A DNA stretch of 62,616 bases from Bacteroidota bacterium (lineage in GTDB: Bacteria; Bacteroidota; Ignavibacteria; UBA10030): the NCBI GenBank assembly GCA_026416125.1, contig JAOAFT010000013.1, positions 1 through 62,616 on the forward strand, written 5' to 3'. A program made the position numbers and the translations under genes. Below are positions 1 to 62,616 of this stretch, piece by piece. Position 1 is the stretch's first letter. Each line of letters starts with the position of its first letter. The notes under the pieces are model-generated. The model did not search any database, was not told the origin of the DNA, and worked only from the letters and a program-made list of their open reading frames with translations.

Positions 1-431
1 AAGATATGGATATACCATAAGAAAAGAAATGTGCGCTTCATAGACTTATTCACATTTGTAAGACAAATACGCTCGTAATAAAAATACAGTCAACTTTGCT
101 TGAAAGAAAGAGGAATTTTAGAGAAATCGATATAAATCAAAATGGTGAGGCGATGAAAGTTTAAGAAAATTTATTTCGTATATTTATTTTACGATGTACT
201 TGTCTGTGTGTTTAGAAAGTCTGATCCACAACAAAGTATTAAAAAATAAATAAAATTAGGCTAAAGCAAAGCCTTATAGATTATTGAGGTGTATAGTGTA
301 GTTTTGAATACATGTCGAAATATTGAATTAATTGAAGGTTATTTGTGTATTAAAGAGTGATTTTCTTGACTTTTCTGAAGTTTCGCAGTACTTTTAAGTA
401 AAGTACGTGGGCAGAACGAAACGAGAAATGA
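1..431. other. AT-rich intergenic leader region
   Basis: No open frame of convincing size or coding character is present on either strand in this AT-rich stretch, and no tRNA or rRNA is recognisable. A short inverted repeat (AGGCT at 258-262, AGCCT at 270-274) lies beside an A-rich run but has only five pairs. The right end probably carries the promoter of the GAF-GGDEF gene. Confidence 0.5.
366..394 (+). promoter_or_regulatory. Candidate promoter of the GAF-GGDEF gene
   Basis: TTGACT at 366-371 is followed after 17 bases by TACTTT at 389-394. The second element is a poor match to TATAAT, but TACTTTTA nearly fits the Bacteroidetes -7 motif TAnnTTTG. The downstream ATG is at 432. Only the position and the TTGAC core support it. 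Confidence 0.25.
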
Positions 432-2372
432 ATGAAAGACGCCCGGAAGCTTAGTACATTTCCACCCTGGAGTAGAGTATCGCTATTGCAGGGAGGGTGT
501 GTAAGTGCGGGCGTTGTTTTATTTATAATTGCCTATAATACGCAAGATGTTGCAGTTAAGTTTTTCTTGTTTCTCGTAACAGGGGTTGTGGTTGCCTTCT
601 GTGTACGAGCTTTTCTCCATCGAACACAAGAAGTAAGTGTAGGAGAACAGGGTCTGAAAGATAGCGAGGGAAAAAAACGCACGGTTAAGAAATTGCTCTT
701 CGATGACTTTCAAGCATCGGGATCACAATATAAGATTCAATTCATCGAAGAGGAAACCCTATGTCATGAGAACACAGATGATCAAACACCTCAACCACAG
801 TCGACAACGTTAAAAGTTCAAAAGCAAAAAACAGTCGAATGGGACGTAACTGCGTTCTGTGAAGATGCCCAGAATCTTGCCAATGGTGGTCCTAAAGCAG
901 AGTTCCATACATTGGCGATGAGAATACTCTCAGTTGTAAAAGAAGTGTGTTTTGCACATACGGTAGGGTTATTTTGGGTTAACCGGGAGAAACAACAATT
1001 AGTGTTAGAGAGTGCTGTTACAGATAGTCAAGTGTTTATGTCACAGCAGAGACTTACAATTGGTACTGACTATGTGAGTCAAGTTGCACTCTACGGCAAA
1101 CCTATTCTGGTTAATTACTTTTCAGAAGTAAGCCAAGCAGATATTCTCCCGTACTATACAAAGCACGAGACAGTACAATCGTTCTTGGGAATACCGGTTT
1201 TTTATCCAACAGAAGTTCAGCAACAGCTATCAGCAAATCCTATTGCGGTACTCTGCATTGATTGTCGAGAGAACGATGTATATGGTAATGAGACAATTGC
1301 ACTCCTTTCACATGTTGCAAAGTTATTCTCTACGTTACTAGTTGGGTACATCTCGAAGTACGACTTGCTGCTTGATTCTGAAGTACTTCAATCAATATCC
1401 CGATTTCGAAAGCAGCTTGAACGTGAATTTACTGTACCAACTGCAACACGTGCACTCGTAGAAGAAACTGCCCGCTTAATCCCGTGGGATTACGTTACAG
1501 TTGTACTCCACGATGATACACGAAAAGAGTGGATTGTACAGCATGTACTGAATCGAATGAATGATTCATATGTCCCATTATTGAGTGCCGTTGATCTCGA
1601 ACAAAGTATTGTAGGTCGCGGAATCCAAAGTGGTGAATTGATTGTGAGAGGAGATGTTCGTACACTGGATCGCTCACGGTTTTATCCTGCGGAGCGATGT
1701 TCAAGTGAAGGATCACTGGTAGTTGTTCCAATAAATTCATTGACACGATGCTATGGAGCACTTGTTGTAGAGTGTAAAGAACGGGAAGTATATTCAACTC
1801 AGGAGATATCACTCATACAGAAATTTGTTCAAGAAGCTTCGTGGGCTTTTGAGGTATTGAGCTTGCAGGAAATTACAAATAAGTACTTAGCGTTGGATGA
1901 AACAACAGGTGTTGCTACACGGAAAGCGTTCCTCGAAAGACTTCACGAAGAAGTACAGCGAGCAAATGATTTTGGCACTGAACTTTCGCTCGTTATGGTT
2001 GCAGTAGATAATATGGATGAACACATTAATAGGCACGGCTACGAAGCATTTGAGGTAGTACTCCAGACTGTGAGTCGGATTGTAAAAAATGCTGTTCGAC
2101 CGTACGATGTAGTTGGTCGTTTCGATTACAATTGTTTTGTTATTCTTCTTATAAGCACAACACTTAATGAAGCATCGTTATGGGCAGAAAAAATAAAGAA
2201 GAATGTCGCAAGTAGTATTGTCAACATTGCTACAAAAAATTTTTCAGTAACGGTAAGTGTTGGAATCGCCGGTGCCTACGAAAATCTTAGCGATGTTGAT
2301 TTACTCGAAAATGCAACACGTGCTCTTACCAAAGCACAAGGTGCAGGTGGAAATGTAATTCGTGTCTTTTGA
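432..2372 (+). CDS. Membrane-anchored GAF-GAF-GGDEF protein with degenerate GGDEF motif
   Basis: This 646-residue protein has two hydrophobic segments near the N terminus (about 20-35 and 43-62), a charged linker, two GAF-like sensor domains (about 155-310 and 320-475) and a C-terminal GGDEF-family domain (about 485-646). The fold is recognisable from the GVATRKAF block (normally TGLPNRRAF) and from VSVGIAGA near the end. The signature loop that should read GGDEF is DYNCF at 565-569, so the metal- and GTP-binding residues are missing. Diguanylate cyclase activity is therefore unlikely, and the protein is better viewed as a sensor or scaffold. It stands alone ahead of the small Cys-motif gene. 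The start is the ATG at 432; another ATG four bases upstream is out of frame. Confidence 0.85.
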   Translation: MKDARKLSTFPPWSRVSLLQGGCVSAGVVLFIIAYNTQDVAVKFFLFLVTGVVVAFCVRAFLHRTQEVSVGEQGLKDSEGKKRTVKKLLFDDFQASGSQYKIQFIEEETLCHENTDDQTPQPQSTTLKVQKQKTVEWDVTAFCEDAQNLANGGPKAEFHTLAMRILSVVKEVCFAHTVGLFWVNREKQQLVLESAVTDSQVFMSQQRLTIGTDYVSQVALYGKPILVNYFSEVSQADILPYYTKHETVQSFLGIPVFYPTEVQQQLSANPIAVLCIDCRENDVYGNETIALLSHVAKLFSTLLVGYISKYDLLLDSEVLQSISRFRKQLEREFTVPTATRALVEETARLIPWDYVTVVLHDDTRKEWIVQHVLNRMNDSYVPLLSAVDLEQSIVGRGIQSGELIVRGDVRTLDRSRFYPAERCSSEGSLVVVPINSLTRCYGALVVECKEREVYSTQEISLIQKFVQEASWAFEVLSLQEITNKYLALDETTGVATRKAFLERLHEEVQRANDFGTELSLVMVAVDNMDEHINRHGYEAFEVVLQTVSRIVKNAVRPYDVVGRFDYNCFVILLISTTLNEASLWAEKIKKNVASSIVNIATKNFSVTVSVGIAGAYENLSDVDLLENATRALTKAQGAGGNVIRVF

Positions 2373-2409
2373 TTTCTAAATGTGAACAGAATACATGGAG
2401 AAGTAATCT

Positions 2410-2604
2410 ATGGCTAAATCAACTGATTTTGCAGAGAAAGCAAAAAAGGCAAGTCAAGAACGTGGAGTAAAATGCCAAAAGTGTGGGACTGTGAAAGTTC
2501 CGCTTTTATATGTCCAATCTGTACGATCTGCACATGGATCCTATCGTTTTAACAAGCAGCGTGTGCAAGTATGCAAGTGCAATGAAAAGGAAATCTACGG
2601 ATAG
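2410..2604 (+). CDS. Small CxxC/CxC protein, putative zinc-binding
   Basis: This 64-residue protein has a lysine-rich N terminus (about 1-20), a CQKC pair at about 22-25 and a CKC pair near residue 56. The spacing of roughly 30 residues is typical of a small zinc ribbon. I do not recognise the family. A GGAGAAG sequence sits about eight bases before the ATG, one of the better ribosome-binding sites in this window, which supports real translation. It lies 37 bases after the GGDEF gene and 12 bases before deoB, so it is probably co-transcribed with both. The function is unknown; a ribosome- or nucleic-acid-associated role would be a guess. Confidence 0.65.
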   Translation: MAKSTDFAEKAKKASQERGVKCQKCGTVKVPLLYVQSVRSAHGSYRFNKQRVQVCKCNEKEIYG

Positions 2605-2616
2605 TAGCATACGCTC

Positions 2617-3804
2617 GTGCCTAAGAATCGAAAGCTCATACTTATTGTACTAGATGGCGTGGGGATTGGTGCCCTCCCGGATGCTTATCTGTACAATGAT
2701 AGTGGGGCGAATACCTTATGCCACATTGCTGAGTGTGTAATGAACTTTTCGCTTCCGGCATTAGTTTCATTGGGACTTGGGAATGTTACACCGATTCAAG
2801 GGGTACCGCCAACGCATTATGCTCGTGGCGGATTTGGGAAAATGGCAGAGGCGTCGAAGGGAAAAGATAGCACAACAGGTCATTGGGAATTGCTTGGTAT
2901 TATTACCGAAGTGGAATTTCCAACGTATCCACATGGTTTCCCAACAGAAGTGCTTGATTTATTTATGAGGGAAACCGGTTGTATTGGATATCTTGGGAAC
3001 AAAGTTGCCTCAGGTACCGAAATTATTCGTGAACTTGGTGATGAACACGTACGCACAGGGTATCCAATTATTTACACTTCAGCAGACTCAGTCTTTCAAG
3101 TAGCTGCACATGAAGAAGTGATACCCGTGGAACGGCTCTACGAAATATGTCAATTGGCAAGAACAAAAGTGCTTGTTGGTGAACACAGGGTTGGTCGTGT
3201 TATTGCTCGTCCCTTTATCGGGACATCAGGAGCGTATTCACGTACTCCACATCGACGAGACTTTGCAGTTGAACCACCGTTCCCTACAATGTTAGATGTC
3301 CTCACTGCGCATGGGATTGAAACAGTAGGGATAGGGAAAATAGATGATTTATTGTGTGGTCGTGGGGTGAGTATGGCGATTCACACACACTCGAATGCGG
3401 AAGGTATCGATCGTATTATTGAACAAGGTCGTGCATTGGCATTCGGTTGTATAGTTGCGAATCTAGTTGATTTCGATATGCTCTACGGTCATAGGCAGGA
3501 TGTGGAGGGATTTGCAAAGGCATTAATGGAATTCGATCGTGCAGTACCTGAAATTCTATCAACGGTACACAATGATGACCTTGTAATCATTACAGCTGAT
3601 CATGGGAACGACCCAACTGATACTAGTACTGACCATACACGGGAGTTTGTTCCGGTGCTAACATACTCCCCGCGAGGAAAACAAAATGTTCCTATAGGCA
3701 CACGACAAACATTTGCCGATGTTGCTCAAACAATTGCAGAGTTCTTTGAAATTATACCACCGGGACATTGTGCAGGTACGAGTTTTTACTCGTTGGTTTC
3801 GTAA
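2617..3804 (+). CDS. deoB: Phosphopentomutase
   Basis: DeoB interconverts ribose-1- and ribose-5-phosphate, and the deoxyribose forms, in nucleoside salvage in the cytoplasm. The 395-residue length is normal. The alkaline-phosphatase-type metal site is visible as VLDGVGIGALPDA (about 11-23), the phospho-acceptor Thr in DSTTGHWE (about 84-91), DFDMLYGHRQD (about 285-295) and TADHGND (about 326-332). The start is a GTG with no clear Shine-Dalgarno sequence; the next in-frame methionine would remove the first metal ligand. deoC, the next enzyme of deoxynucleoside breakdown, lies 3.4 kb downstream but not in the same gene run. Confidence 0.95.
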   Translation: MPKNRKLILIVLDGVGIGALPDAYLYNDSGANTLCHIAECVMNFSLPALVSLGLGNVTPIQGVPPTHYARGGFGKMAEASKGKDSTTGHWELLGIITEVEFPTYPHGFPTEVLDLFMRETGCIGYLGNKVASGTEIIRELGDEHVRTGYPIIYTSADSVFQVAAHEEVIPVERLYEICQLARTKVLVGEHRVGRVIARPFIGTSGAYSRTPHRRDFAVEPPFPTMLDVLTAHGIETVGIGKIDDLLCGRGVSMAIHTHSNAEGIDRIIEQGRALAFGCIVANLVDFDMLYGHRQDVEGFAKALMEFDRAVPEILSTVHNDDLVIITADHGNDPTDTSTDHTREFVPVLTYSPRGKQNVPIGTRQTFADVAQTIAEFFEIIPPGHCAGTSFYSLVS

Positions 3805-3971
3805 GAAACAAAGAGTGCATATTTAAACGTCTAACACGTCAGAATTTTAGATATTTTCGGCTATCAAAGCTGATGAAGAGTAAAAAAAGTAGATTTTCTA
3901 AGATTCGAGGGACGAATATTATTCATCAAACTAAATGTAACAAATGTTTCACTATACATGAGTGAAAAGCT

Positions 3972-4826
3972 GTGAAGATCAGTAAACAATATACAAATCG
4001 GGAAAGCCAATCGCTCGACAAGTACCTTCAAGAAATTGGGAAAGTTGAGCTCTTAACGCCGCAAGAAGAAATAGAGCTTGCGCGTAGAATTAAGAAGGGC
4101 GATCAGAAGGCCCTAGAGAAATTAACGAAAGCAAACCTTCGGTTTGTTGTAAGTGTTGCAAAGCAATACCAGAACCAAGGATTATCTCTTGGTGATTTAA
4201 TCAATGAAGGGAACTTAGGTCTCATCAAAGCGGCCAAGCGTTTTGATGAAACGCGAGGCTTCAAATTCATTTCTTATGCGGTTTGGTGGATTCGGCAGTC
4301 AATTCTCCAAGCACTCGCTGAACAATCTCGTATTGTACGGCTTCCTTTGAATCGTGTTGGTGCCCTAAATAAAATTGGGAAAGCTTTCAGTACACTCGAA
4401 CAAGAGTTCGAGCGCGAGCCGAGTGCAAGTGAACTCGCCGAAGAATTAGATATGTCTCTTTTTGAGGTATCGGATACACTCAAAATTTCTGGGCGTCACC
4501 TCTCGATGGATGCTCCTTTTGCCCAAGGGGAAGATAATCGACTGCTCGATGTTATTCAGGATAATCGGCAACCGGCACCAGATGCTGGATTGATGGAAGA
4601 ATCGTTGAAAGAAGAGGTACGCCGGGCTCTCGCCACGTTGAGTGAACGTGAAGCACAGGTCATCAAGCTTTACTTTGGTATTGATTCTGAACATTCACTA
4701 ACACTTGAGGAAATTGGTGAGAAATTCAATTTAACCCGAGAACGTGTACGACAAATAAAAGAAAAAGCAATTCGTCGACTTCGACATGCTTCAAGGAGCA
4801 AAGCTCTTCGGGCATATCTTGGATAG
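3972..4826 (+). CDS. rpoD: RNA polymerase primary sigma factor RpoD (short Bacteroidota type)
   Basis: This 284-residue primary sigma factor lacks the long region 1.1 and the non-conserved insert of the proteobacterial protein, as is usual in Bacteroidota and Chlorobiota. It starts with region 1.2 ([20 protein letters not shown]). Regions 2.1-2.4 follow (about 55-110, with [18 protein letters not shown] and [15 protein letters not shown]), then region 3 and the -35-binding helix-turn-helix of region 4.2 (about 245-272, [18 protein letters not shown]). It binds core RNA polymerase and selects housekeeping promoters. The start is GTG at 3972. A strong hairpin terminator follows directly, so it forms the end of its transcription unit. 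Confidence 0.97.
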
Positions 4827-4842
4827 AAAGTTACTGTAGTAC

Positions 4843-4882
4843 TCTTTGGCTTTTCTCTTTGGGAGAAAGCCAAAGAGTTTTT
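4843..4882 (+). terminator. Intrinsic terminator after rpoD
   Basis: CTCTTTGGC at 4843-4851 pairs with GCCAAAGAG at 4869-4877. The stem extends inward through TTTCTC/GAGAAA with a one-base bulge, and a run of five T follows at once. It starts 16 bases after the rpoD stop. This is the clearest rho-independent terminator in the window. Confidence 0.88.
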
Positions 4883-4970
4883 GATTAGGTTGGAAGTCAT
4901 GTGTTGATTACAACAAGCTTCCTCAGCAATGTCCATTGACATCGTAGCAGTACCTGAAGAGGACTAACAT

Positions 4971-5639
4971 GTGAAGCTCTCCATGATCTCACAGCGATAT
5001 TGTAGGTGGATTGGGATGTATCTGCTATGCAGTTGTTTTCTGTTTATAGTTGTGGGCTGTGGGATCTCTTCACCTCGGTTTCGATCTTCTGGTAAACAGG
5101 TATCACCAACAATTCAGAAGCCATCTCAACAACCACCACGTTTTACTTCACGTGAAGCAGAAGAAGAACAGAAAGAAGATGATAAAAAAGTTCATTCAGA
5201 AGAGATAGAGACAATTACAAAAGGATCAAGAAACTTTCGTACAGAAAAGAATACAGCGATAAAACCACTGGACCAAAGCAAGATGATGCGGGAAATTTCG
5301 AAATATATGGGAACTCCATACGTCCAAGGAGGTACATCGAGCGAAGGGATCGATTGTTCTGGATACACAATGCTTGTATACAAGAATGCAATGGGAATTC
5401 AATTGCCACGAAGTAGTACCGAACAATTTAAAACAGGGACTCCTGTTGAGTTTTCGGATCTGAAATTTGGTGACCTAGTTTTTTTTAATACCAATGGTAC
5501 CCCTGCTTCACATGTTGGTATTTACCTTGGTGATGATTTATTTGCACACGCAAGTGTCTCACTCGGTGTGACAATTTCATCTCTTCAGAGTACGTACTAC
5601 AGCAAGCGATACTGTGGCGCTCGACGGATAATTGAATAA
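4971..5639 (+). CDS. NlpC/P60-family lipoprotein, putative peptidoglycan endopeptidase
   Basis: This 222-residue protein has a lipoprotein signal peptide ending in the lipobox VVGC (Cys30) and a low-complexity charged linker (about 35-100). A C-terminal NlpC/P60 domain follows (about 103-222). The catalytic Cys is in GIDCSGY (Cys129), with His in ASHVGIYLG (His181) and a further His in FAHAS (His193). Family members cut the D-Glu/meso-DAP bond of peptidoglycan stem peptides; anchoring in the outer or inner membrane is expected. The start is GTG at 4971, preceded by AGAGGA. It is followed after 14 bases by def, so it may head the def-fmt transcript. Confidence 0.88.
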   Translation: MKLSMISQRYCRWIGMYLLCSCFLFIVVGCGISSPRFRSSGKQVSPTIQKPSQQPPRFTSREAEEEQKEDDKKVHSEEIETITKGSRNFRTEKNTAIKPLDQSKMMREISKYMGTPYVQGGTSSEGIDCSGYTMLVYKNAMGIQLPRSSTEQFKTGTPVEFSDLKFGDLVFFNTNGTPASHVGIYLGDDLFAHASVSLGVTISSLQSTYYSKRYCGARRIIE

Positions 5640-5653
5640 AGAAGGACTGTAAA

Positions 5654-6253
5654 ATGGCAATACGCCCTATCTATATTTATGGAACGAAAATGTTAAAAGA
5701 AAAAGCTCACCCTGTAACAGTGTGTGATGATTCTCTCCACAAACTTATATATGACATGTTTGAAACAATGCACGCCGCACATGGTATAGGTTTAGCGGCA
5801 ACACAGGTAGGAGATCGACGCCGTGTTATAGTTATTGATATTAGCGATACTGAAGTTCCAAATGCTGAAGGGGAAGTAGAAAACGATGAGCATCCAACAT
5901 CACCAGATTTACCGCGTACGCTTGTTGTTATTAACCCAGAAATTATCCGAACAGAGGGTGTTTGGAAGATGGAAGAGGGATGCCTAAGCATCCCTGAAGT
6001 TCGTGCTGAAGTGGAGCGTCCAGAGAAAGTACACCTACGGTTTCTCGATCCCCAATTTCAAACACACGAGCTTTTCGCGGATGGTTTACTTGCACGTGTT
6101 CTATTGCATGAAATAGATCATCTTGATGGCATTCTCTTTGTCGATCGAATAAGTCGTGGAAAGCGCGCTGCACTATTACCAAAGCTGCGTGCTTTGCGAA
6201 AAGGAGATGTGCACGCTTCATACAAAGTACTAACAACTCAAGACGAGGTGTAA
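5654..6253 (+). CDS. def: Peptide deformylase
   Basis: Def removes the formyl group from the N-terminal methionine of new proteins. All three signature motifs are present: GIGLAATQVG (about 44-53), EGCLSIPE with the metal-binding Cys (Cys110), and HEIDHLDG with His152, Glu153 and His156. At 199 residues it is slightly long because of an acidic insertion at about 67-88, ahead of the second motif; similar insertions occur in Bacteroidota deformylases. The stop codon overlaps the fmt start by one base, so translation of the two is probably coupled. Confidence 0.96.
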   Translation: MAIRPIYIYGTKMLKEKAHPVTVCDDSLHKLIYDMFETMHAAHGIGLAATQVGDRRRVIVIDISDTEVPNAEGEVENDEHPTSPDLPRTLVVINPEIIRTEGVWKMEEGCLSIPEVRAEVERPEKVHLRFLDPQFQTHELFADGLLARVLLHEIDHLDGILFVDRISRGKRAALLPKLRALRKGDVHASYKVLTTQDEV

Positions 6254-7206
6254 TGGCACTGAGAATTGTCTTTATGGGTACACCGGAGTTTGCTTGCCCA
6301 AGTTTAGATATATTGCTCAAACACGGGTACCAAATTCCCAGCGTTGTTACTGCTCTTGATAAGCCACGAGGTCGAGGGCAACACGTAACTTTTACTCCGG
6401 TGAAAGAGTTTGCTCTCATGCATGGATTGACGATCATGCAGCCAGAGTCCTTGCGCGATCCACAGTTTATCGATAAGCTTCAATCGCTTTCGCCTGATCT
6501 TATTGTTGTTGTTGCTTTTCGCATTCTTCCACCTGAAGTTATACGGATTCCACCGCTTGGTACAATCAATCTCCATGCTTCGCTCCTACCAAAGTACCGT
6601 GGAGCAGCTCCAATCAACTGGGCTATAATTAATGGAGAAAAGGAAACGGGTGTAACGACCTTTTTCATTCGTGAAACCGTTGATACTGGGGCTATCATTC
6701 TTCAGGAGCGAGTACCAATCGGAGAAGATGAAACAGCAGGTGAACTTCACGATAGGCTCTCGATAATTGGAGCTTCATTAGTGTTAAAAACGGTGCAATT
6801 GATTGAAAAAGGTCAGGTAGTTCCCTGTCCACAAGATGAACGGTATGCAACGAAGGCACCAAAAATTTTTAAGGCAGATTGCCTAATCCGATGGAACGCA
6901 CCTGCGCCTGTAATTCACAATTTTATCCGTGGTTTGTCACCAAGTCCAACTGCATGGACTACTCACAATGGGAAAATCCTTCGGATATTTCGCTCTCGTC
7001 TTATTTTAGATAGTACGTCGCACCCCGGTGTGGTTGTGCGATGCAATCCAACAGAATTGGTGATCGGAACGTCTTCCGGTTCAATTTCCATTCTTGAGAT
7101 TCAGCAAGAAGGAAAACGGCGCCTTGGTATCGAGGAATTCTTACGTGGATATCGGATTCGTGAAGGTGAACTCTTCGGAGATGAAATAGCAGGTCGTTTC
7201 TTGTAA
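6253..7206 (+). CDS. fmt: Methionyl-tRNA formyltransferase
   Basis: Fmt formylates initiator Met-tRNA using 10-formyltetrahydrofolate and is the partner of deformylase. The 317-residue protein has the N-terminal formyltransferase domain with PRGRGQ (about 38-43), the catalytic Asn-His-Asp set in INLHASLLPKYRGAAPINWA (about 105-124) and VDTGAI (Asp144). A C-terminal OB-like domain (about 207-310) contacts the tRNA. It starts with ATG overlapping the def stop (TAATG). Together def and fmt control the formyl cycle of translation initiation. Confidence 0.96.
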   Translation: MALRIVFMGTPEFACPSLDILLKHGYQIPSVVTALDKPRGRGQHVTFTPVKEFALMHGLTIMQPESLRDPQFIDKLQSLSPDLIVVVAFRILPPEVIRIPPLGTINLHASLLPKYRGAAPINWAIINGEKETGVTTFFIRETVDTGAIILQERVPIGEDETAGELHDRLSIIGASLVLKTVQLIEKGQVVPCPQDERYATKAPKIFKADCLIRWNAPAPVIHNFIRGLSPSPTAWTTHNGKILRIFRSRLILDSTSHPGVVVRCNPTELVIGTSSGSISILEIQQEGKRRLGIEEFLRGYRIREGELFGDEIAGRFL

Positions 7207-7252
7207 CTCATATGAATTCTTATATATTACATATGTGCGTTGAGGATCAATC

Positions 7253-7951
7253 ATGGAAGCAAAAACATTTGATGCGAAACTAGCCTCATGTATTGACCAT
7301 ACATTGTTAAAACCAGACGCACAGCCTGATGAAATTGATAAACTTTGTACCGAAGCACTCACCTTTCAATTTGCGAGCGTATGTGTAAATCCGTCGTATG
7401 TTGCACGGTGTTTTTCGATTGTAAAAGATTCTCCTGTAAGGGTGTGTACAGTAATCGGTTTTCCTCTAGGAGCTACAACAACTGATGTGAAGAAAGCTGA
7501 AGCTGCTGAAGCGTTGCAGAACGGTGCAAGTGAGCTTGATATGGTGCTCCACATTGGCATGTTAAAATGCAGGAATGATGAGTACATACAGAACGATATA
7601 GCAACGATTGTGCTATTAGCTAAACAAAAAAATGCCCGAGTAAAAGTTATACTTGAAACATGTCTCTTAACGGATGATGAGAAAGTGCGTGCCTGCTTGC
7701 TTGCGAAAGAAGCAGGAGCTCACTTTGTCAAAACATCAACAGGGTTTTCAAAAGCAGGTGCAACGCTTACTGATATTGCATTGATGCGGAAGACGGTAGG
7801 GACTGAGATGGGGCTAAAAGCTTCTGGTGGTATCCGGACACGGGAACAAGCCTTAGCATTTCTAGCTGCTGGAGCAACGCGGATTGGTACCAGTTCTGGT
7901 GTTGCAATTATCACCGAGACAACAACAGAGGTTCAGTATCGAGAGTATTAG
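7253..7951 (+). CDS. deoC: Deoxyribose-phosphate aldolase
   Basis: DeoC splits 2-deoxyribose-5-phosphate into glyceraldehyde-3-phosphate and acetaldehyde, the step after phosphopentomutase. The 232-residue TIM-barrel protein shows the Schiff-base lysine in FVKTSTGF (Lys160), the assisting lysine in GLKASGGIR (Lys189) and the proton-relay Asp in ELDMVLHIG (Asp96). The start is ATG at 7253, 46 bases after fmt. With deoB in the same window it suggests that DNA-derived nucleosides can be used as a carbon source. Confidence 0.96.
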   Translation: MEAKTFDAKLASCIDHTLLKPDAQPDEIDKLCTEALTFQFASVCVNPSYVARCFSIVKDSPVRVCTVIGFPLGATTTDVKKAEAAEALQNGASELDMVLHIGMLKCRNDEYIQNDIATIVLLAKQKNARVKVILETCLLTDDEKVRACLLAKEAGAHFVKTSTGFSKAGATLTDIALMRKTVGTEMGLKASGGIRTREQALAFLAAGATRIGTSSGVAIITETTTEVQYREY

Positions 7952-7959
7952 CAAGCATT

Positions 7960-8487
7960 GTGAGGAAGAAAGAATTCATAGTGTTCGTTTTCATTGCCTG
8001 GACACTCCAGAGTTGTGTACTTTCAGAACATCAGAGTGGGCATGAGAGGAGCAGTTTACTAGTAAATGAACTACGCTCTGATACTGTACAACAACCAAAC
8101 AAAACAGGTGAAAATACATTACCTCTTCAATCACAATCCCCACCCCTTCATACAGTTCACGATACAGTTCATGCAACTACCGTCGTTGAGTACTCAAGCA
8201 ACTCAATTCTTTCAAGCGCAAACACTACGAAGGCAGAAAGTATTTTCTATACTATCCAAGTAGGTGCTTATGGCGATGCGAGCAATGCACTTCGTTGTCA
8301 GAAAATAACGAAAGAGCGATTCCCGACTTATCAGGTGTTTAACGATTACGATGGTGTTACGAAAATTTACAGAATTAGTGTTGGTCAATTTTCAACCAAA
8401 GATAGTGCATTCATCTTCTTAAAGCAATTACAACAACAGTATCCTCGTGAGTATAGAGAATGTTGGGTAAAGCAGTTAGAATTTTAA
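7960..8487 (+). CDS. SPOR-domain lipoprotein
   Basis: This 175-residue protein has an N-terminal signal sequence with a plausible lipobox (TLQSC, Cys19), a low-complexity Thr/Ser/His-rich linker (about 30-90) and a C-terminal SPOR domain (about 95-170, starting YTIQVGAY). SPOR domains bind peptidoglycan strands lacking stem peptides, mostly at division sites. The start is GTG at 7960, only eight bases after the deoC stop. The stop lies 28 bases inside the next gene, which also encodes a SPOR protein, so the two are probably translated together and may have arisen by duplication. Confidence 0.8.
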   Translation: MRKKEFIVFVFIAWTLQSCVLSEHQSGHERSSLLVNELRSDTVQQPNKTGENTLPLQSQSPPLHTVHDTVHATTVVEYSSNSILSSANTTKAESIFYTIQVGAYGDASNALRCQKITKERFPTYQVFNDYDGVTKIYRISVGQFSTKDSAFIFLKQLQQQYPREYRECWVKQLEF

Positions 8488-8999
8488 GCATATGTGCCCT
8501 TGTATATTACGTGGGGAATGTGTGTGCATGTACATCGGTCTACAAAACATCCAAAGTAGAACAAGGAGAGCAACTACGGCGCGTTCCTCTTTCTGAAATT
8601 GAACAAACATTTGATCCAAGTATCTATATTTTAGAGTTTACCCCACCTGTGCAAATAACAAACGAACATCGTACAGGCATTATCGAAGTGCCAACAGTAT
8701 CTTTGCCACAGCACGAAGAAATTGTTCAAGGGTTTCGTATACAAATCTACGCTTCATCAAATTATGATGAAGCAAACAGTATGAAGACTATAACTCAAGG
8801 ACTATCGGGATCCGATTCTGTATACATTGTTTTTGACCCACCAGTGTATAAAGTGCGTGTTGGTGATTTCGTTTCACGGTACGATGCGAATCAACGCCTT
8901 CTCTACTATGTTTCACAAGGATATCGTGACGCGTGGGTTGTTCCAGATCGAGTAATTCTTCGCAGTAGTGTTCCCTCTCGCGATACATTGACCGAATAA
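8460..8999 (+). CDS. Second SPOR-domain envelope protein
   Basis: This 179-residue protein has an N-terminal hydrophobic signal with cysteines at about 22-24 that could serve as a lipidation site (VCACTS). The linker is of about 55 residues. A C-terminal SPOR-like domain follows (about 92-165, starting GFRIQIYASSNYDEAN and ending in DAWVVP). It overlaps the preceding SPOR gene by 28 bases in another frame. The sequences differ enough that the duplication, if any, is old. The role is inferred from the domain only: peptidoglycan binding in the periplasm. The stop codon lies inside a 15-bp tandem duplication. Confidence 0.75.
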   Translation: MLGKAVRILSICALVYYVGNVCACTSVYKTSKVEQGEQLRRVPLSEIEQTFDPSIYILEFTPPVQITNEHRTGIIEVPTVSLPQHEEIVQGFRIQIYASSNYDEANSMKTITQGLSGSDSVYIVFDPPVYKVRVGDFVSRYDANQRLLYYVSQGYRDAWVVPDRVILRSSVPSRDTLTE

Positions 9000-9024
9000 G
9001 GTAATAAAGAATAAGGTAATAAAG
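8995..9024. repeat. Perfect 15-bp tandem duplication
   Basis: The 15-mer AATAAGGTAATAAAG is present twice in a row, at 8995-9009 and 9010-9024, with no mismatch. The first copy includes the stop codon of the second SPOR gene. It looks like a recent slippage or duplication product in the intergenic space. Confidence 0.9.
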
Positions 9025-9027
9025 GTG

Positions 9028-9054
9028 AGAGAATCATTGTAAGATCAATTCTCT
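9028..9054. repeat. Inverted repeat downstream of the SPOR genes
   Basis: AGAGAAT at 9028-9034 and ATTCTCT at 9048-9054 form a seven-pair stem with a 13-base loop. No T-run follows, so it is not a standard intrinsic terminator. It could be an RNA-stabilising end structure. The rest of the gap up to the nrdJ promoter holds nothing else I recognise. Confidence 0.45.
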
Positions 9055-9145
9055 ACCGTGATTACTTCGCTTTTTAGAGTAAAAAACTAAAGGAACTGTC
9101 AAGAAAAATGTTAAGTTATGTGAAAAATTTAATGTTAGATTTAAC

Positions 9146-9174
9146 TTGACAAAAGACTTGTAACAAAATATATT
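9146..9174 (+). promoter_or_regulatory. Near-consensus sigma-70 type promoter of nrdJ
   Basis: TTGACA at 9146-9151, a 17-base spacer and TATATT at 9169-9174 match the classical consensus at 11 of 12 positions. The predicted transcript starts near 9181. Directly upstream the heptamer AATGTTA occurs twice, at 9107-9113 and 9131-9137, 24 bases apart, which could be an activator or regulator site. The predicted leader is about 174 bases long. Confidence 0.75.
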
Positions 9175-9354
9175 TACAGCAGTTTAACACAAACAGGTGG
9201 TAGGAAGAGCATCTAGATTTGTTCGGAGCGATTCCAGGTTTACGGCATTCCCGCACAAGAAAATTACGAGGGTTTGAAAAATAAATTCACACGTATAGAA
9301 GGCGAGCTTTTTCTTTTTAATATTCTAAAAACCCACAACAAGGAGATATGGTGT

Positions 9355-12120
9355 ATGTTTGGCTCAAAGTCTCATGAGGTGGATATCAAGGATTCGTCGA
9401 AAGAGTCACGAAGTTCAAAACGTGGCTTGTACTTTGAACGGTACTTTACGAAGCCTGGTGTTCACCCATTTGATGAAATAGAGTGGGAGCTCCGTACCGC
9501 AACAATTTCGAATGATCGTGGGGAAAAGATCTTCGAACAAAGGAATGTTGAGGTACCAAAGTTTTGGTCAATGACGGCAACTAATATTGTTGCTTCAAAG
9601 TACTTTTATGGTCCTCTGGGTTCGCCCCAACGTGAAACAAGTGTTCGACAAATGGTTGATCGCGTTGCACGCACCTACTATATCTGGGGGAAGCAGGGAG
9701 GATACTTTGCTTCAGAGGAAGATGCATTAATTTTTTACCATGAACTTATGTATCTCCTTGTACACCAGTATATGTCGTTCAATAGTCCAGTATGGTTCAA
9801 TGTTGGAGTAGAGGAAAGACCCCAATGTTCAGCATGCTTCATAAATTCAGTGCAAGACTCTATGGAGTCAATTTTAGAATTGGCGAAAACGGAAGGTATG
9901 CTCTTTAAGTATGGCTCTGGCACAGGTACCAATCTCTCAACCCTTCGATCCTCGAAAGAGAAGCTAAGTGGAGGTGGCACACCGTCTGGACCTGTTTCTT
10001 TTATGCGAGGATACGATGCGTTTGCAGGTGTGATAAAGTCTGGTGGAAAAACGCGACGTGCTGCCAAAATGGTCATACTCAACATTGATCATCCTGATAT
10101 TGTGAAATTTATTAACTGCAAAGCTGAGGAAGAGAAAAAAGCTTGGGCGCTCATTGAAGCAGGATACGATGGTGGCTTTAATGTGCCAGGGGGTGCATAT
10201 GACTCCGTTTTCTTCCAAAATGCAAATCACTCTGTACGAGTGACTGATGAGTACATGCAAGCAGTGATTGAGGATAGAGAATTTTGGACCAAAGCTGTGA
10301 AAGGTGGGCAACCGATTGAAAAGTATCGTGCCCGTGATTTGATGAAACAAATTGCTGATGCTGCATGGATCTGTGGTGATCCAGGAATTCAGTTCCACAC
10401 AACAATCAATGGATGGCATACATGTCCCAATACCGCTCCAATCAATGCCTCAAATCCGTGCAGTGAGTACATGTTCCTCGATGATTCTGCGTGCAATCTT
10501 GCATCGTTGAACCTCATGAAGTTTCGGACTCCTGCACGGGAATTTGATGTCGAAGCATTTAGAAAAGCGATTCATATTACTATTACTGCAATGGAAATTT
10601 CTGTTGATAATTCGAGTTATCCTACAAAGGCAATTACAGAGAACAGCCATGCGTTTCGACCCCTTGGTCTTGGTTATGCAAATCTTGGAGCATTCTTGAT
10701 GTCGCAAGGACTTGCATACGATAGTGAAGGTGGTCGAGCACTCGCAGCAGCAATCACATCGCTCATGACAGCAGAGGCGTACAAACAGTCTGCATACATT
10801 AGTGCTGTGCTTGGTCCATTTGAAGGATTCAGTGAGAACCGTGAACCAATGTTGAAGGTAATGAAAAAACATGCTGATGCTGCAGCTGCGATTGATCGTA
10901 CGTTGGTTTCAAACATTCTCTTTGAAGCACAAATAAAAGCATGGGAGGATGTGATAAAGCTCGGAACTGAGTACGGGTTTCGGAATGCGCAAGCAACAGT
11001 CATCGCTCCAACAGGGACTATAGGGTTTATGATGGATTGTGACACAACCGGTATTGAACCTGATATTGCTCTCGTGAAGTATAAGAAAATGAGCGATGGT
11101 GGCGTAATGAAAATTGTAAACCGTACGGTTCCGGAAGCTTTGCAAGTCTTAGGATACAATGATGAGCAAATAGAACATATTCTTGCCTACATCAATAAGA
11201 ACGATACAATTGAAGGTGCACCGCACCTCAAAGAAGAGCATCTTCCAGTTTTCGACTGTGCGTTCAAACCGATGAATGGGAAGCGATCAATTCACTACAT
11301 GGGCCACATTCGGATGATGGCAGCTGTTCAACCGTTCATTTCCGGAGCAATTTCAAAAACTGTGAATATGCCAAACGAAGTAACACCTGACGATATTATG
11401 AATGCGTATATTGAGGCGTGGAAATTAGGACTGAAAGCTATTGCAGTGTACCGTGATGGATGCAAACGAACACAACCGCTTTCAACGTCGCTTAACAAAA
11501 AAGAAGAAAAACAGCAAACAAAAATTGTATACAAACCAGTACGTCGACGATTACCAGATGAACGACAATCCATTACCCACAAGTTTAGTATTGCAGGACA
11601 TGAGGGGTACATTACTGTTGGAATGTTTGAAGATGGTTCACCGGGGGAAATTTTTATTACTATGTCAAAAGAAGGGTCAACAATTTCAGGGCTGATGGAT
11701 TCACTTGCAACAGCTGTGTCAATTGCACTCCAATACGGTGTGCCGTTGAAAGTATTGGTTGATAAGTTTAGTCATGCCAGATATGAACCAAGCGGTTTCA
11801 CCAACAACCCCGACATTCCTATTGCAAAATCAATTAGTGACTATATTTTCCGGTGGCTTGGGAAGAAGTTTTTACGAGACGAGGATCAATCGAAAACAGA
11901 ACTTAGTTCCGTCCACATGAATGAAGAAACTGCAAAGAAACCTTTAACAATCCTTCATGCAGCTGCAGAAAAAGCAGCATCAGTTGTTGAAAAGAACGAG
12001 AAAATAGTTTTCCATACTCAGGCAGATGCACCACCGTGTCACGAATGTGGAAGCATTATGATCCGCAATGGCAGTTGTTACAAGTGCTTGGAGTGCGGAA
12101 GTACTTCAGGGTGTTCGTAA
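9355..12120 (+). CDS. nrdJ: Adenosylcobalamin-dependent (class II) ribonucleoside-diphosphate reductase
   Basis: NrdJ makes deoxynucleotides independently of oxygen, using vitamin B12 as radical source. I start it at ATG 9355 because AAGGAG at 9340-9345 is ideally spaced. The frame is open further upstream, to a TTG at 9274, but with no ribosome-binding site there. From this start the protein has about 921 residues. Visible motifs are SFNSPVWFNVG, PQCSACFINS with a redox Cys, FKYGSGTGTN, the active-site NPCSE (about 366-370), PTGTIGFMMDCDTTGIEP, a TSCPD-type segment (GSTISGLMDSLATA) and a C-terminal Cys cluster (CHECG and CYKCLECG, about 895-915). The C-terminal cluster probably reduces the active site. 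It has its own strong promoter and runs convergently into the large hybrid kinase. Confidence 0.95.
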   Translation: MFGSKSHEVDIKDSSKESRSSKRGLYFERYFTKPGVHPFDEIEWELRTATISNDRGEKIFEQRNVEVPKFWSMTATNIVASKYFYGPLGSPQRETSVRQMVDRVARTYYIWGKQGGYFASEEDALIFYHELMYLLVHQYMSFNSPVWFNVGVEERPQCSACFINSVQDSMESILELAKTEGMLFKYGSGTGTNLSTLRSSKEKLSGGGTPSGPVSFMRGYDAFAGVIKSGGKTRRAAKMVILNIDHPDIVKFINCKAEEEKKAWALIEAGYDGGFNVPGGAYDSVFFQNANHSVRVTDEYMQAVIEDREFWTKAVKGGQPIEKYRARDLMKQIADAAWICGDPGIQFHTTINGWHTCPNTAPINASNPCSEYMFLDDSACNLASLNLMKFRTPAREFDVEAFRKAIHITITAMEISVDNSSYPTKAITENSHAFRPLGLGYANLGAFLMSQGLAYDSEGGRALAAAITSLMTAEAYKQSAYISAVLGPFEGFSENREPMLKVMKKHADAAAAIDRTLVSNILFEAQIKAWEDVIKLGTEYGFRNAQATVIAPTGTIGFMMDCDTTGIEPDIALVKYKKMSDGGVMKIVNRTVPEALQVLGYNDEQIEHILAYINKNDTIEGAPHLKEEHLPVFDCAFKPMNGKRSIHYMGHIRMMAAVQPFISGAISKTVNMPNEVTPDDIMNAYIEAWKLGLKAIAVYRDGCKRTQPLSTSLNKKEEKQQTKIVYKPVRRRLPDERQSITHKFSIAGHEGYITVGMFEDGSPGEIFITMSKEGSTISGLMDSLATAVSIALQYGVPLKVLVDKFSHARYEPSGFTNNPDIPIAKSISDYIFRWLGKKFLRDEDQSKTELSSVHMNEETAKKPLTILHAAAEKAASVVEKNEKIVFHTQADAPPCHECGSIMIRNGSCYKCLECGSTSGCS

Positions 12121-12165
12121 AAAAGCCTTAGGTCGTACTCAAGAGCACTATACTCCTGTAATGCC

Positions 12166-15100
12166 TCATTGTGAGGGTCGTCGCTTGCCTAAAGCAAGCT
12201 GCACTTTGTTGAGTAACTCTTGTGGCTTATATGGTTTCTGAAGAAACACTTCAACATTGAGCTTCTTTAACTCTTCTCGTTTTTCTTGCTCGAAGTACCC
12301 GCTCCCAACAATAGTAAGGAGTGATGGTTTTTTCTGGAGTAAACGGCGAATGAGCTCAGCACCATCTATTTTTGGCAAGCCAAGATCTGTGAGTATGAGA
12401 TCAATTGATTCTTTGTTTTGGTCAAACACGGTAAAAGCTTCGTCCGCGTCGCGAGCAACTAGTACTGTATAGCCAGCCGATTCAAGAATTGAGGAAGTAA
12501 TATCGCGGAGTGCATCTTCATCTTCGATGAGAAGAATAGTACCGCTTCCTCCAATTTCTGTAGTCGATTCTTCATGAGTGAATGATTCGAAATCAATAAC
12601 AGTTGAGGCAGGCAGGTAGAGTGTGAAGGTTGTTCCCCTTCCAACAGTACTTTCTACATCAATGAATCCTTGATGGCTTGTGACAATACCGTAGACGACA
12701 GCAAGCCCAAGACCAGTTCCACGCCCCTTTTCTTTCGTTGTAAAAAAAGGTTCGAAAATGTTTTTTAAGTGTTCTTCTGGAATACCACATCCTGTGTCAG
12801 CGATTGTGATACTTACATACTGTTCTGCGGTGGCAGTTGGGTATTTTGCTCGAAGTGTGGCTCCATCGACAACTCCTGTCTTGAATATAAGTGAGCCACC
12901 TTGTGGCATTGCATCCTTGGCATTGACAGCAAGGTTCAGAAAGGCTTGTTGGAGTTGTGTTTGATCTGCTATCACTGTTGGTAGATTATGGGCAAGATTT
13001 AATTGTATGTCGATTGTTCGCGGAAATGTTTCAAAGATCATCTGGTAAAATTCACTCAACACGGTGTTGACATTGATGGAAGCCATTGTGAGTTCTGTTT
13101 GACGGGCAAATGTCAATATTTGCCGAACGAGAGATGCTCCCCGTTCAACTGCTTTTCGAATGATCTCAAAATCCTTATGTGAAATTCTCTGTTGTGCAGA
13201 CGTTTGTTCTAGCCGTGCTGTGTATGCTAAGATTATTCCGAGAATGTTATTGAAATCGTGCGCTATACCAGAAGCAAGTACACCAATACTTTCAAGTTTT
13301 TGTTTTTGAATGACTTGTTGCTCAAGCTCGTGTCTTCGGGTATCATCGAAGACATAGCCAATGATTTCATTCAACGAGCCGTGTTCATCAACTTTCCCAA
13401 CAATATTCAGCACTGCATACACCTTTCCTCCATCAACTCGTTTCATCTCAACTTCATAGTACTCTAAGCGTTTATACTGATGCAAGAGTGAAAGGAGCTG
13501 AGGCCAACGTTCAGGAGAAGTAAAGAGTGAGAGAAGAGAGGTATTTTGAATTTCAGCAGGTGATTTGAATCCAAAAATTCTCAGGAATGATTGATTGAAT
13601 GTTAGAATTTTGCCACTCGGTGTTGCTGTGAAATCACCAGTAAGATCATTATCAACAAATTCTTTGTAGCGGGCTTCGCTCTGTTTAAGGGCATCTTCGA
13701 CAATTTTTCGTTGTGTAATATCATGACCAATTCCCACGAGTCCTATAACTTTTCCACTTGAATCCCTGAGTGGTACTTTCGATGTTAAGAGGTAACCGTT
13801 ACTCCCATCGGCAAATCGAATTCGTTCTTCTCTGTTGAGAATTGGGTTACCTGTTTCAATTACATACCGATCGTCCCTGTAAAAACTTTCCGCAATGTCT
13901 GGCGGGAATAATGCAAAATCATCTTTTCCAATCACATCGGCTTCGGAGGTGGCCCCAATATTTCGAACATCAACGGTGTTTGCAAGAATTTTTCGACATG
14001 AGGTATCTTTTGCATAGATAGCATCTGGAAGGTTGTTTATTATTGTACGGAGTAAGTTTCGTTCAAGGGCAAGAGCTTCTTCTGCCTGTTTTCGAGTTGT
14101 AATATCGGTAATAAACCCTTCGAGAAACAAGAGTGTCCCACCAGCATCGTATACACCGCGGCCACGTTCCCAAACCCAGCGGAGTTCGCCATGTTTTGTG
14201 ATGATTGGATACTCGTACTCAAATATTTCACGACTAGGTAACTTTTGTTGCCAAAGGTTCCAGAGCAATTCTCGGTAGTCTGGGTGAATGATGTCATTGA
14301 AGGCAATTGTAGCATTATTGATAAAATCTTCCGGTTCATAGCCAGTAATATCCTTACAACCGTCACTTATGAACATCATTGTCCAGTCCTTATCGTTTGC
14401 ACACCGATATGCAAACCCTGGAATATTGCTCAGGAGCGTCGCTAACGTACGCTCTCGTTCGTAAAGAGCTTCTTCAGCGAGCTTGCGTTCTGTGATATCG
14501 ATGGCAGTCCCCATACCAGCAGGTGCGCCAAACCAGTCAATTTTTCCTGCTGTAAAATCTATCCATAGAGTTGTACCATCCTTCCGAATGAGCTTCATTT
14601 CATATCGTTCTGGTACTTTCTCACCACGTTGACGTGCGAAGCCACGTTCGCGTACCATATCGCGGTGATCGGGGTGAACAATGTCCCAAAAATTCATCGA
14701 GAGAAGCTCTTCGTACGAATATCCGAGCATGCGGCAGGTTGTTTTGTTAACGTAAACAAACCGCTTCCCTTGGTAAATGACAATTGCTGTTGAGGTTGTA
14801 TCCGCAAGACGTCGAAACCACTCTTCACTTTCTTTTAACTCTTGTTCAATTCGTTTTCGATCGGTGATATCTCGGGCAATCCAAAGCACAGTATCGCGCT
14901 GATATGGTAAGATTGTAGCATTAAACCAGGTATCTCGGTTGTTAATTGTGAGTTTGTAGTCGAGAGTAACCTGTTTTTGGCTACGGATGCATGTTGCAAG
15001 TGCACCCATGAAAACCGATGCTTGTTCGGAGGGGAATACTTCTTCGAGAGTTTTGCCTAATAGATCGTCAGCAGGGCGGTAGAGAAGCTGAGGGTTTGTA

Positions 15101-16950
15101 GGAAGTATTTCTCTGTAGCGACCGTTTTTATCGAGCACGAGAATAACATCTGGTAGTACTGAAAATATGGAACGGAGTTTCTGTTCTGAACGTTCTACCA
15201 AAAGTTCAGCTTGACGTTGTTCTGTGATGTCATCAATTGAAACAAGTATAAGTTGTTCGTGTGTGGTTTCACGGTAGAAAGGTCGTATGTGGCAATCAAG
15301 AATGCGAGTTACTCCGTCAGGGAGAGAAAGGTCGATGCGGACATTTTCTTTTGTACGTTTTTGAAGAGCTGTTTCTATAGCTATTCGCAATGGTTGAGTG
15401 TTCCAAAGTCCATTCAGGAGTGTAAAAAAGTGAGTTCCAACAATTGTATCTTTCGTAACACTAAATGTTGAACAAAACGCTTTATTTACCGCTATGATGG
15501 TAAAATCGTGTCGAAGTACAATTAGGGGTTCATGAAGCGTTTCGATAATTGTTTCCGCAAAGTTTTTTGCATTTTCTAATGCTCGATGAGCATTTCGTTC
15601 TTCGGTTTGATCGCGAAGAACAAAGATTACTCCAATAATTGCACCTTCCTTGTTTCTTATTGGAGCAGCACTATCGGCAACAGGAATTTCTCTTCCATCT
15701 TTTGTTACAAGAATTGTATGTGGTGCAAGTTTAATTGGTGTACCTTTCGTGAGTACGAGATTAAATATGTTTTCTACAGGGCGATGAGTTTCTTCGTTAA
15801 TGAGTTGAAACAATTCGTCATACTTTTTCCCTTGTGCAGCTTGCTCAGTCCAGCCAAGGAGTTTCTCTGCGATTGGGTTGATAAATTGTACATACCCGGT
15901 AACGTTTGTTATAATGACAGCGTCGCCAATACTATAGAGGGTAATTCGAAACTGTTCGTGGGTTTCCCAAGCATGCATAAGAATTTTTTGCTGCTGTTGA
16001 CTATAGGCAAATGATAATCCTGTTGCGATTGTAACAATGAGTAGTGCAAGTATAATGGCGAGGTTACGAGTTTCAGCTGTGAGAGCGTTGAATGCTTCAT
16101 CTTCATCAATTTTTACCACAATGTACCATGGTGTTGATCGTACTGAAGTTGTGTACGCGATCACATCGATTCCACGGTAGTCTTTTCCTGTACATATTCC
16201 CTGGTGTTTTTTTACAGCATGGGTCTCAACAATATTGGATTCTTTGAGGGAAAAACGGGTCTGTAGTATCGATGATGGATGTTCACGAGGCTCACTGATG
16301 AATTCGATAATTGTATCACGATGGCGGAGAAGAATAGTTTCGATCGATGTGAATGGGTAACCCCATTCTTGTATCAATGGATAGAGACTGTTAAAAGGGT
16401 TTTTCCTGAAAACAATAAAGAGCGTGTCCTGTGCTTTTTGAATGAACGGTGCAACAAAGTCAATAAAAACCGAGAGTGAGTCAGACGATCGGTACAAATC
16501 AGAACACGTTGCACTGCCTGTTAGAGAAGCAGTGTGGATCGTTTGGATAAGAGCTGAATCATTGGAATACGAAGAATCGAGAGCAATGAGAGCTGAGCCT
16601 GATTGAGATGTGATGAGAATGTTACTATAGTCATGTTCATCTGCAACATTTTGAAGATATTGGTGCAGTGTTGAATAATGATACTTGCTTTTTGTTCTGT
16701 TATAGATGGTGAATAGGTAGTTGAGAGTGTGATTTTTGGAAAGAACTGTGGCATCATGTACCTCATCGGTGTACCACTGTGAAATGCGATCGATTTTAAT
16801 GCGCGCAATTTGAGCTAAACGTTGTTCAGTCTCAATTTTGTATGCAATTTTTCGCAAGTGGTAGTAAAGTGACCCTGTCGTAAAAAGAATTAGTGCAAGA
16901 AGAATGAATATCCCCCAGTAAATGTTTTTATTCGTGTGGGTTTTCTTCAT
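12166..16950 (-). CDS. Seven-PAS hybrid sensor histidine kinase with receiver domain
   Basis: This 1594-residue inner-membrane kinase has a transmembrane helix at about 12-30 and an extracytoplasmic sensor that looks like a double Cache domain (about 35-290, ending in [17 protein letters not shown]). A second helix lies at about 297-316. Seven consecutive PAS/PAC units follow, about 330-455, 463-582, 591-705, 709-829, 834-960, 964-1090 and 1094-1210, each ending near a DIT-type PAC sequence. The kinase core has the phospho-His in [10 protein letters not shown] (His1231), N-box [17 protein letters not shown] and [10 protein letters not shown]. The C-terminal receiver has Asp1522 (TDLGLP) and Lys1572 (QKPY). 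All catalytic residues are intact. There is no output domain, so a separate HPt or response regulator is needed. The second hybrid kinase in this window has a closely similar kinase-receiver half. Confidence 0.93.
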
Positions 16951-17246
16951 TCTTGCTCTTACCCTCTTAAGTAATGTTCCTGTGCCACCTCGAGGTCAAT
17001 ATATGAGTTTGTGTGGTAAAATGCTATTTGCATCCATGGAGAATGTATAGGGGAATTTCCGTTGGAAGAAGGTTTTTCGGTAACTTGACATTCGTATGAA
17101 AATCACAAATATTGAAATAGAGTAGTGTGGAAAAAGCGATATGATGGATGTCGCAGAGAGGGAAAATACTTGATTGTTGACACAGCTTTTCAATTTGTAG
17201 GGGATATTTTACAATAGGACTAATAATACTGTTTTTGAGGGGCGGT
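16951..17246. other. Divergent intergenic region, kinase / caspase operon
   Basis: This gap of 296 bases separates the divergently transcribed seven-PAS kinase and the caspase gene. No gene is visible in it. Two TTGACA hexamers on the + strand (17085-17090 and 17177-17182) are possible -35 elements. The first has a usable -10; the second has none at normal spacing. No convincing kinase promoter was found on the - strand. Confidence 0.5.
17085..17113 (+). promoter_or_regulatory. Candidate promoter of the caspase-cyclase operon
   Basis: A perfect TTGACA (17085-17090) is followed by a 17-base spacer and AATATT (17108-17113), which matches TATAAT at four of six positions. Initiation near 17120 would give a leader of about 127 bases before the ATG at 17247. 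Confidence 0.35.
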
Positions 17247-19637
17247 ATGAAAACAATTTGTTTTATTGTTTTGACCTTTTGCTTATGTGATCTTCTCGTG
17301 GGGCAATATAGAGTGCAAATTGAGCCTTTAGGGGGAGTTGAATTTTCAGGGACATCATTTGTTTCTTCTTTGCATATACCTCAAGAAAATTTAATAGCAT
17401 GTCTTACAACGAATACTACGCTTAAACTAGTAAAAATTGCTCCCCTTCAAGAGTTTGCTACATCTCCAATTCTTGTGGAAAAAGAAAATATTGTATGTGC
17501 TGCAGCAATCAGGAACTCTTTATTCTATGGTTGTAACACTGGAACAGTTCTTCACGTACATGCTTCGACACTAGAAAGAAAACGCTATGGATTACCTGGA
17601 ACGGTACCGATTACTGCAATTTTGCCAATCGATGAAAATTATCTTCTCCTTGCACAACAAAATCGACAGGTAGCGTACTTTAATAGAAGTATTCAGGATG
17701 GTTTTAAGGTGATACACGAACTACCAACCGTCGTAACAACTTTGGCAGCACACCCTGCACGAAAGTACGTTGTTGCTGGAACTCAGTCCGGTGAACTTTA
17801 CGTGTTGTCTATGGGGCAATTTAAAATTCTTCAAATCATTCAATTTCAGAGGGGTGAAATAACAACACTGTGTTTCTCCAATGATGGAAAATATTTAGTG
17901 GCAGGAACAAGTACCGGGAGTATTGGTGTATGGGACGGAGAACTGACCACGCAGCATGCAACGATATTAGAATGTGGACTATCAGCTATTAAAAATGTGG
18001 CATTTGACCCAACAAATACATTTCTCATCGGAACATGTCAGAATGACCAGGCGATAGTGTACACACTTACCCAACCTGCATTATCCACAACCATTAAACA
18101 CAGCAAGGGTTCTATTATTGGATGGTACTTTGTTGGTGAAGAAACTATTGTATCTGTTTCTTCGCATGGTGAAGTGGTACAATGGAAATATGTATTCACT
18201 CCACAGGATACAATAGCTCCGACACTGGTCTTCGATACTGTTGTTGATTCTTCACGCACCCCAATTAAGTATTATGGTTCTCACTATACACTTAGTGGGC
18301 TTGTTTATGATAATACAGAAACAATAAAACTCACGGTCAATGGGCGTGAAGTGCCGTTGAAAGATATAGTTGGTGATAAACGTTCAATTCCAGAGGGTAT
18401 GGTAGCGAAACGTTTTGTTGTTACTGTGAGCCCAGACTCGAGCGAATGGAGTAGTTATACATTTGAGTGCACTGATGCTGCGGGAAACTCAACGACGGCG
18501 CGAGTAACTATTCAATGGCTTTCACGAGAGAACGCAATTGAAATTGTAAGCCCAGCCCCAGATGCTGAAACAGATCTGATCTCGGTTCCACTTCATTTCA
18601 AAGCATGGTTCGATATAAGTACATATTCAATTTCAGTGAATATGAATGATGTTGTACTTGATCAGGAACCAGGCTTTGAAGTTGTGAATAATGAGATACG
18701 TGAAACGATTCCATTACTTGTAGGGTATAACCAAATACGGCTTACAGTCAAGAGCAAAGCAGGTGAAATTTTTTCGAGTGTGTTAGGAATAACACGGCGA
18801 GCGGGGTATTCGCAACCATTATCAAGTGGTGAGAGAAAGCCTCGATCAAAGGAATCAGGTCCGCAGCGGTGGGCAGTTGTTGTTGGTGTTTCGGAGTATC
18901 AAAATTCAGCAATCCCAAGTTTAAAGTACGCTGATAAAGATGCAGAAGCGTTTGCAAACTTTCTCAGACGTCCGCAGGGTGGTGGATTTGATTCTGAACA
19001 CATGCGTGTTCTATTAAATAAAGATGCTACACTTTCAAATATTAAGGATGCTCTCATCAATTTCCTTTCGCAAGCAATAGATATCGATTTAGTCATTATT
19101 TACTTTGCAGGGCATGGTGCTCCTGAACCCGGTCGGCCACAGAATATGTACCTTTTGACGTACGATACAGATCCGCGTGCACTTGGTACAACAGCATTCC
19201 CGATGTGGGATATTCAAACTGTTCTCGCACGGTACATTACAGCGAAGCGAGTTGTGGTATTTACTGATGCTTGCCACAGTGGTGGTATCAGTGTTGAGTT
19301 CGCGACGCGGGGTCTTGGAATAACTCAAACAAACTTAATTAATCAGTACTTGGCAGATTTAGCAAAGTCGAAGGAAGGAGTTGTTGTTTTTACCGCGAGT
19401 GCAGCAGGAGAAGTGTCACAAGAGTACCCTGAGTACGGACATGGAGTGTTCACATACTTTTTACTCCAAGGGCTTGAAGGAAAAGCAGATTACAATAACG
19501 ACTATACTGTTACAATCAACGAGTTGATGCAGTATGTAGAAGAACAAGTGAAACGGAAAACGCGTGGCGCACAGAATCCAACACGGAGCCAAACTCAGTA
19601 TGATAAAGATCTAACAATGTCAATCATTCCACATTAA
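17247..19637 (+). CDS. Exported beta-propeller protein with C-terminal caspase (peptidase C14) domain
   Basis: The chosen ATG at 17247 follows GAGGGG and gives a clean Sec signal peptide (about 1-19, MKTICFIVLTFCLCDLLVGQ); an upstream in-frame TTG is less likely. The mature part has a WD40-like propeller (about 25-320). Its repeats include GEITTLCFSNDGKYLVAGT and an IGVWDG blade end. Two Ig-like segments follow (about 325-425 and 430-515). A caspase-like protease domain fills about 540-796, with the catalytic His in YFAGHGA (about His623) and Cys in TDACHSGG (about Cys676). Both catalytic residues are intact. Location is probably periplasmic or surface. It is the first gene of a tight run with a DUF4384 protein and a CHASE2 cyclase. 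Confidence 0.9.
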   Translation: MKTICFIVLTFCLCDLLVGQYRVQIEPLGGVEFSGTSFVSSLHIPQENLIACLTTNTTLKLVKIAPLQEFATSPILVEKENIVCAAAIRNSLFYGCNTGTVLHVHASTLERKRYGLPGTVPITAILPIDENYLLLAQQNRQVAYFNRSIQDGFKVIHELPTVVTTLAAHPARKYVVAGTQSGELYVLSMGQFKILQIIQFQRGEITTLCFSNDGKYLVAGTSTGSIGVWDGELTTQHATILECGLSAIKNVAFDPTNTFLIGTCQNDQAIVYTLTQPALSTTIKHSKGSIIGWYFVGEETIVSVSSHGEVVQWKYVFTPQDTIAPTLVFDTVVDSSRTPIKYYGSHYTLSGLVYDNTETIKLTVNGREVPLKDIVGDKRSIPEGMVAKRFVVTVSPDSSEWSSYTFECTDAAGNSTTARVTIQWLSRENAIEIVSPAPDAETDLISVPLHFKAWFDISTYSISVNMNDVVLDQEPGFEVVNNEIRETIPLLVGYNQIRLTVKSKAGEIFSSVLGITRRAGYSQPLSSGERKPRSKESGPQRWAVVVGVSEYQNSAIPSLKYADKDAEAFANFLRRPQGGGFDSEHMRVLLNKDATLSNIKDALINFLSQAIDIDLVIIYFAGHGAPEPGRPQNMYLLTYDTDPRALGTTAFPMWDIQTVLARYITAKRVVVFTDACHSGGISVEFATRGLGITQTNLINQYLADLAKSKEGVVVFTASAAGEVSQEYPEYGHGVFTYFLLQGLEGKADYNNDYTVTINELMQYVEEQVKRKTRGAQNPTRSQTQYDKDLTMSIIPH

Positions 19638-19657
19638 CAATATGAAAGGGTCAACCT

Positions 19658-20347
19658 ATGGGCGTATACCGTATTCTGGTTATTATGATTGGTATTCTCT
19701 GGGTTGGTGTAATGCAACTGTGGTCTCAAACAACTGATCAACAAGAACCAACACCAAACATAAACTTCGACTGGGCATTTGGCGCGTTAGTGGGACAAGA
19801 AAAAAGCTTTGTTACAATCACACGTGATACTGTTCTAAAGAGTGGAGATGAGCTCAAGATGATGGTAAGACTCCAGAGTGAATGCTACGTATATGTTGTT
19901 TTCTATGGATCAAAGGGAGAAGTTGAGTTGCTCTTTCCATACTCACTACAGCAGTTTCAAAAAGACTATACAATCGGGAAAAATTATTACATTCCGCAGG
20001 GACGAATGTGGATGAAACTTGATCAAAACACAGGGAAAGAACGCTTCTTTATCGTTGCATCGAGTGAACGTCTTCTCAAGCTTGAAGCACTCCTCTCAGA
20101 ATACTTTGCAAGCAAGGGAGAAGCCACAAAAAAAGAAAAGGGAGAACGAGTTATTGCTGAGATACGTGAGCTGCGAAAGAGTTTTGCATCCTATGCGACA
20201 ATTGCTGAAAAACCAATTACCATCGGAGGGAATATTCGAAGCACCAGTACAGTTGAAGATCGTCGAAGAATTGACCTCGCTGATTTTGCAATAGCTATAC
20301 GTGCGAAAAATTTTTACAGTAAGACATTTACCATTGACCACCAGTAG
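19658..20347 (+). CDS. DUF4384-type exported protein
   Basis: This 229-residue protein has a signal peptide (about 1-24, ending LWSQ) and one DUF4384-like domain (about 45-140). The domain shows the pattern LKSGDELKMMVRLQSECYVY, then LLFPYS and a YYIP element. A helical tail rich in Lys and Glu follows. DUF4384 domains are often found fused to or beside bacterial caspases and serine/threonine kinases; their biochemical role is not known to me. Here it follows the caspase gene by 20 bases and overlaps the cyclase start, which argues for a common task. Export to the periplasm is inferred from the signal peptide. Confidence 0.75.
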   Translation: MGVYRILVIMIGILWVGVMQLWSQTTDQQEPTPNINFDWAFGALVGQEKSFVTITRDTVLKSGDELKMMVRLQSECYVYVVFYGSKGEVELLFPYSLQQFQKDYTIGKNYYIPQGRMWMKLDQNTGKERFFIVASSERLLKLEALLSEYFASKGEATKKEKGERVIAEIRELRKSFASYATIAEKPITIGGNIRSTSTVEDRRRIDLADFAIAIRAKNFYSKTFTIDHQ

Positions 20348-22310
20348 TTTTCGAAACGTACGGGACACGATAATTATCATCGTGTCTGCCTTTCTCTTTG
20401 GATATACACTTGTTTGGCTTGTTCCTAGTTTGTTTGAAACGTGGAACTTACAAGCTGTTGATAAGCTTTTTCTTCTACGCTACCGCTACTTCCCAGAACG
20501 ATATCCGTACAACCACCATATCGTCCATGTGGATGAAACAGATAGTACCGTTCAAGTACTCGGAGGATCATATTTAACTCGAGAACACTACGCACGTGTT
20601 GTAAAGAATTTGGGAACTATGCAAACAGCCGCACAAGCATGGGATTACATTTTTCGAGCACCTTCTTCACCAGAAGAAGATACCCACTTCCTCCAGGCAA
20701 ATCGGGAAGCGAAGAATACCTACTATGGTCTAGCCTTTGGGTTACGGAAACGACAACTGAAGAATGAAGCGCCGCGACCTCGTGCACATCGGGAGTATTT
20801 GCAGACAACAAAGTGGTACATTAATGTTGAAGGTGACACGAGTGAATTGTACGTCGGTGTCAATCCAATTATAACATTTCCTGAACTTGCTCACTCAGCT
20901 CGAGGTTTGGGTTTTTTGAGCTTACACATTGATCAAGATGGTGTATTTCGCCGTGCCCCGCTTCTTGTACGTTATGAAGATGGGTTTTATCCAAGCTTAC
21001 CCTTTCGGGTGGTTTGTGACTATCTCCACGTTCAGCCGTCTGATATTCTGCTTAAACCAGGGAAGTATGTTATATTGCGCAATGCAAGAAAACCGAACGA
21101 ACCACCGCGCGACATTGTCATTCCTGTCGATAAACACTGTAATCTTCTGATCAATTTTGTTGGTCCATGGGAAGCCATGACACACTACAACATGGCTGCA
21201 ATCTACCATGCATCGGACGATCAAGACGCACTTGAGTACGATTGGACGCCACTACTGAAAGGAAAAATCGTTATCGTTTCTGTTGCTGCAACTGGTGCTG
21301 CCGATGTTGCTCCTGTCCCAACGGATAACGAATATCCTCTCAGTGGAGTGCATGCAAATGTGATTCATACAATTTTAACTGAGAACTTTCTTATTGTTCC
21401 ATCGGCTTTTGCAATGGTAGGAATCGAAGTGTTCCTGCTCTGTACAATTGGTTTCTTTGCATTACGATTCTCTTCTCGTGGATTATGGCTAGGGGCATTA
21501 TGCCTTATTGTTGTGTACGTTAGTGTGGTTATAGTTCTCTTTCTTGTAGGGAATATAATTCTCACCATCGTTCGTCCAGTTCTCATAGTTTCTGTCTCAG
21601 TTTTTGGTGTTCTTGCATACCGTTTTATTCGGGAAGAACGTGAGAAAGAAGCGTTACGCCACAGCCTTGAAGCATACCTCCCACCAACGCTCGTTAGGCG
21701 GATGATTGTTCACCCCGAAGTACTTTTCGAAGTACATAAACGTGAATTAACAATCCTCTTCAGCGACATAAAAAGTTTTTCTACTTACTCAGCTCCAATG
21801 GATCCAGACACTATTCAGCAATTTTTGAGTGAATACTTCAATGCAATGGTTGATATCGTGTTCCAGTATGAAGGGACCGTTGATAAGTACATTGGTGATG
21901 GTTTGATGGTTTTCTTTGGTGCGCCTGAATATCAACCCGATCATGCAGTTCGATGTGTGAAAGCAGCAATTGCAATGCAGAAGAAATGCAGGGAATTGAA
22001 GGGACAATGGATTGAGCGAGGGTTGTTTCCACTCCAAATACGTATTGGCATTAATACTGGTACTGTGGTCGTTGGAAACTTTGGTACTCCCAAAAAGCTT
22101 TCGTACACTGTACTTGGTTCTGATGTGAACCTCGCAAACAGACTCGAGTCAAATGCCCCTGTTGAGGGAATTATGATTTCACGTCGAACGTATGAATTAG
22201 TAAAAGATGTTATCCCCGCGTTGCCTCACGAACCAATCAAAGCAAAAGGATTCGATACACCTGTTGAAGTGTACATAATACCCGTCGATGATATTGATGT
22301 AAACTTATAG
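20301..22310 (+). CDS. CHASE2-domain class III adenylate/guanylate cyclase
   Basis: This 669-residue membrane protein has one N-terminal transmembrane helix (about 22-42) and an extracytoplasmic CHASE2 sensor (about 45-360). Three transmembrane helices follow (about 370-440), then a cytoplasmic class III cyclase domain (about 480-660). The metal-binding aspartates are present in LFSDIKSF (Asp489) and KYIGDGLMVFFG (Asp533), as are the transition-state Asn and Arg in VNLANRLES (Asn610, Arg614). It should be catalytically competent; whether ATP or GTP is used cannot be told. The GTG start at 20301 overlaps the DUF4384 gene by 47 bases; a TTG at 20334 is an alternative. The natural reading is that the CHASE2 domain senses something in the periplasm, where the caspase and DUF4384 proteins reside. 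Confidence 0.9.
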   Translation: MRKIFTVRHLPLTTSSFRNVRDTIIIIVSAFLFGYTLVWLVPSLFETWNLQAVDKLFLLRYRYFPERYPYNHHIVHVDETDSTVQVLGGSYLTREHYARVVKNLGTMQTAAQAWDYIFRAPSSPEEDTHFLQANREAKNTYYGLAFGLRKRQLKNEAPRPRAHREYLQTTKWYINVEGDTSELYVGVNPIITFPELAHSARGLGFLSLHIDQDGVFRRAPLLVRYEDGFYPSLPFRVVCDYLHVQPSDILLKPGKYVILRNARKPNEPPRDIVIPVDKHCNLLINFVGPWEAMTHYNMAAIYHASDDQDALEYDWTPLLKGKIVIVSVAATGAADVAPVPTDNEYPLSGVHANVIHTILTENFLIVPSAFAMVGIEVFLLCTIGFFALRFSSRGLWLGALCLIVVYVSVVIVLFLVGNIILTIVRPVLIVSVSVFGVLAYRFIREEREKEALRHSLEAYLPPTLVRRMIVHPEVLFEVHKRELTILFSDIKSFSTYSAPMDPDTIQQFLSEYFNAMVDIVFQYEGTVDKYIGDGLMVFFGAPEYQPDHAVRCVKAAIAMQKKCRELKGQWIERGLFPLQIRIGINTGTVVVGNFGTPKKLSYTVLGSDVNLANRLESNAPVEGIMISRRTYELVKDVIPALPHEPIKAKGFDTPVEVYIIPVDDIDVNL

Positions 22311-22318
22311 TAGTTCCA

Positions 22319-23173
22319 ATGATTTATACAACAGTAGAAGCGTTCGATTTCTGTCAACGCCTAGCGCGGAAGCATTACGAGAATTTCCCGGTTGCTTCAA
22401 TGCTTCTCCCGCGCAACATTCGGAAGCACGTTGCAGCAATTTATGCTTTTGCCCGCATAGCAGATGACAGTGCTGACGAAGGGACATACACGCCAGAAGA
22501 GCGGCTTTCCAAACTGGATGAATGGGAACGTCAATTACACGACTGTTATAGAGGGGTAGCATCGCACCCTGTTTTCATTGCCTTACGCGAGACGGTATCA
22601 CAGTTTGCTCTACCGATAGAATACTTCATGCAGCTCCTTACAGCGTTCCGTACAGATGTATGTACTAATAGGTATGGGACATGGAATGAAGTCTTAGAGT
22701 ACTGCAAAAACTCGGCGAATCCTGTTGGTAGGATTATGCTCCATCTCTTTGGATATACCGATCCTGAACGCACTATGCTCTCCGATGCAATTTGCACAGG
22801 ATTGCAGCTGACGAACTTTTGGCAAGATCTCTCTGTTGATGTCAAAAAGAATCGACTGTACGTTCCATTGGAAGAATGTCAACGGTACAATTGCTCAGCA
22901 GAAGATTTTCTATCGCTTCAGTTTTCACCCAACGTTTCAAAAGTTGTTAAGGAAATGGTTGACCGTACCGAGCAATTTTTTCAGCGAGGTACGAAGTTAG
23001 TATCTATTGTACGGTTTCCATTGAACTATGAATTAAAACTTACACTTCTTGGTGGTTCGGAAATTCTGGCACTCATACGGAAGCAACAGTATAATACATT
23101 TGTAAAACGTCCAGCACTTGGGGTTAAATCCGGTGTCGCTCTTCTTTTTCGTAGTTTTTTCATTAAATTATAG
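22319..23173 (+). CDS. hpnC: Squalene-pathway synthase HpnC
   Basis: This trans-isoprenyl diphosphate synthase of the squalene/phytoene family has 284 residues. The first Asp-rich motif is ADDSADE (about 48-54) and the second is in QLTNFWQDLSVDV (about 163-175). The block SANPVGRIMLHLFG is characteristic of HpnC. In the known three-enzyme route HpnD makes presqualene diphosphate, HpnC converts it to hydroxysqualene and HpnE reduces this to squalene. It starts eight bases after the cyclase stop and ends two bases before the next gene, hpnD, so it belongs to the same gene run. No hpnE is in the window. A carotenoid role cannot be fully excluded. Confidence 0.85.
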   Translation: MIYTTVEAFDFCQRLARKHYENFPVASMLLPRNIRKHVAAIYAFARIADDSADEGTYTPEERLSKLDEWERQLHDCYRGVASHPVFIALRETVSQFALPIEYFMQLLTAFRTDVCTNRYGTWNEVLEYCKNSANPVGRIMLHLFGYTDPERTMLSDAICTGLQLTNFWQDLSVDVKKNRLYVPLEECQRYNCSAEDFLSLQFSPNVSKVVKEMVDRTEQFFQRGTKLVSIVRFPLNYELKLTLLGGSEILALIRKQQYNTFVKRPALGVKSGVALLFRSFFIKL

Positions 23174-23175
23174 CT

Positions 23176-24054
23176 GTGAATATTCAAGCTCTTACTACAT
23201 ATGAGCAAAACAAGAAAAGTAATTTTTACTTTTCTTTTCTGAGCTTACCGAAAGCGAAGCGCCATGCTATTGAAACAATTTACGCTTTTTGCAGGGTAAC
23301 TGACGATATTGTCGATGAAGGGGAAAATGAAGAGGAAAAACATGTTCTCCTTTTGCAGTGGACTGATGAGTTAAAACGGTCACTCTATGGAGTTTCACAC
23401 TACGCCCTTCTCAATCGACTTGCCTCGATTATTCACCGCTTCAACATCCCAATAGAGTTATTCTATGAATTGATAAAAGGTATGGAAATGGATTTAACCC
23501 AAAAACGTTACGGGACGTTTGGGGAACTCGAGCTATATTGTTACCGTGTTGCTTCAACTGTTGGTCTTATTTGTGCTGAGGTATTTGGGTACCACCATGA
23601 ATCAACAAAACAGTATGCAAGTAATCTCGGTATAGCTCTTCAACTCACGAACATTTTGCGTGATATTAAAGATGATGCTCGACGTGGGCGCATTTATCTT
23701 CCACAGGAAGATCTACAACAATTTGGATATACAGAAGAAGAATTACTCAACGCTGTTTACAATGATCGATTTATTGCATTGATGAAGTTCGAGTGTGCAC
23801 GAGCGCGTTCATACTACTACAAAGCGAAACAGTATCTTGCTGAAGACGATAAACCTTTATTTACAGCAGCTCGCATCATGGGGAACATTTACTACCTTCT
23901 CCTGAAGCAGATTGAGCGACGGAACTACGATGTGTTTTCGAAAAAGATAGGTATAGCATCTGTCTATAAAATTTTTATAGCAACCCTTCTTCAGCTTCGG
24001 AAAAACATCCCCTTAAATGTTCATCGCTTCATTCGGAAAGAATTGCCTGCGTAG
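23176..24054 (+). CDS. hpnD: Presqualene diphosphate synthase HpnD
   Basis: HpnD condenses two farnesyl diphosphates to presqualene diphosphate, the entry step for hopanoids. The 292-residue protein has the family opening FYFSFLSLPKAKRHAIETIY, the first Asp-rich motif TDDIVDE (about 42-48), YCYRVASTVGL (typical of HpnD) and the second motif in QLTNILRDIKDDARRGR. It starts with GTG two bases after hpnC. It ends convergently, six bases from acpS on the other strand, with no visible terminator. Confidence 0.88.
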   Translation: MNIQALTTYEQNKKSNFYFSFLSLPKAKRHAIETIYAFCRVTDDIVDEGENEEEKHVLLLQWTDELKRSLYGVSHYALLNRLASIIHRFNIPIELFYELIKGMEMDLTQKRYGTFGELELYCYRVASTVGLICAEVFGYHHESTKQYASNLGIALQLTNILRDIKDDARRGRIYLPQEDLQQFGYTEEELLNAVYNDRFIALMKFECARARSYYYKAKQYLAEDDKPLFTAARIMGNIYYLLLKQIERRNYDVFSKKIGIASVYKIFIATLLQLRKNIPLNVHRFIRKELPA

Positions 24055-24060
24055 CTTGCC

Positions 24061-24459
24061 TTACTTCCCTTCAATAATTACGAAAGCAACAACAGTTGTG
24101 TCGGTGTGTGAAAGAGAAAGATGAACGTTGCACTTTTCAAGCGCTTTAGCGACTTCACCACAGAGGAGAATGTGTGGAGCGCCGGAATCATCGTTTACTA
24201 CTTCAATATCTTTCCATCGGAAAGCGCCACTCCACCCTGTACGCATCGCTTTTGCAACAGCTTCTTTTGCAGCGAACCGAGCAGCGAAGTGAATGTACGG
24301 TCGCTTCCGTGTCTTGCAGTACGCAACCTCCATATCACTGAATATTTTCTTGAAGAAATGATCTCCTTGCTTCTCAAGGACTTCTTTCATACGGGGGACG
24401 TCGACAACGTCAACTCCAATACCGAGGATTGTACCTTTTGTGTTATTGAGCATTTTCAT
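24061..24459 (-). CDS. acpS: Holo-[acyl-carrier-protein] synthase
   Basis: AcpS transfers 4'-phosphopantetheine from CoA to acyl carrier protein. The protein of about 132 residues shows the metal-binding opening GIGVDVVDVPRM and the conserved FAARFAAKEAVAKAM. The C terminus reads LSLSHTDTTVVAFVII, all as in the family. Three in-frame ATGs lie close together at 24468, 24459 and 24453; I picked the middle one, and the choice is uncertain. All overlap the 3' end of the upstream HAD gene. It is the last gene of a - strand run with ksgA, aroQ and a HAD hydrolase. Confidence 0.92.
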   Translation of the reverse strand: MKMLNNTKGTILGIGVDVVDVPRMKEVLEKQGDHFFKKIFSDMEVAYCKTRKRPYIHFAARFAAKEAVAKAMRTGWSGAFRWKDIEVVNDDSGAPHILLCGEVAKALEKCNVHLSLSHTDTTVVAFVIIEGK

Positions 24460-25126
24460 TCCGTACAATGTCGATCACTTGAGAAATATCGTCTATGTCG
24501 TAGTCTGCATGCGATACGATAGTACCAAAGGTGTTCCCATACCGGGCAAAAACTGTTTTCATTCCCACCTGCTTTGCACCAACAACATCCCGTTCTTCCC
24601 AATCACCTACCATCAATGCTTCGTGAGCAGGGACGTTTAAGAGGGAAAGAATTTTTACAAAAGGTTCAGGTGCAGGCTTTCGCTTTTCTGTATCGTCGTA
24701 GGTTACAACGGCGTCAAAAATATGATGGAAATTAAGGTAGCACAATCGGAGCCATGCTTCTCGTGCAGGTGCATCAGAAACAACGCCAAGTTTAAGGTGC
24801 ATTTTTGAAAGTTCAATGAGAGTCATCGTAACATGAGGATAGGGAACAAGCGCTGCTTCACGAGCTCGACGGTATGCAATAACTCCAGCTGAGAGAATTT
24901 TGTAGTCAATTTTGCTGAACTCTCGGTACAGTAACTCATCGAAAACGTTTTGAAATTCTATTCCTCGTTCTTGATAGATTTCATCGATTCGTCTTCGAAT
25001 TTCGTCTGGAGGAAGGTTTAACCCGGCATCGCGCATTGCATGGATAGCAGCATCAATTGCTTGTCGCTTCATTTGCATAAAATCTACGAGGGTATTATCG
25101 AGGTCAAAGACAACGGCTTTGATCAT
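24443..25126 (-). CDS. HAD-superfamily (subfamily IA) hydrolase
   Basis: This 227-residue phosphatase-like protein has motif I VFDLDNTLVD with nucleophile and acid Asp (residues 8 and 10), an alpha-helical cap (about 16-95), motif II VVSDAP, motif III lysine in EKRKPAPEPF and motif IV VGDWEERDVVGA. All catalytic residues are present; the substrate is unknown. I start it at ATG 25126, directly at motif I, which forms an ATGA overlap with the aroQ stop; the open frame extends 28 codons further up inside aroQ. Its 3' end overlaps acpS. Resemblance to archaeal-type TIGR02253 enzymes is an impression only. Confidence 0.85.
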   Translation of the reverse strand: MIKAVVFDLDNTLVDFMQMKRQAIDAAIHAMRDAGLNLPPDEIRRRIDEIYQERGIEFQNVFDELLYREFSKIDYKILSAGVIAYRRAREAALVPYPHVTMTLIELSKMHLKLGVVSDAPAREAWLRLCYLNFHHIFDAVVTYDDTEKRKPAPEPFVKILSLLNVPAHEALMVGDWEERDVVGAKQVGMKTVFARYGNTFGTIVSHADYDIDDISQVIDIVRNENAQ

Positions 25127-25554
25127 ACCGATTGCTTCGAATAATTGATGAACCACCATACTGCAAGTTCGTAGCTTGCTGCGCCGAATCCTGCAATGAT
25201 TCCTTTGCAAACAGGGGCAATCACAGAGATATGCCGGAATCCCTCACGCGCATGAGTGTTCGACAGATGGACTTCGATGACTGGTGTTGTGATAGCTGCA
25301 ATTGCATCCCGAATCGCATAGGAAGTGTGTGTGTATGCACCTGCATTGAGAACTATGCCATGTGCCGTTGCCGCATTTTGGAGAGCTGTCACAAGGTCTC
25401 CTTCACAATTCGATTGAAAAAATTCGAATGCTACCTGCGAAAACTTTTGTTGAAGTTGTGTCTCGATATCTTTCAGTGTAAGAGTACCATATATGTGTGG
25501 TTCACGAATTCCCAGTAGGTTCAAATTGGGTCCATTGATAACAACAATCTTCAT
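25123..25554 (-). CDS. aroQ: Type II 3-dehydroquinate dehydratase
   Basis: AroQ catalyses the third step of the shikimate pathway as a dodecamer. The 143-residue length is normal. Active-site features are NGPNLNLLGIREP (about 8-19), Tyr22 in HIYG, NAGAYTHTS (about 70-78), the catalytic His in EVHLSN (His96) and REGFRH (about 103-108). The stop codon overlaps the start of the HAD gene (ATGA). The upstream neighbour is the 88-residue unknown gene, 39 bases away. Confidence 0.95.
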   Translation of the reverse strand: MKIVVINGPNLNLLGIREPHIYGTLTLKDIETQLQQKFSQVAFEFFQSNCEGDLVTALQNAATAHGIVLNAGAYTHTSYAIRDAIAAITTPVIEVHLSNTHAREGFRHISVIAPVCKGIIAGFGAASYELAVWWFINYSKQSV

Positions 25555-25593
25555 ACAAAGACCTTTCCATAGTCCGACAGAACTGACATGTAT

Positions 25594-25860
25594 TTACGAA
25601 CGTGCGAGTTTTGCAAGTTCGTCTTCAATGAATTCTCGAATCGCAGGTTTTAAGTACACCTCGTCAATACCAACTTCTGCCAACCCTTGTGCAAGGACAG
25701 AGGCCTTTCGTGCAGGTAGGAGACGTTTGTTGATTACGATAAGTCGCTTTTCTTTAAGTACACAGTACCCTCCCTCGAAATCCCCTTTTTCGTACCGAAT
25801 TGCAATACCGCAGTTCCGTGCTAAGGCCTCCAATTCGTGAATCATGTACTCAGCGTTCAT
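25594..25860 (-). CDS. Conserved-looking 88-residue protein of unknown function
   Basis: This 88-residue soluble protein has no signal or membrane segment. It reads as an alpha/beta fold: a helix (about 3-16), beta strands around IAIRYEKGDFEGGYCVLKEK and RLIVINKRL, and two helices up to the end (AREFIEDELAKLARS-like tail). A CxxC motif is absent, with single cysteines at about 17 and 33. I do not recognise the family. Its position inside the ksgA-aroQ-HAD-acpS run and its coding quality support a real gene. It cannot be assigned a role from context, since the neighbours serve different pathways. Confidence 0.6.
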   Translation of the reverse strand: MNAEYMIHELEALARNCGIAIRYEKGDFEGGYCVLKEKRLIVINKRLLPARKASVLAQGLAEVGIDEVYLKPAIREFIEDELAKLARS

Positions 25861-25914
25861 AGGTTCACCAAGCTCTAGCTTTGCTAAAGAAAGTAGAAGA
25901 ATTTCCCATGAGTA

Positions 25915-26877
25915 TCAAGTATAGGTATTTGGTGTTATTAACCGCTCTTTGAACTGTTGCCAAGCATTTTGAATCCGTTGGCCTGTCCACATTGTAAGAA
26001 AAAAGAATGCAGCACCACCAATAAGATCGATAACATAGTGATAACGCAAGTACACCGTTGAAATAATGAGCAATATTGCAATAAGTGTAATTCCCCAGCG
26101 CGATGATATCTTATACTGATGACTTAAATATACAATAACGAGCGTCAGTTGTGTGTGCCCGCTTGGGAAGACGTCGCGTTGAACATAGTCGATAGCATTG
26201 GGCATTGAGAATGAAATCGATTCACCAGCATTGATAAATTCACGCATGAATGGGGTAAGCCACAGTCCAGGTAGTTCTTCGTTGATTGCATAGAAGTTGT
26301 GGAGTGTAAAACGTGGTCCAACAGCAGGAAGGAGGAAGTAACCTAAGTATGATAGGTAAAATCCGTACACAATGAAAAATGCAGCACGATCAAAAGTGCT
26401 CATATCGTACTTTCGAAACAATTCATATCCAAGAATGATGAAGAGGAAGTAATACGAAAAATATGCCCACTGAAGGATTTCCGTGAGAATAGGATGAGCA
26501 AATTGTGAAAGCCATACAGTTGGATCAACGCCAAAGAACCATCGGTCGATAGCAATGAAGAGTTGGTCGTAGTCAATTGGATGGATAGGACGAACCATCA
26601 GGTAAATTTCTTTGAACACGAAGAGGATGAATGGGTAGTAGTACCAGCGATGGAGTGCACCCCAAATATTTGAACGTGAGTCATATGCTTTTTTAGAAAG
26701 CAACAATATCCCGATTGTAACACTACAATTTACTAATATGAGAAGTGACGCTTGCTCTACACGTTGGAAGAAAATGATGTTTAAGAAAGTAAGCAACGTA
26801 AGAAACACAATGGAGACAACATCTGCAGGTGTTAGGGGAAGGAGGAAAGGGGAGAATGCAGAAATTAGTTTATTCAT
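25915..26877 (-). CDS. PAP2-family integral membrane phosphatase/phosphotransferase
   Basis: This protein of about 320 residues has several transmembrane helices and the PAP2 core motifs PSGHTQLTLV and YLRYHYVIDLIGG, which supply the active-site His residues. The layout (GVDPTVWLSQF luminal segment, helices either side) resembles the Aur1/Ipt1-like PAP2_3 subgroup that acts on lipid phosphates or inositol lipids. The substrate is unknown; undecaprenyl-diphosphate recycling is one option. In-frame ATGs lie at 26904, 26883 and 26877, all overlapping the ksgA 3' end; I chose the one with the least overlap. Confidence 0.82.
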   Translation of the reverse strand: MNKLISAFSPFLLPLTPADVVSIVFLTLLTFLNIIFFQRVEQASLLILVNCSVTIGILLLSKKAYDSRSNIWGALHRWYYYPFILFVFKEIYLMVRPIHPIDYDQLFIAIDRWFFGVDPTVWLSQFAHPILTEILQWAYFSYYFLFIILGYELFRKYDMSTFDRAAFFIVYGFYLSYLGYFLLPAVGPRFTLHNFYAINEELPGLWLTPFMREFINAGESISFSMPNAIDYVQRDVFPSGHTQLTLVIVYLSHQYKISSRWGITLIAILLIISTVYLRYHYVIDLIGGAAFFFLTMWTGQRIQNAWQQFKERLITPNTYT

Positions 26878-27673
26878 GACCATGCTGTGATAGTTGTGAA
26901 ACATGTTGTGTTAATTGAAGAAACTCTCTGAGTGTGAGAGTTTCAGGACGTCTGTTCAAATTCAATGGAAGTGTACGAAGCATTGCTGGTGAAAGACCGA
27001 AGTATTGGAGACTATTCTTAAGAGTTTTTCGCCGTTTCCCGAAGGTTGCTTTAACGATACTAAGAAAGAGAGCTTCATTCACGTCTGCTATAGTGTGACG
27101 AAACAGAAAACGAACGAGTGCCGAATTGACAGTAGGTTTGGGGTAAAACACATTCCGTGAGATAGTGAAAAGAAGAGTTGGATCGGTGTAGAATTGCGAT
27201 ACAACAGAGAGAATACCATACGCTTTTGAATTCGGTTGAGCAACAATACGTTGTGCTACTTCTCGCTGCACCATGAGAGTTGCATCGACAATAGCTGAAT
27301 GGTGATTGAAGAGATGGAAGAGGATGGAACTCGTCAAGTAGTAAGGAATGTTTCCAACTATTCGTAGCTGTTTCCTGTATGTGTAGCAAAGTTCCGAAAT
27401 GTTAATGGTGCGAATATCCTGGTGGTACAAGCGAATGCGTGGACCAAATTCTTTCTGAAGAAGGGGAATTACGCGGTGGTCCACTTCGACGGCCAAGAGC
27501 AGAATTGGGTATTCAACAAGTAAGCGTGTTAAGGCACCATCGCCTGCACCTATTTCTACAACAATGTCACCGTCGCGGAGGTTTAGTGATTGTACAATCT
27601 TTCGGAGTACATTTGTATCGCGTAAAAAGTGTTGTCCAAGTGATTTTTTGGGTTTGACAGTGTTTTCTTTCAT
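26870..27673 (-). CDS. ksgA: 16S rRNA dimethyladenosine transferase KsgA
   Basis: KsgA (RsmA) dimethylates two adjacent adenines near the 3' end of 16S rRNA late in small-subunit assembly. The 267-residue protein begins MKENTVKPKKSLGQHFLRD, with the SAM motif VVEIGAGDGALTRLL and catalytic motif GNIPYYLTSS. A C-terminal helical domain contains FGKRRKTLKNSL. I start it at the ATG at 27673, preceded by GGAAGAG; the open frame extends nine codons further without a ribosome-binding site. It is the first gene of a - strand run and is divergent from the polysaccharide locus. Confidence 0.95.
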   Translation of the reverse strand: MKENTVKPKKSLGQHFLRDTNVLRKIVQSLNLRDGDIVVEIGAGDGALTRLLVEYPILLLAVEVDHRVIPLLQKEFGPRIRLYHQDIRTINISELCYTYRKQLRIVGNIPYYLTSSILFHLFNHHSAIVDATLMVQREVAQRIVAQPNSKAYGILSVVSQFYTDPTLLFTISRNVFYPKPTVNSALVRFLFRHTIADVNEALFLSIVKATFGKRRKTLKNSLQYFGLSPAMLRTLPLNLNRRPETLTLREFLQLTQHVSQLSQHGHE

Positions 27674-27765
27674 AACTCTTCCAATATAGCGAACACACAA
27701 TGGAAGTTCAATGAATCTTGCTTATGGAACGTTTTCGATGTATTTTTTTGTGAAAGGTATACAAT

Positions 27766-28725
27766 ATGTCAGAGAACTATAATCGTACTACACACAGAAA
27801 CACGCTCTCATTCGTTATCCCATTGAAAGATGAAGAAGAATCTCTCCCAGAACTCTTTGATGGAATTAGAAATGTTATGGAAGTACTAGGGGCATCGTAC
27901 GAAGTTATTTTTATCGACGATGGGAGCGAAGATCGGTCATTCGATGTTATTCAGGCACTTCATCGGACGTATCCGAGTATCGTGCGAGCTATCCGTTTTA
28001 GAAGGAATTTTGGGAAAGCAGCGGCACTTATGGCTGGTTTTGAAGCAGCTAACGGTGATGTTATCATCACAATGGATGCAGACTTGCAGGATGATCCACG
28101 CGAAGTACCAGAACTCTATGAAATGCTCATGGAAGGGTATGACCTTGTTTCTGGGTGGAAAAAACATCGGTACGATTCACTTGTGTATACGATTCCATCG
28201 CGTATAGCAAATTTTATTACCTCGAAACTTACCGGTGTAATAATTCACGATCTCAATTGCGGGTTGAAAGCTTATAGAGCAGAAGTAGCAAAGTCTCTTG
28301 TACTGTACGGAGATTTATATCGATATATTCCTGTACTTGTACATACAATGGGATATCGAGTTGGGGAAAAAGTGGTTCAACACCATCCTCGGAAATATGG
28401 GAAATCGAAGTACACGGTTGGGAAGTTCTACCGTGGTTTTTTAGACCTTCTTACCGTGCTTTTCACTGCAAAGTACATTCAACGACCACTCCATCTCTTT
28501 GGGAGCTGGGGACTTCTTTTACTTATCCTTGGGGGTATCATAGATGGTGTTTTATCGATTGAGTGGTTGTTGGGGTACACATCTCTCAGTAATCGTCCCC
28601 TTTTCATTGTAGGTGTGCTCCTCATTATTTTGGGTGTTCAGTTCATTTCACTTGGACTCCTTGGGGAAATGATTACACGCAATCAGCGTCCTGGACAGAC
28701 GTACAGGATTCGAGAAATGCTATAA
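27766..28725 (+). CDS. Family 2 glycosyltransferase, polyprenyl-phosphate sugar synthase type
   Basis: This 319-residue enzyme has an N-terminal GT-A domain opening FVIPLKDEEESLPEL, with DDGSEDRS and the metal-binding DADLQDDP. Two C-terminal transmembrane helices follow (about 245-270 and 280-305). This architecture matches GtrB/ArnC/DPM1-like enzymes, which load a sugar from a nucleotide donor onto undecaprenyl phosphate at the inner membrane. It is the first gene of the + strand polysaccharide run and could supply the lipid-linked sugar used by the PMT-like transferase three kb downstream. Confidence 0.88.
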   Translation: MSENYNRTTHRNTLSFVIPLKDEEESLPELFDGIRNVMEVLGASYEVIFIDDGSEDRSFDVIQALHRTYPSIVRAIRFRRNFGKAAALMAGFEAANGDVIITMDADLQDDPREVPELYEMLMEGYDLVSGWKKHRYDSLVYTIPSRIANFITSKLTGVIIHDLNCGLKAYRAEVAKSLVLYGDLYRYIPVLVHTMGYRVGEKVVQHHPRKYGKSKYTVGKFYRGFLDLLTVLFTAKYIQRPLHLFGSWGLLLLILGGIIDGVLSIEWLLGYTSLSNRPLFIVGVLLIILGVQFISLGLLGEMITRNQRPGQTYRIREML

Positions 28726-28780
28726 AAGCATATACAAAGAGTTATTCCAATAAACGATCAGTCGGTATATAGAGTACAAG

Positions 28781-30226
28781 ATGGAAATTAATTACAAGAA
28801 GATTAAACAGTACAACTTTACGAATCGTGTAGAGTACTTTAATGCGATTGCTCCTTTCTGGGATTACTGGAAAGGAAAAAATACATACTACCATCGATGT
28901 CTTCAACGAATGATTCAATTCCTTGTGGAGCCACGATCTGTTGTGCTCGAGCTAGGGTGTGCTACCGGAGATCTTCTTGCTGCATGTTCTCCTGAAGTTG
29001 GTGTTGGCCTTGATGTGAGTGAGAAGATGATTGATATAGCCCGTCAAAAGTATCCCCACATGGAATTTCACTGTGCTAATGCGGAGAATTTTACGATTGA
29101 TAAAAAATTTGACTATGTTCTCATGGTCGATCTTATTGGCCATTTAAAAGATATTCAAATAACGTTAGCTCAAGCAAGAAGGGTAATGCATCCTCATACA
29201 CGACTCATAATTACGTACTATAATTTTCTGTGGGAACCGATTCTTACGCTGGCTGAAAAGTTACATTTAAAAACTCCACAACCCAGACAGAATTGGATCA
29301 ACACAAACGATATTCTCAATTTACTTGAAATAGCTGACTATGAAGTTATTCGAACTGGGCAATTTTTACTGATCCCTAAGTATATTCCAATTCTTTCGTG
29401 GTTATTTAACAAGTACATTGCTCATCTTCCATTTTTTAAGAAGTTATGTGTGAGTCGATACATTGTAGCTCGACCTCGTTTCACATATGATCGTTCAATG
29501 GATCTCTCAGTTTCAATTATTGTCCCTGCACGTAACGAGCGAGGAAACATCGAACGGATAGTGTCAAGGTTACCAGAACTTGGGAAGCATACAGAGATTA
29601 TCTTCGTTGAAGGTCATTCGACTGATGGTACATGGGAAGAAATACTTAGAGTGAAGGAACTGTACGGCAGTATACGTGATATTAAGGCGTACCATCAACG
29701 TGGCACAGGAAAAGGCGATGCAGTTCGCGAAGGATTCCGGTATGCAAATGGTGATGTACTTATGATATATGATGCTGATGTTACTGTTGCTCCGGATGAT
29801 TTGCAAAAGTTTTTTTATTTGATTGCCACAAACCATGGTGAATTTATCAATGGTAGTAGATTAGTTTACCCGATGGAAAAAGAGGCAATGCGCTTTTTAA
29901 ATTTATTGGGTAATAAATTTTTCAGTTTACTCTTTACGTGGCTAATCGGTCAACGTTTTAAAGATACGTTATGTGGTACGAAGGTGCTACTGAGAAAAGA
30001 CTATGAACGGATCGCAAAGAATCGTACTTATTTTGGAGAATTTGATCCTTTTGGAGATTTCGATCTTATTTTTGGTGCAGCAAAGTTGAATTTAAAAATT
30101 GTTGAAGTACCAGTGCGGTACTACGAACGCACGTATGGTACAACAAATATTTCTCGTTTTAAACATGGGTGGCTCTTGTTCAGAATGAGTCTTTTTGCAA
30201 TGAACAAGTTGAAATTTGTACTATGA
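28781..30226 (+). CDS. Fusion of SAM methyltransferase and family 2 glycosyltransferase
   Basis: This 481-residue protein has two catalytic domains. Residues about 15-225 are a class I methyltransferase: VLELGCATGDLL as SAM motif I, GLDVSEKMIDIAR as motif II, VLMVDLIGHLKD after it. Residues about 243-481 are a GT-A glycosyltransferase: VSIIVPARNERGNIE, then the sugar-nucleotide region EGHSTDGTWEE and metal motif DADVT. The glycosyltransferase half resembles dolichyl-phosphate mannosyltransferases but lacks terminal helices. It probably builds and methylates the same glycan or lipid-linked sugar. Its stop overlaps the start of the next gene as ATGA. Confidence 0.85.
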   Translation: MEINYKKIKQYNFTNRVEYFNAIAPFWDYWKGKNTYYHRCLQRMIQFLVEPRSVVLELGCATGDLLAACSPEVGVGLDVSEKMIDIARQKYPHMEFHCANAENFTIDKKFDYVLMVDLIGHLKDIQITLAQARRVMHPHTRLIITYYNFLWEPILTLAEKLHLKTPQPRQNWINTNDILNLLEIADYEVIRTGQFLLIPKYIPILSWLFNKYIAHLPFFKKLCVSRYIVARPRFTYDRSMDLSVSIIVPARNERGNIERIVSRLPELGKHTEIIFVEGHSTDGTWEEILRVKELYGSIRDIKAYHQRGTGKGDAVREGFRYANGDVLMIYDADVTVAPDDLQKFFYLIATNHGEFINGSRLVYPMEKEAMRFLNLLGNKFFSLLFTWLIGQRFKDTLCGTKVLLRKDYERIAKNRTYFGEFDPFGDFDLIFGAAKLNLKIVEVPVRYYERTYGTTNISRFKHGWLLFRMSLFAMNKLKFVL

Positions 30227-31884
30227 AAAAAGGTGTAAAAGAGAAGCAACAAGAAGAAATCTTCCCTCGATTGGTTTCAGGATTTTTACGGAATTCCCGT
30301 GTTTTTCTTGTCGTACTTGTGTGTTGGGGATTCTGTGCTGCACTCATGCTCTTCGATGTAAAGTTGAGTACAGGTGGAGATGATGCTACCTATATCCTCC
30401 AAGCTAACGACTTCATCAAAAAAGGGATGCTTCCGATTGGGTTTAAGTCACCAGGGTATCCCATGCTCTTAAGCATTCTCGTTTTTTTGTTTGGAATGAA
30501 TATTCTTGTACTAAAACTTTCGTCCCTTGCATTTTACATTGGTTCGTTGATTTCATTCTATGTTATCTTTAGAAATCGCCTTGAGAAGAGTACGTTTCTT
30601 CTATCGATAGTTCTTTTTGCATCAAATCTTTTGGTGCTTCAGTACGCTTGTCATACCTACAGTGAAATGGCTTTTCTTTTTATTGAACTGTGGGTGTTCC
30701 ATGCATTGTTCACTGTTGAAGAAAGACAGCAGTATGAGTCTGTTCTAGCGATTTCCCTAGTTGCTCTCCTAGCAATGGTTGGGTTTTATATCCGTGCCAT
30801 CGGAGCAACACTCCCAATCGCTATTGTGCTTTGGATTTTTGTTGCACGGCGATGGAAACAGGGGATTCTCTTTATAATCGTGTGTGCCTTTCTATACACT
30901 CCGATGAAAGTTCTCGAATTCACTCGTGGCCAACCAGTATTGGCGCAATCGTCTGATATATTCAAAATCAACCCATACAATCCAACCTTAGGGATGGAAA
31001 CATTCGAGGGATTTCTCATACGTATCCGAGATAACCTCTTTGTCTATGTTAATACCTTAATACCTAAGGCATTAGGGTTACCACATAAAGAAGAACATGC
31101 TATAGCGACTGGGATACTTATTCACGATATGACATCAATTCTAGGAATTTTGTTTTCTCTAATTCTTTTTGTTGGTATTGTAGTAGCACTATGGAAAAAA
31201 GAACGTGTGCTTGGAATATTGGGACTCTATGCTTTTGTATATATTCTCAGTATCTCGTTTGCACTACAAACACTTTTTGTAACACCACGCATGCTCGTCC
31301 CAATGGTACCACTCTTTATTCCATTGTTCTTGTATGGACTCCAACATGTTCTGCATCGTGTACTGCGGACAAGAAACACTATTACATCTTCTTTGAAAAG
31401 TTGGTACACTATTTGTACTGTTGCTCTATGTGTTTCCACAATGGTCTACCTTGGTGATGCCGTAAAGCATAATCTACCAATACTAAAAGCTAATCTTAAA
31501 GGGGATGAGTTCGCTGGATATACCCCCGATTGGGTTAACTACCTGAAGGCGTGTCGGTGGATTGCGAAGAATCTCCCGAAGGATTCAGTTGGAATTATTT
31601 GTCGGAAGGCAGAATTGTTCAGAATCTATACGGATGATTATAAAACACATGGTGTTTACTCAATTGAAACTACTGATCCCGATACACTTGTGAATCATTG
31701 GCGTGCGTGGGGGATGACGCATATTCTCTACGATAACTTCCAATGGTCGTCAACATTACGTCGGTATGTACAACCAGCGTTGCAAAAATACCCAGCAATG
31801 TTCGAAGTAATTCATCAGGAAGGGCACAGTAGTCCATCATTTGTTCTTGCAATTCACTATGATCGACAAAAAGATAATAACTGA
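30223..31884 (+). CDS. PMT/ArnT-like integral membrane glycosyltransferase
   Basis: This protein of about 553 residues has about ten or more transmembrane helices and a large extracytoplasmic C-terminal domain (about 415-553). The first loop holds an acidic motif STGGDDATYILQA, which is where GT39/GT-C enzymes keep their catalytic Asp. GT-C enzymes use polyprenyl-phosphate sugars on the periplasmic side. I start it at the ATG overlapping the previous stop (ATGA at 30223). The open frame extends 18 codons upstream inside the preceding gene, but those residues look out of frame. The donor may come from the GtrB-like enzyme at the head of this run. Confidence 0.8.
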   Translation: MKKGVKEKQQEEIFPRLVSGFLRNSRVFLVVLVCWGFCAALMLFDVKLSTGGDDATYILQANDFIKKGMLPIGFKSPGYPMLLSILVFLFGMNILVLKLSSLAFYIGSLISFYVIFRNRLEKSTFLLSIVLFASNLLVLQYACHTYSEMAFLFIELWVFHALFTVEERQQYESVLAISLVALLAMVGFYIRAIGATLPIAIVLWIFVARRWKQGILFIIVCAFLYTPMKVLEFTRGQPVLAQSSDIFKINPYNPTLGMETFEGFLIRIRDNLFVYVNTLIPKALGLPHKEEHAIATGILIHDMTSILGILFSLILFVGIVVALWKKERVLGILGLYAFVYILSISFALQTLFVTPRMLVPMVPLFIPLFLYGLQHVLHRVLRTRNTITSSLKSWYTICTVALCVSTMVYLGDAVKHNLPILKANLKGDEFAGYTPDWVNYLKACRWIAKNLPKDSVGIICRKAELFRIYTDDYKTHGVYSIETTDPDTLVNHWRAWGMTHILYDNFQWSSTLRRYVQPALQKYPAMFEVIHQEGHSSPSFVLAIHYDRQKDNN

Positions 31885-31892
31885 GGGATACT

Positions 31893-32957
31893 ATGAACGT
31901 TGAGCACCGATGCCGATTTTTTAAGGGTGATATTCCGTGTGTTCCACACAAACAGCACGGTGTCCACTGTGAGGATTGCACTTACAAGGATATTATAAAG
32001 CAGGATATTCTCATTATTAAACTCGGAGCCATTGGTGATGTTATACGAACAACGCCGATACTTCACCGTTTAAAGGCTGACTATCCCAATGCAAAACTCT
32101 GGTGGGTAACGAGAACACCAGAAATACTTCCCGACATTGTCGATGTTAAACTCCCTTTTTCCCTTGAGTCAATCATGACAATTGTAGAAACGCCTTTCTT
32201 ACGTGCGTACAATTTCGACAAAGATCGAGAAGCGTGTGCATTACTGAATAAAGTACAAGCGAAGAAAAAATTCGGGTTTGAACTTGTGCATGGTGTGTGT
32301 TCACCAATCAATACAGCAGCTCGATATAAATACCTTACAGGTCTTTTTGATGATGTAAATAAAGCAAACACAAAAAGCTATCTCGTAGAACTCTTTGAAA
32401 TGGCCGGTTACGAGTTTAGTGGTGAAGAGTATATACTTCCTTTCAAAGAGTGGCACGATCCAAAATGGAAATTTGCAAGCAAAAAAAAGGTTGTTGGGCT
32501 GAATACAGGATGCGGTGGACGTTGGACATCGCGTTTGTGGCCTGATAAATATTGGGTCACACTTGCTAAGGATCTAAAGAAAAATGGGTACGAAGTTGTA
32601 CTTCTTGGTGGTGAACAAGAGCATGAAAAAAATTCTCGACTTGCAAAATTATCGGGAGCGAAGTACTTCGGACACTATTCGCTGAATGGATTCATTAATC
32701 TTATGAATCACTGTGACCTTGTTGTAACAGCCGTTACAATGGCACTTCACATTGCAATAGGCCTTAAAAAAAGGATTGTTCTCTTCAACAACATATTCAA
32801 TAAGCACGAATTTGAACTATATGGCAGGGGAATTATTCTCGAGCCTGAGTACGAGTGTTCGTGCTACTTTTCTCCGACGTGCCCCAATAATTGTATGCAA
32901 TACTTAGTACCTAGCCGTGTCATTGAAACTATCAAAACACTATTGCCAGTCAAATGA
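31893..32957 (+). CDS. Family 9 glycosyltransferase (heptosyltransferase-like) with cysteine clusters
   Basis: This 354-residue GT-B enzyme has the GT9 opening IIKLGAIGDVIRTTPIL (about 46-62) and the C-terminal nucleotide-sugar region LLGGEQEHEKN, then NLMNHCDLVVTAVTMALHIAIGLKKR. Unusually it carries a Cys/His-rich N-terminal extension (Cys7, Cys16, Cys26, Cys29, with several His). A second cluster lies near the C terminus (CSCYFSPTCPNNC, about 324-336). The two could form one metal site. GT9 enzymes usually add heptose or related sugars to LPS-type glycans at the cytoplasmic face of the inner membrane. It overlaps the next gene by four bases. Confidence 0.85.
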   Translation: MNVEHRCRFFKGDIPCVPHKQHGVHCEDCTYKDIIKQDILIIKLGAIGDVIRTTPILHRLKADYPNAKLWWVTRTPEILPDIVDVKLPFSLESIMTIVETPFLRAYNFDKDREACALLNKVQAKKKFGFELVHGVCSPINTAARYKYLTGLFDDVNKANTKSYLVELFEMAGYEFSGEEYILPFKEWHDPKWKFASKKKVVGLNTGCGGRWTSRLWPDKYWVTLAKDLKKNGYEVVLLGGEQEHEKNSRLAKLSGAKYFGHYSLNGFINLMNHCDLVVTAVTMALHIAIGLKKRIVLFNNIFNKHEFELYGRGIILEPEYECSCYFSPTCPNNCMQYLVPSRVIETIKTLLPVK

Positions 32958-34093
32958 AAATTCTCATTTTAGGGACTGCATATCCCTGGCGTGGTGGCAT
33001 TGCACACTACGTAGGTTTATTGACAAAGTACTTAACGCGTTTTCACGCTGTTGATGTGGTGACATTTAAACGTCAGTATCCAACTGTGTTCTTCCCAGGA
33101 AAATCACAGGAAGAAGCAGGAAGTCCTGGTATACAACTCCGTACAGAACAATTAGTGGATTCGATGAATCCATTGAACTGGATACGAGTTGGGTACAATC
33201 TTCGACGTCGAGGGTATGATGTCCTCATTTTTAAGTACTGGTTACCGTTCTTTGGACCATGCTTTGGAACGATTGCACGAATTGTAAAATATCGTACAAA
33301 AACAATCGTGCTTGCTATTTGTGACAATGTTATTCCGCACGAACGGAGGGTAGGGGATAGAATTTTTACAAACTATGCATTCTCTGCAGTTGACGGGTTT
33401 CTTGTTCAATCCAACACAGTGGAGGCTGATCTGAAACGGATGTACCCATATGCGCTTTCAAAGCGAGTAGAACACCCAGTGTATGAACTATTTGGTGATC
33501 CTATCCCAAAAGCAGAGGCGCGACAACGTTTAGGAATAACAGCAGAAAAAGTGCTTCTTTTTTTTGGATACATTCGTCAGTACAAAGGGCTTGACATATT
33601 GTTCGAAGCGTTTGCTCATGTGGCAACACCTTTACAGGCTAAGCTCTACGTCGTTGGCGAATTCTATGATGATGAAGAGAAGTACCACCGCCAAGTACAA
33701 TCATTGCATCTCGAAACAATGGTAGAATTTGTATCACACTATATACCTAATGAATCTGTTGCATTGTATTTCTGTGCAGCAGATTGTGTTGTTCTCCCAT
33801 ATCGGTCCGCCACACAAAGTGGGATTGTTCAAATTGCTTACCATTTTGATACTCCAGTAATCGTAACAGATGTGGGAGGGTTAGCAGAAGTTGTGAACCA
33901 TAGAAAGACAGGGTTCGTTGTGCCACCTTGTGATACAATAGCTCTAGCCGATGCAATACGTACGTTTTACACAGAAGGATGGGAGCCTCGACTTCGAGAA
34001 GGGGTACGGAAGGAAAAAAGTCGGTTTTCTTGGGAAACTTTGGTTAAAGCAATCGAAGAATTTGTCGAAGTACTTCGGAGCGAGAGAGCATAA
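32954..34093 (+). CDS. Family 4 glycosyltransferase
   Basis: This 379-residue GT-B enzyme has the opening MKILILGTAYPWRGGIAHYV, with the glycine-rich donor loop. A C-terminal Rossmann domain carries LLFFGYIRQYKGLDILFEAF and the motif SATQSGIVQIAYHFDTPVI near the nucleotide-sugar site, with EVVNHRKTG. It is a retaining sugar transferase acting in the cytoplasm; the sugar is not predictable. It overlaps the GT9 gene (ATGA) and its stop overlaps the following methyltransferase start by one base, which indicates translational coupling. Confidence 0.88.
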   Translation: MKILILGTAYPWRGGIAHYVGLLTKYLTRFHAVDVVTFKRQYPTVFFPGKSQEEAGSPGIQLRTEQLVDSMNPLNWIRVGYNLRRRGYDVLIFKYWLPFFGPCFGTIARIVKYRTKTIVLAICDNVIPHERRVGDRIFTNYAFSAVDGFLVQSNTVEADLKRMYPYALSKRVEHPVYELFGDPIPKAEARQRLGITAEKVLLFFGYIRQYKGLDILFEAFAHVATPLQAKLYVVGEFYDDEEKYHRQVQSLHLETMVEFVSHYIPNESVALYFCAADCVVLPYRSATQSGIVQIAYHFDTPVIVTDVGGLAEVVNHRKTGFVVPPCDTIALADAIRTFYTEGWEPRLREGVRKEKSRFSWETLVKAIEEFVEVLRSERA

Positions 34094-34902
34094 TGCAATA
34101 CGATCCAATTAAGAATAGTTTTGGTTCCATTATCCGAGGGCACTCTCTGTTCCGGAAAGTATTTTATAAAATCCTAGGAATATTCTTTTTGCGAGAATGG
34201 TACGTTAAAAGGGAACTCCGTAGAATTCTTAAGCATCATCATGAGCCATTTGTGGTGTACGATGCCGGTTGTGGATTTGGACAGTACTCGTACTACATCG
34301 CAAAGAAATTTCCGAACATTTCCATTGTTGCAGTCGATCTTAAAGAGGAGTACATTCGTGATTGTACTGAGTTTTTCCATAGCGAACGGCTCATGAACTG
34401 CCAGTTTGGTGTTGAAGATCTAACCTCAATTGCGTATGTCGATACATTCGATTGCATTATCTCAATTGATGTTATGGAACATATTCACGATGATCAAAAA
34501 GTATTTCACAATTTCTTTCGTGCTCTGAAGAAAGGGGGAATACTGTTAATTACAACACCCTCGTTACAGGGGGGATCCGATGTACACACTAAAGGAGAAG
34601 AAAGCTTTATTGGTGAGCATGCTCGGACAGGATATGGGAATGATGAAATGCGAGAGAAACTCAGAAACGCGGGGTTCTCTGATGTGTCTATTCAGTATAC
34701 GTACGGTGTGTGGGGAATGCGTGCATGGCGATGTGGAATTAAAATTCCATTAATGCTAGTGAATAAGTCGAAAGTGTTTTTCGCTATACTTCCGTTTTAC
34801 TACTGTTTTATCTTTCCGTTCTTTTTCGTTAGCATGTTGATTGATTACAACATGACGAAACATTCGGGTGCAGGATTATTGGTGCTCGCTAAGAAGATAT
34901 GA
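34093..34902 (+). CDS. SAM-dependent methyltransferase with hydrophobic C terminus
   Basis: This 269-residue class I methyltransferase has SAM motif I VYDAGCGFGQYSYYI (about 54-68), motif II VAVDLKEEYI and ISIDVMEHIHDD after it. The C-terminal part (about 215-255) is strongly hydrophobic with two possible membrane helices, so it may act at the membrane on a lipid-linked glycan. It overlaps the neighbours on both sides (one base upstream, four bases downstream). The substrate is unknown; O- or C-methylation of a polysaccharide sugar is the contextual guess. Confidence 0.8.
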   Translation: MQYDPIKNSFGSIIRGHSLFRKVFYKILGIFFLREWYVKRELRRILKHHHEPFVVYDAGCGFGQYSYYIAKKFPNISIVAVDLKEEYIRDCTEFFHSERLMNCQFGVEDLTSIAYVDTFDCIISIDVMEHIHDDQKVFHNFFRALKKGGILLITTPSLQGGSDVHTKGEESFIGEHARTGYGNDEMREKLRNAGFSDVSIQYTYGVWGMRAWRCGIKIPLMLVNKSKVFFAILPFYYCFIFPFFFVSMLIDYNMTKHSGAGLLVLAKKI

Positions 34903-36161
34903 ATCATCTCCTTCTCATATCGTACTTTTGGCCACCGTCTGGAAAGGCAACAGTACACTGGCCCCTCTACATTGCGAAGTACCTTTGTCAACTCGATTGG
35001 CGTGTTTCAGTTCTCACGGTTAAAGACGATACATTCTCTGCACGGGATGAAAGCCTTCTCGCAGATGTCGATCCTTCGATAACAGTCATTCGAACGCAAG
35101 CCAACGATCCTTTTCACTTATACCGTTCATTCGTAGGGAAGAAAGAAAATGAACCACTTGTTGCATCGGAAACCATTTCCCTGGCGAATGCTTCGTGGCG
35201 TCATAAAGTTGCAATATGGATTCGTATGAATCTCTTTATTCCCGATGCACGCGTTGGATGGTACTTTTCAGCCCCCCAAGGTGCTACAACAATTGTTCAA
35301 AAGCACCTTCCTGAGGTTATTGTAACAATTGGTCCACCTCATAGTACACACCTCATTGGCCTCAAACTAAGTAAAAAGTATTCTATTCCACTCGTTTGTG
35401 TTCTTATTGACCCGTGGGTTGATATTGCATACTACCGTGGATTCAAACGTAGTTTTCTCACTCGGGCATTCGATAATTTTTTAGAAAAAATTGTTATGGA
35501 ACATGCTTCAGCAGTTGTATTCGTTACGAAAGACACACGGGAGTATTTTTGTGATAAGTATTCCTTTCTTCAACAGAAGTCCTACGTATGTTACTGGGGG
35601 TACAACGAAGAAAAGTTTTCAACCGTAGTAAAACAGGGGACTGATATGGAAATACTTCTCCACGCAGGTAATATCTTCGATTTTCAAAATCCACACAATC
35701 TGTGGAAAGCCCTAAAACTTGAAATTGAACATGGACGAAAACTTCGTCTTCGTTTTATTGGAACGGTTAGCCCTGGAATTCGTTGCGCAGTCCACGAAAG
35801 TGGTTTGGATGAGTACACGGAATATCGAGGGTTTGTACCATACCAAGAAGTTGTACAAGAAATGATGAATGCATCGTATCTCCTCGTTTGTGCAACCGAG
35901 AAGAGGCATGTTCCAGGAAAATTGTTCGAATATATGCGAACAGGGAATAAAATTCTTGCTTTTGGAGATGACAATGAGGAGGTGGCTGAATTACTCCGCA
36001 TGACAAACAGCGGGGTTATTTTCCCATATTCGTACCATTGCACTGATATATTTGAGTACCTGTCTCATTTAACACCAAATCCAGAAAGAGCAAAGCGTTT
36101 CAGCAGGGAAGCGATTGCTCGTGAGTTTGCAGAAATTCTTCGGACAGTCGTTCGTACGTAA
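34899..36161 (+). CDS. Family 4-type glycosyltransferase
   Basis: This 420-residue GT-B enzyme opens with LLISYFWPPSGKATVHWPLY, a variant of the N-terminal loop of the WbuB-like subgroup. It continues with VIVTIGPPHSTHLIGL (about 145-160), and in the C-terminal domain LLHAGNIFDFQNP, YRGFVPYQEVVQEM and PGKLFEYMRTGNKILAFG. It is the last gene of the + strand half of the polysaccharide locus and meets the - strand half after 16 bases. Confidence 0.85.
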   Translation: MNHLLLISYFWPPSGKATVHWPLYIAKYLCQLDWRVSVLTVKDDTFSARDESLLADVDPSITVIRTQANDPFHLYRSFVGKKENEPLVASETISLANASWRHKVAIWIRMNLFIPDARVGWYFSAPQGATTIVQKHLPEVIVTIGPPHSTHLIGLKLSKKYSIPLVCVLIDPWVDIAYYRGFKRSFLTRAFDNFLEKIVMEHASAVVFVTKDTREYFCDKYSFLQQKSYVCYWGYNEEKFSTVVKQGTDMEILLHAGNIFDFQNPHNLWKALKLEIEHGRKLRLRFIGTVSPGIRCAVHESGLDEYTEYRGFVPYQEVVQEMMNASYLLVCATEKRHVPGKLFEYMRTGNKILAFGDDNEEVAELLRMTNSGVIFPYSYHCTDIFEYLSHLTPNPERAKRFSREAIAREFAEILRTVVRT

Positions 36162-36181
36162 ATTCAGTACTACCAATTTAC
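36158..36181. repeat. Inverted repeat at the convergent operon junction
   Basis: GTAAATT at 36158-36164 and AATTTAC at 36175-36181 pair over seven bases around a ten-base loop and include the stop codons of both convergent glycosyltransferase genes. There is no T-run. It may end or stabilise both transcripts, but the match partly results from the two TAA stops. Confidence 0.35.
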
Positions 36182-37461
36182 AACGCTGTGCATAAGTGTT
36201 CGTAGAGTGTAAGGTACTGCTTTGCAACAACGTCCATTGAGAACGTTGTGATGACCTTTTGCCGTGCGCGGTGAGAAAATGTGCCGTATGATGGTGTCGT
36301 GAGTAACACTTTCAGTCCGTGAGCAAGGTCTTCCGGTGAAAAGGGTTGTGCTAGGTAACCATTCTCCATGTGATCGATCAGTTCTGGAAGACCCCCAATG
36401 TTAAAAGCAACAACGGGAGTACCACAAGCTAAACTTTCCATTACTGTGTTCGGTAAGTTATCCTCCGTGGAAGGAAGAACAAAAACATCGCAGCTGTTGT
36501 AGAGATTGATGAGCGTTGCTTCGTCGGAAATGACTCCCAACGAATATGATTTGAAGGGAATGGTATGGTTAAGAGGATGTTTTGCCTTACCAAAGAAGAT
36601 TACCTCGAGAGCAGAAGCATTGTCGCCAAGTTCTCTTCTGAGGATGTTGAGGGCTTTAATAAGGTGTTGTAGGCCCTTTCGAGGATCGTAGATATTCCCG
36701 GCACCGAAGAGAATAAGTTTTTTATCGAGAGGCAGACCTAAAGTACATCGAGCGGTAGCTTTCTCTACAGGGTGATAGAGTGAAGTATCAATAGGATTAG
36801 GGATAGTTGTAATTTGAAAGTGTTGGAGTAACGCACTTCGTCGTGCGATTGTTTCAAGCCAACGACTGCAGGTTACAAACACTGTTCGTAGAGGGTTGAG
36901 TGATGAGTACAGTCTTTTTTTCTTATGGAAGATTTTCTGTGAGAGATCGCTTGACGATGGCCAACGGAGGAAGGGACAGAAATTACATTCTGTTCGATAC
37001 TTGGTGCACGACCCAACGTAATGACATCCCCCTGTAAATGGCCACATATCGTGGAGTGTCCACATGATCGGTTTGTTAGACGAGAATAAAGTGTGTAAAC
37101 CATTGAAGCTAATAAATCCTTGGTTAATCCAGTGCAAGTGGAGAATATCAGTTTCCTCTATAAGATCTTTTGAGATTGTCTCGCCAGTGTTTGCAAGTGA
37201 GAAAGCAAACCGTACATCTGCGGATTTTTCATATAAAAGAAACCATGCTCGCTCAGCAAGGAAGAGGAGGAGATTATAAAATTCTTTTACACGTGTATGT
37301 GTTGTTGAGAGAATATGAGCATTGCTTGTAGTTTTTTGTTGAACGAGCATCGTTGCGTGGACAGAATTCTTTTGTAATGATTCAAGTAATCTCCGGCAAG
37401 CGATTGCTGCGCCTCCCCCTGCATCAGATTTATTGAGAAGAAGTATGTTTAGTGTTTGCAT
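36178..37461 (-). CDS. Family 4 glycosyltransferase, WcaC-like
   Basis: This 427-residue GT-B enzyme opens NILLLNKSDAGGGAAIACRR. It has the segment ILHLHWINQGFIS and WTLHDMWPFTGGCHY with cysteines (Cys at about 144-168) seen in colanic-acid WcaC-type transferases. The C-terminal donor domain reads LILFGAGNIYDPRKGLQHL and ends with VFVLPSTEDNLPNTVMESLA. The terminal Glu of the EX7E motif is visible in that last block. The exact sugar is unknown. It is the last gene of the - strand half of the locus. Confidence 0.87.
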   Translation of the reverse strand: MQTLNILLLNKSDAGGGAAIACRRLLESLQKNSVHATMLVQQKTTSNAHILSTTHTRVKEFYNLLLFLAERAWFLLYEKSADVRFAFSLANTGETISKDLIEETDILHLHWINQGFISFNGLHTLFSSNKPIMWTLHDMWPFTGGCHYVGSCTKYRTECNFCPFLRWPSSSDLSQKIFHKKKRLYSSLNPLRTVFVTCSRWLETIARRSALLQHFQITTIPNPIDTSLYHPVEKATARCTLGLPLDKKLILFGAGNIYDPRKGLQHLIKALNILRRELGDNASALEVIFFGKAKHPLNHTIPFKSYSLGVISDEATLINLYNSCDVFVLPSTEDNLPNTVMESLACGTPVVAFNIGGLPELIDHMENGYLAQPFSPEDLAHGLKVLLTTPSYGTFSHRARQKVITTFSMDVVAKQYLTLYEHLCTAL

Positions 37462-37483
37462 AGAATGTCTACTACGATATTGT

Positions 37484-38428
37484 CTAGTCTTGATGAATGT
37501 ATGTATAGTACATTTGTTTAAAAAGGTAGATCACCTTTTTCCATTTCGGTGGATTAAGGTACCTGTTCATTGTGTAAATATCTGCTTCTATATTGATAAT
37601 CATTTGCGTCGGATGGAGAATTTCGGTGATGGGGTATGTTGGGCGATTCGCCATATCGTGGAAATGATCGGTAGTGTGTGTAGCATTTTCTGAGAAACCA
37701 ATGTTGCTCACAAGATTTACATTGGGTGTTATTGCAAGTCCACGGTTAAGAAAGAGAGCAAATTGCCATTGGTAATCCCAAGTATCGCGTTTGTTTGAAT
37801 ACACGAGTTCAAAATTTCTCATCCAGTACCGTTCGATGCGTTTCGTAGGGAAAACCGAATGAAAGTGCTTATCTGTACGAGCAAATGGGTATTGTGAAAG
37901 TGCAACGTCATAGAACTTCCATGCCCGTTTCCACGTTCCCCATCCCCAGATATGTCCCAACCTTGAAAAGTAGTAGCTTCCATCACTCCGAATAATTCCA
38001 TCTTGAAAATTTGACCCCCCAATATGCATAACCCTTGTATCGTTTCGATAGTATTCGAGAAGTGCTTGACAAAAATAGAAGAAAGAGATATGAGGCAAAC
38101 AATCATCTTCGAGTATGATTCCTTCATTGACATGATCGAAGAACCATGTGAGTGCTGAACTAACAGCCATTTTACATCCAACATTCGAGACGAGAAATCG
38201 AGTATGGAGGTCACATTCCCAATCGATATTATTGAGAACAAGCAACCGCGTTTGTTGACATAAGTCAGCTTCACCCGTTTTATGTGGTCGAGGACCATCT
38301 GCTGCAATGTAGAGATGTCGTGGTTTTATTTTCTTTAGTTGTTCAAAAACACGAAGAGTTGTATCTGGACGATTGTAGATGAGGAAAAGTATAGGGGTTT
38401 GAAATTGTTCAGTGACCGTTATTTCCAT
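37484..38428 (-). CDS. GT-A type glycosyltransferase (nucleotide-diphospho-sugar transferase)
   Basis: This 314-residue protein opens TPILFLIYNRPDTTLRVFEQL with a GT-A fold. The acidic metal motif is GIILEDDCLPH (about 115-125) and a later block reads IWGWGTWKRAWKFYD. These features match a group of sugar transferases in capsule and O-antigen loci that are distantly related to GNT-I. It overlaps the downstream end of the next gene to the right by ten bases. The acceptor is unknown. Confidence 0.8.
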   Translation of the reverse strand: MEITVTEQFQTPILFLIYNRPDTTLRVFEQLKKIKPRHLYIAADGPRPHKTGEADLCQQTRLLVLNNIDWECDLHTRFLVSNVGCKMAVSSALTWFFDHVNEGIILEDDCLPHISFFYFCQALLEYYRNDTRVMHIGGSNFQDGIIRSDGSYYFSRLGHIWGWGTWKRAWKFYDVALSQYPFARTDKHFHSVFPTKRIERYWMRNFELVYSNKRDTWDYQWQFALFLNRGLAITPNVNLVSNIGFSENATHTTDHFHDMANRPTYPITEILHPTQMIINIEADIYTMNRYLNPPKWKKVIYLFKQMYYTYIHQD

Positions 38429-39291
38429 TGAGTGATTCGTTGCTTTACGTTTTTATAATGGATAATGAAAAAATATCTGACAATTTTCCATAAAGTACTT
38501 GTCCAAATAAGCAATAAATTCTTTAGTTTCCACTTCCAGGGGCATGCAAGTACAACAAAAATTGACAAATAGACAGGTTGAAGAGTATATTTTTTTGAAA
38601 ATAATTTTCTGAGAAAGGTTATGTACGACGTTTCATCACGAAAGTGAAATATACCGCTTGTGGTCTCGTGAACAAAAAGAACAAGAGAAGGTTCAATATG
38701 AAAACGAAATCCAAGGCGATGCGCACGGATTGTAAATTCGTAATCAGATGTATAGTGTGGTAATAATTTAGGATAGAATCCACCAAGTGTAATGAAATCG
38801 AGCGCATGTATAAATAATCCTCGTGTTGATGCACAGTTTACTTTTGAGGAATCCGTCACAAGCGAAGACTTCCAATGCTTCCAATCCATGTATGTTCCAC
38901 CATCAACTTGTTTCCCAGATTCGATTCCATAGACGGTGGAAATAACAAGGGTTTTCGGATGTTGCTTAAGTGTTTCAACACCGATGTGAAGATAGTCGTG
39001 TTTAAATATTACATCATCATTTATGATGAGTACGTAATCATTTTCTGTACAGGAATTATTTTTTAACCACTTGTACCCTTCGTGAAGTGCGCCAGCCCAC
39101 CACCATGTACCATTTCCTTTCAAAATGGTTATCGAAGGAATAATGGTTTTAGCCAATTCAGCAGTTCCATCTGTTGAGCCATCATCAAGCAGCACGACAT
39201 GATAGTTGGTGTATGTCTGAATCTTGAGATGTTGAAGGAACTGATAAGTAATATCCCTTCGGTTGTGTACAGGTAAAAGGATGTAGAGCAT
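38419..39291 (-). CDS. Family 2 glycosyltransferase, rhamnosyltransferase-like
   Basis: This 290-residue GT-A enzyme opens LYILLPVHNRRDITYQFLQ, then LLDDGSTDGT, GNGTWWWAGALHEG and the metal-binding INDDV (about 92-96). The WWWAGA block is typical of rhamnosyltransferase-type family 2 enzymes. One hydrophobic segment near the C terminus (about 240-270) may tether it to the membrane. It is separated by only eight bases from the upstream glycosyltransferase. Confidence 0.83.
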   Translation of the reverse strand: MLYILLPVHNRRDITYQFLQHLKIQTYTNYHVVLLDDGSTDGTAELAKTIIPSITILKGNGTWWWAGALHEGYKWLKNNSCTENDYVLIINDDVIFKHDYLHIGVETLKQHPKTLVISTVYGIESGKQVDGGTYMDWKHWKSSLVTDSSKVNCASTRGLFIHALDFITLGGFYPKLLPHYTSDYEFTIRAHRLGFRFHIEPSLVLFVHETTSGIFHFRDETSYITFLRKLFSKKYTLQPVYLSIFVVLACPWKWKLKNLLLIWTSTLWKIVRYFFIIHYKNVKQRITQWK

Positions 39292-39299
39292 ATATATTA

Positions 39300-40475
39300 T
39301 TAATTTGTTGTTTGCATGATGTTTTTGTAAACCTGTTTTGTTTCACGAGCAGTTCGGTCCCATGAAAAATCCCGCTCTCGTAAGAACCCTGCTTCTCGAA
39401 GTGAGATTCGTATATCTTCATTGTCGAGTACTTGTTTAACAGCTTCGACAAGTGATTCTGAATTTCTTGCGTCAAATATTATACATGCATTTCCTGCAAT
39501 TTCTGGTAGTGCACCTTCATTGCTCACAATAACAGGACAACCACAAGAAAAAGCTTCTAGAACAGGGAATCCAAATCCTTCAGAGAGAGAGGGAAAAACA
39601 AATACTAGAGCATTTTTGTACATAAAAACAAGTTGAGAATCATTTTCAATGGGTACATGGTGAACTTGTTTCTCAATCCTCAGTCTGGAGATTAATGCAT
39701 GTTCTTCTTGTGTAAATGGTTTACTTCCTGCACAAAGTACGTGTAAAGTAGGATCAAGACGAAGCAACTTCGAAATGCTTGTAAGGAAGAAAGAAAAGTT
39801 TTTATAACCTTGTCTGTCACCAACGTACAAAATGTAACGCCGTGGTACGTGAATAGGAGTGGGTATACTACTAGAGAGTCTTGGATTTAAACAGTTTGCA
39901 TGGTAGATAACCGTAATTCGTTCAGGAGCTATGTTGTAATATTTAATAATATCCTGTTTCGTATAATTTGAAATAGCAATTATTGCTGTAGCTTTTTTTA
40001 AAAGGAGTTCCTTCCATTGTGGAATATAACGCTGTGTTTGATAATAGTGAGGGAATTTTTCATGAATTAGATCATGGACTGTGAGGACAAATGGTTTGTC
40101 ATTGAGATAGTGGGTAAAGTAAGGGTTATAGTACGTTGGATGGAATACATCATAATTTTTTAATTTAAGCGAAGCAACTGAATGATATTTGTTAAGTGTT
40201 TGAAAAACATAGTTGGTTGGTTTCACAATTAAACCATTATAGAAAGAGGCAGGAATTTTTAATATTCCTTTTAAACTATACCGCTGTAACATTGGTGAAA
40301 GTATTGCGCGATTATTTTGTAGGAAAGAGAGTTGTTGAGAGCGTGCATATTTTGCTGAAATTGAAAGTTTTAGTTCTGAATCGGCTAAGAAACGATTTAT
40401 CAGTGCGTCATAATAACGGAGTATTCCACCATAAGAAAAAAATGAAAAGACTTGATGATCAAATAATACTCTCAT
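39300..40475 (-). CDS. Family 4 glycosyltransferase
   Basis: This 391-residue GT-B enzyme opens MRVLFDHQVFSFFSYGGILR. Central motifs are VHDLIHEKFPHYYQ and IIAISNYTKQDIIKYY (about 165-180). The donor domain reads YILYVGDRQGYKNFSFFL and VFVFPSLSEGFGFPVLEAFS with the EX7E glutamates, then CPVIVSNEGALPEIAG. This set matches the mannosyl-/rhamnosyltransferase subgroup common in O-antigen loci. Base composition is lower in G+C than in the flanking housekeeping genes. Confidence 0.87.
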   Translation of the reverse strand: MRVLFDHQVFSFFSYGGILRYYDALINRFLADSELKLSISAKYARSQQLSFLQNNRAILSPMLQRYSLKGILKIPASFYNGLIVKPTNYVFQTLNKYHSVASLKLKNYDVFHPTYYNPYFTHYLNDKPFVLTVHDLIHEKFPHYYQTQRYIPQWKELLLKKATAIIAISNYTKQDIIKYYNIAPERITVIYHANCLNPRLSSSIPTPIHVPRRYILYVGDRQGYKNFSFFLTSISKLLRLDPTLHVLCAGSKPFTQEEHALISRLRIEKQVHHVPIENDSQLVFMYKNALVFVFPSLSEGFGFPVLEAFSCGCPVIVSNEGALPEIAGNACIIFDARNSESLVEAVKQVLDNEDIRISLREAGFLRERDFSWDRTARETKQVYKNIMQTTN

Positions 40476-41278
40476 AGAAATGGAACAGTACTTTTTTTTA
40501 AATACTCATAATCTGATAACGTTTTACTGTTCATTATTTTTTTTATGCTTATGAACAGACCTTTATGCCTAAAGCTAATAAGAACGCGTATAAGGAGGGG
40601 ATTTAACTTTTTTGATGTTAAGAGGTGACAACTTCCCAAATTAATGTAGTATAGATTATACTTTTGGGCTAAAAATGAGAGTGTTTTACTTGAATAGAAT
40701 GAGATATGCTGACCATGCTCAAACCCATAGTACCACCAGGTTTGTTCAGGTAAGTGTTGGGGTCGTAGTTCTGTTGTAAAAAATACATTTCGAGAAAGTG
40801 AGAGAATTTTTTCAATATCATGAATTGGATTATTAAAGTGCTCAAAACATTCTATTGCTGTGACAAGTTCGTAATGTTGGTTTTTGTCATTGTGTTCGAA
40901 TCCTCGAGCAAATAAGTTTGGAGTAATAGGATCATAATGGAAAAAGTCGAATCCTATATCACGCATAGTACGTGTCAATAAACCATATCCTCCTCCATAA
41001 TCTAGGAAAGTTTTTCGGTAGTCAAAGAAGAAATATATTATGATTGTAATGATAGTGGAAAATTCATAATTACGAGTTAGCAGCCCAGTATCGTATACAT
41101 TTATTGGGTTTCTGTATGCTTCTTCCAACCAAAATGGTTCTTCAGTTTGTAAAAAATCACATGTCGGACATACATAGTATTCTATTGTATATTTATTTAA
41201 AATTGTTGCTTGAAATGCATAGTTTGTTGTGGTATTACATATTTTACATGACTGACCATGTATAATATTATTTCTCAT
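40472..41278 (-). CDS. Zinc-ribbon class I methyltransferase
   Basis: This 268-residue protein has an N-terminal Cys4 ribbon (CKIC at about 11-14, CPTC at about 37-40) followed by a class I SAM domain. Motif I is FLDYGGGYGLLTRTM and the following acid is in YDPI; AIECFEHFNNP comes after. The arrangement resembles sugar C-methyltransferases and related enzymes of deoxysugar pathways. One internal segment (IITIIIYFFF) is unusually hydrophobic. The gene is very AT-rich: hand count of 41161-41280 gives 30 G+C in 120 bases. It overlaps the next gene by four bases. Confidence 0.8.
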   Translation of the reverse strand: MRNNIIHGQSCKICNTTTNYAFQATILNKYTIEYYVCPTCDFLQTEEPFWLEEAYRNPINVYDTGLLTRNYEFSTIITIIIYFFFDYRKTFLDYGGGYGLLTRTMRDIGFDFFHYDPITPNLFARGFEHNDKNQHYELVTAIECFEHFNNPIHDIEKILSLSRNVFFTTELRPQHLPEQTWWYYGFEHGQHISFYSSKTLSFLAQKYNLYYINLGSCHLLTSKKLNPLLIRVLISFRHKGLFISIKKIMNSKTLSDYEYLKKSTVPFL

Positions 41279-41282
41279 ATTG

Positions 41283-42659
41283 TTAATTTAACCAAAGTTT
41301 TGATCCTGTGTTTGTCAATATCTTTCGTACCTGAATTGGCCAAAGAAATGATGTTATGGCGATACAAAAAGATGGCGAGAGAATAACACCGATAATTCCC
41401 CATTTTAACTGTACTGCTAGTAAATATGCGAGTGGAATGTTGAGAATGCTTATAATAATTGATACATATACTTGCAATTGTATTTTCCCTGTACCATTAA
41501 TAATATTTGCATAGATCGAAGACCATGCTGTAGTTAGTACATAAAACCCCATTGCGAGAGATAGTTCTATTGGGACGTGAACAGTAACCCCAACCCATAT
41601 TTTGTAGAAATCATTAGCAGAAAGTGTTAATAGGACAACAAAAATACCTAATACAACCCATGCTTGATGTAAACGACGTATTGTAACTTTGATCCACATG
41701 AAATCTTTTCTTGTGTATGCATCAGTATATGCTGACCAGAATGGTGTTAAAAGTATTGCAAACGCGACTGATAAGAGATTATAATATTTATAAGCAATGT
41801 TATATGGTACAACATCTTCAGGTGAAAAGAAATGACTAATTAAAATGTTAGGTGTAGAATAGAGAAGAACGTAACTAAGTTGGAGAACAAAAAATCGGAC
41901 TCCCAAATTCATGAGAGCTTTGCCGAAAGCAAAATTTATGAATTGTTTTGTGGGTGCTATTGGTTTGTAAGTGCGTGTAAATAGATAAATTGAAGCTAAG
42001 AAAGGCACAATAATAGTTGCAACGTTGATTCCTATGCTAAAAGTAATGAGGGAGCCTTTTTTAAAGGTTGCGAGAATCCAAATGTAAATAAGCATTAAAA
42101 GATTTATGGAAAAATCGAGAAAGCCATTGAGAGCAGGTCTTTGGTAAGCATAGAGAATTGATGTTATGATTCCCAGTACTAAACGAACAGAGAAAGCTAT
42201 GAATGTTATGAAGGCAACAATTGATAATTCAGTAGAGAGCTCACGCGGAGCATTTAGAAATTGAGCCCAATTAAGGTAAGGACTTATACCAACGTATAGA
42301 ATTAGTAAAAAACAGCAAATAATAATAAGAAAAGCATAGGTGGTACTCACATAAGTACGCGCAAGTAAAAGATTATTTTGAGCAATGGCTTCAGCCAATT
42401 TATTTCGTAACCCATTCCCAAGGCCAATATCAAGGAAGCCGAACCACATAATTATTGAACTCAACGTAAGCCATAGGCCGTACTCAATGCGGTGTAAACA
42501 CTGAAGTGAAAGCGGTACAATAAGTAAACCTGTAGCTTGGCTAAGTCCGCGGATAACGAACATTGCAATAATATTCCGCTTTGTACGGGCTGTTCGTTCA
42601 TCACCACGAGTAAGGTGGTACTGAATTCTCTTGATGAAGTCAAGAATTGAGATACGCAT
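41283..42659 (-). CDS. Polysaccharide flippase (Wzx / PST family)
   Basis: This 458-residue integral membrane protein has about 12-14 predicted helices. The N-terminal segment IIAMFVIRGLSQATGLLIVP and the motif LSSIIMWFGFLDIGLGNGLR are typical of Wzx/PST flippases. It would move lipid-linked glycan repeat units across the inner membrane. No Wzy polymerase can be named with confidence in the window. It sits between the YfhO-like gene and the methyltransferase and shares their low G+C. Confidence 0.87.
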   Translation of the reverse strand: MRISILDFIKRIQYHLTRGDERTARTKRNIIAMFVIRGLSQATGLLIVPLSLQCLHRIEYGLWLTLSSIIMWFGFLDIGLGNGLRNKLAEAIAQNNLLLARTYVSTTYAFLIIICCFLLILYVGISPYLNWAQFLNAPRELSTELSIVAFITFIAFSVRLVLGIITSILYAYQRPALNGFLDFSINLLMLIYIWILATFKKGSLITFSIGINVATIIVPFLASIYLFTRTYKPIAPTKQFINFAFGKALMNLGVRFFVLQLSYVLLYSTPNILISHFFSPEDVVPYNIAYKYYNLLSVAFAILLTPFWSAYTDAYTRKDFMWIKVTIRRLHQAWVVLGIFVVLLTLSANDFYKIWVGVTVHVPIELSLAMGFYVLTTAWSSIYANIINGTGKIQLQVYVSIIISILNIPLAYLLAVQLKWGIIGVILSPSFCIAITSFLWPIQVRKILTNTGSKLWLN

Positions 42660-42671
42660 TCGTGTGAAATA

Positions 42672-45203
42672 TCACTTTGTTCGTCGATTTATATACTGTT
42701 TACCCTTTTGAGCAACGAAGAAAAGTAATCCACCTAATACAACAATGTTTGTGATGAGGCTAATCCACTTTCCTATATAGAACGATTGAGGTTCAAACAC
42801 CATTCGTATCAGATGGTCCCCAGGGGGGACGACAATTCCTCGAAACATATAATTGAGCCGGTAGATTGGTAGCTCTTTGTTATCGATGAACGCTTTCCAG
42901 CCTGCAGGGTACCAGCTTTCGCTAAGGAAGAGAAGATTGTTTCCTGTTGCTTTCACACGCAGTTCAAGGTCTTGAATACCATAGTGTGTGTATTCCACCG
43001 ATGCTGCTGGTGTTGGGGGATCGATAGAAAGCTTTGGATCTTCAAGGACGAATGCAACATCAGTAGGATCGAACGTCAAATTCTTTATATTTGTCAAAAT
43101 ATCTAATGCTGAAGCGACGCGGTATCGGTTTACGAAAAATGCTCGAGGAAGATGCGCGCGGTTAAGGTATACATAATGTCGTTGTCCTTTGAAAAGCGGA
43201 ATAAAAAGTGAACTTGAATCGGGCTGGTCTGAGATTACATATCGAACATTCATGAGTCCCCATAGGAGAGGATTTCCAAGTCCAATAACATCGAATGCAT
43301 CTTGAATTTGTCGCATTTTAGCACCATGGTATCCATACGCATTCTGAATTCGCCAGTATGCTAATGCATTGTTGTATGGAGGGTGTCCATTCTCAAATTC
43401 AAGTACACGGTACAAGGTTGTATCATACTTTTGGAGAAACGCAACGTAATCTGGAGTAGAAAAAGTTTCTTGAAGTTTATTCTTTGGGAGTGGCTCTTTA
43501 GGTTTTTCATTAATGCGCCACAGATCGAAAATTGTGAGAGAAATAATAATTATGATGAAAAAGGATAAGGAGACTTTTTTGTTCCAGTAGTATAAGAGTG
43601 CAATGGATGATACTGCAATCAAAACAAGAGCGACGGTAATATCAGTACTAACCATGGTTGTAATTGTTCGATAGAGTTCGTCCAGTACAAACGTATTTGA
43701 TCCGAATGCTTGGCTAAATTTTTCGTAGACACTCGCTTGTGGAACGATAAGTTGGTAGATGGAAATGAAAACATCGCGTGCAATAAACGAAAGCAATGCT
43801 ACTCCAACAGTACTATATGCAAGGATTCTCCAGCGCTTTTTTTGAAAATCTGGAAGTGTATTGGGAGCTGTTACTAACCAGTTGAGTCCATACGCCGCAA
43901 GAATCGGGAAAAAAAGTTGAACAAGTATAAGAATCATGGAAGGAACACGAAACTTATTGAAATAGGGAAAGTAATAGAACAAAAGGTCATAGAAAAAGGG
44001 AAATTCTTTACCAAATGAAATGAGAAGTGAAACAACAACAACAATTGCACTGAATTGAATGAAAGGATCCTTTCTAAACTTCCAAAATCCAAGCACTCCT
44101 AAGAGGAAGACAAGAATTCCCATGTACTGAGGACTATCGACAAAAGGTTGTGGCCCAAAGTATGTGTTGATACGTATTGGTTGATTTCGTGTAAGTATTC
44201 CTTTATATGTGTAATTTCCAAAGCCGTATGCAGAAGGAATGAGGAATGTTAACATTTCGGAGGGGGCAAACGACCAGTTAGTAGCGTAATTATAGTCTAA
44301 TCCGCCGCTTGATGCTGGTTGCGTTTTTTCGCTCGTGGTTTGTTCTAGCAAAGGACTCGTGCCTCGAATGGAATACTTTGAATACTCGTACGTTTGAAAA
44401 TATTGGTCGGCAGTCATTGCAATTGCGAGTAGGGCAGCAATAGTAAAGGTGGCAGCGGCTCTGAATACTCCCCAAGGCGAATTCTTTGTTAGGAGTGAAC
44501 GAACAAAAAAGTACACCACAAAGATTCCCACTGTAAAGAATGAATAAAAAATTACTTGAAGATGCATCGGTTTTAACATCCAATGGACAATAATAACAAG
44601 TGCCAATGCTAACCACACGCGGAACCGATATTGAAGTTCTTCGAGAATAATGAGAACGTAAGGAAGAAATGCGATAACAGGTACTTTCGTCATGTGACCG
44701 ATCATGATAAAAACAACGTAAGCTGTAGAGTGCATAACAGCGAATGCTGCAAAGAACGCTATGAGGGTATTTTTCAATTTCCGATATACGAGCCAATACA
44801 CACCAATTCCTAGCAGAAAATAGTAGAGAAAAATGTATCCAATTTCGCAGTTATTGAAGAAGATAATTGAGTAAAGTGTTCGGACATAACTAAAGATGAG
44901 ATCTGAAAGATCGAAATGCCGAGGGCCATTTACGGACAAACTTGCATAACCAGGCATGCCACAGAAGATATATGGGTTCCATAGAGGAAAAATCCCCTGA
45001 GATTCTGCATCTTTCATCAAAGTTTCAAAAGATTTTCCAGCTATTGTATCAGCTGCAATGAATGTTTTATTTTGAAAAACAACTTCACGGAAGAAAATCA
45101 TAAGCGAAAGAGTTAGTAACACACATACTGCAATGTGGTGATACTTTGTTGGTATGCGCCCAAGGAAATCTTGATGTGGCATGTGCGATGGTATCTTTTT
45201 CAT
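42672..45203 (-). CDS. YfhO-like large membrane protein
   Basis: This 843-residue protein has a dozen or so membrane helices over about 1-560 and near the C terminus (about 810-830), plus a periplasmic domain (about 575-800). The closing block, LSESWYPAGWKAFIDNKELP then LNYMFRGIVVPPGDH, is diagnostic of the YfhO family. The N-terminal half has the GT-C-like layout with FRVPSMILILVQLFFP. YfhO proteins in Gram-positives are needed for glycosylation of teichoic acids, so a role as a polyprenyl-sugar-dependent transferase is plausible here. It is the first gene of the - strand half of the locus. Confidence 0.85.
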   Translation of the reverse strand: MKKIPSHMPHQDFLGRIPTKYHHIAVCVLLTLSLMIFFREVVFQNKTFIAADTIAGKSFETLMKDAESQGIFPLWNPYIFCGMPGYASLSVNGPRHFDLSDLIFSYVRTLYSIIFFNNCEIGYIFLYYFLLGIGVYWLVYRKLKNTLIAFFAAFAVMHSTAYVVFIMIGHMTKVPVIAFLPYVLIILEELQYRFRVWLALALVIIVHWMLKPMHLQVIFYSFFTVGIFVVYFFVRSLLTKNSPWGVFRAAATFTIAALLAIAMTADQYFQTYEYSKYSIRGTSPLLEQTTSEKTQPASSGGLDYNYATNWSFAPSEMLTFLIPSAYGFGNYTYKGILTRNQPIRINTYFGPQPFVDSPQYMGILVFLLGVLGFWKFRKDPFIQFSAIVVVVSLLISFGKEFPFFYDLLFYYFPYFNKFRVPSMILILVQLFFPILAAYGLNWLVTAPNTLPDFQKKRWRILAYSTVGVALLSFIARDVFISIYQLIVPQASVYEKFSQAFGSNTFVLDELYRTITTMVSTDITVALVLIAVSSIALLYYWNKKVSLSFFIIIIISLTIFDLWRINEKPKEPLPKNKLQETFSTPDYVAFLQKYDTTLYRVLEFENGHPPYNNALAYWRIQNAYGYHGAKMRQIQDAFDVIGLGNPLLWGLMNVRYVISDQPDSSSLFIPLFKGQRHYVYLNRAHLPRAFFVNRYRVASALDILTNIKNLTFDPTDVAFVLEDPKLSIDPPTPAASVEYTHYGIQDLELRVKATGNNLLFLSESWYPAGWKAFIDNKELPIYRLNYMFRGIVVPPGDHLIRMVFEPQSFYIGKWISLITNIVVLGGLLFFVAQKGKQYINRRTK

Positions 45204-45290
45204 AACATTCCTACTTGGTTGATGGTGATCGTATTACTTTCAAAAAGTGCAAGAATTTTCTCAGCTTTTCAACAGGAAAAGAACGAGAAA

Positions 45291-45304
45291 CATTGAATTC
45301 AATG
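45291..45304. promoter_or_regulatory. 14-bp perfect palindrome over the metF promoter -35 element
   Basis: CATTGAATTCAATG at 45291-45304 is a perfect inverted repeat without spacer. It covers the putative -35 hexamer (45293-45298) of the metF promoter, the classical place for a repressor site. It differs from the MetJ box AGACGTCT. The regulator is unknown. Confidence 0.5.
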
Positions 45305-45321
45305 AATGAATTGAGTATAAT
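45293..45321 (+). promoter_or_regulatory. Candidate promoter of metF
   Basis: TTGAAT at 45293-45298, a 17-base spacer and a perfect TATAAT at 45316-45321. Initiation near 45328 would leave a leader of only about 11-17 bases before the two possible ATGs. Confidence 0.68.
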
Positions 45322-45344
45322 CTATTGAAGTATTGTGAATGTGT

Positions 45345-46235
45345 ATGAATATAAGAGAAATTTTTCAACAACCAGGACCACATTTCAGTTTTGAGTTTTT
45401 CCCTCCCAAAACTGAACAAGCTTCAATGCAACTCTTTAATTCAATTAAAGAGTTAACACCACTGAAGCCATCGTATGTAAGTGTAACGTATGGCGCTGGT
45501 GGGAGTACACGCTCTTACACAAAAGACCTTGTGGTACGGTTACAGAAAGAAACCCAGTTAACTGTGGTATCTCATATAACATGTGTGGGGGCTAGTCGAG
45601 ATGAAATTAGAGCACTAATTGACGAATATCAGCAGGCTGGTATAGAAAATTTTATGGCGCTCCGAGGTGATCCTCCGCAAGGCGAAATTTACTTTACACC
45701 ACACCCTCAAGGATTTCGATATGCATACGAGTTGGTAACGTTTTTGAAACACCACTACCCATCTGCCGGTATTGGTGTAGCAGGTTATCCTGAAGGGCAC
45801 CCAGAAACTCCAAATCGGCTGAAGGAGATAGAGTACTTAAAGGCAAAAGTTGATGCAGGTGCTGACTATATTTGCACACAGCTGTTTTTTGATAATCGGG
45901 ATTTCTACGATTTTTGTGAACGTTGTGAACTTGCAGGAATTCGAGTTCCTATAATTGCTGGGATTATGCCAATTACCTCTCGTAAGGTTCTATATCGAAT
46001 TGCTGACCAAGCTGGTGGGACACGCTTCCCTGCGAAGCTACTGAAAGCACTTGGACGCACTGAGAGTGACGAAGCTTTTCAACAGGTAGGAATACACTGG
46101 GCAACGGAACAAGTGTTAGACCTTCTCGATCATAATATCAAGGGTATTCATTTTTATACACTCAACAAATCAAAAGCAACTGTACGAATTTACGGTTCGC
46201 TTGGTGTTCGGACATCAGATGATTTACGCAAATAA
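45345..46235 (+). CDS. metF: 5,10-methylenetetrahydrofolate reductase
   Basis: MetF reduces 5,10-methylene- to 5-methyltetrahydrofolate with a flavin, feeding methionine synthesis. The TIM-barrel protein has the family opening HFSFEFFPPKTEQA, with the catalytic Glu in FEFF. It then shows YVSVTYGAGGSTRS, VVSHITCVGASRDEI, NFMALRGDPP and ICTQLFFDN. Length of about 296 residues is normal. Two in-frame ATGs are possible, at 45339 and 45345; I prefer the second by family alignment. It has its own promoter with a palindrome and is divergent from the polysaccharide locus. Confidence 0.95.
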   Translation: MNIREIFQQPGPHFSFEFFPPKTEQASMQLFNSIKELTPLKPSYVSVTYGAGGSTRSYTKDLVVRLQKETQLTVVSHITCVGASRDEIRALIDEYQQAGIENFMALRGDPPQGEIYFTPHPQGFRYAYELVTFLKHHYPSAGIGVAGYPEGHPETPNRLKEIEYLKAKVDAGADYICTQLFFDNRDFYDFCERCELAGIRVPIIAGIMPITSRKVLYRIADQAGGTRFPAKLLKALGRTESDEAFQQVGIHWATEQVLDLLDHNIKGIHFYTLNKSKATVRIYGSLGVRTSDDLRK

Positions 46236-46382
46236 GGGATAATTTTTCCAATATCCGTTAGTTGCTTCTCCAGTGTTTTTTACTAATTCACACTAAAGAC
46301 AGAAAAGGATTACAAGGAGGTATAGGCTAAATTAAGAAGTTCAGGAGTCATTCGAAATGTTCCTACGCAGACTTATTGCACA

Positions 46383-47162
46383 TCAAAATGGTTTGGAGAG
46401 TGTAAGTGAAAACGATGAAGGAGTATTTATTGTAAAGACTATCACAGAGGTACGTACCCACTGTTGAGAAAGTTTAGCTCCTATGTATCCCAGGAAAGCG
46501 CCAGCAAGGCAATCACTTAACCAGTGTTGGTGTTCGGGGATACGACTGGCAGTAATTAGTGTTGCAAGTGAGTAACTTACAAGAGGAACAGCTGTTTGAG
46601 GGTACGCATCGGCAAAAACAGTAGCAACGCAGAACGATGCAAGCGCGTGTCCAGAAGGGAACGAGGTGTATGATGAGAGAGGTTTTCCATTACGTTTTGA
46701 TGGGTACAGCGTAACCACAGGGCCATGCCAGGTGCCAGAAGCAGATGTTGCACTATAAGGGCGTTCACGCCCAAACACATGTTTTAAAAGCATTCCTACC
46801 GTACTTGTAAGTGCCAGTGAATAAACAATTTGCTCTGATGTTAGGAGAGCAATAGTGTCGTTCCATCCAAGAGCATAAATACCATAAAGGGTTATACATC
46901 CGGCAGTGAGCGTATTTCCATATTGGGACAATGTTTTCGTGATGCTTCGTAATGGTTCATATGTGTTTCTCGCGGTATAAGCTTGGTATGAAACATGATG
47001 GTCAATTGTTAACGCAACGAGTGTTAATGTGGCAGGAAGAAGAAGTTTACTCCCTGTGTCAACGAAAAAAGACTCTGTATTTGCATGTTGAGCTTTACTT
47101 TCAAACGTACATACAACGAGATTGAACAAGATAACTATACTAAAACTCCACCTCAATACCAC
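46383..47162 (-). CDS. Exported PAP2-family phosphatase
   Basis: This is a class A/PAP2 acid phosphatase with all three motifs: KHVFGRERPYS, SFPSGHA and ASRIPEHQHWLSD. It removes phosphate from lipid diphosphates or similar substrates at the periplasmic face. A hydrophobic signal lies just after the chosen GTG start (47162); the mature part begins near KAQHANTE. The frame is open further upstream to an ATG at 47222, but that would overlap the TonB receptor gene by 83 bases, whereas the GTG gives 23. With the receptor it forms a two-gene - strand unit. Confidence 0.85.
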   Translation of the reverse strand: MVLRWSFSIVILFNLVVCTFESKAQHANTESFFVDTGSKLLLPATLTLVALTIDHHVSYQAYTARNTYEPLRSITKTLSQYGNTLTAGCITLYGIYALGWNDTIALLTSEQIVYSLALTSTVGMLLKHVFGRERPYSATSASGTWHGPVVTLYPSKRNGKPLSSYTSFPSGHALASFCVATVFADAYPQTAVPLVSYSLATLITASRIPEHQHWLSDCLAGAFLGYIGAKLSQQWVRTSVIVFTINTPSSFSLTLSKPF

Positions 47163-49659
47163 CAACAGGGAAAAACTCAAACTGGTACACTGTTTCGGTT
47201 GTGCCATCGCTTCGATATTCATGGTAAAAGACGTTTTTCCTATTTAATACGTTCATAATAGAAAGATAAACATTGATATTCCAGCCCTTCATGTAATATC
47301 GACTTATCCACTGGATATCAAGTCGGCTGTAAGCAGGGTAACGAGAGGAGTTAATGTTCTGAGAATCAATCCACATACCACGAGACCATTGAATGCCACC
47401 TTCCCAAAATCGTTGAGAAGTTGTGAAGTACTTTGGTGTGTATGGATTTCCACTTTGGTACCTATACCGCAAACCAACTTCCATCTCGTCAGAGAACGGG
47501 AAAATATAGGAAGGGTATTTTAGGAACCATGGTTGATGATCGAGCCAACTTCTCATACCTTTAACAACTTTTCCACCGACAACATTGATAATGATGGGAT
47601 AATCATAAGTTGAGGTATAGGATGGGACTAATTGAGGAATTCTGGGATCCTTTTCAGTTGTTTTCGAAAGTGAAAAAGTGATTGTCCCGTAGTAGTTTGT
47701 AACCTGTTTCTTTTGGATGAAGAGCTCAATTCCGTACGACCTTTTCTTTCCTACTGGAAGCACTCTATCGGACCAGAATGTTGGATCAGAAGAGTATATA
47801 AACTGTTCAACGACGGCAATATTCCAATAGTACTTATAATAGGCTTCTACACTCACCTTAATTCCATCGTCGAAATATTGTTGGATACCTGCAACATAGT
47901 GTCTTGCTTTTATATGTGGAAGACGCCTGTTATAACCAATGTTTCTTCTGTCAGAGTAATATGGTAACGGTTGTGTTTGAGAATATTCTCCGAGAGCGAA
48001 GGAAAGTATCGTGGTAGTAGGAATAAGTTCGTATGCAAGTGCGAAGCGTGGAGAGAGCGTTGTAGCCCGTGAGTATGAAAAGTGATCGTATCGGAGTCCT
48101 ACGGTAGTACTAAGCTGCGGTGTGAGAATTATTCGGTCCGAAAGGAACGCTGCGTACTTCCATACATCTCCTGCACCAAGGGCTGTTCTGAGGGACGCAT
48201 CGGGGCGTTGTTGTTGGTAATCGTATGTACCGTTACCATCGAGATCGTATTCAAGAAGGTCTCCGTTAAACGTAACTGAATTAAACCAATGATTTGTTGT
48301 TTGGAGTTGTCCACCGAGTGTTAATTCATGGCGTGGATGAACTTTATAGAAAAGTTCGGCTTTGATGGCATAAACAGCCTCGTCTGTATTATTGTTATAG
48401 ACAATCCGTCTATTAATGTGGTCGTAGTTACGAAGAATACCTCTAGTGTCATATTCACGCCGTACAAATAATTCTGCGACATCAGTATTGTAGCGAGTAC
48501 CGTATGTGTAGAGTGTAAGTACAGCGAATCCATTCTTCTCAAAGAGGTGCTTGATGTTAAGACCAAGAACATATTGGTTGTTTTTAAAATCGATATCAAA
48601 TACGCTTGTTGAGTCGATAACATGTGCTCTTTGTAGGTTACGTTCGTTTGGTTTTCCTTTAATAAATATTGTGCTGGAGCCGTACAGAGCATTAAGTGAA
48701 AGTTTCCATTGTGAAGAAAGGTCGTACGTTACTTTTGTTTGTGCATCCCAGTATACAGGTATTGCTGTGAGGGAGATTTTTGATATCCCAAAGAGTTTGT
48801 CGAAAAGGTCTAAGTAGCTTCGACGGAGTGAAAGTATCCAAGAGCCACGGCCATCGTTGATTGAACCTTCAGTGAGCGTACCAATTCCAGCAAAATTGAA
48901 GCCTGTATTCGATGCGAATGCTTTTTGGCGATCGCCTTCGCGAATAGTGATATCCATAACAGAAGATATCTTATCGCCATACTGTGCTGAAAATCCACCA
49001 GATGAGAATTGCACATCGTCAACGAGATCGATGTTGATCATGTTAATAGGACCTGCAGAATTTTCCTGATTTGAGTAGTGGTTAATTGATGGTATTTCCA
49101 TATGGTCCACTATCGTAAGGTTTTCGTACGGTGCTCCACCACGAACAATAAGTTCGTTGATATTATCACTTGAGCTTGCAATACCAGGTAGATTTTGAAC
49201 AACTCGTTGGATATCTTGTGCCGAGCCTGGTTGACGTTTTACTTCTGCTCGATCATATGAATTAATGCTGATTGGTGAGAGAGCCGTACTCTTACTGTAG
49301 TAACTGGCTTCAACTGTCACCTCACCGTGTTCAACAGGTCGTTCCTGTAGACGTACAGTGAGCTTCGTACTTCTACCAGTTGATATAACAACATTTGTTA
49401 CAATCTGCGGTTCGTATCCTACGAGAGAGGCTTTCAAGCTATACGTACCAACTGGGATGGTACGAATGATAAAAGTACCTGTTGAATCGGTGAGTGTACC
49501 AAAGAAAGGGTTCTCAACAAGGTGCACAGTAGCGTAAGGGAGTGGTTCTGAAGTTTTTCTATCGATGATAGTACCTACAAGGTCGCCAGTGTAATGTTGT
49601 GCATAAATACGTGGAAGAACGAGAAACAATGCTACTCCTATTAAAACAATGCGTTGCAT
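47140..49659 (-). CDS. TonB-dependent outer-membrane receptor with CarboxypepD_reg-like domain
   Basis: This protein of about 839 residues has a signal peptide (MQRIVLIGVALFLVLPRIYA), then a beta-sandwich regulatory domain (about 23-105, GTIIDRKTSEPLPYATVHL). The plug follows (about 125-225, GSAQDIQRVVQNLPGI, then ELIVRGGAPYENLTIVD), and then a 22-strand-type barrel to the C terminus, which ends in an aromatic residue (GGIEVEF). Such receptors take up large ligands such as siderophores, cobalamin or glycans using TonB energy; the ligand cannot be told. No SusD partner is present, so it is not a standard SusCD pair. The ATG at 49659 is preferred over 49674 because it begins the signal peptide. 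Confidence 0.9.
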   Translation of the reverse strand: MQRIVLIGVALFLVLPRIYAQHYTGDLVGTIIDRKTSEPLPYATVHLVENPFFGTLTDSTGTFIIRTIPVGTYSLKASLVGYEPQIVTNVVISTGRSTKLTVRLQERPVEHGEVTVEASYYSKSTALSPISINSYDRAEVKRQPGSAQDIQRVVQNLPGIASSSDNINELIVRGGAPYENLTIVDHMEIPSINHYSNQENSAGPINMINIDLVDDVQFSSGGFSAQYGDKISSVMDITIREGDRQKAFASNTGFNFAGIGTLTEGSINDGRGSWILSLRRSYLDLFDKLFGISKISLTAIPVYWDAQTKVTYDLSSQWKLSLNALYGSSTIFIKGKPNERNLQRAHVIDSTSVFDIDFKNNQYVLGLNIKHLFEKNGFAVLTLYTYGTRYNTDVAELFVRREYDTRGILRNYDHINRRIVYNNNTDEAVYAIKAELFYKVHPRHELTLGGQLQTTNHWFNSVTFNGDLLEYDLDGNGTYDYQQQRPDASLRTALGAGDVWKYAAFLSDRIILTPQLSTTVGLRYDHFSYSRATTLSPRFALAYELIPTTTILSFALGEYSQTQPLPYYSDRRNIGYNRRLPHIKARHYVAGIQQYFDDGIKVSVEAYYKYYWNIAVVEQFIYSSDPTFWSDRVLPVGKKRSYGIELFIQKKQVTNYYGTITFSLSKTTEKDPRIPQLVPSYTSTYDYPIIINVVGGKVVKGMRSWLDHQPWFLKYPSYIFPFSDEMEVGLRYRYQSGNPYTPKYFTTSQRFWEGGIQWSRGMWIDSQNINSSRYPAYSRLDIQWISRYYMKGWNINVYLSIMNVLNRKNVFYHEYRSDGTTETVYQFEFFPVGGIEVEF

Positions 49660-49795
49660 TCTAGGGGGCTCCATACTGACAATGTACTTTCTTGCACTGT
49701 AAGTACTAAAAGTTACAATAAAAAGTTCATACTATACTATACCAATGTGAAATTTTTGTTAATATTATTATAATACATCAATTGAGGTAGAGAGT

Positions 49796-50734
49796 ATGGA
49801 TATCCTAAAGCCAGTACGCTTGAAGAAAGGTGATGTTATTGGCGTTGTCGCACCAGCCAGCAGAGTAACAGCGGAAGAAAAAGTACACAAAGGTGTAGAG
49901 TACCTCGAGAAACTTGGGTACCGTGTTGAACTTGGGAAACATGTTTTTGACTTGCATGGTTACTGCGCGGGCCGTGATGAAGATCGTGCAGCAGATTTCA
50001 ATGCGATGGTACTGAATCCATCCATCAAAGCTATTTTTACAATTCGTGGTGGTTATGGAACGCCTCGTATTCTCCACCTCATAGATTATAGAGCTCTTCG
50101 CAGAAACCCCAAAGTAATCGTTGGTTACAGTGATATCTCAGCATTACAATTAGCAATATTTAAAAAAGCAGGACTTGTAACTTTTTCAGGACCGATGATT
50201 GGGGTAGAAATGTGGAATGATATGGATCCGCTGACAGAAGAACATTTTTGGAGACTTATAACATCATCGAAAAAGATTGGAGTGCTGCAGGTGGATTCGA
50301 GTACGCCACTCGACGTGGTAAAGCGAGGGTATACCCAAGGCACCCTTGTCCCAACAAATCTATCGCTCATGCTTTCGTTACTGGGTACTCAATATTTTCC
50401 TGTATTGAAAAAATCGATACTTGTTGTTGAAGATGTTGATGAAGAGCCACATCGGATTGATCGGATGTTTGCACAGCTTTTTCATGCAAATGTTTTGAGG
50501 GAATTGGCAGGACTTATCTTCGGGACATTTGTTGCGTGTGAAGCAGATGATGATGAACCCCACTTCACACTTGAACAAGTGCTGCGTGAGTATGCGCAAT
50601 ACATTAAAGGTCCTGTTCTTGCCCGGTTTCCTTATGGACATATACCTCGGAAAGTAACACTTCCCATTGGATTACGTGCAACTATCAATACATCAAAACG
50701 GCGTGTTGTTATCGATGAGTCAGCTGTTCTCTAG
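49796..50734 (+). CDS. ldcA: LD-carboxypeptidase (peptidase S66)
   Basis: This 312-residue protein belongs to the S66 family, which trims the terminal D-Ala from cytoplasmic murein tetrapeptides during cell-wall recycling. It has GVVAPASRVT (about 16-25), FTIRGGYGTPRIL and the nucleophile in VGYSDISAL (Ser112). The catalytic Glu is in VEDVDEEPHRIDRM, and the His in PYGHIPRK. A MccF-like self-immunity role is a less likely alternative. The start is ATG at 49796. A TATAAT (49769-49774) lies just upstream without a good -35. Confidence 0.9.
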   Translation: MDILKPVRLKKGDVIGVVAPASRVTAEEKVHKGVEYLEKLGYRVELGKHVFDLHGYCAGRDEDRAADFNAMVLNPSIKAIFTIRGGYGTPRILHLIDYRALRRNPKVIVGYSDISALQLAIFKKAGLVTFSGPMIGVEMWNDMDPLTEEHFWRLITSSKKIGVLQVDSSTPLDVVKRGYTQGTLVPTNLSLMLSLLGTQYFPVLKKSILVVEDVDEEPHRIDRMFAQLFHANVLRELAGLIFGTFVACEADDDEPHFTLEQVLREYAQYIKGPVLARFPYGHIPRKVTLPIGLRATINTSKRRVVIDESAVL

Positions 50735-50747
50735 TCCACTTACTCTT

Positions 50748-53700
50748 TTAGTGAGGGGGAGCGTCAAGCACTTCGCGAACAAATTGCAATAGGTGCGTAG
50801 GGGTATACGGTTTCTGAAGATAGTGAGTAATGCCTAATTCGTTGAGTTTCTCACGTTCTACAGGATCAAAGAAACCACTGGTCATGATAATTTTTTTCTG
50901 AGGAGTTAATCGCTTCATAATCATACAGCATTCAGTACCATTAAGCTTCGGAAGTCCTAAATCTGAAAGGATTAAATCGATAGTTTGATGGTGTTGTTTG
51001 TAGAGTTCAACTGCTTCGAGGCCATCGCGAGCAACAAGTACACGGTATCCATTTGCTTCTAAAATAGACACTGTCAAAGACCGTAGATAGTCTTCATCTT
51101 CAATAACAAAAATTGTTTCCGATCCACTTCGCACGGTGGTTTCTTGGAATGAATCTCTTTCGTGTTTTTTTGCTGTGTGGTTAGAAGGGAGATAGATGGT
51201 GAAGGTAGTTCCTTTTCCGACAATGCTTTGTACATCAATGAAACCGTTCATACTTGCTATGATGCCATAGACAACCGAAAGACCTAAGCCTGTTCCTTTC
51301 CCCTTTTCCTTTGTTGTAAAGAATGGTTCAAAAATTCTTTCGATGTGTTCTTGAGGAATTCCTACGCCACTATCTTGGACGTGAATAGCAAGGTATGATG
51401 AGGCAGAAGCTTTATGGAAACGATTTTGAACAAGTGTTTGTGGAACAAGCTCTGTTTTAAAAACTAATGATCCTCCATAGGGCATAGCATCTTTTGCATT
51501 GACAGCGAGGTTTAGGAGTGACTGGTGAATTTGTATTGCATCTCCAAGTACTGGTGAAATATGATGATCGAGTTCAGTTTTTATTTCGATGGTTTTCGGG
51601 AAGGTTTCTTTGAGGAGTTTTGTGAGCTCAAGGATGATTTCATTGATATTAATAGGTTCTATTTGAAGTTCGGTTCGTCGTGCAAAAGTAAGAATTTGGC
51701 GAACGAGATCCGTAGCGCGTTTGGTAGCTGTCATAATTGCTTCGATGTACTTTGGAAATTGATCTTCTCGGTCTCGATGGAGAATGAGCATTTCTGTGTA
51801 TGCAGAAATGATTGTGAGAAGATTGTTAAAATCATGAGCAATGCCTCCTGCAAGGACACCGAGGCTTTCCATCTTTTGCATGTGTCGCACTTCTTCTTCT
51901 AATTTTTGTCTGTGTTCTTCTATCTGCTTCCGTTCTTCAAGCTCTTTCCGGAGTGATTCAATGAGCTTTACGTTTTCATACATGACAGCAATGGAATTCG
52001 AAAGGGTGGAAAGAAGATTGACATCGTTATCAGTAAACGCATGTGTACGCTTATCGCTAACGGTAATACAACCTATACTGTGACTTGTTGCTACAAGTGG
52101 TACTATAAGAACGGAGCCAGAGCAACAAGAAAGAGATGAAAAGGTGGATTCAATCGAAGTGTCATTTATGAGTACTGGCTTCCCATTTCTGATCGCCCAT
52201 GTGCACAACTCACAGTCTTTCCTATTGGTATCGTTCTTTAGAGAAGTAACGCTTTGAATTGAGTTTGATGCAAGGAGTTCTAAATTTTGGGTATCTGGAT
52301 TGAGAAGCCATATGCACGAGTGCGCTTCAGGAAAGAGTGTATTCAATGAGGTAATTGTTTTGGTTGCAACTTCGTTCGTTGAATAACTTTGTGTGATCGA
52401 TCTTGTTGCTTGGTATAGTGTTTGGATTTGTTTGTAGTGGTTGTACGTTTCTTGTTCAACAACTTTTCGATCCGTGATATCGCGCCACGTGGTGTACAGT
52501 ACGGTTTCGTTTTCGATAGTAACGCGTGTCAATGTAATTTCGACCCAAAGAGAAGAGCCATCTCTCTTTTGAAGTACCCATTCGAACTTCAACGATCCTT
52601 GCTCAAGAGCTTTTTGAGTTAATTCCAGGTACTTGCGTGATGATGGGATACCGTCAGGTTGGTAGGGAGGTGAAAACTCATCGATACATTTCCCGATGAG
52701 AGAGGATTTATTCCACCCAAGGATGTGCGACGCAGCATCGTTGCAATCAACAATTCGGTTTTGTGCAATAATAAGATTTGCATCGGAAGCTGCATGGAAG
52801 AGAATTTCAAATTTCTCTTCGCTTCTTAGAAGTGCATTGTGTGTTTCAAGGCGTTTTCTAAATTCAGCTTCGACTTCTTTTGCTTTTTCTTGGAGTGCTC
52901 GGCGTAAGGTAGCATTCCATGTCAGCACTCCGGTCAGAATACTAACGAAAATAACACCACTCAATGCAATCCATTGCCATGGGATTTTAGCGTACCATGG
53001 AATTTCAATACTTAACCCGGTCCATTTTTTTATTAGGTAATTTTTCTTTGATTCAGGTATTGCCCGGAGAGCTTTATTTAGGATTGAGGCAAATTCAGGC
53101 CAGTCGTTACGAATAGCCATTGTATAAGGATCTTTTGGACCAAAATCACCTGCAATGCGTAAGTTAGAGAGTCCCCACCGCTCAATGATATACGAGACTG
53201 TAGCAATGTTTGCGACCGAAGCGTCAACTTTCCCGAATGAAAGTTCATAGAGACTTTCGAGAGTTGAAGGGACGGTGTCAAGAATTGCTTGTATACCTTC
53301 TCTCAGTAATCGTTCATGGACCGACGATCGATAGATTATGGAGATCTTCATACCGTTGAGAGAATCGATCGTAAGTTTTCGGGGATCACTCTTCCGCACG
53401 ACGATAACTTTTTGTAGATGGATGAAAGGATCGGTGAAAATGAGATACTCTTTGCGCTGTTGAGTAATAGCTGTGGCAGTGATGACATCAATTTCTTTCT
53501 TTCGTGCTGCCTCAAAAATCTCAGACATGTTGTTGTAACGTACAATTGTAAACGTAATACCAAGTTCGCGTTCGATCTCGCGGACCAGGTCCGCAGCAAG
53601 TCCGCTGTACAGAGTATCGCCTTCATAAAATTCAATTGGTATGAAGTTTGGATTTGGTGCAATACGAATTGTTTTGTGTGTTTGTAGCCACAAGCGTTCG

Positions 53701-53834
53701 TCTGAAGTTAAATTAAGTGAAGAAGGACGTGTAGCGTACCACCATGCGAGAATACTCACAATGAGAATGCCAGTGCTAATAAATAATATTCGAACAATCA
53801 CTGGTGTATGTTTGAAGGAAGAAATCACGTGCAA
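50748..53834 (-). CDS. Hybrid histidine kinase with periplasmic SBP3 sensor, PAS and GAF domains
   Basis: This 1028-residue kinase has a transmembrane helix (about 14-32) and a periplasmic solute-binding protein family 3 domain (about 43-275, IRIAPNPNFIPIEFYE to YLIKKWTG). A second helix lies at about 287-306. Then come PAS (about 335-460), GAF (about 475-625) and a kinase core with His667 in [27 protein letters not shown] and GKGTGLGLSV follow. The C-terminal receiver has Asp958 (SDLGLP), Thr in IMTSGF and Lys in QKPY. All key residues are intact. The sensor is BvgS-like and probably binds an amino acid or related ligand. The kinase-receiver half is a paralogue of that of the seven-PAS kinase in this window. 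Confidence 0.93.
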   Translation of the reverse strand: MHVISSFKHTPVIVRILFISTGILIVSILAWWYATRPSSLNLTSDERLWLQTHKTIRIAPNPNFIPIEFYEGDTLYSGLAADLVREIERELGITFTIVRYNNMSEIFEAARKKEIDVITATAITQQRKEYLIFTDPFIHLQKVIVVRKSDPRKLTIDSLNGMKISIIYRSSVHERLLREGIQAILDTVPSTLESLYELSFGKVDASVANIATVSYIIERWGLSNLRIAGDFGPKDPYTMAIRNDWPEFASILNKALRAIPESKKNYLIKKWTGLSIEIPWYAKIPWQWIALSGVIFVSILTGVLTWNATLRRALQEKAKEVEAEFRKRLETHNALLRSEEKFEILFHAASDANLIIAQNRIVDCNDAASHILGWNKSSLIGKCIDEFSPPYQPDGIPSSRKYLELTQKALEQGSLKFEWVLQKRDGSSLWVEITLTRVTIENETVLYTTWRDITDRKVVEQETYNHYKQIQTLYQATRSITQSYSTNEVATKTITSLNTLFPEAHSCIWLLNPDTQNLELLASNSIQSVTSLKNDTNRKDCELCTWAIRNGKPVLINDTSIESTFSSLSCCSGSVLIVPLVATSHSIGCITVSDKRTHAFTDNDVNLLSTLSNSIAVMYENVKLIESLRKELEERKQIEEHRQKLEEEVRHMQKMESLGVLAGGIAHDFNNLLTIISAYTEMLILHRDREDQFPKYIEAIMTATKRATDLVRQILTFARRTELQIEPININEIILELTKLLKETFPKTIEIKTELDHHISPVLGDAIQIHQSLLNLAVNAKDAMPYGGSLVFKTELVPQTLVQNRFHKASASSYLAIHVQDSGVGIPQEHIERIFEPFFTTKEKGKGTGLGLSVVYGIIASMNGFIDVQSIVGKGTTFTIYLPSNHTAKKHERDSFQETTVRSGSETIFVIEDEDYLRSLTVSILEANGYRVLVARDGLEAVELYKQHHQTIDLILSDLGLPKLNGTECCMIMKRLTPQKKIIMTSGFFDPVEREKLNELGITHYLQKPYTPTHLLQFVREVLDAPPH

Positions 53835-53917
53835 GAACCTCGTTTCGTAACGCTTTACTGATGAAGGATTGTGAGGTCAGTAATAATGTGTACCAAAAGA
53901 TAAGACGATGAAAAATA

Positions 53918-53931
53918 TTTACAATTGTAAA
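53918..53931. promoter_or_regulatory. 14-bp perfect palindrome upstream of the SBP3 hybrid kinase
   Basis: TTTACAATTGTAAA at 53918-53931 is a perfect palindrome without spacer, 84 bases before the kinase start codon. It has the form of a dimeric regulator site. No regulator gene lies nearby. Confidence 0.45.
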
Positions 53932-53997
53932 CGTTATTTAGTATCATTGGAATAAACTTGCATGTTCATTGTAACCACTTGTACTATAATATAGGTT

Positions 53998-54014
53998 CTT
54001 TGTAGTGTACAAAG
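53998..54014. repeat. Inverted repeat CTTTGTA-3-TACAAAG
   Basis: CTTTGTA at 53998-54004 and TACAAAG at 54008-54014 form a seven-pair arm around GTG. An A-run follows on the + strand; there is no T-run after it on either strand, so it is not a standard terminator. The half-site shares TACAA with the palindrome 70 bases away and may bind the same protein. Confidence 0.4.
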
Positions 54015-54071
54015 AAAAAAGGTTTCAAGTGTAGGTGATAGTACCTATGTGGTTTATTTTAGTGGAAGTTG

Positions 54072-54326
54072 TTATCCGAGAGGAAAAGGCTTTTTAAAGG
54101 TTGTTGTGAACTCAACTGTAGCGCCCCATACGTCCTCATTGTAGTAAATAAGTAGCGAGCGGCCTATTGTTTCATCAAGCAAGGATGTTGCAATTCCACC
54201 GTGTAGTCTACCAGGGTAACCCTGGTGTTCGTCTTTAGGGGTTACTAAACACAGAAGTTCCTGTGTTTCGAGTTCATAGAACATTGTTTGGAGGTCGAAT
54301 TGATTTTTCAGACCACAGAGGAAACA
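54072..54326 (-). pseudogene. Truncated PaaI-like hotdog thioesterase remnant
   Basis: An open frame of 70 codons (ATG at 54284) encodes GYPGRLHGGIATSLLDETIG, the hallmark block of PaaI-type thioesterases. The same frame continues upstream through CFLCGLKNQFDL up to 54326, matching the usual N-terminal CxxCG..N..GL block of this family, but a TGA at 54327-54329 cuts it before any start codon. At the other end the frame stops just after FKKPFPLG, where intact members continue for about 50 residues. None of the three frames downstream looks like that missing part. The gene therefore seems broken at both ends; translation of the short internal form would give an incomplete hotdog fold. Confidence 0.7.
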
Positions 54327-54380
54327 TCATTTGCTGTTTTTTACTTTTGTACAATAGAGCAACGTTCTCACAGAATGCTC

Positions 54381-55598
54381 TTACTCAGGCGAAAAAAGAA
54401 GTGGCCACACAACAATAAATGTAAGATAGCCAATGAGAAGACGGTGGTACACTGGGTGGTGCTTTTGAATGTAGCGCCACCCAAAAGCCCCTGCAATCAT
54501 GAGTAATGTTAGCAAAAGCGTCAGTATAGAGACAGATGCGAGATCGAGTGAGTCTTTCCAGAAGTATCGAAGATTGAATGTACCGTTGTATACCCACCCA
54601 TAGAGGATTACCAAGTGAGCGATGTACACGAAGAGAGATTGCATTCCGAGAGTTGTAAGCCAACGAGGAGTTGCCCATGGGGCTGATGTGCGGGTAAGGA
54701 TGCTATCTTCAATAAACCATAAGGTGCTCATTATGACGAAGAGCACACCAAGTCGGATCCAAAAGTAATTTGGACTTGAATACCAAAAGTCATGATGATC
54801 GTACAATGTGTATGGTAAGTATTCTGATAGAAGACCGCCAGCAATAAGAAGAATGCCAGCAACAAACAACCATCGAATAAAGAAAACCTCTCGCTGTACT
54901 TGAGCAAAACGGAGGAAAAGCCACGATACAAGTGTACCAGCAAATAGGAAGCCTGCATAAGGGAAAAGAGGGAAATAGGAACCGCTTTTGCTCGTAAGTG
55001 CAGAGGAGAGTGCAGATGGAATATTCTGGTTACTGTGAACGTTGAGAAGGAGGGGAGTGGTGTACACTGTTAAAAGCAATAAAATAACGACGGCACTAAG
55101 AAATTGATTTTCCTTTCTAAGTACAAAGAGAAGGAGCCGGAGAATGATAAGGCTAAAGCCAATACATTGGAGAACATCAAAGGAAAAAAATGCTTGCCAC
55201 TCTTGTTCCGTTGCTGTGGTTAGCATTTTTTGTAACGAAAGATATGGAACATGGAGCACATAACCAATGAAGATGAGAACAACAGCACGCCAGAGACGAC
55301 GGAGAAAAGGTTTGCCGAACGTCACTGCCTGTTCCCACTTACGTTGGGTTGCAATTGCAAGTGCAAATCCTGAACCAAAGAGAAATCCTGGTGCAGTGAT
55401 GCCATGAAATATCTCATGGATCGTGAACCATTGAGTTGATTTGAGTTCAGGGAGTGAAAGGTCACGGACAACGTGACCTTCAATCATAAACAGAACGATG
55501 AGTCCTCGATAGAGATCTAGGAAAATGTATCGACCTTTCCCCTCGCTCCAGGTATGGTGTATTGGGTGCGTTCTCATACTAATCTCAGAGAAATTCAC
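54381..55598 (-). CDS. DUF1624/HGSNAT-like membrane acyltransferase
   Basis: This 405-residue protein has about ten membrane helices. The N-terminal block IFLDLYRGLIVLFMIEGHVV with its loop histidine matches the heparan-alpha-glucosaminide N-acetyltransferase catalytic family (DUF1624/DUF5009). ITAPGFLFGSGFALAIATQR follows. These proteins are thought to acetylate sugars across the membrane. It may modify cell-envelope glycans here. An internal ATG at 55577 is an alternative start. It lies just downstream of pta, whose product acetyl phosphate/acetyl-CoA interconversion is a possible but unproven functional link. Confidence 0.8.
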   Translation of the reverse strand: MNFSEISMRTHPIHHTWSEGKGRYIFLDLYRGLIVLFMIEGHVVRDLSLPELKSTQWFTIHEIFHGITAPGFLFGSGFALAIATQRKWEQAVTFGKPFLRRLWRAVVLIFIGYVLHVPYLSLQKMLTTATEQEWQAFFSFDVLQCIGFSLIILRLLLFVLRKENQFLSAVVILLLLTVYTTPLLLNVHSNQNIPSALSSALTSKSGSYFPLFPYAGFLFAGTLVSWLFLRFAQVQREVFFIRWLFVAGILLIAGGLLSEYLPYTLYDHHDFWYSSPNYFWIRLGVLFVIMSTLWFIEDSILTRTSAPWATPRWLTTLGMQSLFVYIAHLVILYGWVYNGTFNLRYFWKDSLDLASVSILTLLLTLLMIAGAFGWRYIQKHHPVYHRLLIGYLTFIVVWPLLFSPE

Positions 55599-55611
55599 TT
55601 ATTGACAAGTA

Positions 55612-56592
55612 TTAGAGTGCACCTGCAACAACGTTGATAGCGGTTACAGTAACAATATCGTCCACACTACATCCACGTGAAAGATCGTAGAATGGTTTTT
55701 TCAATCCTTGTACAATCGGACCATACGCTTCAGCTCCACCCATCCGTTGTGCAAGTTTATAACTTATATTTCCAGCATCAAGATCCGGAAAGATAAGGAC
55801 ATTTGCATTACCGGCAACCGTACTTCCAGGAGCTTTTCGTTGTGCGACGTTAGGAACAATTGCTGCGTCAAGTTGAAGTTCGCCATCGACATTGATGTCT
55901 GGACGTTTGTGACGGACAAGTGCGGTTGCTTTTTGTACTTTTTCAACTTTCGGATGGGAAGCACTCCCCTTCGTTGAGAATGAAAGCAGAGCCACACGAG
56001 GCTCTTCACCTGTAAGTCGACGGTGATTCTCTGCTGCGGAGATTGCGATATCTGCAAGTTGCTCTGCTGTTGGATCAGGTACCACAGCACAATCGGCAAA
56101 GGTGTATACTTTGGAGGGAAATACTATCAAAAAAAAGCTCGATACTACACTTATTGAGGAAGGCATTCCTATAATTTGAATGCCAGCGCGAAGAACATCA
56201 CCAGTCGTAGAGAGTGAGCCTGCTACACTGCCGTCTGCAAGTCCTTCACGAATCATCATTGCGCTGAAGAATAGAGAGTTCATCATTGTTCTCTGAGCAT
56301 CTTCGAGCGTTACGCCTTTTGCTTTACGAAGTTCGTAGTATGTATGCGTGAATTTGTTTAAATGCTCAGATGTTGTAGGATCAACGAGCAAAATTCCATC
56401 TAATGAAAGCCGTAAAGCTGCGGCTTTTTCCTTCACTTTCTCAATTGGTCCTACCAGTGTGATACGAGCAATGTCGTTGTCTGTAACAATTCGGGCAGCT
56501 TGAATTGCTCGTTCATCTAGTGCATCAGGGTAAAGAATATGTTTTCTTAGTTGTTTGGCTTTTTGCTTAATGGTATCGATGAGAGTGTTCAT
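55612..56592 (-). CDS. pta: Phosphate acetyltransferase
   Basis: Pta interconverts acetyl-CoA and acetyl phosphate. The 326-residue single-domain form (PTA_PTB) is visible from [39 protein letters not shown] and [38 protein letters not shown] and [15 protein letters not shown] follow. It lacks the N-terminal DRTGG/AAA extension of the long enterobacterial form. No acetate kinase gene lies adjacent, so its usual partner must be elsewhere. CAGG lies about six bases before the ATG. Confidence 0.93.
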
Positions 56593-56776
56593 AAAGCACC
56601 TGTTTTCTTTAGAGGTTCAACATGTGTTTGATGCAATATACAATTACACTATAGGAGAGGCAATGAAAAATCGTGAAAAAGAACATTTCTGACGATTTGT
56701 CAAAACTTTTAGTGAGTAAGTTAAAAAATCTTTAATTTTCCTAAAAATTAAATATGTTTAATAAATATACTTTAAT

Positions 56777-56805
56777 TTGAGAAACTGTCAGAGTTTCATT
56801 ATACT
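56777..56805 (+). promoter_or_regulatory. Near-consensus promoter of miaB
   Basis: TTGAGA at 56777-56782, a 17-base spacer and TATACT at 56800-56805 match the classical consensus at 10 of 12 positions. The predicted start at about 56811-56812 is only four or five bases before the ATG at 56816, so the transcript would be almost leaderless. Confidence 0.72.
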
Positions 56806-56815
56806 ATAAGTGGGT

Positions 56816-58168
56816 ATGAAGAGACAGAAAGTTTACATTGAAACATACGGTTGCCAAATGAATGTAGCGGATACCGAGATTGTACTGCGCATTCTCACCC
56901 AATCAGGGTATACCCACGTTACTTGTATCGATGAGGCCGATATTGTACTCATCAATACTTGCGCTGTTCGTGAGAATGCGGAACAGCGAGTTGTAGGTCG
57001 CATTGCAACGTTCCATCGATTAAAGAGGGTCCGTCCGATTGTTATTGGTGTGTTGGGATGCATTGCTGAGCACCAACGAGAGAAAATGTGGGAGATAGAT
57101 GATGGGATAGACTTTATTGTTGGGCCAGACGAGTACAGAAAGCTTCCGTCATTAATTGAGGCAGCTCAGCGTGGGGAACGTGGTATTGCAGTTCAACTTT
57201 CACGTGTAGAAACGTATGAAGACATTGAACCGCTCCGGACAGAAGGAATTTCTGCGTGGATTGCAATTATGCGTGGATGTGATAAGTTTTGTTCCTATTG
57301 TGTTGTTCCCTATACCCGGGGGCGGGAAAGAAGTCGTTCACTAAATGGAATTATTAAAGAAGTTGAAAATCTTGTTGCTCGTGGGTTTAAGGAGGTGACA
57401 CTCCTTGGACAAAATGTCAACGCTTACAGAGATGGTGCGTACGATTTTGCAGATTTACTTCGTGAGGTTGCTCAAGTTGATCGTTCACTTCGAGTACGGT
57501 TTACCACCTCGCATCCCTTTGATATGTCAGAAAAATTGATAGATACAATTGCCGAATATCCGAATATTTGCAATTTTATTCATCTCCCTGTCCAATCAGG
57601 CTCAAATCGTATTCTCGAATTGATGAATAGAACATACACAGTTGAACACTATCGACACCTTGTACACAAAATAAGAGAGCGTATTCCTTCTGTTGCACTT
57701 TCAACAGATATCATCGCGGGCTTTCCAACAGAGTCACAGGAAGATCATTTGATGACCCTTGCTCTTCTTGAGGAAATTCAATTTGACGGTGCGTTCATGT
57801 TTCGATATTCTCCGCGGGAGCACACGAAAGCGTGGTCTATGTTTGATGATGTACCAGACCATGTTAAAATAGAACGATTGAATGAGATCATAGAACTCCA
57901 ACGATCAATCACTCTTAGGAAGAATGAAGCACTTGTAGGTACAGTAGTAGAGGTATTAGTTGAGGGTCCGAGTAAAAAATCACCAACGGATTATTGTGGA
58001 CGTACTGAGACGAATAAAATGGTGGTGTTCCCTTATACAGGGCAAGCCATTGGTGACTACTGCTCGATCGCTATACGAAGTGCAAACGCTGCAACGCTTT
58101 TTGGTGTTGATGAGAAACAGGTACAACCATCTTCGTGCATTGCACAAGAAAGGAGTATGGTTCTATGA
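56816..58168 (+). CDS. miaB: tRNA-2-methylthio-N6-dimethylallyladenosine synthase MiaB
   Basis: MiaB is a radical-SAM enzyme that adds the methylthio group to i6A37 of tRNAs. It has the N-terminal UPF0004 domain with cluster cysteines (YIETYGCQMN, TCAVRENAEQR, LGCIAE). The radical-SAM motif RGCDKFCSYC is at about 154-163, and a C-terminal TRAM domain starts at about 375. Length of about 450 residues is normal. I use the ATG at 56816; a GTG two codons upstream is also possible. Its stop overlaps the next gene (ATGA). The gene opens a + strand run including a SPOR protein, a sigma-54 activator and lptE. Confidence 0.96.
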   Translation: MKRQKVYIETYGCQMNVADTEIVLRILTQSGYTHVTCIDEADIVLINTCAVRENAEQRVVGRIATFHRLKRVRPIVIGVLGCIAEHQREKMWEIDDGIDFIVGPDEYRKLPSLIEAAQRGERGIAVQLSRVETYEDIEPLRTEGISAWIAIMRGCDKFCSYCVVPYTRGRERSRSLNGIIKEVENLVARGFKEVTLLGQNVNAYRDGAYDFADLLREVAQVDRSLRVRFTTSHPFDMSEKLIDTIAEYPNICNFIHLPVQSGSNRILELMNRTYTVEHYRHLVHKIRERIPSVALSTDIIAGFPTESQEDHLMTLALLEEIQFDGAFMFRYSPREHTKAWSMFDDVPDHVKIERLNEIIELQRSITLRKNEALVGTVVEVLVEGPSKKSPTDYCGRTETNKMVVFPYTGQAIGDYCSIAIRSANAATLFGVDEKQVQPSSCIAQERSMVL

Positions 58169-58923
58169 CACCTGGAGGAAAGAAGCTAGTGTTCGCTTTA
58201 AGTTTTATTGTGTTCAATGTTGGTGCACAGTCAATAGATGGGCCAGATATCCGACGACGACTTGAAATGATTGAACGGGGGCAAGCTGAAGTTGTACGTG
58301 CAGAATTGCCATCATTGCTTGCACAGTACCAAAATAACCCAGGCATACTGTATCTCCAAGCTGTTCTTACGCCAGATGGAGCTGAAGCAGCTAAAATTTA
58401 TCAGACAATCGTTGACAATTTTCCACGAAGTGAATGGGCTGATGATGCTCTCTACAGATTGTATCAGTATTACTACTCGATAGGCTTATATAAAACAGCG
58501 GACCAAAAACTACAGCAACTCAAACAGGAGTATCCATTTTCTGCATATGCAACAGATCAACCCTCAATTGCTGACAATCATCTTGTGCTATCTCGCGAGA
58601 AGAATCAATCACTCGATAAACAAAGTTCGAATGTTGTTCGACGAGAGCGTGATTCATCGCAGGAGCTAAAAATTTCACCATCCAGGTACCCAGCTGGGTT
58701 TACAGTGCAAGTTGGTGCTTTTTCAACCTTACAGAATGCCGAAGAATTAAAATCGCGGTTCGAACAGGAAGGGTACTCTTGCTATATTTTTTCACTGCTG
58801 ACGAATGGTCGAAAACTCCATAAAGTATGGATTGGAGAATATAAAACGTATACGGAAGCTCGGGAGGTTGTTCGTGAAATCAAAGAGAAGTATGGACTCA
58901 ATGCAATTGTAGTGTCACGATAA
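58165..58923 (+). CDS. Exported TPR-like / SPOR-domain protein
   Basis: This protein of about 252 residues starts with an ATGA overlap on miaB. The signal peptide is [20 protein letters not shown], and a region with two TPR-like helical repeats follows (about 20-120). The repeats include [20 protein letters not shown], resembling YbgF-type TPRs. A linker comes next, then a C-terminal SPOR domain (about 175-250, [17 protein letters not shown]). It should bind peptidoglycan in the periplasm. The open frame extends ten codons upstream within miaB, but the signal peptide fixes the start. Its stop overlaps the sigma-54 activator start by one base. Confidence 0.85.
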
Positions 58924-60032
58924 TGGATCGCTTTGAATTTCAAACGAAGTACGGAATTATCGGTCGATCGCCAGAACTGTTGGAAATCGTTGATATTATT
59001 CAACAAGTAGCTCCAACAGAAATGACAGTTTTGATTACTGGTGAGAGTGGTACGGGCAAAGAAGTAATTGCAAAGGCAATTCACGGAGCGAGTATGCGGT
59101 CACAGAAACCGTTGATCCCCGTTAATTGCGGTGCAATACCAGAAGGATTAATCGAGAGTGAACTCTTTGGTCATGAAAAAGGTGCATTTACTAGTGCGGT
59201 CGACACAAGAAAAGGTTATTTCGAGATTGCCGATGGTGGCACAATTTTTCTCGATGAAATTGGAGATATGCCGCTTGGAACGCAAGTAAAGTTATTGCGG
59301 GTACTGGAAACAGGAGAATTTATGCGCGTTGGGTCTTCCGTACCACGAAAAACAGATGTCCGAGTAATTGCCGCTACAAATAAGATACTTGAGTATGAAG
59401 TACAACAAAAACGATTTCGAGCTGATCTCTACTTCAGACTTCGATCAGTTAATATTCATTTACCTCCGCTCCGAAACCGACGAGAAGATATTCCTCTTCT
59501 CGTTGAACACTTTATCAAAGAGGTAACTGAGAAAAATAATATTGTGTTTGAAGGATTTACAGATGATGCAACCGCATTGCTCTTGGAGTACGATTGGCCT
59601 GGGAACGTGCGTGAATTAAAAAATGTAATTGAAAGTATGATCGTACTTGAAGGAGGGAAACTACTTACTGCACACGATGTGCAAAAATACTTACACAAAC
59701 AGGTTTCCCCCCAAGAGCGAAATCTTCCTGTCTATACCAATAAGACGGTAGAGCAGGCAGAGCGAGAATTAATTTACCGAGCACTTATCGACTTGAAAAC
59801 GAATATCATTGAACTGCGTGAAATGCTTGAAGAAAAGTTGTCACATATTAACGGTCGGAATTCGCCACTTGTGATTCATCAAGACGAAGAAATTCTTTCT
59901 CTCGATGAGATGGAGCGTCGACTCATTCAAACGGCTCTTCAGCGACACAATGGAAATCGCCGATTGGCAGCGCGTGATTTAAATATCAGTGAACGTACGT
60001 TGTACAGAAAAATTAAAGAGTATGGTTTGTAG
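58923..60032 (+). CDS. PspF-like sigma-54-dependent transcription activator without sensor domain
   Basis: This 369-residue protein begins directly with the AAA+ domain (about 12-250) and ends with a Fis-type helix-turn-helix (about 340-368, [18 protein letters not shown]). Walker A is GESGTGKE (about 40-47) and Walker B is GGTIFLDE (about 105-112). The sigma-54 contact loop reads GAFTSA (about 87-92) in place of the canonical GAFTGA. No receiver, GAF or PAS domain is present, so activity must be controlled by a partner or by level. Location between a SPOR gene and lptE suggests control of envelope genes. Confidence 0.92.
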
Positions 60033-60056
60033 ACTAGTTAAGGGGATTGTACTCCA

Positions 60057-60554
60057 ATGAAAGTAGTGTGGTTATTGAAGATCGTACTACTTTTCAGCGT
60101 GAGCGGGTGCACGTACTCGTTCAAAGGTGGTTCTGTCCCACCCCACTTGAGAACGATAGCTATTCCAATTGTTGAAGATCAAACTGGATCTGGAAATCCA
60201 ATTCTCCGTGAATCAATGACCAAACAATTAACAACTGCTTTTCTTAATGATAATACATTGCAAGTAACAGACAGAAACACGGCAGATGCAATCCTTGAAG
60301 CAGTAATTCTTGATATGAAGGATGCTCCAGCAGTTCTTGAAGGGGTGGAAAAAGTGACACAACGTCGGGTAACATTAAGCGTCCGTGCAACGTTGTACGA
60401 TCAGCTTTTACGAAGGAAGTTGTGGGAAAAAAGTTTTTCGGGTTGGGGGTACTACCCTTCGGGAAGTTCGTTGACCCAGCAGAACGAAGGCATTACCGAA
60501 GCAATTCGAAAAATTTCTGAAGACATCTTAAATGAAACAGTAGCAGGATGGTGA
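60057..60554 (+). CDS. lptE: LPS-assembly lipoprotein LptE-like
   Basis: This 165-residue lipoprotein has a signal ending at the lipobox SVSGC (Cys18) followed by TYSFKGGSVPPHLRTIAIPI, the usual LptE opening in Bacteroidota. The core then reads LRESMTKQLTTAF and ADAILEAVI. LptE plugs the LptD barrel that inserts lipopolysaccharide in the outer membrane. It lies 24 bases after the sigma-54 activator and three bases before the glycosyltransferase gene. Sequence conservation in this family is low, so the assignment rests on the opening motif, size and context. Confidence 0.8.
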   Translation: MKVVWLLKIVLLFSVSGCTYSFKGGSVPPHLRTIAIPIVEDQTGSGNPILRESMTKQLTTAFLNDNTLQVTDRNTADAILEAVILDMKDAPAVLEGVEKVTQRRVTLSVRATLYDQLLRRKLWEKSFSGWGYYPSGSSLTQQNEGITEAIRKISEDILNETVAGW

Positions 60555-60557
60555 CGT

Positions 60558-62075
60558 ATGAACCTTGGATATATTTTCTTACGACAACAAATAATCGTGA
60601 ATTCTACATTCACAGACTTCGTGTTGTACGCATACTTTATTTCGTTGCTAATTCTCTTTGCATTTGGAGCTCATGGATTTGTAATGGTCTACCATTACCT
60701 CAAGCAACGAGGTCATAGGTACGTACCACCACCATTAACAGAAACGCCAGTTGTAACAGTGCAACTTCCTGTTTACAATGAACTCTACGTTGTGAATCGT
60801 TTAATCGATGCTGTTTGTGCGCTTGATTATCCGAAGGATAAACTAGAAATACAAGTACTCGATGATTCAACCGACGAAACAGTAGATGTGTGTGCGAAAG
60901 CAGTTGCACATTACCAAGCACTTGGGTATGATATTAAGCATATTCATCGAACAGACCGAAGTGGCTTTAAAGCTGGTGCGTTGAAACATGGACTAGAACT
61001 TGCACGCGGTGAGTTCATTGCGATTTTTGACGCCGACTTTGTACCAAATCGTGATTTCTTAAAGAAAACAATTCCCTTTTTCTACACTGATCCTACTATT
61101 GCAGTTGTCCAAACACGTTGGGAACATTTGAACGAAGAGTACTCCCTGTTAACGAAAGCGCAAGCCTTTGCATTAAATGGGCACTTCGTTGTTGAACAAG
61201 ATGTACGGTGTAAAGCAGGATACTTTATTAACTTCAATGGAACAGGAGGTGTATGGCGTAAAACAGCTATCTACGATGCAGGAAACTGGCAATCTGATAC
61301 ATTAACAGAAGACCTTGATTTAAGTTACCGGGCACAATTGAAAGGGTGGAAATTTATTTATCTTGCTGATGTTACCTCACCGGCAGAATTACCTGCAGAA
61401 GTCAATGCATTGAAATCACAACAGTTCCGTTGGACAAAGGGCGCAATTGAAACAGCACGTAAAATTTTACCAGAAGTGTGGAAGGCAAAAATTCCTCTCA
61501 GGGTAAAAATTCACTCTACATTTCATTTAACGAACAATATTGTATTTCCATTCATAGTACTTGCTGGTATACTCAATGTTCCGCTCATCTTTATCAAACA
61601 CCATGGTGGTCATGAAACTTATTTTGCCCTCATGTCTGTATTTGTGCTTGCATTTATTGGATCATTTTTGTTCTACTTGGTTTCACAGAAGGCAGTGTAT
61701 CCAGACTGGAAACGTCGAATACTGCTATTTCCACTCTTTATGGCTGGTAGTATGGGATTTGCTGTGAATAATACCCGAGCAGTGTTGGAAGCATTGTTCA
61801 AACGTCGGAGTGAGTTTGTTCGAACTCCGAAGTACGCAATTCAAAAAAAGAACGATTCGTGGCAAGTGAAGAAGTATGCAACGAAAAAGAAAATTGATTG
61901 GGTTGTTATTACAGAGATTGTGCTTGCACTCTATTGCTTTTTCGGTGTGATTTCATCATTATATTACATGGAAATAGCTGCATTACCATTCCAGTTACTT
62001 TATCTAGTAGGATTTGGTGGTGTAGCATGGTTATCAATTCGTCATGCACTTGAGGCACGAAAAGTACGACAGTAA
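60558..62075 (+). CDS. Processive-type family 2 glycosyltransferase (CesA/CslA-like)
   Basis: This 505-residue membrane enzyme has an N-terminal helix (about 20-42). The GT-A domain carries the D, DxD, TED and QxxRW motifs (LDDSTDETVD, FDADF, TEDLDLS, QQFRWTKGA) and about four C-terminal helices follow (about 315-385 and 450-495). This set defines processive or single-addition beta-glycosyltransferases such as cellulose, mannan or glucosylceramide synthases. No PilZ domain or cellulose operon partner is seen, so the product is unknown. The gene follows lptE by three bases and precedes a TPR gene by two, so it is embedded in the same transcript. Confidence 0.9.
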   Translation: MNLGYIFLRQQIIVNSTFTDFVLYAYFISLLILFAFGAHGFVMVYHYLKQRGHRYVPPPLTETPVVTVQLPVYNELYVVNRLIDAVCALDYPKDKLEIQVLDDSTDETVDVCAKAVAHYQALGYDIKHIHRTDRSGFKAGALKHGLELARGEFIAIFDADFVPNRDFLKKTIPFFYTDPTIAVVQTRWEHLNEEYSLLTKAQAFALNGHFVVEQDVRCKAGYFINFNGTGGVWRKTAIYDAGNWQSDTLTEDLDLSYRAQLKGWKFIYLADVTSPAELPAEVNALKSQQFRWTKGAIETARKILPEVWKAKIPLRVKIHSTFHLTNNIVFPFIVLAGILNVPLIFIKHHGGHETYFALMSVFVLAFIGSFLFYLVSQKAVYPDWKRRILLFPLFMAGSMGFAVNNTRAVLEALFKRRSEFVRTPKYAIQKKNDSWQVKKYATKKKIDWVVITEIVLALYCFFGVISSLYYMEIAALPFQLLYLVGFGGVAWLSIRHALEARKVRQ

Positions 62076-62077
62076 CC

Positions 62078-62616
62078 ATGAGCAACCTCATTCAAGAACG
62101 AATAACAATACTCGAAAACAAAGTCAAAGATACAGCATCGTCGCCACTCTTTGCGCAACTTGCTGCGTACTACCTTGAAGTTGGACGGGCACACGATGCG
62201 CTCCGTGTGTGTGATGCTGGACTAGCGCATCATCCATTTTATACGACAGGCCACTTAATTAAAGGGAAAGCACTTCTCGCACTTGCTATGAAGAGTGAAG
62301 CGGCACGCGAATTTGAATTTGTTGCTGATTTTTTTCCGGAAAACCCAGAAATTACAAGGCTACTTACTTCGTTACGCACTAGTGCCGAGATTTCTGACCA
62401 AACACCAAGAGAGCTTCTTGCACAACAAGAACAAGTTGTTGAAGCACCTATCACAGGAAAGGATATTCCATCGGAGTGGGCGGGGATGCTTCAGGACAAG
62501 CAGCCTCAATCCACCCAACAGACGTTTGCCCAAGTCCCTTCTTTTGACTATGGAGAAATACCCCATGCTGATACAGTAAGTATTGATACCACCCAACCAG
62601 GCGTGAGGAGAGAGCC
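62078..62616 (+). CDS. TPR-containing protein, cut by the window end
   Basis: An ATG at 62078, two bases after the preceding stop, opens a frame that runs without a stop to the end of the window (179 complete codons). Residues about 17-90 form two TPR-like helical repeats (SSPLFAQLAAYYLEVGRAHD, HPFYTTGHLIKGKALLAL). The later part is Gln/Pro-rich. No signal peptide is visible, so it appears cytoplasmic. The C terminus and any further domains are outside the window. Context resembles a miaB/sigma-54/lptE/TPR order I recall from Bacteroidota. Confidence 0.8.
   Translation, partial: MSNLIQERITILENKVKDTASSPLFAQLAAYYLEVGRAHDALRVCDAGLAHHPFYTTGHLIKGKALLALAMKSEAAREFEFVADFFPENPEITRLLTSLRTSAEISDQTPRELLAQQEQVVEAPITGKDIPSEWAGMLQDKQPQSTQQTFAQVPSFDYGEIPHADTVSIDTTQPGVRRE

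Follow-up and report, generated by a model that had tools for sequence, protein, structure and literature searches.

Five plus-strand genes and their products

The window, the 62,616-nucleotide stretch of contig JAOAFT010000013.1 that we analyzed, contains five plus-strand ORFs at positions 17247–19637, 19658–20347, 20301–22310, 22319–23173 and 23176–24054, separated by 20, -47, 8 and 2 bases as the original prediction reported. All domains it had assigned to these genes were matched by Pfam or NCBI profiles, and the catalytic residues it described as intact are so. The genes are real and correctly placed, with one change. The third was given a GTG start at 20301 (669 residues, 47-base overlap with the second gene); a TTG at 20334, with a 14-base overlap, is more likely, since an in-frame TTG or GTG occupies exactly the -14 position in 26 of 29 loci. 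In the other three (G004, G014 and G018) the cyclase frame stops short of the overlap. A promoter and terminator scan, which carries no weight in our conclusions, gave 12 promoter-like sites against 16.8 in shuffled sequences and 11 terminator-like sites against 6.3 (sd 2.6).

The first gene (17247–19637) encodes a 796-residue protein with a signal-like N-terminus, a WD40-type beta-propeller matched by Pfam, a beta-rich region and a C-terminal Peptidase_C14 domain (residues 541–788, positions 18867–19610; 82.6 bits against a cut-off of 21.4). The dyad residues H623 (19113–19115) and C676 (19272–19274) are invariant in all 25 aligned rows, window included, and by domain and dyad the sequence is that of a caspase-type peptidase. 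A PDB sequence search with the caspase domain returned a single match, Metacaspase-4 (E 0.0008), and the EACC1-associated caspase profile NF047832 scored 119.6 bits, below its curated cut-off of 140. In a Foldseek search with the structure model (pTM 0.45), the 50 matches listed were all propeller proteins, and so added nothing new on the caspase domain.

The second gene (19658–20347) encodes a 229-residue DUF4384 protein (PF14326; 58.3 bits, gathering score 27), modeled as a beta-sandwich with a mean pLDDT of 82. No PDB match to the fold was confident: the best Foldseek E-value was 0.014, and the best VIA-align Z score, 6.6, was shared by several structures, among them filamin and the Ig-like domain of EcPycC, a Pycsar cyclase. 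We therefore assign no fold family. The conserved peptide AEKPITIGGNIR (residues 183–194, positions 20204–20239) lies partly within a low-confidence loop of the model. Like the caspase, this protein has an N-terminus resembling an export signal, in agreement with the original prediction. We scanned 29 loci in relatives, counting the window among them: every DUF4384 ORF (29/29) has a hydrophobic stretch at its N-terminus, as do 27/28 caspase ORFs, the sole exception being cut by a contig end. Export of both proteins is a prediction from hydropathy, not from a trained predictor.

The third gene (20334–22310 from the TTG, 658 residues) combines a CHASE2 domain, predicted to be an extracytoplasmic sensor (20409–21452; 128.2 bits), with a class III cyclase catalytic domain (21741–22277; Guanylate_cyc, 100.7 bits), both above the Pfam cut-offs. 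Hydropathy gives a 1+3 transmembrane pattern, with segments at residues 20–38, 363–381, 398–416 and 419–437; at the same threshold, 18 of the relatives' 29 cyclase ORFs have four segments, eight have three and three have one. Residues D489, K529, D533, T603, N610 and R614 are kept in 19/19 rows, window included, among them what we take to be the metal-binding Asp pair and the ATP-type Lys and Thr. Lys529 and Thr603 align with the Lys and Thr of CyaB (3r5g) and of the adenylate cyclase 1wc0, which count among the closest proteins of known structure to this catalytic domain and are not known to carry CHASE2; in 2w01, also close, the Lys position differs. From this we infer that the product is probably cAMP.

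The last two genes encode HpnC (22319–23173; 324 bits), the squalene synthase of the HpnCDE route, and HpnD (23176–24054; 290 bits), the presqualene diphosphate synthase, both above curated cut-offs.

Conservation of the triplet and a counterpart in Nitrospirota

The original prediction had named loss of the neighborhood in relatives as a refuter; our survey did not find such a loss. The first three genes were syntenic, in unchanged order, in 28 of the 80 genomes searched (this one included), all from two families of one taxonomic order: 21/32 in f1 and 7/14 in f5, against 0/34 elsewhere. Identities across relatives are roughly 39–66% for the caspase and the cyclase; an order kept in this many genomes at such divergence reflects more than chance. 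A cyclase fragment in G073 (42% identity, at a contig end) was excluded from these counts. In named records the triplet occurs at 28/29 propeller-caspase loci (L191–L219); judged by length, 26 of these 29 contigs are those of the 80-genome survey. One genome (G016) keeps the DUF4384-cyclase pair and lacks the caspase, and another (G003) carries an additional lone caspase copy (L161, L203). The conserved unit is the first three genes. A divergently encoded TPR protein, predicted to be exported, accompanies it in 27/28 triplet genomes compared with 5/52 others (7/7 against 0/7 within f5) and is likely an extra partner of the triplet; it too is absent from G016.

A related arrangement occurs in Nitrospirota. 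At all five loci with a nearly full-length caspase alignment (L262, L266, L299, L300 and L301), genes for DUF4384 and CHASE2 proteins adjoin the caspase in every case, in the order DUF4384, CHASE2, caspase, which differs from that of Ignavibacteria. Here Pfam places CHASE2 and a sigma-54 AAA+ domain in one protein in 4/5; at L299 the reading frame is interrupted, and the GAFTGA motif is found in the next ORF. Two of the five carry GTFSGA and GSFTTA in place of GAFTGA, making sigma-54 contact there uncertain. All ten caspase and DUF4384 N-termini, read by eye, carry a lipobox-like Cys after a hydrophobic segment. The caspase is also found outside the trio, since Nitrospirota propeller-caspases L302–L304 have neither CHASE2 nor DUF4384 in the 18 kb covered, and L305 and L307–L309 have DUF4384 without CHASE2.

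In a 49-row tree, which carries long-branch warnings, the triplet CHASE2 domains of both phyla fall on one side of a branch with support 98/97, and 28 other CHASE2 domains, one of them from this same genome, fall outside it. Support for the Nitrospirota rows as a single group was 70/48, which does not settle the matter. L285, L286 and L232 were left out of the tree, L154 and L155 were trimmed to 345 residues, and the group labeled "roku" takes in one Acidobacteria MAG (L252). A profile of the Ignavibacteria CHASE2 domains scored the five Nitrospirota domains at 139–250 bits and other CHASE2 domains at no more than 89 bits. By sequence, then, the Nitrospirota output appears to be a sigma-54-activator-type ATPase domain on the same CHASE2 lineage, an exchange that rests on five mutually related loci.

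The DUF4384 partners of the two phyla share the core [ED][RK]P[ILV]xIxG, present in 29/29 from Ignavibacteria and 5/5 from Nitrospirota. The motif occurs in one of 141 window ORFs, that of the DUF4384 protein, and in 0/972 control ORFs and 0/563 second-module ORFs. The two phyla may share it simply because the protein itself descends from a common ancestor. We also considered that the caspase might cut DUF4384 after R194 (GN[IV]R), a residue invariant across 16 aligned rows and located in a low-confidence loop. We set this aside, as the Nitrospirota partners keep [ED][RK]PxxI and not the Arg.

Squalene genes and alternative explanations

The original prediction joined all five genes into one system, in which the nucleotide made by the CHASE2-cyclase would control squalene/hopanoid synthesis through co-transcribed hpnCD and remodel lipids during envelope stress. 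The first part, that the caspase, DUF4384 protein and CHASE2-cyclase belong together, agrees with the two families and the Nitrospirota trio; the hopanoid arm found no support. It is true that in every f1 triplet genome with both genes on a single contig (18 of 18) hpnC follows the cyclase, no more than 200 bases away in 15, and that an unlinked HpnE (431 bits, above its curated cut-off) means squalene can be made, so that by sequence the HpnCDE gene set is present. However, the 8-base gap between cyclase and hpnC is peculiar to this genome: in the other 14 with hpnC within 200 bases the gap is about 68–181 bases (estimates for G004 and G014), leaving room for a promoter, and in G012 and G002 the two genes are separated by called ORFs (1.2 kb and 4 kb, respectively). 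In f5 triplet genomes hpnCD is adjacent in 0/7, lying on another contig in six and 49 kb off in G049, and HpnC/D had no match in the seven f5 and five Nitrospirota triplet loci. hpnC is also present irrespective of the triplet, in 28/29 genomes with a cyclase locus and 48/51 without (Fisher p 0.54, a test of little power with hpnC near universal), and G011 has the triplet with no hpnC match. The squalene-hopene cyclase C-terminus (PF13243) had no match in this genome, which is 98.65% complete, and was found in the B. subtilis positive control. Among relatives, 7/80 genomes passed the cut-off weakly (best 44 bits), and the three best candidates, from G065, G005 and G042, reached 28–37 bits against a cut-off of 431 for hopene cyclase (TIGR01507) and 34–45 against 323 for TIGR01787. 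As no squalene-hopene cyclase was found in the genome, no hopanoid route is apparent and the sequence does not support a "hopanoid" label. The hpnCD linkage is real but restricted to f1, the link between triplet and squalene genes is probably only positional, and we consider the five-gene system unlikely. In some relatives a cluster of called ORFs (c13) close to hpnC lies on the strand opposite hpnC and hpnD; the member tested had no Pfam or NCBIfam match, and we take it to be a spurious antisense ORF.

A second possibility is that the caspase is an effector and not a sensor, with the CHASE2 output (cAMP through CRP, or sigma-54) turning on the caspase operon and so leading to degradation of envelope proteins or cell killing. 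The Nitrospirota output, a transcription-activator-type domain in the same gene train, fits this order of events, as does the frequent association of caspases with cell death in published work (PMC3501461). Against it, the parts conserved across the output swap are the extracytoplasmic ones, namely the CHASE2 clade and the DUF4384 motif, which favors direct contact outside the membrane, and the cyclase overlaps DUF4384 in 26/29 f1/f5 loci, suggesting that the two are made together. We regard an effector role as improbable. That the three genes are neighbors by descent only, with unrelated functions, seems far less probable still: the triplet is confined to few lineages and 10/32 f1 genomes lack a cyclase locus, nine of them still with hpnC, but the trio recurs in two phyla in different orders with a common CHASE2 clade and a shared motif. 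CHASE2 genes are also enriched near caspases in further phyla, at 13/48 loci of other groups against 0.43 expected; these loci are not independent and form a capped sample, from a contig scan limited to the 80 best of 133 relatives (77 loci).

A proposed sensing module with exchangeable outputs

The reading we favor is of one extracytoplasmic sensing module, made up of caspase, DUF4384 and CHASE2, whose output can be exchanged. Its observed basis is the conserved gene order, the catalytic residues, the topology predicted for the proteins, the conserved DUF4384/cyclase overlap, the peptide common to the DUF4384 partners of both phyla, and the two outputs on one CHASE2 lineage. We think it reasonably probable that the genes at 17247–22310 form one envelope-signaling module, in which a caspase/DUF4384/CHASE2-cyclase complex alters cAMP output. 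More tentatively, with our confidence a little short of even, we propose that the exported propeller-caspase and a DUF4384 adaptor gate CHASE2, that the outside is kept as the output is exchanged between an adenylyl cyclase (Ignavibacteria) and a sigma-54-type activator (Nitrospirota), and that the TPR protein is a fourth partner in Ignavibacteria. The exported proteins would assemble with the periplasmic CHASE2 domain into a sensing complex at the outer surface of the inner membrane, with [ED][RK]P[ILV]xIxG docking DUF4384 either to CHASE2 or to the propeller of the caspase. The cue might be an envelope protein fragment or Ca2+; many metacaspases are activated by Ca2+. In the direction we infer, binding or cleavage by the caspase in response to the cue would alter CHASE2, the cytoplasmic cyclase would shift its cAMP output, and CRP-type proteins would respond to the cAMP. 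The Nitrospirota version would join these outside components, there with lipoprotein-like signals, to the sigma-54-activator-type ATPase. hpnCD would be a family-specific neighbor outside the core.

We found no paper describing the trio in the open-licence PMC literature, and the triplet looks like a real, little-known signaling module. Two systems, as presented in the portions of the sources considered here, likewise pair a CHASE2 receptor with a signal-peptide protein encoded beside it: the BiofilmReg operon of Burkholderia (PMC5192318), whose output is a histidine kinase with the 1+3 arrangement of transmembrane segments, and, with a cyclase output, MtxA/CHASE2-cyclase of magnetotactic bacteria (PMC4439547). 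The partner is a FecR/LysM protein in the former and MtxA in the latter, whereas the triplet has the propeller-caspase and DUF4384 protein; the FecR/LysM domain of BiofilmReg-type partners was found neither in the caspase (25 of its 26 Pfam families shown) nor in the DUF4384 protein (one Pfam family listed). Caspase and CHASE2 are also joined in a Trichodesmium erythraeum metacaspase-CHASE2 fusion, but the excerpts considered (PMC3501461, PMC2853523) present a single membrane protein whose receptor faces outward and whose caspase lies across the membrane, and mention no cyclase; the triplet caspase is separate and predicted to be exported. EACC2-caspases, some with CHASE2 among their C-terminal modules, are fused proteins with highly variable C-termini in TRADD-N-linked systems, and the excerpt of PMC8195603 mentions neither DUF4384 nor a CHASE2-cyclase trio. 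CHASE2 ligands are described as unknown in the BiofilmReg paper (PMC5192318, in the part considered).

If our proposal is correct, CHASE2 would gain a concrete protein partner for testing, and the exchange of a cyclase for a sigma-54-type activator on one CHASE2 lineage would be a natural experiment pointing to conserved contacts. Bacterial caspases are usually treated as proteases of cell death or conflict; a caspase outside the inner membrane that feeds a transmembrane receptor would give them a role in signaling.

Gene structure and conservation of the triplet

The five forward-strand genes of the original prediction, a propeller-caspase (17247-19637), a DUF4384 protein (19658-20347), a CHASE2-adenylyl cyclase (20301-22310 as first drawn), hpnC (22319-23173) and hpnD (23176-24054), stand in the order and with the gaps (20, -47, 8 and 2 bases) that it described, and profile matches upheld its domain assignments. 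One boundary was revised. Because an in-frame start is kept at a 14-base DUF4384/cyclase overlap in 26/29 loci (in the three exceptions the cyclase frame falls short of the overlap), we moved the cyclase start from GTG 20301, which gave the 47-base overlap, to TTG 20334. The caspase scores 82.6 bits against PF00656 and also carries a WD40-type propeller; its predicted model has propeller, beta-rich and caspase parts (mean pLDDT 78, pTM 0.45), and the predicted fold of the DUF4384 protein (mean pLDDT 82) combines a beta-sandwich and a signal-like helix. Across this order, 29/29 DUF4384 ORFs and 27/28 caspase ORFs have a hydrophobic stretch at the N-terminus; a contig end truncates the remaining caspase. 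Hydropathy gives the cyclase one N-terminal transmembrane helix, then CHASE2, then three transmembrane helices. Its catalytic residues are invariant in 19/19 aligned rows, including a Lys/Thr pair, matched in the alignment by 3r5g and 1wc0, that we take to indicate ATP specificity.

The neighbourhood survey proposed in the original prediction, conducted in this genome and 79 relatives (80 in all), found the exported caspase, DUF4384 protein and cyclase together in 28, all in two families of one order, f1 (21/32) and f5 (7/14), with 0/34 in other families. The orthologous cyclase is encoded in 29 genomes and the DUF4384 gene adjoins it in all 29; the one without a triplet, G016 (69% complete), has no caspase upstream on the same contig (locus L133). 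Propeller-caspases at E 1e-60 or better occur in 9 of 395 genomes sampled across the phylum, all f1 or f5. Among 29 propeller-caspase loci of this group, drawn from the best 80 of 133 relatives, 28 hold the triplet; the exception is an additional caspase in G003 that stands alone. The 80-genome count already includes the contigs of 26 of the 29, so this figure adds no evidence to it.

Two other neighbours were observed. The divergent gene at 12166-16950 (reverse strand) encodes a hybrid histidine kinase of 1594 aa that contains several PAS domains plus a receiver; comparison of the neighbourhoods placed it in no cluster with five or more members. The tig-clpP-clpX genes (trigger factor, ClpXP), assigned by cluster membership with one member tested per cluster, lie beside the triplet/hpnCD locus in f1 relatives (L130, L132, L133, L134, L162 and L165).

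Squalene genes and an exported TPR protein

The original prediction connected the cyclase to hopanoid precursors through hpnCD. In f1, hpnC is on the cyclase contig in 18 triplet genomes, within 200 bases in 15 and at 0.5, 1.2 and 4.1 kb in the rest; contig ends interrupt the region in G010 and G018 (and G016), and G011 gave no hpnC match. In f5, hpnCD is non-adjacent in 7/7 triplet genomes, on another contig in six and 49 kb off in G049, and no HpnC or HpnD match was found inside the 7 f5 and 5 Nitrospirota triplet loci examined. As hpnC is in 76/80 genomes (Fisher p 0.54 against the cyclase locus, 29 genomes with G016 included), its occurrence is barely informative about a link to the triplet. 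That link is weak, and the linkage may reflect a shared operon or merely an old neighbourhood. HpnE is encoded in this genome on contig C32, and 3′ of hpnD in several relatives, making squalene the expected product. For squalene-hopene cyclase, PF13243 had no match in this genome and its cut-off was passed weakly by 7/80; candidates in G065, G005 and G042 fall far under NCBIfam cut-offs, leaving the hopanoid arm unsupported.

A candidate fourth component is an exported protein of ~650 aa with a signal-like N-terminus, TPRs at ~470-650 and no Pfam match in its N-terminal half. Its gene is head to head with the caspase gene, divergently oriented, in both f1 and f5 (18 of the 29 propeller-caspase loci above). 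Copies in relatives include L131:6306-8285 and L143:10482-12446, and the copy in this genome lies away from the triplet (contig C44, 89729-91708). Orthologues at E 1e-40 or better occur in 27/28 triplet genomes (missing in G014) versus 5 of the other 52. With phylogeny ignored, Fisher tests gave p 4e-14 when G016 was grouped with the triplets (27/29 versus 5/51) and p 3e-4 inside f5 (7/7 versus 0/7).

The same extracytoplasmic parts with another output

In the phylum to which G459 belongs (the genome that holds locus L266, titled Nitrospirae), a search of 148 genomes gave five caspases that aligned nearly full length, two of them at the already known L262 and L266; DUF4384 and CHASE2 genes adjoin all five. 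These caspases retain the AGHG histidine motif and the D-T-C-[YF]-S-G cysteine motif, and 5/5 caspases and 5/5 DUF4384 partners have a hydrophobic stretch followed by a lipobox-like Cys, as read by eye. Pfam shows a fusion of CHASE2 with a sigma-54-activator AAA+ domain in four of the five. L262 and L266 have GAFTGA; GTFSGA in L300 (8527-11217) and GSFTTA in L301 (9183-12092) replace it, so sigma-54 contact is uncertain for these two, whose activator-type domains may use a signalling route independent of sigma-54. At L299 the CHASE2-activator frame is broken and the next ORF holds GAFTGA; the gene (2467-5204) is interrupted by a stop or frameshift in the MAG contig, which may be an assembly error. 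Propeller-caspases of the same phylum at L302-L304 have neither CHASE2 nor DUF4384 within 18 kb around; at L305 and L307-L309, DUF4384 is present but CHASE2 is not.

In a 49-row CHASE2 tree, which carries long-branch warnings and leaves unsettled whether the Nitrospirota rows form a single group, the Ignavibacteria and Nitrospirota triplet domains are separated from all other rows by a branch supported at 98/97. Those other rows include the second CHASE2-cyclase of this genome (L318) and five from other f1 genomes. The sensor domain thus follows its extracytoplasmic partners, not the output or the genome.

The DUF4384 partners also share a peptide. AE[RK]P[ILV]xIxGN[IV]R lies downstream of the domain in 28/29 Ignavibacteria partners by strict pattern, and its core, [ED][RK]P[ILV]xIxG, in 29/29 of these and in the proline-rich tail of 5/5 Nitrospirota partners (two matches in L300). 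By ORF count, the core is found in 1/141 window ORFs (the DUF4384 protein itself), 0/972 control ORFs, 0/563 second-module ORFs and 3/3397 ORFs of 48 other caspase loci, two of the three being the L262 and L266 partners. It might be a docking peptide, and its overlap with a low-confidence stretch of the window protein's model (residues 187-201) would fit; plain common descent of the DUF4384 protein is a sufficient alternative.

Wider pattern and proposed mechanism

Among 48 caspase loci of other groups, non-independent and from the best 80 of 133 relatives, 13 have a CHASE2 gene (in Rokubacteria, Acidobacteria, Gemmatimonadetes and Nitrospirae), where the CHASE2 density of six of these genomes predicts 0.43. 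Family f1 has a second, distinct set, in which short caspases or long DUF4384 proteins accompany another CHASE2-cyclase and an M48 peptidase (L154:7522-12449, L155:1388-6233, L159:3395-9056, L160:40-8918); the peptidase has an SH3 domain in the member tested. Three tandem caspase genes occur at L245:1726-11460 (Rokubacteria), followed by an overlapping CHASE2-cyclase, and at L246:4427-11919.

Earlier papers describe operons of a CHASE2 receptor and an exported protein, either a FecR/LysM partner (PMC5192318) or MtxA (PMC4439547), and caspase-CHASE2 fusions in cyanobacteria (PMC3501461, PMC2853523) and EACC2 systems (PMC8195603). Among the open-licence papers searched, caspase, CHASE2 and DUF4384 appear together only in a cyanobacterial review, as accessory domains. 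We found no published description, in the open-licence literature searched, of a separate exported propeller-caspase and DUF4384 protein with a CHASE2 receptor whose output is exchanged.

The GAFTGA variants, the lone propeller-caspases and the weak squalene-hopene cyclase-like matches are contrary results, whereas the lipobox-like signals weigh the opposite way. The simplest reading is that the exported caspase and DUF4384 protein would gate CHASE2; here we infer the cue, contact, direction and substrate. With five matches to cNMP-binding proteins in this genome, a cAMP signal would have potential readers. The triplet itself is a real module, and one that has been little described.
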